A stretch of DNA of 32,592 bases from Bdellovibrionales bacterium (GCA_947502835.1 CANNBJ010000002.1:539396-571987); one strand, 5' to 3'; positions 1 through 32,592 are shown, numbered from the stretch's first letter. Numbers and translations are program-made. Notes: generated by a model from the letters alone, not told the origin.

Positions 1-611
1 GGGAGAAGGATGAAGTTTGCAATGCCCACCCCCCAAAATGTGGCAACCATGGCAGTCGCCATGGCGGGACCCACGGATTCCTTTCCGCCCGAACCGAGTT
101 GCGACATGAGCGAGATCATTCCGGAGGCGGCACCGAGGAGTCCGAAGGCGGGCGGGAACTTCGCAATGGCCGCAATCGATTTTGCGTCCTCGGAATAAGT
201 GCGCTTGAAGTGATTCACGCGGAGCTCAAGAACCTCCTGAAGCTCGGACTCGTTCAGATGGCCTTCGCGAATGAGATCGATCCCTTCCTTCAAAAAGGGA
301 TGGATGCGTTCCGGAATCATCACGCGCGAGGATCCGGCCTTCAATATGTACGCGTGAGCCGAGATCAGGGTCTTGATCAGGTAGGCCTTCGAACGCTCGT
401 TTCGAAAGAGTGCTCCACTGACAAAAAACTTGAAGATCGCTTTGATCCTGCCCGGCGGACTTGCAATGAGCGCAGAGGCGATCGTTCCCAGCACCACAAT
501 GATGAGTGCGTGCGAATCGAAAAAGAGGGCCGGATTTGCGGAGCGTCGAATGACGCCCTCGGCTACAATTCCGATTCCAAGGACCAGGCCAAACACCAGG
601 TTTGCATTCAT
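1..611 (-). CDS. motA: MotA-family flagellar stator protein, 3' part cut by window edge
   Basis: Proton-channel stator subunit of the flagellar motor, an inner-membrane protein that works with MotB. The 203 visible codons begin MNANLVFGLVLGIGIVAEG, a first membrane helix. A second hydrophobic helix follows (ALIIVVLGTIASALI), then a cytoplasmic charged stretch with FLKEGIDLIREG. The window edge falls in the MotA/TolQ/ExbB channel region, where PAFGLLGAASGMI and the ATAMVATFWGVGIANFIL stretch match MotA rather than ExbB. The C-terminus lies outside the window, so motB cannot be checked. The ATG at 609-611 follows a purine-rich GAGAGG/AGGGG leader, unlike most first genes here. ExbB/TolQ is the alternative but fits less well. 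Confidence 0.85.
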   Translation of the reverse strand, partial: MNANLVFGLVLGIGIVAEGVIRRSANPALFFDSHALIIVVLGTIASALIASPPGRIKAIFKFFVSGALFRNERSKAYLIKTLISAHAYILKAGSSRVMIPERIHPFLKEGIDLIREGHLNESELQEVLELRVNHFKRTYSEDAKSIAAIAKFPPAFGLLGAASGMISLMSQLGSGGKESVGPAMATAMVATFWGVGIANFILL

Positions 612-631
612 GAGAAAACCCCTACCTCTCT

Positions 632-661
632 AGTTTATCCGTGTCTTATGCGACGCGTCAA
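632..661 (-). promoter_or_regulatory. Predicted sigma70-type promoter of motA
   Basis: Read on the minus strand, TTGACG (661-656) is followed by an 18-base spacer and TAAACT (637-632). Transcription would start near 625, leaving a short leader of about 14 bases that contains a Shine-Dalgarno-like purine run before the ATG at 611. The call rests on consensus matching only. Confidence 0.45.
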
Positions 662-727
662 ATCGAACCTGTGTAGGCCTCGACCGCATTAAAAACCCAA
701 TTATTTCATGCATTTAAAATCAATCGC

Positions 728-757
728 TTGACTTGCCGCCGTCAAAATCGGTAGGCT
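728..757 (+). promoter_or_regulatory. Predicted promoter of the mraY-murC operon
   Basis: TTGACT (728-733), an 18-base spacer and TAGGCT (752-757) stand just before mraY. The -10-like hexamer ends 8 bases before the ATG at 766, so the transcript would have almost no leader. No Shine-Dalgarno sequence is visible. The promoter lies in the 154-base gap between divergent motA and mraY. Confidence 0.4.
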
Positions 758-765
758 TCCCGCCT

Positions 766-1842
766 ATGCTCTATTCGCTGCTCTATCCGCTCCACGAGAG
801 CTTTAGCGTTTTCAATGTTTTCAAGTACATCACCTTCCGAAGCTTTGGCGCCATGATGACCGCCATGATCCTGAGTCTCATGCTCGGCGCGCCCTTCATC
901 CGGTGGCTCAGGGCCAAGGCAATCGGGCAGAGCATTCGTGAGCTGGGCCCTGAATCCCACTATTCGAAAAAGGGAACGCCCACCATGGGAGGCGGACTCA
1001 TCCTGGGCTCCATTCTGATCTCCACTCTTCTTTGGTCCGACCTGAGGAACCACTACATCTGGATCTCGCTCTTTGTCCTGATCGGTACGGGACTCATCGG
1101 ATGGATCGACGACTATAAAAAAGTCGTGATGAAAAACTCAAAGGGCTTGAGCGCCAAACAAAAACTCGTGTCCCAAACTCTTGTGGCGCTGATCGCATCG
1201 GTGCTGCTGTACCAGTTCCGGGATTCGCCCCCGGTGTTGAAGTTTCCGTTCTTCAAGGACCTCTCACTTGATCTCGGGCTGTTCTACATTCCCTTTTCCA
1301 CCCTCGTCATTGTCGGGGCTTCAAATGCGGTGAACCTCACCGATGGTCTCGACGGTCTTGCGGTAGGGCCCACGATCACCACGTCCATCACGTTTGCGAT
1401 CCTTGCGTATTGCGCCGGGAACTTTGTGATTGCCGAGTACCTCCAAATCCCGTTTGTGAGCGGGGCAGGGGAGCTTTCCATCTTTCTTGCGAGCACGGGT
1501 GCCGCCTGTCTTGGCTTTCTTTGGTTCAATGCCTATCCCGCAGAAGTGTTCATGGGGGATGTCGGTGCCCTGGCCCTCGGTGGGGCTCTTGGAGTTGCGG
1601 CGGTGATCACGAAAAACGAACTCCTTCTTGTGATTTGTGGCGGAATCTTCGTGCTGGAAGCCGTAAGTGTGATGATGCAGGTGGCGTCCTTCAAGCTCAC
1701 CGGCAAGCGGATTTTCAAGATGGCACCGCTTCACCATCACTTCGAAAAAAAGGGGTGGCATGAGTCCAAGGTCACGGTTCGATTCTGGATCATTTCCATC
1801 ATGCTCGCGCTTGCGACACTGGCCACACTGAAGCTGAGATAA
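766..1842 (+). CDS. mraY: Phospho-N-acetylmuramoyl-pentapeptide transferase
   Basis: MraY transfers phospho-MurNAc-pentapeptide from UDP to undecaprenyl phosphate and so makes lipid I at the inner membrane. The 358-residue length is normal for the family. Visible family motifs are the [16 protein letters not shown] block (about residues 61-76), the aspartate pair in GWIDDYKK (D115, D116), [13 protein letters not shown] (187-199) and the histidine triad in [12 protein letters not shown] (323-325). Around ten hydrophobic helices are present. I chose the ATG at 766 because [19 protein letters not shown] aligns with the family N-terminus; an upstream in-frame TTG at 733 would add 11 poor residues. 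It is the first gene of the run to murC. murF, its usual upstream neighbour, is missing. Confidence 0.97.
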
Positions 1843-1855
1843 AAGGGTTAACTTA

Positions 1856-1879
1856 GGAAATAATGAAGGAAATAATGAG
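1856..1879 (+). repeat. 12-base tandem duplication containing the murD ribosome-binding site
   Basis: GGAAATAATGAA is followed directly by GGAAATAATGAG. The second copy ends in the GAGG (1877-1880) that sits 8 bases before the murD ATG; the first copy offers an alternative purine run 12 bases further upstream. It fills most of the 46-base gap between mraY and murD. Confidence 0.6.
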
Positions 1880-1888
1880 GATTTCATC

Positions 1889-3274
1889 ATGAGCAAATTC
1901 AAAGGTAAAAAAGTACTGATCGTAGGCTGCGGCTCTTCCGGGGTCGCATCGGCAAAATTCCTGGTGAAGCAAGGCGCTCGCGTCATGATCACGGACATGA
2001 AGCAGAGAACCGAGCTTGCAGAGCCGCTCAAGGTCTTGGGTGACCTGAAGGTCGAGTTTGAATTCGGAGGCCATACCGAGCGCTCCTTCATGGGAGCCGA
2101 GATGATCATCGTGAGTCCCGGCGTGAACGTGGCCCATCACCCGCTCCTGCAGGCGGTGAAGGCGAAGGGAACCCAGGTCACAAGCGAGGTTGAACTTGCG
2201 GTGGGCGAGCTGGAACAGCCCCTGATTGCGATTACCGGAACCAACGGAAAATCCACGGTCACGACCCTGATCGGGGAGCTCTTCAGGGCCGATCAAAAGT
2301 CCGCATTTGTGGGTGGAAACCTCGGAACCCCGCTCATCGAGTATGTGACCGAAGGGCAGGCAGGTCAGGTGGCCGTATGCGAGCTCTCGAGCGCGCAGCT
2401 TGAGCTCACGGAAAAGATGGTTCCTGCAGTGGCGGTGTTCACGAACATCGATCAGGATCACCTCGATCGATACGGCACCATGGAAAACTACATCAATGCA
2501 AAGAAGCGCCTCCTCAAGGTGTGCGACCGCAACTCGTGGGTGGTGTTGAATCACGATGACGATGTCGTGCGCGGATTTGCAAACGAGTGCAACGGCAAGA
2601 TCGTATGGTTCACGCTCGAAGACCCGATCAAAAAGGGGGGCGAGTTCGCCGAAAAATTCTTCGGCGCCTATTATGATGCCGCTAAAAACATGATCGTGAC
2701 CAAGCTCACAGGCAAGGACGAAGTGTACGCGCTTGAGCAGTTCAAGCTCTTCGGGGATCACAACAAGCAGAACCTGATGGCCTCGATCTGTGCGGCCCGG
2801 GTCATGGGGGTGAGCCAGCAGGCCATCCAGAATTGCATCAACCAGTTCAAGGGGCTTCCGCATCGTCTTGAGTATGTCCGCAAAAAAGACGGTGTGTATT
2901 TCTTCAATGACTCAAAAGCCACGAACATTCAAAGCGTTCAGGCTTCATTGAATGCCTTCAAGCGCTCTCCCATCATCCTGATCGCGGGAGGCAAGGACAA
3001 GAACATGGATTTCGCACCCCTGGCCCAGATCGTTCACTCCAAAGTGAAGCTCCTGATTCTGGTGGGCGAGGCCAAGGAAAAGATCAACCGGGCACTGGGC
3101 GATTTTGCCGAGACGTACCTTGTGGGAACCTTCGAAGAGGCCGTACTGATGTCTTTCCAAAAGTCTCGAAATGGGGATATCATTTTGTTATCGCCGGGAT
3201 GTTCGAGCCAGGACATGTTCCGGGATTTTGAAGAGCGAGGGGAATATTTCAAGAAATTGGTCCACCAGCTATAA
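1889..3274 (+). CDS. murD: UDP-N-acetylmuramoylalanine--D-glutamate ligase
   Basis: MurD is the cytoplasmic ATP-dependent ligase that adds D-glutamate to UDP-MurNAc-L-Ala. The protein has 461 residues. An N-terminal Rossmann-like nucleotide domain opens with KVLIVGCGSSGVASAKFL. The central ATPase P-loop is GTNGKST (117-123), followed by FTNIDQDHLDRYG and an ENYINAKKRL segment holding the lysine that is normally carbamylated. The C-terminal domain contains HRLEYV and FFNDSKATNIQS, typical of MurD. The start is supported by GAGG 8 bases upstream. The 3' end overlaps the open N-terminal frame of ftsW, so the two genes are probably translationally coupled. Confidence 0.96.
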   Translation: MSKFKGKKVLIVGCGSSGVASAKFLVKQGARVMITDMKQRTELAEPLKVLGDLKVEFEFGGHTERSFMGAEMIIVSPGVNVAHHPLLQAVKAKGTQVTSEVELAVGELEQPLIAITGTNGKSTVTTLIGELFRADQKSAFVGGNLGTPLIEYVTEGQAGQVAVCELSSAQLELTEKMVPAVAVFTNIDQDHLDRYGTMENYINAKKRLLKVCDRNSWVVLNHDDDVVRGFANECNGKIVWFTLEDPIKKGGEFAEKFFGAYYDAAKNMIVTKLTGKDEVYALEQFKLFGDHNKQNLMASICAARVMGVSQQAIQNCINQFKGLPHRLEYVRKKDGVYFFNDSKATNIQSVQASLNAFKRSPIILIAGGKDKNMDFAPLAQIVHSKVKLLILVGEAKEKINRALGDFAETYLVGTFEEAVLMSFQKSRNGDIILLSPGCSSQDMFRDFEERGEYFKKLVHQL

Positions 3275-4409
3275 GCGTTTTTTCGAGAGACAGCCTGCGG
3301 GCGACCTGATGCTCCTGGTGCTGGTCGTCGCCATGGTTCTCTTCGGCCTTCTCATGGTCTACAGTGCATCCTTCATCTTTGCGGAGGAGCGCACGGGGGA
3401 TGGCTATTCCTTCATCAAAAAGCAGCTTCTCTATGCCGTGATGGGCATGGGAGCGCTGTTCATGGCCTCCCGCGTTCCGCATCAGCGCTGGTATCAGTGG
3501 GCGCCTGCGGCGGTCTTCACTGTTCTCGCAATGCTCGTGCTGGTCATGGTTCCCGGAATCGGTGCGCGCGTGGGCGGTGCCCAGCGCTGGATCAATCTCG
3601 GGATTTTCCGCTTTCAGCCCGCCGAGCTTGCAAAGCTTGTGGGCGTGATGTTTGTCGGACGACAGCTTGTGCGCCATCAGCGCGAGCTTTCGGATTTCAG
3701 AAAGGGCGTGGTCGCCCCGATCGCACTCCTGATTCCGGTGATGATCCTGATGTTGCTGCAGCCCGATTTCGGTTCCACCGCTCTTCTGGCCGGAACCACC
3801 TTCGTCCTCATGTATGTGGCGGGAGTCCGTCCGCTCTTTTTATTCGGAGGATTGTTCGGGGGAATTGCGGCCGCGACGGTCCTGATCGTGACCTCGCCGT
3901 ATCGCCTGGCCCGGGTGATGACCTTTCTTGATCCTTGGCGCGACCCTGCGGGCAAGGGGTTTCAGGTCATCCAATCCATGCTGGGGCTTCACAACGGGAG
4001 CCTGCTTGGTCAGGGGCTCGGGAACGGAAAAGAAAAGCTCTTCTTTTTGCCGGAAGCGCACAATGACTTCATTTTTGCGGTGATCGGCGAGGAGCTTGGA
4101 TTCATCGGGGTTGCAGGCGTGATTTTCGCCTACATTCTGTTTGTGTACCGGGGTCTCAAGATTTCCTGGAATGCACTGAACCTGAGGCAGGATCGCTTCG
4201 GGTTTTATCTCGGGTGCGGGATCTCCCTCTTGCTCGGACTTCAGGCGTTCATCAACATGGGGGTGGTCATGGGGCTGCTCCCGACCAAGGGTCTCACGCT
4301 CCCCTTCATCAGTTACGGGGGTTCGGCGCTTACGCTGAATCTCCTGGCAATCGGAATCCTCTACAGCATCTCGAAGGCCAATCAAGGATCCTTCCATGAA
4401 GCAGAATGA
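3228..4409 (+). CDS. ftsW: Septal peptidoglycan glycosyltransferase, SEDS family FtsW
   Basis: FtsW is the inner-membrane SEDS polymerase that works with FtsI during septation. Family signs are MVYSASFIFAEE after the first helix, GAQRWINLGIFRFQPAE, HNDFIFAVIGEELGFIG and LPTKGLTLPFISYGGSAL, with about ten membrane helices. The start is uncertain. The frame is open from an ATG at 3171, deep inside murD. A TTG at 3228 gives a 27-residue cytoplasmic N-terminus and a 47-base overlap with murD. An ATG at 3309 avoids overlap but begins inside the first helix. None has a convincing Shine-Dalgarno sequence. I use 3228 because SEDS proteins normally have residues before that helix. Position between murD and murG favours FtsW over RodA. 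Confidence 0.9.
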   Translation: MKSEGNISRNWSTSYKRFFERQPAGDLMLLVLVVAMVLFGLLMVYSASFIFAEERTGDGYSFIKKQLLYAVMGMGALFMASRVPHQRWYQWAPAAVFTVLAMLVLVMVPGIGARVGGAQRWINLGIFRFQPAELAKLVGVMFVGRQLVRHQRELSDFRKGVVAPIALLIPVMILMLLQPDFGSTALLAGTTFVLMYVAGVRPLFLFGGLFGGIAAATVLIVTSPYRLARVMTFLDPWRDPAGKGFQVIQSMLGLHNGSLLGQGLGNGKEKLFFLPEAHNDFIFAVIGEELGFIGVAGVIFAYILFVYRGLKISWNALNLRQDRFGFYLGCGISLLLGLQAFINMGVVMGLLPTKGLTLPFISYGGSALTLNLLAIGILYSISKANQGSFHEAE

Positions 4410-5481
4410 TCGCCTGATTGTCGCGGGTGGGGGAACCGGCGGACACATTCTTGCGGGAGTTGCGATTGCCGATGAATGGGTGCGACGAACCGGCTCGAAC
4501 TCTTCCGTTCTTTTTGTCGGCGCGGAACAGGGTTTGGAAGCGCGTCTTGTTCCAAAGCATGGATATGCACTGAAACTTCTCAAAATCGGAGCCTTGAACC
4601 GGGTGGGCCTCAAGACCCGCCTGCTCACGTTGTTTCAGCTCCCCTTGAGTTTTCTCAGGGCGCTCCTGATTCTTGTGACCTTCAGGCCCCATGCAGTGAT
4701 CGGGGTGGGCGGATATGCCTCCGGTCCGGTGGTGCTGCTTGCGCGGATTCTTTCGCCCTTTTTCGGTTTCAAGACGGCGATCATCGAGCAGAACTCGGTG
4801 GCCGGATTCACCAACCGCCTGCTCGGGCGCACGGTTCATCATGTGTTTTGTGCATTCAAGGCTGGTGCCGCGGAGTTTTCCAAGGAAAAGGTGATCGTGA
4901 CCGGAAACCCCATTCGTTCCTCACTGAAGCTTTTGCCCCCGGCTTCGCTTGAGCCGTTCACGCTTTTTGTTTTTGGCGGAAGCCAGGGTGCGCTCGGGAT
5001 CAACACCATGATCCTCGATGCCCTTCCCTTCTTGAAGAATCACGGAATCCGGTTCATTCATCAGACAGGGGTCAAGGACTTCGAGCGGGTGAGCGCGGGC
5101 TATGAGCGAGAAGGAGTTCCAGCACGGGTCGAGAAGTTCATTGACGACATGGGTGCGTGCTACAAGGAGGCGAGTCTCGTCGTGTGCAGAGCAGGCGCTT
5201 CTTCCATGACCGAACTTGCGTCGGTCGGGCGCGCGCCGATCTTCATTCCTCTGCCCACGGCCGCGGACAATCACCAGGAAAAGAACGCAAAGATTTTCGA
5301 GAGTGCCGATGCTTCCTGGGTGGTTCCGCAGGGGGCGATGACGGGTGCGGGATTCGCCGATCTGATTCTCTCGCTCAAATCAAATCCCTCGAAGATCGCA
5401 TCCGTAGAGCAACGCATTCATTCGTTTTATCAGGCAAATGCGGCCGAAGTGATTGTGAATACACTCGGGGCATCCCCATGA
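4396..5481 (+). CDS. murG: UDP-GlcNAc:lipid I N-acetylglucosaminyltransferase
   Basis: MurG adds GlcNAc to lipid I to make lipid II at the inner face of the inner membrane. The 361-residue protein starts with the GT-B glycine loop GGGTGGH (11-17). Further MurG signatures are IGVGGYASGPVVLLA, EQNSVAGFTNRLLG, VTGNPIR, FGGSQGALGIN and the UDP-GlcNAc-binding block RAGASSMTELASVGR, followed by PLPTAADNHQEKNA. An AAGGA lies about 6 bases before the ATG. The start overlaps the ftsW stop by 14 bases, and the stop overlaps the murC start as ATGA. Confidence 0.97.
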   Translation: MKQNDRLIVAGGGTGGHILAGVAIADEWVRRTGSNSSVLFVGAEQGLEARLVPKHGYALKLLKIGALNRVGLKTRLLTLFQLPLSFLRALLILVTFRPHAVIGVGGYASGPVVLLARILSPFFGFKTAIIEQNSVAGFTNRLLGRTVHHVFCAFKAGAAEFSKEKVIVTGNPIRSSLKLLPPASLEPFTLFVFGGSQGALGINTMILDALPFLKNHGIRFIHQTGVKDFERVSAGYEREGVPARVEKFIDDMGACYKEASLVVCRAGASSMTELASVGRAPIFIPLPTAADNHQEKNAKIFESADASWVVPQGAMTGAGFADLILSLKSNPSKIASVEQRIHSFYQANAAEVIVNTLGASP

Positions 5482-6878
5482 AGAAAAGCCATCAACTCCA
5501 TTTTGTGGGAATCGGAGGCATCGGCATGAGCGGGATCGCCGAGATTTTCCTCTCGCAGGGGATGAAGGTTTCCGGCTCGGATCTCAATCGCAGCGAGACG
5601 ACCGAGCGGCTCGAGAAATTGGGGGCGAAGGTGATCCTCGGGCATGAGCGTGGCCATGTTCTCGGTGCGGACGTGGTGGTGATCTCCTCGGCGGTCAAGG
5701 CCGACAACCCCGAGGTGCTGGAAGCAAAAGCGCGCGGGATTCCCGTGATTCCTCGTGCTGAGATGCTTGCGGAAATCATGCGCGGGAAAACCGGGCTTGC
5801 CATCGCGGGGACCCACGGAAAGACCACGACGACATCCATGGCAGCCCAGATCCTGATGAAGGCCGACCTTGATCCCACCGTTGTCGTCGGAGGCAAGGTT
5901 CAGGCGATTGGAAGTAATGCCAAGATGGGGTCCGGAGATCTGGTCGTGGTCGAAGCAGACGAGAGTGACGGGAGTTTTCATCTTTTGCCGGCTACCTGTG
6001 CGGTCATTACCAATGTCGATTCGGACCACATGGAGTTTTATCAGAGCCGCGAGAATCTCGATCAGGCATTCCTTGATTTTGCCAAGAAATTGCCCTTCTA
6101 CGGCCGCGTTTGGGTCTGCCTCGAGGATCCGGGGGTGCGCGCGATTCTTCCGGGGATCACCAAGCCCTGTTCGACCTATGGATTCTCGGATCAGGCCGAT
6201 CTTGTCGCGAAAAATCTTCGCACCCAGCCGGGGGGGAGGCAGATCTTCGATCTTCACTCTCGAGAGCACCCGGCGGGTCTGCATCGCATGCTGGGCACCA
6301 TCACCTTGAATGTTCTCGGGCGGCACAATGTCCTGAATGCGCTCGGAGCGATCGGGATTTCATTCAGTGCGGGAGCGGATTTCAAGGCTGCGAAAGCGGC
6401 GCTTGGCGAGTTTCAGCATGTGAAACGAAGATTCGATGAGCGGTATTTTTCCGAGGGCACGGGCATCCGGATCATCGATGATTACGGACATCATCCCACC
6501 GAGGTTCAAGCGGTGCTTTCGACGGCGCGCCAGACCGAGCCCGGAAGGATCATCACCGTGTTCCAGCCGCACCGGTACACCCGGACACGGCTTTGTTGGA
6601 AGGAGTTTCTCTCCTGCTTCCGGGATTCGGACGAATTGATCCTGCTCCCGATCTATGCGGCAAGCGAAGAGCCCATCGACGGGGTGACCTCCGAGGCTCT
6701 TGCGAGTGCCATCGATGCGGCGGGCGGAGCGGGAAAACCCCGAGTCCGGGTGGTGAAGTCCCTCGAAGAAGCCGCCCTTCTGGTCGCAAAAGAAGTCAAG
6801 CCCCGCGACCTGATCCTGACCCTCGGTGCGGGCTCGATCACACGGCTTCCCGAGTTGCTCATTCCGCTCCTTTCCTGA
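5478..6878 (+). CDS. murC: UDP-N-acetylmuramate--L-alanine ligase
   Basis: MurC is the cytoplasmic ligase that starts the stem peptide by adding L-alanine to UDP-MurNAc. The protein has 466 residues. It begins HFVGIGGIGMSGIAEI, the UDP-MurNAc-binding loop. The ATP-binding loop is GTHGKT (111-116), the His-containing form typical of MurC. EADESDGSF, ITNVDSDHMEFYQ, DDYGHHPTEV and FQPHRYTRT follow in the usual order. The ATG at 5478 overlaps the murG stop by 4 bases; a longer open frame upstream is the shadow of murG. The murB, ddl and ftsQAZ genes that often follow murC are not here: the next gene is a phosphoesterase. Confidence 0.97.
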   Translation: MKKSHQLHFVGIGGIGMSGIAEIFLSQGMKVSGSDLNRSETTERLEKLGAKVILGHERGHVLGADVVVISSAVKADNPEVLEAKARGIPVIPRAEMLAEIMRGKTGLAIAGTHGKTTTTSMAAQILMKADLDPTVVVGGKVQAIGSNAKMGSGDLVVVEADESDGSFHLLPATCAVITNVDSDHMEFYQSRENLDQAFLDFAKKLPFYGRVWVCLEDPGVRAILPGITKPCSTYGFSDQADLVAKNLRTQPGGRQIFDLHSREHPAGLHRMLGTITLNVLGRHNVLNALGAIGISFSAGADFKAAKAALGEFQHVKRRFDERYFSEGTGIRIIDDYGHHPTEVQAVLSTARQTEPGRIITVFQPHRYTRTRLCWKEFLSCFRDSDELILLPIYAASEEPIDGVTSEALASAIDAAGGAGKPRVRVVKSLEEAALLVAKEVKPRDLILTLGAGSITRLPELLIPLLS

Positions 6879-6888
6879 GGGCTCAATG

Positions 6889-6907
6889 AAAGGAGTGGAT
6901 ATCCTTT
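6889..6907 (+). terminator. Weak hairpin after murC, possible terminator
   Basis: AAAGGA (6889-6894) and TCCTTT (6902-6907) form a 6-bp stem with a 7-base loop, followed by an AT-rich stretch (TAAATT). The stem is short and AT-rich, so termination would be leaky at best. Confidence 0.25.
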
Positions 6908-6922
6908 TAAATTGCCTCAGTG

Positions 6923-6928
6923 TAAAAT
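6923..6928 (+). promoter_or_regulatory. -10-like hexamer placed for a leaderless start of the phosphoesterase gene
   Basis: TAAAAT ends 6 bases before the ATG at 6935 and no Shine-Dalgarno sequence lies in those bases. No good -35 match is visible at 16-18 bases upstream. The same TAAAAT-N6-start arrangement occurs at 31767-31779. Confidence 0.4.
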
Positions 6929-6934
6929 AGAAGC

Positions 6935-8365
6935 ATGTCCCGCCCCCTGCACACCTTTGTCCTGAGCGACATCCATCTTGCCGACGCCGAGCTCGGACTG
7001 CCGGGGAAATCCCTTTGGAAACGATACAAACGGCCCAAGTTCTTCATTGATCAGAGTTTCAAGCGCCTGCTCGACTTCCTGGAGAACGAGACGCGGGGCG
7101 AGACGTGCGAGCTGATTTTCAACGGGGACATCTTCGACTTCGATTCTGTGATGCGCCTTCCTCTTCATACGAGTCTCCATCTGACCTGGCTTGAGAAGAA
7201 CCGGGGACTGTTTCCGGAAGAAGAGAAATCCCGATTCAAGATGGAGGTGATTCTCTCGGATCATCCGGTGTTCGTGCAGGCGGTCCGCGAGTTCGTCCAG
7301 CGCGGAAACTCCGTGGTGTTCATCGTCGGGAACCACGACATCGAACTCCACTGGCCGCTCGTGCAGAAAGAGGTGCTGAAAAGCCTCGCCCTCGCGCCCG
7401 AAGAGGAAGCCCGTGTCCGATTCTGCGAGTTCTTCTATGTTTCAAACGGGGATACCGCGGTAGAGCACGGAAACCAGTATGACGATTACTGTGTGTCGAG
7501 CAATCCGATTCATCCCTTCATCAAAAAGGGCAAAAAGATTCTCGTGCGACTGCCGTTTGGAAACATTGCGGGTCGCTACATGACAAATGGAATGGGGCTT
7601 TTCAATCCCCATGTGGAGAGTTCCTTTTTGATGGACCTTTCCGAATACTTTCGTTTTTTTTACAAGTATGCGATCCGCGTGCAGCCCTTGATCGGTTTCA
7701 CATGGCTCTGGGGCGCTTGCGTTTCCTTCTGGGTTGCGATCACCGACGGGTTGTTGCCTGCGATGCGTGACCCCCTGTTTGTCGAGCAGCGGGTACAGGA
7801 GGTGGCGGAAAAGGCCAACGCCTCTCCGGAGATGGTTCGCACCCTGCTCGAGCTGAAGGTGCATTCCGCGATCTTCAATCCGGTGAAGATCGCACGAGAG
7901 CTCTGGCTCGACCGGTTCCTGATCCTGGTTCTGATCGGATTCTTGAGTTTCCAGATGTATGCCGTGATCTATCTGATGTTTCCGATCTCGAAATTCTGGT
8001 TCTTTTTCTTTTTCGTTCTGCTCGTGCCCGGACTGATCTTCTACTCGCGGAACATCAAGAGTGTTGTGATTGAAACCATGGAAGAGATCTTCAAGAATGC
8101 CCCCATGGTGGCGAAGATCACCAAGACCAAGCGTGTGATCTTCGGTCACACGCACAGGGAGCTTCACACGGCAGTGGACCAGGTGGAGGTCATCAACACC
8201 GGAACGTGGTCACCGGCGTTCAAAGATCCGGAGTGCCGTGAGAGTTTTGGAAGGAAGTGCTTTGCCTGGATCCGGTATCCCGAGGGAGACCTGACCCGTG
8301 AGCGCGAAGCTGATTTGTTCGAGTGGAATGATCCCGAGTTGATCAAGATTCCGGTGCGAAAGTGA
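6935..8365 (+). CDS. Calcineurin-like metallophosphoesterase with inserted membrane helices
   Basis: The 476-residue protein has all motifs of a two-metal phosphoesterase: DIH (12-14), GDIFD (64-68), GNHD (132-135), H178 in VEHGNQYDDY and GHTH (404-407), with NTGTWSP after it. Between the fourth and last metal motifs it carries hydrophobic stretches at about 252-270, 328-349 and 353-370. The catalytic fold thus appears anchored in the inner membrane through an internal insertion. Overall architecture is reminiscent of LpxH-like UDP-diacylglucosamine hydrolases, but I cannot assign a substrate. It begins a small group with ilvA (6-base gap). The ATG is preceded by a -10-like hexamer rather than a Shine-Dalgarno sequence. 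Confidence 0.85.
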   Translation: MSRPLHTFVLSDIHLADAELGLPGKSLWKRYKRPKFFIDQSFKRLLDFLENETRGETCELIFNGDIFDFDSVMRLPLHTSLHLTWLEKNRGLFPEEEKSRFKMEVILSDHPVFVQAVREFVQRGNSVVFIVGNHDIELHWPLVQKEVLKSLALAPEEEARVRFCEFFYVSNGDTAVEHGNQYDDYCVSSNPIHPFIKKGKKILVRLPFGNIAGRYMTNGMGLFNPHVESSFLMDLSEYFRFFYKYAIRVQPLIGFTWLWGACVSFWVAITDGLLPAMRDPLFVEQRVQEVAEKANASPEMVRTLLELKVHSAIFNPVKIARELWLDRFLILVLIGFLSFQMYAVIYLMFPISKFWFFFFFVLLVPGLIFYSRNIKSVVIETMEEIFKNAPMVAKITKTKRVIFGHTHRELHTAVDQVEVINTGTWSPAFKDPECRESFGRKCFAWIRYPEGDLTREREADLFEWNDPELIKIPVRK

Positions 8366-8371
8366 GATCCC

Positions 8372-9586
8372 ATGAAGTCCGTCACCCTTGAAGCCGTACA
8401 GAACGCGCAAAAAATCCTTGAGAAAATCCTCCCTCCCACCCCTTTGGTTCGAAACGAGTGGCTCTCGAACCTCTACGGGTGCGAAGTGTATTTGAAGCTC
8501 GAGACCCTGCAACCCATCGGTTCCTTCAAGATCAGGGGAGCGACCCATCGGATTTCAAAGCTTACGGAGGCCGAGAAAAAGGTCGGAGTGATTGCCGCAT
8601 CCGCCGGCAATCATGCCCAAGGAGTGGCCTGGGGGGCCCGTCATTACGGAACCTCTGCGATGATCGTCATGCCGGAGACCGCAGCCCTCACGAAAGTTTC
8701 CAACACCCAGGCGCTCGGAGCGAAGATCCACCTTGAAGGTGAAGCCTATGATCAAAGCTTTCAGGCCGCCCAAAGGATCATGAAGGAAACGGGAAGAACC
8801 TATGTCCATGCATTTCACGATCCGGATGTCATTGCAGGTCAGGGAACGGTGGGGCTTGAGATCCTGAGCCAGCTTCCGGGCGTGGACTATGTTGTGACCT
8901 CGATCGGGGGTGGTGGACTTTGTTCGGGCATGGGAGTCGCGATCAAAGCGCTCAAGCCTTCGGTCAAGATCATTGCCTGCCAGGCAGAGAATGTTTCCGC
9001 CATGGCAAAGTCCCTCACGCTTGGTTCCGTGGTGGAGAGCCCGAACCTGGGAACCCTTGCGGATGGGATCGCAGTCCAGCGGGCGAACCCCGACATGTTC
9101 GGGATTTTGAAGTCCGTGGTGGATCGGGTGTTCACCTCCGACGAAGAGGAAATCGCGATGAATGTTCTCCGGCTCATGGAGATGGGGAAGGTGGTGTCCG
9201 AGGGAAGTGCGGCAATTGTGCTCGGGGCTCTGGATCGCTATGCAGAGGAGCTTCAGGGGAAGAAAGTCGTATTGCTTGTCTGCGGCGGGAACATTGATGT
9301 GAACATGATCTCGAGGATCATTGATCGCGGACTGATCCGCTCTGGCCGGCGTCTGCACCTGAGGGTCAGGATCCTCGATAAGCCGGGGTCTCTTTCCAAG
9401 CTCACGGCATTGATTGCGAATCTGAAGGCCAACATTTTGCAGACGGTCCATGATCGCTCCGAGATGAGGATCCGGCTTGATGAGACCGAGGTGGAACTCA
9501 TGCTGGAGACCCGAGGGCCTGCGCATTCCGAGGAAGTGGTGAAGGCCTTGCGGGATGCGTGTCGCGATGTGGTGGTGATTTTCTAG
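8372..9586 (+). CDS. ilvA: Threonine ammonia-lyase (threonine dehydratase) with C-terminal ACT domain
   Basis: A fold-type II PLP enzyme that converts threonine to 2-oxobutanoate, the entry to isoleucine synthesis or a catabolic step. The PLP lysine is K53 in QPIGSFKIRGA. SAGNHAQGVAWGA and the glycine loop SIGGGGLCSGMG bind the substrate and the cofactor phosphate. The last 80 or so residues (LHLRVRILDKPGSLSKLTAL onward) form one ACT domain, probably for amino-acid regulation. At 404 residues it is the one-ACT, TdcB-like/short IlvA form, not the long enterobacterial IlvA with two regulatory modules. It follows the phosphoesterase gene by 6 bases. Biosynthetic versus catabolic role cannot be decided from sequence. 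Confidence 0.92.
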   Translation: MKSVTLEAVQNAQKILEKILPPTPLVRNEWLSNLYGCEVYLKLETLQPIGSFKIRGATHRISKLTEAEKKVGVIAASAGNHAQGVAWGARHYGTSAMIVMPETAALTKVSNTQALGAKIHLEGEAYDQSFQAAQRIMKETGRTYVHAFHDPDVIAGQGTVGLEILSQLPGVDYVVTSIGGGGLCSGMGVAIKALKPSVKIIACQAENVSAMAKSLTLGSVVESPNLGTLADGIAVQRANPDMFGILKSVVDRVFTSDEEEIAMNVLRLMEMGKVVSEGSAAIVLGALDRYAEELQGKKVVLLVCGGNIDVNMISRIIDRGLIRSGRRLHLRVRILDKPGSLSKLTALIANLKANILQTVHDRSEMRIRLDETEVELMLETRGPAHSEEVVKALRDACRDVVVIF

Positions 9587-9614
9587 CGCAACCGATCAAA
9601 AGAATTTCGATCTT

Positions 9615-9648
9615 AGCCCGCTGTGGAAACACCCACTTGACGCGGGCT
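9615..9648. terminator. Stem-loop downstream of ilvA
   Basis: AGCCCGC (9615-9621) is perfectly complementary to GCGGGCT (9642-9648). Within the loop, TGTGG and CCCAC can extend pairing. No T-run follows, so it may be a Rho-dependent or processing structure rather than a classic terminator. The gap 9587-9709 holds nothing else I can identify beyond a TTGACG (9637-9642) without a good -10 partner. Confidence 0.3.
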
Positions 9649-9709
9649 CAATCATTCACATGGAAATCCTCCTTCGGTTTTTCATGGTTGCGTGCGACAC
9701 CTGCGCCCG

Positions 9710-10234
9710 ATGAAAACTCTGATCGTGATGTTGGCAATCTTCGCTCTCTTCCACCAAAACGCAAACGCCGCTCCCAGAAGCGTGGCATCTGCCGATGCGC
9801 AGAAAGGAACTTCCGCGGGTTCACCCGAACACCACTTCGGCCTCGGGCTCGCAAGCTTTGGAGCCGGGGGGGCGGCGAGCACCGCGATCTCGGCCTGGAT
9901 TCCGCTCAATCACACGATGGGAATCCAGACCTATCTCAGCATCCCGACCACAAGCGGGAACTTCAATTTTTACGCAGGCGGAGCCTACAAGTACACACTC
10001 TCTGGTACCGCAAACTCCGGGTTTCATGTGGGTGGGGATCTCCTCGTCGGTGCCGCAGGAGGAGAGTTCACTTTGCTCGGAGGCGGGTTGATGGGGTTGC
10101 ATTTTACCCCCGCACCCTCTTTTCTTCTCGGACTGGATGGTGGGCCTCAGGTGAGTCTTGTGGCAAGCAAGGCTGATTTTTTGTTATCCGGGTTCTCCGG
10201 TCTTCTCGGGGCGAGCTTGATTTACTTTTTCTAG
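9710..10234 (+). CDS. Small exported, outer-membrane-barrel-like protein
   Basis: A 174-residue protein of unknown function. It starts with a signal peptide (MKTLIVMLAIFALFHQNANA, likely cleaved after ANA). The mature part is rich in glycine, aromatic residues and alternating hydrophobic residues, for example GIQTYLSIPTTSGNFNFYAG and SGFHVGGDLLVGAAGG, as in transmembrane beta strands. It ends in LIYFF, and a C-terminal aromatic residue is the usual recognition signal of outer-membrane barrels. I chose the ATG at 9710 over the in-frame GTG at 9692 because it places the signal peptide at the N-terminus. The name is inferred from composition, not from family recognition. Confidence 0.7.
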   Translation: MKTLIVMLAIFALFHQNANAAPRSVASADAQKGTSAGSPEHHFGLGLASFGAGGAASTAISAWIPLNHTMGIQTYLSIPTTSGNFNFYAGGAYKYTLSGTANSGFHVGGDLLVGAAGGEFTLLGGGLMGLHFTPAPSFLLGLDGGPQVSLVASKADFLLSGFSGLLGASLIYFF

Positions 10235-10246
10235 GCATGCTAGCTT
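10217..10246 (+). promoter_or_regulatory. Predicted promoter of murE
   Basis: TTGATT (10217-10222), an 18-base spacer and TAGCTT (10241-10246) with a TGC extension before the -10 hexamer. The -35 hexamer lies in the last codons of the barrel-like gene. The predicted start is near 10254, leaving an untranslated leader of about 8 bases. Spacer length and -10 form resemble the mraY promoter. Confidence 0.45.
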
Positions 10247-10261
10247 CAAGCCCGAAGCTCT

Positions 10262-11647
10262 ATGCATGTTACCGCGAACTCAAAAGAAGTGATTCCGGGC
10301 TCCGTGTTCTTTGCCCTGAAAGGCGCCAAGCACGATGGCCACCTGTTCATTCGTGAGGCCCTCGAGCGGGGTGCAGTGAAGGTGTTTGCCGAGAGGGATC
10401 CCGGGATTCCCGGAGTCGAGGTTTTGGGAGACGGCGCGCGCAAGCGTCTTGCCGAGATGGCAAGCGAGATGATGGGGCATCCGACCCATGCCTTGAAAAT
10501 GGTCGGGGTGACCGGCACGAGCGGGAAGACGACCACCACCTATCTCGTCCAACACATTTTGGAATCTGCGGGAATTCCGTGTGCAAGGCTTGGCACCAAT
10601 GGAGGAGAGTTTCGGGGCCATTTGGTGCCCACCTCGAATACCACCCCGGATGCGATCACGCTTCAGAAGTGGTTCGCAACGGTTCGGGATCAGGGGGCGA
10701 AGGCCGTGGTGCTGGAAGCTTCCTCGCATGCGCTCCATCAGGATCGGTGCTGGGGCATTGCCTGGGATTCGGTGTGTTTTCTGAATCTGAGTCGCGAGCA
10801 CATGGATTATCATCCCACCCTCGATCACTACTTTGAGGCCAAAGCCCTTTTGTTGACGACCCATGCGTTTTTTTCGCGCGGGCTCGGGAAGACCGTGCAT
10901 GCCCACGCCCATCGGGATTCGGGATTTGGCAAACGGCTCCTCACGGAAAACAAGGAAATCGAGGGTTTCTCGGTGATGGATCAGATCCGGGACCTGCAGA
11001 CCGGTTCCTTTGGTCTCCGCTTTGATGTGGAATTGCAGGGGCGTTGGATCTCAACGGAATGCCCTCTTTTTGGCTCTTTTCAGACCGAGAACATTCTTGC
11101 CGCGCTCACGCTCTGCACGAGTCTCGGAGTCTCCCCCGAGCAGGCTTGCAAAAGTCTTTCATCGTTCGGCGGAGTTCCCGGGCGCATGGAGTTCATCCCC
11201 AATTCGAAGGGTCTGTTTGTATTTGTGGATTATGCACACAAGCCGGAAGCGCTCGAAAAGGTCTTGCTCGCAATTCAGGGCGGCGGACGGATCTGGACCG
11301 TATTCGGATGCGGAGGGGATCGGGATCGAAGCAAGCGTCCCGTCATGGGCGAGATCGCAACAAGGCTCTCGCATCATGTGATTCTGACGAGTGACAATCC
11401 CCGAAGCGAGGATCCGATTTCGATTCTTCGGGAAATCGAATCCGGCATTGAAAAAAAGAATTTCGAGATTGAACCCGATCGCAGGGCGGCGATCGAAAAG
11501 GCCGTACAATCTGCTGCTCCTGGCGACATCGTCCTGATTGCGGGCAAGGGCCACGAGGATTATCAGATTGTGGGAAGCGAAAAGCGCCACTTCGATGATC
11601 GGGAAGAGGCGAAAAGGGCTATTGGTGTTCCGGGCCAGTCCTCCTGA
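10262..11647 (+). CDS. murE: UDP-MurNAc-tripeptide synthetase, meso-DAP type
   Basis: MurE adds the third stem-peptide residue to UDP-MurNAc-Ala-Glu in the cytoplasm. DNPR at 378-381 (TSDNPRSEDP) is the signature of meso-diaminopimelate-adding enzymes, so the cell wall is probably of DAP type. The ATP loop is GTSGKT (85-90), with Ser where Asn is more usual. SNTTPD, EASSHALHQDR and REHMDYHPTLDHYFEAKALL, the last holding the carbamylated lysine, are present. At 461 residues it is slightly short: it begins at VTANSKEVIPGSVFFALKG, without the usual 15-20 leading residues. An in-frame TAG at 10241 rules out a longer start. It is transcribed toward ftsI, whereas the normal order is ftsI then murE on one strand. 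Confidence 0.95.
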   Translation: MHVTANSKEVIPGSVFFALKGAKHDGHLFIREALERGAVKVFAERDPGIPGVEVLGDGARKRLAEMASEMMGHPTHALKMVGVTGTSGKTTTTYLVQHILESAGIPCARLGTNGGEFRGHLVPTSNTTPDAITLQKWFATVRDQGAKAVVLEASSHALHQDRCWGIAWDSVCFLNLSREHMDYHPTLDHYFEAKALLLTTHAFFSRGLGKTVHAHAHRDSGFGKRLLTENKEIEGFSVMDQIRDLQTGSFGLRFDVELQGRWISTECPLFGSFQTENILAALTLCTSLGVSPEQACKSLSSFGGVPGRMEFIPNSKGLFVFVDYAHKPEALEKVLLAIQGGGRIWTVFGCGGDRDRSKRPVMGEIATRLSHHVILTSDNPRSEDPISILREIESGIEKKNFEIEPDRRAAIEKAVQSAAPGDIVLIAGKGHEDYQIVGSEKRHFDDREEAKRAIGVPGQSS

Positions 11648-11835
11648 TCGGGCTCGGACTCGGAAGGGGATCAATCGTGAGCTGCCTGGAGTCCTTTGCG
11701 TTTGGTCGACTCTCGCGAGACAGGATTGACGCAAGCGAGGCCGCAGGATGCGGCACGGAGACCAAACGCAGAGGATTCCAGGCAGCTTCTGTCGAACTCC
11801 CTCATGTCCGAGTCCGATCAGGAGGACTGGCCCGG
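11630..11835 (+). repeat. Long inverted repeat / structured element between convergent murE and ftsI
   Basis: Two arms of 78 and 76 bases (11630-11707 and 11760-11835) surround a 52-base centre. The outer block of 30 bases (11630-11659 with 11806-11835) and the inner block of 28 bases (11680-11707 with 11760-11787) are complementary except at three positions. In a plus-strand transcript all three are G-U pairs. The middle segments also pair partly: 11663-11672 with 11794-11803, 8 of 10. The centre holds a TCTCGCGAGA palindrome (11711-11720) and a GCCGCA/TGCGGC hairpin (11740-11754). The arm covers the murE stop codon and the element ends 3 bases from the ftsI stop. It may be a bidirectional terminator, a structured RNA or a palindromic mobile element. 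Confidence 0.85.
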
Positions 11836-11837
11836 GA

Positions 11838-13835
11838 TTACTCCTCGAGCACCAGGTTCACCCTGACATTTCTGGAAATCATGGTTCCCGTTTCAGGGGT
11901 TTGCTTTTTGATCAGACCGAATCCCTTGATCTGAACCCGCGGGACAAAGGGTTTCAAGGCCTGAATCGCCTCTTGCGGGGTGAGTCCGATCAGCGAGGGC
12001 ATGACGGGGTGGTCGAGATTCACTTCTTTTGTACTCTGAATGCTCTTTTCCAGGATTTCGTCACTCGACTGGGCCACTTTGATCAGCTCGGAATCCTCTT
12101 GCAGGGGAGCGGGGGTGGGAGTGCTCTCCACCAGAGGCATGTGGATCTTTTCGGTGGTCGGGATCGAAAAGCGCGCCACCACCTTGGACAGAACTTTCGA
12201 GAACAGGGGAGCGGCGGTTGCCCCTGCGTAGTAGATTCCCCTTGGTCCATCAAGAAGGGTCAGAACCACGATGGGCTGCTTTACGCCGACCGGATAGCCG
12301 ATGAACGAAGCAATGTGCCGGGAGCTCGAGTAGCGCTTGGTTTTCGGATCGACGGTTTGGGCGGTACCGGTCTTCCCGGCGATGCGGTATCCTTCCAGTC
12401 TGGCCTTGTGTCCGGTTCCCTTTTCGTTCTCGGTCACGCCCACCAGGGCTTCCGTGACATCTTTCACGGTACCGGGCTTGAAGAGCGGAATTCTTTTGAT
12501 CTCTTCTTTTTCCTTCCGCTTCATCAGGGTGGGTTCCACCAGATTTCCGCCATTGGAGAGAGCTGCATAGGCGCGAATCATCTGGATTGGAGTCACCATC
12601 ACGCTTTGTCCGAAGCCGATGGTGGCAAGAGTGAGCGGCTTGATGCCCTTCGGATTGGATGGCATCCAGCCCGTGATTTCGCCCGGAAACCCGACACCGG
12701 TGCGGGATCCGAAGCCAATTTCGCGAAGGCCCTGGACGGTCCTCTCGGCGCCGAGCTTGAGCGCGAGTTCGGCCGCAACGACGTTCGAGGAGACCTCGAT
12801 CATTTTTTTCATCGAGATGTAGCCGAACTTCTCATGTGCTTCCGCCTCGCTGATCGTACGACCCTGGATCTTGAATTTTCCGTAATGGCCAAAGAGTCCA
12901 TCCGTGACCTTGACTGCGCCTTTGTTGATCGCCGTTGCGAGGATCAGTGGCTTCATCGTGGAGCCCGGCTCATACCCGTCGGTCAGCGCAGTGACCTTCT
13001 TCACTCCGCGCCGATGGGGGGCCTGGGCAAGAGCGAGAAGCTCCCCGGTCACGGAGTCCATCACGATCACCATGCCGGAGTCGGAGCCGGTTTCTTCGAG
13101 GGACTCATTCAAGGCTTCCTCAACCGAATATTGGAGGGAGGCATCAATCGAAAGCTCGACCGGCTCTCCATCCTTCATCGTGGTGTCCTTGCCTTGGTTC
13201 ATGAGGGTGGGTCGTCCGAGTGCGTCCTTGAAAGCATCGATTGCCGCACTTTTTCCGCGGAGCCCGGTGTTCTTCCAGAGTTCAACTCCCTCGATGCCCT
13301 CAGCATCCACGTTCACCGAGCCGATCAGGGAGGAGGCGAGTTCTCCGTGCGGGTAGACACGCTTCATTTCTTTCACGAGCCACAGGCCTTCCGGCATTTC
13401 GCCGGAGGGTTGCAGGATCCCGGCCTTTCGGAGCTGCTCGATTCTCTGTTCCGACAAATGCCGTTCAAGCCAGAGGAAGCTTTTCTTCGAGTCGAACCGT
13501 TTCTTCAGCTGTGCCATCGGGATTCCGAGCGCGCGCGAAAGAAGATGGGCCGTGGAGCGGGATTTCAGGATTTTTTTTGGATTTCCTGCAAGGGAGGAGG
13601 TTTCAAGATTGATCGCAAAAGGTTCGCCGGTGCGATCCAGGATCAAGCCGCGTCTGGGCTTCATCAGGATTTTGGATTCAAACTGGCGGCGGGCCAGGGT
13701 TTCGAGTTTCGGATCATGGATGATCTGGATCCAGGTGGAGCGAACCAGCATTCCCACCGCGAGCAGTGCAAAGACACAAATCACCAGCGAAAGCCGGATG
13801 CGCATTGCAGGGGTTTGATAGCTCGCCGTGTTCAC
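11838..13835 (-). CDS. ftsI: Septal peptidoglycan transpeptidase FtsI (PBP3) with PASTA domain
   Basis: Class B penicillin-binding protein that cross-links septal peptidoglycan together with FtsW. The 665-residue protein has one N-terminal membrane helix (about 12-30), a dimerisation domain beginning KPRRGLILDRTGEPFA, and a transpeptidase domain with STMK (292-295), SSN (349-351) and KTG (488-490). After a Pro/Glu-rich linker it ends in a PASTA-like domain (about 612-665: MPSLIGLTPQEAIQALKP and following). PASTA is more typical of Gram-positive and spore-specific PBPs, but it fits a septal enzyme here. The GTG at 13833-13835 has GAGGG about 8 bases upstream; an ATG 30 bases inside is the alternative. 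It lies 10 bases after ftsL. A long opposite-strand frame through it is a shadow. Confidence 0.95.
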   Translation of the reverse strand: MNTASYQTPAMRIRLSLVICVFALLAVGMLVRSTWIQIIHDPKLETLARRQFESKILMKPRRGLILDRTGEPFAINLETSSLAGNPKKILKSRSTAHLLSRALGIPMAQLKKRFDSKKSFLWLERHLSEQRIEQLRKAGILQPSGEMPEGLWLVKEMKRVYPHGELASSLIGSVNVDAEGIEGVELWKNTGLRGKSAAIDAFKDALGRPTLMNQGKDTTMKDGEPVELSIDASLQYSVEEALNESLEETGSDSGMVIVMDSVTGELLALAQAPHRRGVKKVTALTDGYEPGSTMKPLILATAINKGAVKVTDGLFGHYGKFKIQGRTISEAEAHEKFGYISMKKMIEVSSNVVAAELALKLGAERTVQGLREIGFGSRTGVGFPGEITGWMPSNPKGIKPLTLATIGFGQSVMVTPIQMIRAYAALSNGGNLVEPTLMKRKEKEEIKRIPLFKPGTVKDVTEALVGVTENEKGTGHKARLEGYRIAGKTGTAQTVDPKTKRYSSSRHIASFIGYPVGVKQPIVVLTLLDGPRGIYYAGATAAPLFSKVLSKVVARFSIPTTEKIHMPLVESTPTPAPLQEDSELIKVAQSSDEILEKSIQSTKEVNLDHPVMPSLIGLTPQEAIQALKPFVPRVQIKGFGLIKKQTPETGTMISRNVRVNLVLEE

Positions 13836-13845
13836 GATTCCGCCC

Positions 13846-14205
13846 TCAGTCCTTCAGTTGGATGAGCTTGTCCGGGGTGGGAGCGCTCAGTTTGAATTTC
13901 TGTTTTGCGAGCGCCTCGAGGCGTCTCGGAGAGCGGAGTTGGGCGACTTTCAGTTCGAGTTTTTCGTTTTCAAGTTTCAGATTGTGAAGGGTCTTGTTTG
14001 CCTGATCAAGCTCGTAGGTCGTATGAACAACACTCAGGCGGAGCCATACGGTGGCGAAGGCGAGAACAATCAAAACCGGAATGGTCCAAATCGGAACGAG
14101 TTTCCCCATCTGCACGTTCAAGAGTATCCCGATCAACAATGGGCGGGCAACCAAAAGATTTGAAATCACGAGCTTTTGCAGAGGTTTACCTCTGCCTCGG
14201 ATCAA
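13846..14205 (-). CDS. ftsL: FtsL-like bitopic division protein
   Basis: Small inner-membrane protein of the FtsQLB type that scaffolds FtsW-FtsI. The 119 residues include one membrane helix (LVPIWTIPVLIVLAFATVW). A heptad-rich coiled coil follows (YELDQANKTLHNLKLENEKL onward), then the FtsL-like ending LRSPRRLEALAKQKF. Family sequence conservation is low, so identification rests mainly on topology and on position between rsmH and ftsI. The TTG at 14203-14205 overlaps the rsmH stop codon, which suggests coupling. An internal ATG at 14107-14109 would give a shorter 87-residue protein with a more typical N-terminus, and I cannot decide between them. Confidence 0.8.
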   Translation of the reverse strand: MIRGRGKPLQKLVISNLLVARPLLIGILLNVQMGKLVPIWTIPVLIVLAFATVWLRLSVVHTTYELDQANKTLHNLKLENEKLELKVAQLRSPRRLEALAKQKFKLSAPTPDKLIQLKD

Positions 14206-15176
14206 CGCATTGACGAGGGGGTTTCGGGTTCTGACGGCTTGCGGATTGCGAGCCTGAGTTTCGCACTTCGGGATCGCGAATTGAGTTCGATTTCCGAATC
14301 TCCGGCTTGCAGCGGTTTCTTGAACGGCAGCTCATAGAGATTCCGCTTCCGGAACTCCTCCTTGACGAGTCGGTCCTCAAGGGAATGAAATGAGAGGATC
14401 GCAATTCGACCTCCGGGAGCCGTCTTCGGGAAACCCTTCAGGATCAGGGTTTCAAGTTCCTTGAGCTCCTCGTTGATCTCGATTCGCAGAGCCTGGAACG
14501 TTCGCGTTGCCGGATGGATTCCTTGGTGACGCATGCCCGGAGGAAACACGGATCGAATCGCATCCGCAAGATCGGCGGTGGTCTTGGGCATCTGGCCCCG
14601 GCTCCTGAGATCGACAATCCGGCGCGCGATTTTTCGGGAAAAACGCTCCTCCCCGTAGCGCCAGATCACATCGGCAAGATCGGTTTCGCTCACCCCTTCC
14701 AGCCACTCGGTGAGCGGAATGCCCCGGGATTGGTTCATTCGCATGTCGAGGGGGGCGTCGAAGCGAAAACTGAACCCCCGGGTTTCCGAATCGATCTGGT
14801 CGCTTGAGATGCCAAGATCAGCGAGAACCCCGTAAAGTGGCCGATTTCCAATGATTTTCATCGACTCACTGAAGGCGCAGTGATGAAGTTCCATGACCCC
14901 GTCCTCCAGCTCTTTTTGGAAGCGGGAACGGTTTCGACTGATTGCGTCAAGATCTCGATCAACTCCGATCAGGCGGTGGTTTCGGGCCCCCGGAATCGAG
15001 GCGAGTTTTTCGAGAAGCCTTGCCGAATGACCGCCGCCACCGAGGGTGCAATCGAGGATGACTCCGGGCTCGGAGTGTTCGGGAAGGAGCCGGATTCCCT
15101 CGGCCAAAAAGTCCGTGATCGGCTCAAGCAGGATGGGGATGTGACGGGTGGTTTCAGAGGCGCTTTGTGCTGACAT
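14202..15176 (-). CDS. rsmH: 16S rRNA (cytosine1402-N4)-methyltransferase
   Basis: RsmH (MraW) methylates N4 of C1402 in the decoding centre of 16S rRNA and is normally one of the first dcw genes. The 324-residue protein begins HIPILLEP. It has the SAM-binding loop LDCTLGGGGHSARLLE (about 41-56), GVDRD, the ADLGISSDQIDSETRGFSF block, LDMRM, RIEINEELKEL and ILSFHSLEDRLVK. The closing SRSRSAKLRLAIRKP is typical. Upstream, on the other strand, lies the AMP nucleosidase gene 52 bases away, and mraZ is absent. No Shine-Dalgarno sequence or clear promoter is visible before the ATG at 15176. Confidence 0.96.
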   Translation of the reverse strand: MSAQSASETTRHIPILLEPITDFLAEGIRLLPEHSEPGVILDCTLGGGGHSARLLEKLASIPGARNHRLIGVDRDLDAISRNRSRFQKELEDGVMELHHCAFSESMKIIGNRPLYGVLADLGISSDQIDSETRGFSFRFDAPLDMRMNQSRGIPLTEWLEGVSETDLADVIWRYGEERFSRKIARRIVDLRSRGQMPKTTADLADAIRSVFPPGMRHQGIHPATRTFQALRIEINEELKELETLILKGFPKTAPGGRIAILSFHSLEDRLVKEEFRKRNLYELPFKKPLQAGDSEIELNSRSRSAKLRLAIRKPSEPETPSSMR

Positions 15177-15192
15177 AATCGAATGATTTCGC

Positions 15193-15221
15193 TTGTTTCT
15201 GCCCTCTCACCTCGGTAACCT
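15193..15221 (+). promoter_or_regulatory. Predicted promoter for a leaderless AMP nucleosidase transcript
   Basis: TTGTTT (15193-15198), a 17-base spacer and TAACCT (15216-15221). The -10 hexamer ends 7 bases before the GTG at 15229, so the expected transcription start falls on or next to the start codon. No Shine-Dalgarno sequence is present in the short gap. It lies within the 52 bases between divergent rsmH and the nucleosidase gene. Confidence 0.5.
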
Positions 15222-15228
15222 ACGGATC

Positions 15229-17098
<1,870 letters not shown>

Positions 17099-17121
17099 TT
17101 CGGGTTCCCGGATTCAATCCC

Positions 17122-17721
17122 ATGGCCTACAACAAGCGCGATCATTATTATCATAAGGCGAAAGAAGAGAATTTCGCGGCCCGCTCGATTTACAAGCTCG
17201 AAGAGATCGATCAGAAATTCAAGATCATCAAGTCCGGCATGAAAGTGCTCGACCTCGGGGCCGCTCCCGGATCCTGGTCGCAGTACCTCTCCCAAAAAGT
17301 CGGCGAGCAGGGCCGGGTGTTGGGTGTTGATTTGATTCAGGTCGAACTCACGCTCGCGAATGCGGTTTTCATCCATGCGGATCTCAGGGACCTCAACCTT
17401 GATCAGATCTTCGAGCAAAACGGCTTTGCGCCAATCTTTGATGGTGTGTTTTCGGATATGGCGCCAAAAACAACCGGAATCCGGATCACCGATCAGGCCC
17501 GCTCGATGGAGCTTTGCGAGCTTGCTCTTGACATAGCGGTGAGGTTTCTCAGGCCCGGCGGTAACTTTGTCTGCAAGTTCTTCCACTCGGATGATTTTCA
17601 GGCGCTCAAGAAGCAAATGGATGGAGTGTTTGGACGCGTTGAGGTGCTTCGACCGAAGAGTACCCGCAAAGAATCCAAAGAGATTTTCTTGATTGGAATT
17701 TCGAAAAAGAAAAACGGATAG
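17122..17721 (+). CDS. rlmE: 23S rRNA (uridine2552-2'-O)-methyltransferase
   Basis: RlmE (FtsJ/RrmJ) methylates the ribose of U2552 in the ribosomal A-loop late in 50S assembly. The 199-residue protein has the SAM loop KVLDLGAAPGSWSQYL and the catalytic K-D-K-E tetrad at K25 (RSIYKLEE), D112 (SDMAPKTTG), K152 (CKFF) and E187 (KEIFLIG), spaced as in the E. coli enzyme. It lies 23 bases after mreB in the same direction, without a clear Shine-Dalgarno sequence. It converges on the large FN3 lipoprotein gene, with 26 bases between the stops. Confidence 0.95.
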   Translation: MAYNKRDHYYHKAKEENFAARSIYKLEEIDQKFKIIKSGMKVLDLGAAPGSWSQYLSQKVGEQGRVLGVDLIQVELTLANAVFIHADLRDLNLDQIFEQNGFAPIFDGVFSDMAPKTTGIRITDQARSMELCELALDIAVRFLRPGGNFVCKFFHSDDFQALKKQMDGVFGRVEVLRPKSTRKESKEIFLIGISKKKNG

Positions 17722-17747
17722 ACCTGGCGACGGGCTGTCGGGAATTC

Positions 17748-20700
17748 TTAATGCTGGACTTGCCACTCCGGACTGCTGCAGATCCCGTACATCACCCGAA
17801 TCCATTTGTCTGTGTTGTTCGTCGTCGCGGTATTTCCGAGTGCGGTGAGGCCCGTGATCACGGCGCTCGATGGCGTTTGAAGTGGATAAAAAAGCTGGTA
17901 CGCCGTAGTCAGGGTCGCAGAGGCGGGTGCAGGAATCGTCGCAGGCAGTGTACCACCGAAAACTTTTGTCAGAATGGCATTCCTGGCCGTCGCATCGCTG
18001 AGGAGCGCATCACAGGCTTTAGCGACGAGTGCGAATCGGGCTGAGTTCAGCTGAGCAGGGAGCACTGCGCTCATTCCGCTGAAACATTGCTCATTCGAAG
18101 GAGAATAAGTGATTAAATTTCGACCCTCGTCCACAGCTGTAATTTTAGCTGCATAGGTGTCGCAGGCTCCCCCCAGGGAGGCTTGCGTGAGTATGTTGCT
18201 TGTGATTGCAGTATCGGCAGCTCCCCCTGCGCTGATGGGGCCGAATAAGTCGCGGAGCATGGAGTCCACATAGCGTCGATCCACCAAGCGAAGTTCGGAT
18301 TCAAAATTGATGCTTGCTGCGGGCGTATCGCCATTTCCAGTCGTGGTGCCGGAAGTGGTAAAAGTCAGAGTGCTTGAGGCTCCCGGGCTTGAGCTTGAAT
18401 TAAGTGCAAGTACCCTGAAAAAATAAGAAGTTCCGCTGCTCAGACTTGCAGTATGGGGCGAAGTGGCAGCGATGCCTGCGCCGGAAAGAGGAGTGCTCGT
18501 TCCGAGGTCCACCTTGTAGGACAAACTGATTCCTCCAGCAAGCGCTCCTTGTTTTACCCAGTCTTTGAGGAAGGTGAGCAAGGTGGGAGCAAGGGCAGTG
18601 GATACCCCCATGTGTCCTGAATTGATGATCTTGTAGAGTCCTGACTCCTCGGGATTAATGACATTGATGCGGGCGGTGCCAGGAAAGGTGTTGACCATCG
18701 TTCCGACCAGGGATTGGTGGGCCAAGTTTGCATCAGTGGATGCATGTTGGGACAGACGATAGCCAGAGCCTACCGTACCATTTGAAATACTATGGCAGCC
18801 GACGCAATTGGTTTTTAAGAATCCATAGAGTCCGCTCGACGTAAACGAGGTCAGGGACACGGTACTTCCCGGGGTCCAGGTCAGGATTGCGCTGTTATTC
18901 GTGACCGAACTCGCGGCAGCGGCGATCGGACTCTTTGGAGCTTCAATCGGAATCGGAAGGGTGGCGGGACTCGATTGAGCAGTGGCAGAGGAGTTTGAGA
19001 CGCTGATCCTGAAGTAGTAAGTTCGGCTGCCGAATAAGCCACTCACACTCTGGCCTGATGCGAAATTGCTGATCGAGGTGGAATTATTCAGGAGTAAGGG
19101 GTCGAGTCCGTAGGTAAGGGTCCCACTGGTGCTTGAGCCAGTAAAGGTCACCGTAGTGCTGTAGGTATCTGCAGGAGTGATCTGGGATCGGACAGGGCCC
19201 AGGCTCAAGATCGGAGTTGCAGGAGCGGTAATCAGGCTCCCGATCGAAGAAGACGTGCTTGCGGTGCTGTTATTCGCAGTTACACGATAAAAATAAGTGC
19301 TGCCGAGGCTGAGACCGGCCAGAGTGTGAGTCAAGATTCCGCTGAGCCGTCCTGAGGAGAACACATTCGTTTGAAATGAGGAATCTAGACTCCATTCGAC
19401 CAGGTAGGAATCCACGGTGCCTCCACCGCTTCCCGCTTGCCAGGTGATTGTGGCTGAATTTCCGGTGTTTACGCTGATCGTTGTGATGACTGGAGCGCTC
19501 GGAGCAAGAGGCGAGGTGAGAACGTTGAGAGTGTTGGAGGGCGCGGATGCGCCCGCGGCAGAGTTGGCATAAGCAACGAGATAGTAGCGGGTCGCAGGCT
19601 GCAGTGAGGAAATCGTTTGGGTGAGAGCTGTGATGCCGCTGATCGTGGTGGCTTGAGAAAGGTCAGAAAAGAGACTGTATTTTAAAGTGTAGGAAGTCGC
19701 TCCTGTGACTGCAGACCAATCCACTTTCACAGAGGACGCAGTCATCGAACCCATTCCCGCTGTAATCACCGGAGGTGCGGAGAGGGTTTGTGAGCTCAGC
19801 ACTGCGGAGCTGGCCGAGAGTGAGCCTGCGTTTGCCGTAACTTTATAAAAGAGAGTCGACCCGGCTGAGGCAGGGAGGGTCACAGTTGAGGTCACTGAAT
19901 TCTGCGTGGAACCGAGCGATGAGGTGGGTCCGTAGGCAATCGAATAGGTCGTACTGCTCCCATTGGTCGAGGTCCAACTCAGGGTGATGGAGGTTTCTGT
20001 GGCAACTGGGGTGATCGAAGCCGGGGCCACGGGTGTGGTGATCCATGAACTTTGAGACGCAAACGAGGAGGTTGCAGAATAGACTGCAGCGACCTCATAA
20101 AAGTACTGGGTGCCGGGATCAAGGGAGGTAAGCGCATAGCTCCTGAGGCTTGATGCAAGGGAGGTCGCGGTGGCACTCGCAAGCAGAGCCTGAGTTTTCG
20201 CATATTTCATGCGGAAGCCAGTGGGAGCACTCGCCCCCCCGCTTACCGTCCAATTCAGGGTTGCGCCGGATGAGGTGATGGAAGTTACAGACGAGAGCGT
20301 AGGAGCTCCCTGATTCAAGGTAGTTTGAAAAGAGAGTGGGACTGCGGAAGAAGTTCCGGCAGAGTTCTTAGCCGCAACCGAAACAAAATAGGTCGTACCG
20401 GGGGTGAGTGAAGAGAGAGTAAAACTCGTAGCGCTGACCGTGACCGGAGTGCCAGTGGGAGGATTGGTGGTTCCGGAAGTCAGGAGATATTCAGTGGGAG
20501 TGCCGCCAGTTTGATTTGGAGACCATGACAAAATGGCTGAATTTTGAGAGGGTACTGCCGAGAGGTTCTGTGGAATGCCGGGCGGACTGATCTGCGTGCG
20601 GAAAACTTGGGTGGTGGAGGGGGTGGAGCCCGAGGTGTTTTTCGCAATCACTTGGAGCGAATAACTCTGATCGGAGATCAACCCACTCAAGGTAATCGTG

Positions 20701-21809
20701 GAGCTCTGGGTGTTTTGAGTCGTCGGACTCGTTTGATTGACTTGGCCTAAGACTACATCATAGGAGTCCGCGCCTGGCACAGGTTGCCAGCTGAGGGTGA
20801 CGCTCGAGGAAGTGATGGTCATCGGTAGGGAGATGACCGGTGCACTGGGCCTCGTCTTGATCGGAAGGATGGCGGATGCGGTCTCGCGGGTGAGGTTTTT
20901 TGCAATCACCTGATAATAGTATTGGGTGCCCGGATTCAAGCCTTGAGCTAAGTAGGAGGTGGATGGAGTTCCGGGAACGATCGGACCCACCAGATTGCGG
21001 AGTCCGGGAAGGTTTGATTCGAGAGTGGGATTCACTCCAAACAGGATGAAAAAAGAAGTGGTGGATCCGGCTCCACTCCCGGCTCTCCAACTGAATTGGA
21101 TGGAGGATAAGTCTGCAACGGCAGTAAGGGCCGTGGGTGCAGGAGGGGCAAGATCCAGGGTTCGAAAATGGGCCACATCCGAATCGTTTTGACCGCTTGT
21201 GTTTTTTGCCCTGATATACAGATGGTACTCGGTTCCCGCGCTTAAGGAAGTGAGTGAAATGGGATTTGAGGGATTCGAAAGCAGGATGGGATTTTGAAGA
21301 CCAGGATCGGTGCTGTAAAAAAGTTGATGTTCGCTTGCGTTAGAGCCCGGGGTAAAGGGGATCTCAAGTGAGGTCTCTCGTGAGATCGGGGATCCGAAGA
21401 TGGGCTTTCCGGGAGCGGGACTCATCACGGTGAAGCTTCCGATCGAGGACGTGCGGAGTATTTGGCCGCCCGCCATTTCAGTGATTCGGTAGAAGTAGAT
21501 TGCTCCTGGAGAGAGGCCCTGAAGGGTATAGGGAGGAGTGAGGTTCGGGACGGATATTGCATTGGAGAGCGTGGAGGAGAGTGAGTATTCAAGAAGAAAG
21601 CTCGTTACGGGGAACGAGGTTTGGACCCCAATCGATGCATCGGTTGACCAATTCAGAAGTTGAGAGCTTTCACTGAGTTGCGTCGATTGAAGTAGGGTGA
21701 TTCCGGTGGCCTTCTGATCCGAAAAAACGAGTTCCCCTGGATTGCCGAACTTCGAGCAACCATTCAGAACGAGCGAAGTGAATGCAAGGAACAGGGATAG
21801 GCAATTCAT
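17748..21809 (-). CDS. Large lipoprotein with FN3-like repeats, embedded cytochrome c motif and PSD3-like domain
   Basis: A 1353-residue lipoprotein. The signal peptide ends in LVLNGC (lipobox, C18), and Ser at +2 suggests outer-membrane placement. About eleven FN3-like repeats of 80-100 residues follow, each with a W near strand B and a closing Y-x-Y/F-x-V-x-A motif. The eleventh repeat is interrupted after ILTWTPGSTVSL by roughly 95 residues holding CVGCH (1002-1006) and GHMG (possible Met ligand), ending LLTFLKDWVKQGAL as in planctomycete-type PSCyt1 cytochromes. The FN3 strands then resume (ISLSYKVDLG). The C-terminus, from ESELRLVDRRYVDSMLRDLFG, resembles PSD3 (DUF1587). It is the last gene of an operon; its ATG overlaps the DUF1501 stop by 4 bases. 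Function is unknown; surface electron transfer or substrate binding is inference. Confidence 0.85.
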   Translation of the reverse strand: MNCLSLFLAFTSLVLNGCSKFGNPGELVFSDQKATGITLLQSTQLSESSQLLNWSTDASIGVQTSFPVTSFLLEYSLSSTLSNAISVPNLTPPYTLQGLSPGAIYFYRITEMAGGQILRTSSIGSFTVMSPAPGKPIFGSPISRETSLEIPFTPGSNASEHQLFYSTDPGLQNPILLSNPSNPISLTSLSAGTEYHLYIRAKNTSGQNDSDVAHFRTLDLAPPAPTALTAVADLSSIQFSWRAGSGAGSTTSFFILFGVNPTLESNLPGLRNLVGPIVPGTPSTSYLAQGLNPGTQYYYQVIAKNLTRETASAILPIKTRPSAPVISLPMTITSSSVTLSWQPVPGADSYDVVLGQVNQTSPTTQNTQSSTITLSGLISDQSYSLQVIAKNTSGSTPSTTQVFRTQISPPGIPQNLSAVPSQNSAILSWSPNQTGGTPTEYLLTSGTTNPPTGTPVTVSATSFTLSSLTPGTTYFVSVAAKNSAGTSSAVPLSFQTTLNQGAPTLSSVTSITSSGATLNWTVSGGASAPTGFRMKYAKTQALLASATATSLASSLRSYALTSLDPGTQYFYEVAAVYSATSSFASQSSWITTPVAPASITPVATETSITLSWTSTNGSSTTYSIAYGPTSSLGSTQNSVTSTVTLPASAGSTLFYKVTANAGSLSASSAVLSSQTLSAPPVITAGMGSMTASSVKVDWSAVTGATSYTLKYSLFSDLSQATTISGITALTQTISSLQPATRYYLVAYANSAAGASAPSNTLNVLTSPLAPSAPVITTISVNTGNSATITWQAGSGGGTVDSYLVEWSLDSSFQTNVFSSGRLSGILTHTLAGLSLGSTYFYRVTANNSTASTSSSIGSLITAPATPILSLGPVRSQITPADTYSTTVTFTGSSTSGTLTYGLDPLLLNNSTSISNFASGQSVSGLFGSRTYYFRISVSNSSATAQSSPATLPIPIEAPKSPIAAAASSVTNNSAILTWTPGSTVSLTSFTSSGLYGFLKTNCVGCHSISNGTVGSGYRLSQHASTDANLAHQSLVGTMVNTFPGTARINVINPEESGLYKIINSGHMGVSTALAPTLLTFLKDWVKQGALAGGISLSYKVDLGTSTPLSGAGIAATSPHTASLSSGTSYFFRVLALNSSSSPGASSTLTFTTSGTTTGNGDTPAASINFESELRLVDRRYVDSMLRDLFGPISAGGAADTAITSNILTQASLGGACDTYAAKITAVDEGRNLITYSPSNEQCFSGMSAVLPAQLNSARFALVAKACDALLSDATARNAILTKVFGGTLPATIPAPASATLTTAYQLFYPLQTPSSAVITGLTALGNTATTNNTDKWIRVMYGICSSPEWQVQH

Positions 21810-23566
21810 GTGGAGGTGTGCCCTCCAGGCGGGAGTGTGGGATCGAGCACGAGTTTTCCATCACTGCCTTTAGTGACGAGTGAATGATCGTTTGGAGTGG
21901 GGGATGGGATCTCAAGAGCGGCCGCAATGGTGCTTGCGACCCGTCCGATCCTGAGGGGTTGCGGATCTGAAGGACTCAGGTTGTCAGCGAGACCCCAAGA
22001 GCCGAGATAGTCGTTGGTAGCTTGTCCGCCTCTTTGGCCTGAATCGTTTTTGATTTTTCCGACAAGCTTGATCCCGTTGATCATCCCGGAGTGAAGGGAG
22101 TAGTTCGAACCGTTGTAGCCGTGATCGGAACCAGTCATATCGGTCCGGGCGCTTCGATTGAAGTCTCCGGAAACCTGAATCAGGGTTCGATCAAACAAAT
22201 TCAAGGTTGAACCATTCGGGGCCGTTCCCGCGTTGACTGCCTTGAATCGAGTGATCAATTCATGGAGGCAAGCATAGAATGCACGGATTTGTTTGATCGT
22301 GACGATCGTTGAGGGAATCGCACCATAAAAGTGATGATCATTGTTGCCTGGATTTGCACCGGTTACGCCTCCCATGTGCTCGATCAGAATGTTCGCAACC
22401 GAAGTAAAGCCATTCGTGAACATGTACTCTGCAAGCGCCATTCCCTGGGCAAGGCTGTAAACCACCGATGAGTTCGTAAATGCCGCATTGAAATCAGTAC
22501 CAGTCCAGCGTGAGCCACCTGAATTGATTTGGAATGCATTGAGAGTGCTACTCGAGTTCGAGACAGGGTCAAGTTCAATGGGGAGAAAATGGTCGATCTT
22601 ATTAAACCCGGTGCCACCCATGATCGAAAGTTGAATCAAGAGTTTATATTTTGAGACCAAGGCATCGTACGTCCCAGCAAGATTCGTGATGTTTTTTGTG
22701 AAAATGGCTTTGGCATTTGCTCGCTGGGCATAGGTGGTCGGCAAGTACTTGTGGAGCAGGAGCGAGTCCCCGCTCATCGCCGAAAACAAATTATCAAGGG
22801 CAGAACTGATTGTGGTTTTTTCGAGTGAGGTGATCGAGCCTAGTCCCGTGAAGGGGGTGAGAGCCTTGGTGAGCGGGTTGGTCCAATCGAGGTCACCAAG
22901 GCTGAGCTCTGGAACTCCGGTTGCAGATTGATAGGCTTGAACCTTGTCATATCTCCACCCTTGAATGGCGGGGATCGGAGTATTCACTTGGTCTGCAAGA
23001 AGCCCGGTGATCGAAGGTTGGCCTTGCACGGGCTGGGTGGGCAGACGGCTGTCGATTTGGTGGGAATCGACCAACAGGTCTACTCCCATGATCATCATGA
23101 GATTTGAAGCCAAGGCATCCGAAAGGTTGATCGGCGTGCCTGCAGCAAAGCTCGTTCCCGACACAGATACTGTCGGAATGGATTTCGACCAAATGAGGGG
23201 CATGTTGATGCCCCCCAAGACTGGATTCGAGTAGCGCACGTCATTTACTGCCTGATAAATCAGGAACTGGGTGGTATTGGAGATGGTCCCTGTGATTTGG
23301 GTGCCGACACTTCGATTGGGGGTAAAGCCAGTGCCATGCTTTAGGGGTAAATCCATGTTCCATCTTGAAATTCCCATCAGCAGATGAAAATTGATGAACT
23401 TGTTTGGATTTGGATTTACTCCTGCCGCAAAGGCTTCGGAATTGCGGATCATCTCTGTTGCCATCGAGGCCACGAACATCTTGACCGGATTTAAGTAACT
23501 CACTCCCGCAAACCAGGCTGAGCGCTTTAGAAATTCACGTCGGGATGGATCCGTTCTTTTTTTCAT
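21806..23566 (-). CDS. Tat-exported DUF1501 family protein
   Basis: A 586-residue protein of the DUF1501 group (distantly alkaline-phosphatase/sulfatase-like). It carries a twin-arginine signal, SRREFLKRSAWFAG (8-21), so it is exported folded. The family block near the C-terminus is TLIQVSGDFNRSART followed by GSDHGYNGSNYSLHSG, matching the SGEFGRTP...DHW pattern of DUF1501. A conserved Ala/Ile-rich end (RVASTIAAALEIPSP) follows. Catalytic activity is unproven for the family. Known DUF1501 genes are usually paired with DUF1800 or with PSCyt/PSD cytochrome genes, and here the flanking genes are of the second kind. I chose the ATG at 23566 (GGGAG upstream, ATGA overlap with the preceding stop) over a TTG 12 bases further upstream. 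Confidence 0.85.
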   Translation of the reverse strand: MKKRTDPSRREFLKRSAWFAGVSYLNPVKMFVASMATEMIRNSEAFAAGVNPNPNKFINFHLLMGISRWNMDLPLKHGTGFTPNRSVGTQITGTISNTTQFLIYQAVNDVRYSNPVLGGINMPLIWSKSIPTVSVSGTSFAAGTPINLSDALASNLMMIMGVDLLVDSHQIDSRLPTQPVQGQPSITGLLADQVNTPIPAIQGWRYDKVQAYQSATGVPELSLGDLDWTNPLTKALTPFTGLGSITSLEKTTISSALDNLFSAMSGDSLLLHKYLPTTYAQRANAKAIFTKNITNLAGTYDALVSKYKLLIQLSIMGGTGFNKIDHFLPIELDPVSNSSSTLNAFQINSGGSRWTGTDFNAAFTNSSVVYSLAQGMALAEYMFTNGFTSVANILIEHMGGVTGANPGNNDHHFYGAIPSTIVTIKQIRAFYACLHELITRFKAVNAGTAPNGSTLNLFDRTLIQVSGDFNRSARTDMTGSDHGYNGSNYSLHSGMINGIKLVGKIKNDSGQRGGQATNDYLGSWGLADNLSPSDPQPLRIGRVASTIAAALEIPSPTPNDHSLVTKGSDGKLVLDPTLPPGGHTST

Positions 23567-25047
23567 GGGGCTCCCCAATCCGGTCTGATAAAGGCCTGTG
23601 AATTGATGATTTCGAGGATCAATGACTTGAGGCTTTTGCTGGTCTTCAGATTTTGTCCAAGCGCGATGACTTGATTGCGATGGTAAATTTGATCTGGGTT
23701 GAGAGAGGCTGCGGTTGGATTTGCCTGTGCCCTGACTTCCAGGTTTTCCAGGTTCACGCTGATGCCGGTAAAATATTTATAGTACTTGCTTGCCACACAG
23801 GCATAGAAATCATCTTGAGCGGCAATCGCCGTACCGAGAGCACCGATTCCATTGATGTCGAGATCAATGAGCGTTCGATTCGAATCGTAAGAGCGAAAAA
23901 AGAGCTTCCCTTTTGGCGCCCGGGTGTAAAAGAGTGGATCAGGAACTTTTGGAAAACTAAGATCAGTTCCGCCCTGATCGGGGGCAAAGGAGCCTGCGCT
24001 TCGATTGGCAACGAATTGGATGGATCCCAAATCATCCGGGCCTCCGCTTTTCACCGAAATCAAGTTCCTGAAAATGGCGGCTCCCCGATCCATCGACACA
24101 TGACACTGCAGGCAAGTTGACGAAAATCGGTAGGCAGAGGCATCCGGATATGTGGCACTTGAGATCGGGGTAATATCCGGGTAGTCAGAGCTTAAGACCA
24201 CAGGCAAACTCTTGCAGAAAAAATCCTGATAAATGTTTCGCATGAGACGTCGCCTGAGCAAGGTGGTACCGTTTTGAAGCATTCCTTGGTTCACATCCGC
24301 TGAAATCAGATAAGACTGGGTTCCGAAAAGTCCGGCACCTGTGGGGGCATTCATGTCTCGGGTCGCAGTATTGCTGGTTCCTACGGTGGACGCAGGGAGG
24401 TCTCTATCAAGCTTCCCTGAGGAATCGGGGTAGAGAGTGGCATTTGGCACAGCAGGGACAATTCCAAGCAGATCTCCTTGTTGAATATAGCTCACGGTGG
24501 TCAGCGTGGTATTTCCCGGGCCATGCGCTGAAAAGGCGGTGAATGGGCTTAAGAGTTGGTAGATTGGAGCGGAAGTGAGGGTGCGCATTGCCGTAAAAGT
24601 TTGATTCCCGGTTAGAATGGTTGAGAAGTCCGCACCAGGCTTCAGGGTGAAATAGGTAAATGCATTCGCGATCTCATAGGTGTCGATCAAATGGGGGATC
24701 GCCTGCTTTTGAATGGCATTGAAGTACTCGGGAGTTGCAATGAAACCCCGAGCAACTTCATGGAGTTTCTTTATGACCCGTGGATCTCCTGAAAGATTTG
24801 TCGAGGCCAGTGCGGCACCATTCAGGAGTGCAGCGCACGCATCCTTGGCGGCAGTGCTCCCGGAAGCTGCGGTTTTGATTGAGGTTAGCATCGGGTTGGA
24901 TCGATCTGCATAGGGAACGGGTTTTCCGGTGAGTCGCTCATAGCAACGGTAGTAGCGACGAAGTTCCACATCGTCCCCGTAGGCAAACTGTGCAAAAAGA
25001 ATAAATAAACTCCCGAGGCCTAGCGCCCGGAGCAGAGCCGATCCCAT
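23563..25047 (-). CDS. Exported cytochrome-like protein resembling PSCyt3/PSD2 (DUF1588/DUF1585)
   Basis: A 494-residue protein with a signal peptide (GLGSLFILFAQFAYG). The segment RRLMRNIYQDFFCKSLP, then CLQCH (312-316) and MDRGAAIFRNL, follows the R..L..LC..P / CxxCH..MD pattern of PSCyt3 (DUF1588). The later segment DDFYACVASKYYKYFTG and the C-terminal LKSLILEIINSQAFI resemble PSD2 (DUF1585). The CxxCH suggests covalent haem c. The N-terminal third (ELRRYYRCYERLTGKPVP) is not recognised. I start at the ATG at 25047 because it gives a clean signal peptide; the open frame extends 28 codons further upstream without plausible content. It is the first gene of the operon, with a TACAAT 7 bases before the ATG. 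Confidence 0.75.
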   Translation of the reverse strand: MGSALLRALGLGSLFILFAQFAYGDDVELRRYYRCYERLTGKPVPYADRSNPMLTSIKTAASGSTAAKDACAALLNGAALASTNLSGDPRVIKKLHEVARGFIATPEYFNAIQKQAIPHLIDTYEIANAFTYFTLKPGADFSTILTGNQTFTAMRTLTSAPIYQLLSPFTAFSAHGPGNTTLTTVSYIQQGDLLGIVPAVPNATLYPDSSGKLDRDLPASTVGTSNTATRDMNAPTGAGLFGTQSYLISADVNQGMLQNGTTLLRRRLMRNIYQDFFCKSLPVVLSSDYPDITPISSATYPDASAYRFSSTCLQCHVSMDRGAAIFRNLISVKSGGPDDLGSIQFVANRSAGSFAPDQGGTDLSFPKVPDPLFYTRAPKGKLFFRSYDSNRTLIDLDINGIGALGTAIAAQDDFYACVASKYYKYFTGISVNLENLEVRAQANPTAASLNPDQIYHRNQVIALGQNLKTSKSLKSLILEIINSQAFIRPDWGAP

Positions 25048-25054
25048 AGTTACA

Positions 25055-25060
25055 ATTGTA
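25055..25060 (-). promoter_or_regulatory. -10-like hexamer placed for a leaderless start of the cytochrome/DUF1501 operon
   Basis: On the minus strand TACAAT (25060-25055) is followed by 7 bases and the ATG at 25047, without a Shine-Dalgarno sequence. The -35 region is not convincing. Confidence 0.45.
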
Positions 25061-25135
25061 GAGGTTGACACCAGCCTAAGATAGTGAGGCAGTCCGGACA
25101 CCCCTGAAAATAGCCGACTCCAATCGTGCACAAGG

Positions 25136-25168
25136 CACCCCCACTCAAGATTATAGGGATTGGGGGTG
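25136..25168. repeat. Inverted repeat in the divergent region upstream of hutU
   Basis: CACCCCCA (25136-25143) and TGGGGGTG (25161-25168) are perfect inverse complements around a 17-base AT-rich loop. It lies midway in the 196-base gap between the divergent cytochrome operon and hutU. It could be an operator or a cruciform; no T-run follows. Confidence 0.45.
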
Positions 25169-25180
25169 TCGGTAAGTAGA

Positions 25181-25198
25181 TGTGTCTTTCAAGACACA
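25181..25198. promoter_or_regulatory. 18-base perfect dyad upstream of hutU, possible operator
   Basis: TGTGTCTT, a TC centre, then AAGACACA. The perfect 8-base half-sites end 45 bases before the hutU ATG, just upstream of the predicted promoter. That is a typical place for a dimeric regulator such as HutC or a GntR/LacI-type factor, but no regulator gene is in the window, so the identity is unknown. Confidence 0.5.
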
Positions 25199-25230
25199 GA
25201 TCGATTCTTTTAAGAGGCGCGAAACTACGC

Positions 25231-25236
25231 TATGGT
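25231..25236 (+). promoter_or_regulatory. -10-like hexamer placed for a leaderless start of hutU
   Basis: TATGGT ends 7 bases before the ATG at 25244. No Shine-Dalgarno sequence is present in between; AAGAGG further upstream is too distant. The -35 region is T-rich but not close to consensus. Confidence 0.35.
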
Positions 25237-25243
25237 TTGACTC

Positions 25244-26908
25244 ATGCAACACACCGACATTCACGCACCCAAAGGAAATCAATTAACTTGCCAAGGCTGG
25301 GTTCAGGAAGCCGCGATGCGGATGCTCATGAACAATCTTGATCCTGCTGTGGCTGAGAATCCCGATGATCTTGTGGTGTATGGCGGAATCGGAAAAGCCG
25401 CGCGGAACTGGGAGTCCTATGATGCCATCATCAAGACGCTGAAGTCGCTCAAGAACGACGAGACCCTTCTCATTCAAAGCGGAAAACCCGTGGCCGTGTT
25501 CAAGTCCCATGCGGATGCGCCGCGGGTTCTGCTCTCGAATTCCATGCTCGTGCCGAAGTGGGCCACCTGGGAGCACTTTCATGAGCTCGATCGGGCGGGT
25601 CTCATGATGTATGGCCAGATGACGGCCGGTTCCTGGATCTACATCGGCACCCAGGGGATCATTCAAGGCACCTACGAGACTTTTGCTGAAGCCGGACGCA
25701 AGCATTTTGGAGGGAGTCTTGCAGGACGCGTGGTGCTGACCGCGGGACTTGGGGGCATGGGTGGAGCGCAACCGCTTGCGGCTTCGATCGCAGGCGCGGT
25801 TTCATTGAACATAGAAATCGACCCCATTCGCGCAAACCGCCGCATTGAAACGCGCTATCTTGATGAACTGTATGAAAGCCTTGATGAGGCGCTTGCGGCA
25901 GTCGAACGGGCAAAAGCAAAAAAGGAAGCGCGCTCGATTGGAGTCATCGGAAATGCAGTGGATGTGCTGGAGGAGCTGCTCAAACGCAAGTTCCATCCCG
26001 ACATGGTGACGGATCAAACGAGTGCGCATGATGAATTGAACGGCTATGTGCCGCAGGGTCTTTCGCTCGAAGAGGCGGAAGAGATGCGCGCGGCTGATCC
26101 TGAAACGTACAAAGCCCGTGCGGTTGCAAGCATGGGGAAGCACGTAGCGATGATGCTTGAGTTCCAAAAGCGGGGATCGATCGTGTTTGATTACGGCAAC
26201 AATATCCGGGCGCAGGCGGTGAAAGCCGGAGTGAGTGATGCGTTCAAGTTTCCCGGATTCGTCCCGGCCTACATTCGCCCGCAGTTCTGCGATGGGAGGG
26301 GGCCGTTCCGCTGGGTTGCGCTTTCGGGTGATCCCGCCGACATCGCGGTCACCGATCAGGCACTGAAGGAGCTTTTCCCCGATCACGAAAGCCTGCATCG
26401 CTGGCTCGATGTTGCGGCAAAGCGGATTGCATACCAAGGGCTTCCTGCGCGGATTTGCTGGCTTGGATTCGGAGAGCGCGTGAAGGCCGGTCTTTTGTTC
26501 AATGAGCTTGTCAGGACCGGCAAAGTAAAGGCTCCGATCGTGATCGGGCGGGATCACCTCGACTGCGGTTCGGTCGCATCCCCCAATCGCGAGACCGAGG
26601 CCATGAAGGACGGGTCAGATGCGGTGGCGGACTGGCCGATCCTGAATGCCCTCATCAATTCTGTGAATGGCGCGTCCTGGGTGAGTCTTCATCATGGGGG
26701 TGGAGTGGGGATGGGATATTCCATCCATTCCGGCATGGTGATTGTGGCGGACGGAACTCCGGAGGCTGCAAAGCGGCTTGAGCGCGTGCTCACAAGCGAC
26801 CCCGGAATGGGAATCGTACGACATGCGGATGCGGGATATGAATCCGCAATCCAGAATGCCAAGACGAAGCTCCCCGAGTTCGGCGCGCGCATGCCGATGA
26901 TCAAGTGA
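25244..26908 (+). CDS. hutU: Urocanate hydratase
   Basis: HutU converts urocanate to imidazolonepropionate using tightly bound NAD+, the second step of histidine degradation in the cytoplasm. The 554-residue length is normal. Family blocks are [110 protein letters not shown] and [11 protein letters not shown]. It is followed 10 bases later by hutI. hutH, which produces its substrate, is not in the window. Confidence 0.98.
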
Positions 26909-26918
26909 GGAAAAATCG

Positions 26919-28157
26919 ATGAAAAAGGCGACCACAAAAAAAGGCGTTTCCAAAACAAAGCCGATTCAAGCCTTCGTGCACGCATCGTATGTGTACACGG
27001 GCGAGGGGATCGTCGAAAAAGAGGGACGCATGCTGGTTCCCTCGGATCTATCCGGGATTGAGGACGGGGCGGTTGTTTTCGATTCTGACAGGATTTTGTG
27101 GGTCGGTCCCACCTCGGAGATCCCTTCGGAATACAAAGGGGTAAAGAGGACGGATCTCAAGAAGCGCAATGCGATCATGCCAGGACTCATCGATGCGCAC
27201 ACGCATCTGGTGTTTGCGGGGTCCCGTGCCCATGAGTTCGCCAGGCGCTGTGCAGGTGCCACTTATCAGGAAATCGCAGAGGAGGGCGGCGGGATTCTCA
27301 CAACGGTGAACGCCACAAGAGCCGCAAGCCGGCAGGAACTCTTTGAGTTGGCTCTTAAGCGCGCTCTCATTGCGTATCGCCATGGAGTGCGTACGATCGA
27401 ATGCAAGTCGGGGTACGGGCTTGACCACGAAGCTGAAATGAAATGTCTGAAGGTGGTATCGGATCTCGCAGAGGCGCTCCCGCAGATGACCTTTGTGTCC
27501 ACCTATCTTGGAGCGCACGCGGTGCCTGCGGGAATGAAGAAGGCGAAATACATCGACGAAATGATCCACCGCACGCTTCCCGAAGTGGCAAAGAAGAAGC
27601 TTGCGCGATTTTGTGATGTTTTCATTGAGGAGGGGTATTTCACCCTTCAGGAGGGCGAGCGTATTTTGCGGGCTGCAAAAAAGCTCGGCCTTGAAACCAA
27701 AGTGCATGCCGATGAACTCTCCAACACCGAATCCGCGCGCCTCGCTGCAAAGCTCGAAGCATCCTCGGCGGATCATTTGCTGAAGATTTCCGACAAGGGA
27801 GTAGCAGCCCTTGCGAAATCCGATACGGTCGCCATGATGCTCCCCGGGACTGCATTTTACCTGAAGGCACAGTTTGCACCGGCGAGGAGGCTTCTGGATG
27901 CCGGTGCGCGAGTAGGGATCGCGACCGATTTCAATCCCGGTTCCTGCTATTCCTTGAATTTGCCACTCATGATGAATCTGTCGGCGCTGTATCTTTCGAT
28001 GAATGCGGCCGAGATCTTCGCGGGTGTCACCTATTCCGCGGCGGCGAGCCTTGGACTTCAGCACCGAAAAGGGGCCTTGATGGAAGGATATGATTCAGAC
28101 TTCGTGGTGCTCCCGTATGAGCATTTCGAGGAAATGTACTACCGCATGGGCTGGTAA
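26919..28157 (+). CDS. hutI: Imidazolonepropionase
   Basis: HutI is the amidohydrolase-fold zinc or iron enzyme that opens imidazolonepropionate to N-formimidoylglutamate, the step after HutU. The 412-residue protein shows the metal motif LIDAHTHLVFAGSRAHEF, then GATYQEIAEEGGGILTT, ECKSGYGLD, THVHADE-like KVHADELSNTESA, SADHLLKIS, MLPGTAFYL and ATDFNPGSC. The first 15 or so residues are unusually lysine-rich (MKKATTKKGVSKTK). GTGAGG lies about 8 bases before the ATG. The formimidoylglutamate-hydrolysing gene that should complete the pathway is not adjacent. Confidence 0.97.
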   Translation: MKKATTKKGVSKTKPIQAFVHASYVYTGEGIVEKEGRMLVPSDLSGIEDGAVVFDSDRILWVGPTSEIPSEYKGVKRTDLKKRNAIMPGLIDAHTHLVFAGSRAHEFARRCAGATYQEIAEEGGGILTTVNATRAASRQELFELALKRALIAYRHGVRTIECKSGYGLDHEAEMKCLKVVSDLAEALPQMTFVSTYLGAHAVPAGMKKAKYIDEMIHRTLPEVAKKKLARFCDVFIEEGYFTLQEGERILRAAKKLGLETKVHADELSNTESARLAAKLEASSADHLLKISDKGVAALAKSDTVAMMLPGTAFYLKAQFAPARRLLDAGARVGIATDFNPGSCYSLNLPLMMNLSALYLSMNAAEIFAGVTYSAAASLGLQHRKGALMEGYDSDFVVLPYEHFEEMYYRMGW

Positions 28158-28168
28158 AAAGTGAGCTT

Positions 28169-29224
28169 ATGAAAAAGATCGTCATCCACTCGCCCGGCGG
28201 GCATACGCACTTGAAACTGGAAGAACATCCGGATCTGGAAGCCGGGCCGGGACAGGTCGTGGTGAGTACTCATGCGGCGGGCGTGAACTATGCCGATGTT
28301 TGCGTGCGCTGGGGCGTGTACGAATCGGCAAAACGCTTTGTCGGATGGCCCATCACCCCGGGATTTGAGTACTCAGGCTTCATCAAGCATGCGGGTTCCG
28401 GTGTGACCCGATTCAAGCCCGGAGATCCTGTGTTCGGGATCGGCTTTTTCAATTCCTATGCAAGCGAGGTATGTGTCTCCGCCAAGCATGTCTATCCGAT
28501 TCCTGCAGAGCTTGGCTTATCGGGAAGTGCAGCATTTCCGGCCGTGTTCATGACGGCCTACCATGCGCTTTTCCAGTTGGTGCGTCTTCCGGCCCGTGCC
28601 CGCGTATTGATTCATTCAGCAGGAGGCGGAGTGGGCTCGGCACTCGTTCAGCTGTGCAGGATCGCGGGATTCGAAAGCGTCGGTGTGGTGGGCAGTTCAC
28701 ACAAGGTTTCGTATGTCAGGGAGCTCGGTGCAAATCACGTGATCGACAAGTCCAAAGAAGATTGGAGCCGTCGAGCAAAGGAGCTCGTACCCGGTGGATT
28801 CGATGCAGTCTTGGACGCAAATGGCACTTCCACCCTGAGAGCAAGCTACGAACTCCTGCGACCGACCGGAAAGTTGATCTCTTATGGCAGTCATTCGATT
28901 CTTCCGATGTCAGCGAGCGGGAGGATGAATTATCTGAAGGCCGCATGGGGAATGATCCGGATGCCGAGGTTTTCCCCGGTTCGTTTGTTCACCGACAACA
29001 AGAGTGTGATCGGGTTCAATTTGTCGTTTCTCTTTGACCGCGATGATCTCATCACCGAGGGAATGGATGCTCTTCTCCGTTGGGTGGAGGAGGGAAGAAT
29101 CATCCCTCCGAAAGTTACCGAGTTTCTCCTCGAGAATGCCGGAGAGGCTCATCGTTTGCTTGAGTCGGGTCAAAGCACGGGAAAGCTCGTGCTCCTCATG
29201 AACCGAAACGCGAATCCTTCTTGA
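28169..29224 (+). CDS. Zinc-independent medium-chain dehydrogenase/reductase, quinone-oxidoreductase-like
   Basis: A 351-residue NAD(P)H-dependent oxidoreductase of the MDR superfamily. The N-terminal GroES-like domain has NYADVCVRWGVYESAKRF and PGFEYSGFIKHAGSGVTRF. The Rossmann domain has IHSAGGGVGSALVQLCRIAG followed by GANHVIDKSKEDW. Zinc-ligand cysteines of classical alcohol dehydrogenases are missing, which places it with quinone reductase/VAT-1-like members. The substrate is unknown. It starts 11 bases after hutI, so it may be co-transcribed, but no role in histidine breakdown is known for such enzymes. Its 3' end overlaps the convergent phosphatase gene by 29 bases. Confidence 0.9.
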   Translation: MKKIVIHSPGGHTHLKLEEHPDLEAGPGQVVVSTHAAGVNYADVCVRWGVYESAKRFVGWPITPGFEYSGFIKHAGSGVTRFKPGDPVFGIGFFNSYASEVCVSAKHVYPIPAELGLSGSAAFPAVFMTAYHALFQLVRLPARARVLIHSAGGGVGSALVQLCRIAGFESVGVVGSSHKVSYVRELGANHVIDKSKEDWSRRAKELVPGGFDAVLDANGTSTLRASYELLRPTGKLISYGSHSILPMSASGRMNYLKAAWGMIRMPRFSPVRLFTDNKSVIGFNLSFLFDRDDLITEGMDALLRWVEEGRIIPPKVTEFLLENAGEAHRLLESGQSTGKLVLLMNRNANPS

Positions 29225-30194
29225 ACCGCTTTGGAAGATGCCGGAGGCGGACCTTGAGTTCGAATGCGCGAAGGATGATTTCACGAACCGAGAGATGGGA
29301 TAAGGTCGTTCCAGGATCGGGACGAGCTCCGGGTTCGATTCCAGCGCCGCGCAAATAGAGCCAGATTCTCTTGGATTCCGGGTATTTCCTGCCGTGTTCG
29401 CGCCAGCGTTCCCCGCCCCTTCCGCGTCCATGGTCCGTGGTCACCACGAGCAAGGTGTTTTTGCCGTACTTCCCGCTTTGATCAAGTACATCCGCGATCT
29501 CACGGATCCATTGGTCATAGGAACCGAGAGTTTTCAGATACTCGGGATGATTTCCCGCATGAGCCCATTCATCCGCATCGAGCAGGCTCAGGTAGAGGAA
29601 TCTTGGTTGCCTTGATTTCAAAAAGTGAAGCGCATGCGCATAGGTGAACGAATCGTAGCGCGCACTCCAGATCCCGGGGCGATTCCATTTCGGGATGGAT
29701 GCGGCCTGTTCCAAATCAATCCGGTCATGCACGGGATCTGCGAGGTTCGCAGGGTCAAGGCCTGCATTCAGGTACAGGGGAGAGCTGCTTCGCTTGTAGG
29801 CGCGCTTCAAATGCTCCCAAGATGCGAATGCGGCCATCTTTCCCGGATCAAGATTCAAGGATCGTTGGATGACCTCGGGAAAGGTCTCGCGCTGGACCCC
29901 TTTGCAAAAATTGGAATAACAAAAGGGAGTCGACCCAAGGAAGATGGATTGGTAGCCGGGAAGGCTCAGGTTCACCGGATTGGAGACGTGAACGGTGGAG
30001 TCGATTTCATCACCGAGGAGAACTCCTTCGGAGGCGAGGTCTCCGGTAAGGTGGGGCATCGCCGAATTCCGGAAGACCGATTCCCATTGGATTCCGTCGA
30101 GAGTGACCAGAATCACATTCGGTTCCGCCCGGGCTGGCACGCTGAACGAAAGAAACGGGTTCAGGAACAAAAGCAACAACAGGGCGAATTTCAT
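29196..30194 (-). CDS. Exported alkaline-phosphatase-superfamily hydrolase
   Basis: A 332-residue protein with a signal peptide (cleavage likely after PARA, residue 23). The mature part begins NVILVTLDGIQWESVF, whose D33 is a metal-ligand-type aspartate. NLSLPGYQSIFLG is a possible nucleophile region, DADEWAHAGNHPEYL supplies metal-ligand D and H, and TTDHGRGRGG supplies the final D-H pair. These are the hallmarks of sulfatases, nucleotide pyrophosphatases and phosphoglycerol transferases; I cannot choose among them. The ATG overlaps the EamA gene stop by 4 bases, and it is the last gene of a three-gene operon. Confidence 0.85.
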   Translation of the reverse strand: MKFALLLLLFLNPFLSFSVPARAEPNVILVTLDGIQWESVFRNSAMPHLTGDLASEGVLLGDEIDSTVHVSNPVNLSLPGYQSIFLGSTPFCYSNFCKGVQRETFPEVIQRSLNLDPGKMAAFASWEHLKRAYKRSSSPLYLNAGLDPANLADPVHDRIDLEQAASIPKWNRPGIWSARYDSFTYAHALHFLKSRQPRFLYLSLLDADEWAHAGNHPEYLKTLGSYDQWIREIADVLDQSGKYGKNTLLVVTTDHGRGRGGERWREHGRKYPESKRIWLYLRGAGIEPGARPDPGTTLSHLSVREIILRAFELKVRLRHLPKRFKKDSRFGS

Positions 30195-31138
30195 GAACGG
30201 GGTTCCGTCGAGGTTGCTCCGGAGCCTGTGCCATACTCATCGCCGTGAATCAGGGAGATTTGGGTGACCGAGAGCAAAAGCACGAGGGTGAATACGATCT
30301 GGAGCGGGGTCAGAACGGTGTCGAGGAAATGATAATTGAGGAGGATCGCCCCAACCGGGAAGATCAGCTCCACAATCGTGGTTGTGGCAGCAGTCGTGTG
30401 TTTCATTCCGGAGTAGTAGGTCCACATGGCAAGGACTCCCGGAAAGAGGCCGAGGTAAAGATAGGTGAGGCGAATGGAAGGGTCAAAGAGGGTGTTCAAT
30501 TTCGAGAACCCCGATCCGAAATGAAGAATCACGCAAAGAGTGGCAAGGCCGAAGACAAAGCGCCAGAAGGTGGCGATGAGGGGATCCACCTGATGCAGGA
30601 GGCGTTTTCCGGTCACCGTCGAGACCGCCCAGATGAAGGATGCACCGAGCGAAAAGAGAACCCCTTTCGCGGGAGAGGGGCTTGGGGAAAAGTTCGGCAT
30701 GGGCGTTTCAAAAATATTGAGGACCACGCAGGCGAACACTACGACCGATGCCCATTTGAAAAAGTTACGGCTCGGAGTTTCGCCCAGAACCCACTGGGCA
30801 ATGAGCACGACGGCGACGGGTTGGGTTTTTTGAAGGAGGATATTCAGGGTTGGATTCAGGTACTGGAAGGCTTCCGTGAACAGGAGAAGGGCGATCGCCG
30901 ATCCGCCCGCACCCACAAAGGCGCACCCGAGCCAGTTCTTCAGGCCCCCGAGTTGGAAGAGGCGGGTGCCGGACTTGAAGAGCAGAATCGGAATCAGGGC
31001 AAGAACACCGATCAGGTGTTCCACGAATACGAGAAACGCAGGATCACTTTTCGCGATCGCAGGAACCCGGACAATCGCGTCCGTGGCCCAGAGGAGGGAT
31101 CCAATGCCGACCAAAAACGGGCCCAGAGTAGGCTTCAT
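30191..31138 (-). CDS. EamA-family (DMT superfamily) inner-membrane transporter
   Basis: A 315-residue protein with about ten hydrophobic helices arranged as two EamA repeats (GIGSLLWATDAIVRVPAIA and GVLFSLGASFIWAVSTVTGK). Such proteins export or import amino acids, nucleotides or other small metabolites; the substrate is unknown. FTEAFQYLNPTLNILLQKTQP and the corresponding MKHTTAATTTIVELIFPVGA in the second half are typical helix-4-like segments. I use the ATG at 31138, which overlaps the redoxin stop by 4 bases; an in-frame GTG at 31153 is less likely. The charged C-terminal tail follows the last helix. Confidence 0.88.
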   Translation of the reverse strand: MKPTLGPFLVGIGSLLWATDAIVRVPAIAKSDPAFLVFVEHLIGVLALIPILLFKSGTRLFQLGGLKNWLGCAFVGAGGSAIALLLFTEAFQYLNPTLNILLQKTQPVAVVLIAQWVLGETPSRNFFKWASVVVFACVVLNIFETPMPNFSPSPSPAKGVLFSLGASFIWAVSTVTGKRLLHQVDPLIATFWRFVFGLATLCVILHFGSGFSKLNTLFDPSIRLTYLYLGLFPGVLAMWTYYSGMKHTTAATTTIVELIFPVGAILLNYHFLDTVLTPLQIVFTLVLLLSVTQISLIHGDEYGTGSGATSTEPRS

Positions 31139-31749
31139 GATTCGCCGAGCCACTTCTCCAGGAGTTGGTGGATTTCTTCAGTGTTCCAGTCACGTCCGCC
31201 CGGCTCGACCATCAGGACTTTTCTGGATTGATCAATGATGAGGGAAAGGGGGATGGCGTGAAGATCGAAGACTTCTCCCAGTTCACCCTTGGGATCCGAG
31301 AAAAGCGGAAACTTCATTCCGAGTTTCACGGCAGCCGTAGTTGCCACCGGATGGGGGTTTTCATCGACATTGACGCCCAGGATCTCAAATCCTTTTGGGT
31401 TGAACTTCTCGCGCAGGGCGTTCAGTGAGGGCATTTCTTCGATACAGGCTTCGCACCAAGTGGCCCAGAAATTGATGAGCATGACCTTGTGTTTCAGGTC
31501 GCCCAAGCGCACGGTTCCGCCGCCCATTTGGGTGAGTTCCAGATCGGGGAGCACAGCGCCTTCGATGAGTTCGATCTGGGCCTGGTTGGATTTCATTTGT
31601 CGTTGGGTCGAGGCCTTGATTGCCAGAAGCGCTCCGACCACCACCGCCAGAATCAGCACAACCGGGATCATGAGGCGTTTCCGGCTGGGAGGGGGTTCCG
31701 GTACATAGGATGCGGTTCCAGTTGGCTCCAAGTCTTGGGAATCTTCCAT
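31135..31749 (-). CDS. Membrane-anchored TlpA/ResA-like thiol-disulfide redoxin
   Basis: A 204-residue protein with a Pro-rich cytoplasmic N-terminus, one membrane helix (about 27-45) and a periplasmic thioredoxin-fold domain. The active site is WCEAC (98-102) in NFWATWCEACIEEMPSLNAL; the cis-proline region is HAIPLSLIIDQSRKV. Such proteins reduce periplasmic disulfides, often for cytochrome c maturation. That fits the presence of two CxxCH proteins elsewhere in the window, but no specific link is shown. It is the first gene of the redoxin-EamA-phosphatase operon. The ATG has a TAGAGT hexamer 8 bases upstream and no Shine-Dalgarno sequence. Confidence 0.9.
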   Translation of the reverse strand: MEDSQDLEPTGTASYVPEPPPSRKRLMIPVVLILAVVVGALLAIKASTQRQMKSNQAQIELIEGAVLPDLELTQMGGGTVRLGDLKHKVMLINFWATWCEACIEEMPSLNALREKFNPKGFEILGVNVDENPHPVATTAAVKLGMKFPLFSDPKGELGEVFDLHAIPLSLIIDQSRKVLMVEPGGRDWNTEEIHQLLEKWLGES

Positions 31750-31778
31750 ATTGGTGCACTCTAGCGTAAAATGGGTTT
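31750..31778. promoter_or_regulatory. 29-base divergent gap carrying two back-to-back -10-like hexamers
   Basis: Start codons of the redoxin (minus, 31749) and the pilin-like gene (plus, 31779) are only 29 bases apart. TAAAAT (31767-31772) lies 6 bases before the plus-strand GTG; TAGAGT (31763-31758 on the minus strand) lies 8 bases before the minus-strand ATG. The two hexamers are 3 bases apart, so each -35 region must lie inside the opposite gene. Confidence 0.45.
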
Positions 31779-32000
31779 GTGGGGAAGAAATCCGATCAAT
31801 CCGGACAAGCGATTTTGGAATACGTGATGGTGCTGCTCGTGATCCTTTCCATTGGATTTGCCCTCCAGTCGGGCATCCGGGGGTCGCGCGACAAGCTCTG
31901 GAAGCGGATCATTTGTGATGTGACCGCCCCCTGTCCCGGCTGTGCGGCGCCCGAGTCCGCAAAGAATGTGCTCCCAAATGGCGGGAACTGTCCCAGGTAA
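31779..32000 (+). CDS. Small Flp/TadE-like pilin-type protein
   Basis: A 73-residue protein beginning MGKKSDQSGQAILEYVMVLL. The basic leader, G-Q-A-x-L-E-Y and a hydrophobic helix resemble the class III signal/pilin motif of Flp pilins and TadE-like pseudopilins. Processing near the glycine before QAILEY is expected. The rest is short, with three cysteines in DVTAPCPGC and NCPR that might form a disulfide. It starts at a GTG with no Shine-Dalgarno sequence. No tad/flp assembly genes are in the window. The assignment rests on the N-terminal motif only. Confidence 0.7.
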   Translation: MGKKSDQSGQAILEYVMVLLVILSIGFALQSGIRGSRDKLWKRIICDVTAPCPGCAAPESAKNVLPNGGNCPR

Positions 32001-32009
32001 TTCAAATGA

Positions 32010-32042
32010 AAACGGGAGGAACCGATCCGGATCCTCCCGTTT
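32010..32042. terminator. Bidirectional intrinsic terminator between the pilin-like gene and recA
   Basis: AAACGGGAGGA (32010-32020) and TCCTCCCGTTT (32032-32042) form a perfect 11-bp stem with an 11-base loop. Reading from recA (minus strand) the stem is followed by TTTTCATTT; reading plus it ends in TTTCTT. It lies 9 bases after the pilin-like stop and 20 bases from the recA stop, and thus serves both convergent genes. Confidence 0.85.
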
Positions 32043-32062
32043 CTTGATTCAGTGAAAAGAGT

Positions 32063-32592
32063 TTACTTCTTGGAAGGTGCCGCTTTCGGTGCTTCCTTCG
32101 GCGCTTCTTTCACAGCAGGCGCTGCCTTTGGTGCGCTCATGTGAACTGGGGCCGACTTGTCAGGAGTTGCTGCTCCTTTTTCATTGGTCGGAGTCGTGGA
32201 CCCTGCGGTCGGAGTTGCGGGTTTTGCGCCCACTCCGGCTTTCGCCAGTACTTCTGCGCGAAGAGTCTTGATGACTTCCGGACGCTCCTTCAGCCACCTG
32301 ATCGAATTGTCGCGGCCTTGTCCGATGCGCTCATCCTTGTAGGAGAACCAGGTTCCGCTCTTCTCGATCAGGTTGTGGTTGACGGCGATGTCGAGCAGAT
32401 CGCCCTCTTTTGAGATCCCTTCACCGTACATGATGTCGAATTCGACTTCTTTGAACGGAGGCGCGAGCTTGTTCTTCACGACCTTTACGCGGGTGCGGTT
32501 CCCGATGACGTTCTCGCCATCCTTGATCGCTTGAATGCGGCGGATGTCGAGACGCATGGATGCGTAGAACTTGAGCGCGTTTCCGCCGGTGG
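32063..32592 (-). CDS. recA: Recombinase RecA, C-terminal part, with a long basic tail
   Basis: The window shows the C-terminal 175 or so residues of RecA, the DNA strand-exchange and SOS co-protease protein; the N-terminus lies beyond the right edge. The visible part begins [18 protein letters not shown] and continues with [20 protein letters not shown] and [19 protein letters not shown]. After the normal C-terminal domain ([20 protein letters not shown]) comes a 56-residue low-complexity tail rich in Ala, Pro and Lys, ending [14 protein letters not shown]. It has 9 Lys against 4 acidic residues, whereas well-studied RecA tails are short and acidic. A shared hairpin terminator follows. Confidence 0.97.

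Follow-up and report, generated by a model that had tools for sequence, protein, structure and literature searches.

A candidate redox-hydrolase gene cassette of Bdellovibrionota with a movable mono-haem domain, nested here in a fibronectin type III repeat

On the minus strand of the window, by which we mean the whole 32,592-nucleotide stretch of DNA analysed here, three genes are joined by two literal ATGA overlaps. Gene A (23563..25047) encodes a predicted exported mono-haem c-type cytochrome of 494 residues with the architecture (PSD4-like?)-PSCyt3-PSD2, and its stop overlaps the start of gene B at 23563..23566. Gene B (21806..23566) encodes a Tat-exported, DUF1501-like protein of 586 residues with a predicted alkaline-phosphatase fold, and its stop overlaps, at 21806..21809, the start of gene C (17748..21809), which encodes a lipoprotein of 1353 residues. 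A purine-rich stretch lies immediately upstream of each junction. We read gene A from the ATG at 25047; a longer GTG frame begins at 25131. The original prediction of three linked genes whose products all carry export signals, two of them with a CxxCH motif, was borne out by the sequences: A has a Sec-type signal, B an RREFLKR motif (Tat) and C the lipobox LNGC at residues 15-18, and CLQCH is found at residues 312-316 of A and CVGCH at residues 1002-1006 of C. A scan for sigma-70 promoters gave sites no more numerous than in shuffles.

The C-terminal half of A (residues 238-494, 23566..24336, minus strand) was assigned by profile–profile comparison. Against the Pfam PSD2 model, window A scores 22.9 bits (E 7.2e-5), where the curated cut-off is 25.8 bits; of 19 homologues, 11 match PSCyt3 (E 3.8e-6) and 11 match PSD2. 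As canonical comparison proteins we took members of the same phylum that carry PF07626, and hhalign aligned residues 238-494 with canonical PSCyt3-PSD2 at E 4.6e-10 using 19 rows and at E 1.9e-12 using 46. These comparisons show that A is, at the level of sequence, homologous to canonical PSCyt/PSD proteins over their PSCyt3-PSD2 half, as had been proposed for this 494-residue protein. Its haem-binding motif CLQCH (24100..24114, minus strand), on whose conservation the proposal depended, keeps both cysteines, C312 and C315, invariant in 19/19 homologues. The N-terminal half of A (residues 30-230, 24358..24960, minus strand, limits approximate) has no Pfam match to PSD4. With hhalign it aligns colinearly with PSD4 at P 0.003, reversed-sequence controls giving 0.05 or weaker, and homology to PSD4, in very divergent form, is possible. 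One A homologue matched CTI (fatty acid cis/trans isomerase) at E 0.019, which we took to be a chance match driven by CxxCH. No relatives of A, of B or of the conserved core of C turned up in sequence searches of the PDB, and plasmid records contain no A homologue.

The middle gene had been predicted to encode a DUF1501 protein, and this identification gains weight from its relatives. The match of window B to DUF1501 (PF07394) is weak (E 0.077); 16 of 19 B homologues match the same family, the best at 8.8e-7, and the B proteins of several cassettes score above the Pfam cut-off. These matches support the view that B is a divergent DUF1501 protein. For an AlphaFold2 model of B (mean pLDDT 70), the best 50 rows from VIA-align all belong to the alkaline-phosphatase superfamily, the top one with Z 16.4 over 244 residues at an rmsd of 3.5, and Foldseek again points to this superfamily (best E 3e-3). 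We assign the model an alkaline-phosphatase-like fold. All 19 homologues keep residues H168, D409, H411 and H481, which we put forward as candidate metal ligands. A quite different reading would make the haem of A, and that of the accessory haem domain of C described below, a sensor or ligand-binding site, with B serving as an inactive, divergent scaffold of alkaline-phosphatase fold. The weak DUF1501 match of window B would agree with such a role, as would the replacement of its EF motif by DF (GDFNR, residue 467), but the invariance of the four His and Asp positions argues against it, and we regard it as very improbable.

Gene C ends in a conserved, all-helical domain (residues 1169-1353, 17751..18305, minus strand), referred to here as the C core. 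This stretch of ~185 residues has no Pfam family match and is, judged from aligned members, a conserved family of its own. All 48 cores compared have Cys109 and Cys187 (core numbering), and three have lost Cys59 together with Cys85 (Fisher 5.8e-5). The coupled loss indicates a disulfide, and the four cysteines would fit a pattern of two. The model of the core has a pLDDT of 92. Foldseek returned no significant match for it, and the top 11 rows from VIA-align are all phycobilisome linker domain PF00427 (Z 4.6-6.3). The likeness is one of predicted fold. For a helical domain, a common arrangement alone may produce a Z below 8, and with values this low we claim no kinship. The final helices of the model (residues 137-192, window about 17761-17928) carry the motif SPEW; by eye they look like the ends of SPEF type seen in PSD5, in PSD2 and in the N-terminal domain of RsaA (Z 2.5). 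A common three-helix module may underlie all of these ends.

Most of the remainder of C is an array of tandem fibronectin type III (FN3) domains (residues 131-1154, 18348..21419, minus strand), matched by Pfam fn3 (PF00041) in 9 stretches at E 1.8e-64 and probably preceded by one further FN3-like stretch. Within this array lies an accessory mono-haem domain, D (C residues 990-1093, 18531..18842, minus strand), which contains the CVGCH motif (18792..18806, minus strand) and is inserted in the last FN3 repeat, the tenth listed, within its B-C loop. Using an HMM built from the window's own FN3 repeats, we see that the N flank of D corresponds to positions 3-29 and the C flank to positions 28-85. 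When D is excised in silico, the flanks give one continuous and complete FN3 match of 40.3 bits, a score above all 20 equal-length excisions made elsewhere. The copy at locus L029, which is the sister of the window copy on the A tree (SH-aLRT 99) at 33% identity, has D at the same FN3 site, so the nested architecture was inherited and is not a one-off. To position a cofactor by nesting its haem domain in an FN3 loop is unusual. The haem domain of the lipoprotein had been expected to match the PSCyt1 profile (PF07635); no such match was found in window C or in the window's genome, and PSCyt1 was matched only in fused homologues, at the C-terminus of A and in C of L145. In place of the MP motif common to most D domains, D of the window has GHMG; the corresponding motif in D of L029 is GHGG, which lacks Met. 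From these motifs, His may serve as the sixth ligand of the haem in D.

Long, haem-bearing forms make up a minority of C proteins. Of 100 examined, 81 are shorter than 300 residues; most copies of C are small lipoproteins of ~220 residues that have no haem. CxxCH occurs in 2 of the 81 proteins below 300 residues versus 15 of the 19 longer ones, and the conservation of CxxCH on which the original prediction had relied does not extend to C: the motif is present in sister L029 but absent from most C orthologues. Long C proteins in other lineages carry Big_6/Big_13 (L143), He_PIG (L148) or HYDIN/ASH-type domains (L147). Since the Ig-like arrays differ, repeated and independent lengthening of C is suggested.

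The gene set is found throughout the phylum, which is probably Bdellovibrionota. At E 1e-3 or better, gene A has matches in 122 of 369 genomes of the phylum, though the weakest of these may be canonical proteins; for the C core the figure is 78 of 291. Of 111 C-core matches, 99 have an A match no more than 8 kb away, and for the remaining 12 no A is listed on the contig. Among 103 annotated A genes, 97 stand in ABC, BCA, CAB or ACB runs. The neighbourhood survey suggested by the original prediction thus finds the three-gene set at about 100 loci, mostly with no haem in C. Taken with the invariant CxxC of A, this recurrence is more than would be expected by chance. Distance correlations for A-B, A-C and B-C are 0.57, 0.35 and 0.33, calculated from raw distances that include species descent, against permutation maxima of 0.17, 0.13 and 0.11, and speak for co-inheritance of the three genes.

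A, B and the C core are the constant parts of the cassette, and D is an optional, variable one. It also occurs as a separate gene: CxxCH is present in 26 of 38 genes that follow C, versus 38 of 732 background ORFs (p 5e-22). Using CxxCH as a proxy, we find D fused to C in 14 cassettes, to the N-terminus of A in 9 and to the C-terminus of A in 4. On the A tree, the location of D changed at least 25 times and gene order at least 7 times. Such movement of D among A, C and a gene of its own makes it probable that the products sit and work together. The same proxy detects no D in 48 of 103 annotated cassettes, a count in which domains beyond the examined stretch may be hidden. As this is about half of the annotated cassettes, a relay between two haems cannot be general. 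That many cassettes have one haem only is in keeping with another reading, in which the haems of A and C are purely structural and the complex is an outer-membrane-tethered hydrolase without electron transfer; the predicted hydrolase fold of B would suit this as well. Against it are the invariant CxxCH of A and the repeated recruitment of a second mono-haem domain, both of which argue for redox use, and we consider a purely structural role distinctly unlikely.

The original prediction had interpreted the locus as a PSCyt/PSD protein split over two exported chains. For A, as the PSCyt3-PSD2 part, this stands. We find no support for the lipoprotein as the PSCyt1-PSD3 part: no Pfam match to PSD3 or PSD5 was found in window C or in any of the 48 C cores, PF07626 is matched nowhere in the window's genome, and hhalign of the C core against PSD3-PSD5 gives P 0.04, with reversed-sequence controls at 0.12 to 0.48. 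The PSD3 assignment is a by-eye resemblance over a short stretch, and after Pfam searches (48 members), hhalign and global hhalign we rejected a PSD3/PSD5 identity of the C core as unproven. Since most cassettes have no haem in C, this protein cannot be read simply as what was left on the N-terminal side when a PSCyt1 protein was cut. A split origin is possible, as those loci where a haem-bearing C precedes A (L143, L149-L151, L167, L172) mirror the canonical order. By such a fission, an ancestral PSCyt1-PSD3-PSD5-PSD4-PSCyt3-PSD2 protein would have been cut between PSD5 and PSD4 into C and A, and the haem of C would later have been lost in many lineages. The match of A to PSCyt3-PSD2, with its weak but colinear extension to PSD4, fits this account, and in L143 and L149-L151 the order C-A-B, with D N-terminal to the C core, is the canonical one. 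The SPEW/SPxW end of the core also resembles the SPxF end of PSD5, and the sole hhalign match lies there. The missing PSD3 and PSD5 matches weigh the other way, as do the conserved cysteines 59/85/109/187 of the core, the phycobilisome linkers as its closest solved folds, and the pairing of the canonical protein examined (at L057) with DUF1552 and not DUF1501. Given that D was relocated so often, its presence on C need not be ancestral. On balance we think fission unlikely.

Gene pairs of the PSCyt/PSD and DUF1501 kinds occur widely, and no function is known for them; comparison with them sets the cassette apart. The canonical protein at L057 has the order cytochrome-PSD3-PSD5-PSD4-PSCyt3-PSD2 and adjoins a DUF1552 gene. 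The cassette shares with it a PSCyt3-PSD2 c-type cytochrome beside an exported partner gene and, in some copies, an N-terminal mono-haem domain. It differs in that its parts lie on two or three chains, encoded by separate genes in all cassettes examined, in having no detectable PSD3 or PSD5, in its DUF1501-like partner, and in a lipoprotein core without a Pfam family. The canonical form is also the rarer in the phylum, with PSD3 found in 8 of 144 genomes, compared with the figures for A given above. PSCyt2-type proteins are partners of DUF1501 (PF07394) proteins. DUF1501 genes also pair with DUF1800 (PMC5122149). Such pairs resemble the cassette in having a Tat-exported DUF1501-type protein next to an exported partner; in the cassette, by contrast, that partner is a PSCyt3-PSD2-type cytochrome together with a lipoprotein, and no DUF1800 match was found. 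In Verrucomicrobia, genes of PSCyt3 type mostly adjoin another gene family of unknown function, their own role is unknown, and PSCyt proteins frequently have extra domains such as CBMs (PMC5615132). The proximity of a PSCyt3-type gene to another family is shared with the cassette, whereas in that survey PSCyt and PSD lie on one chain and not in an A-B-C set. We found no description of the A-B-C cassette in the open-access literature, and the gene set is apparently undescribed so far. Our verdict is that it is a PSCyt3-PSD2/DUF1501 system, divergent and dissected, whose haem domain can move. It offers a reduced and naturally dissected form of the PSCyt/PSD-DUF1501 system with its parts on separate chains, in which the movement of the haem domain hints at which proteins must lie together.

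In the working model that we somewhat favour, an enzyme of alkaline-phosphatase fold and a c-type cytochrome make up a complex that is tethered by a lipoprotein and to which an optional second haem may be added as an electron relay. A, B and the C core would assemble into a single complex, located either in the periplasm or at the outer membrane; the core would dock on A and B, and the lipid anchor with its Ig-like spacer would tether it. B would handle a substrate that A oxidises or reduces. As fused D adjoins the core of A or C, it would be placed beside the haem of A, bringing in a second haem from which, or to which, electrons could be relayed. Display of the haem at the cell surface by the FN3 array, as had been suggested, is possible but is not the reading we favour. 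A broader proposal is that Bdellovibrionota have a modular redox-hydrolase complex, not described before, in which a constant core of cytochrome, alkaline-phosphatase-fold protein and linker-like lipoprotein core repeatedly recruits a moving mono-haem domain; in the window's lineage that domain would have entered the loop of an FN3 domain so as to lie beside the core. We see this proposal as evenly balanced.

Several further features of the cassette loci were recorded. The window's genome has four A copies, and the further cassettes (L028, G000:C5; L026, G000:C3; L027, G000:C2:352000-371000) have A proteins 27-35% identical; at L027 the gene order is A-C-B. Genome G051 has two damaged or assembly-broken cassettes (L040, L031), in which one A contains an in-frame TGA and there are also ambiguous bases and split frames. 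Near ten cassette loci (L033:5133-7339, L034:10001-12054, L159:6722-8904, L030, L037, L158, L162, L165, L175 and L210) there is a recurrent neighbour, a protein of ~385 residues that starts YPxFIGHGYxSCxNCHxNPxG, has a single CxxCH and gave no convincing Pfam match. In L033, L034 and L159 it adjoins a protein of ~300-345 residues, and by eye the ends look like outer-membrane barrels. In the window (14202-25047), the A-B-C cassette lies 0.7 kb downstream of mreB. In sister genomes (L042, G001:C12; L043, G006:C63), a different, two-haem cassette subfamily, with TIG and PSCyt1 at the C-terminus of A, is found amid mraW, mreB and mur genes, and two cassette subfamilies thus occur near the same cell-wall locus.
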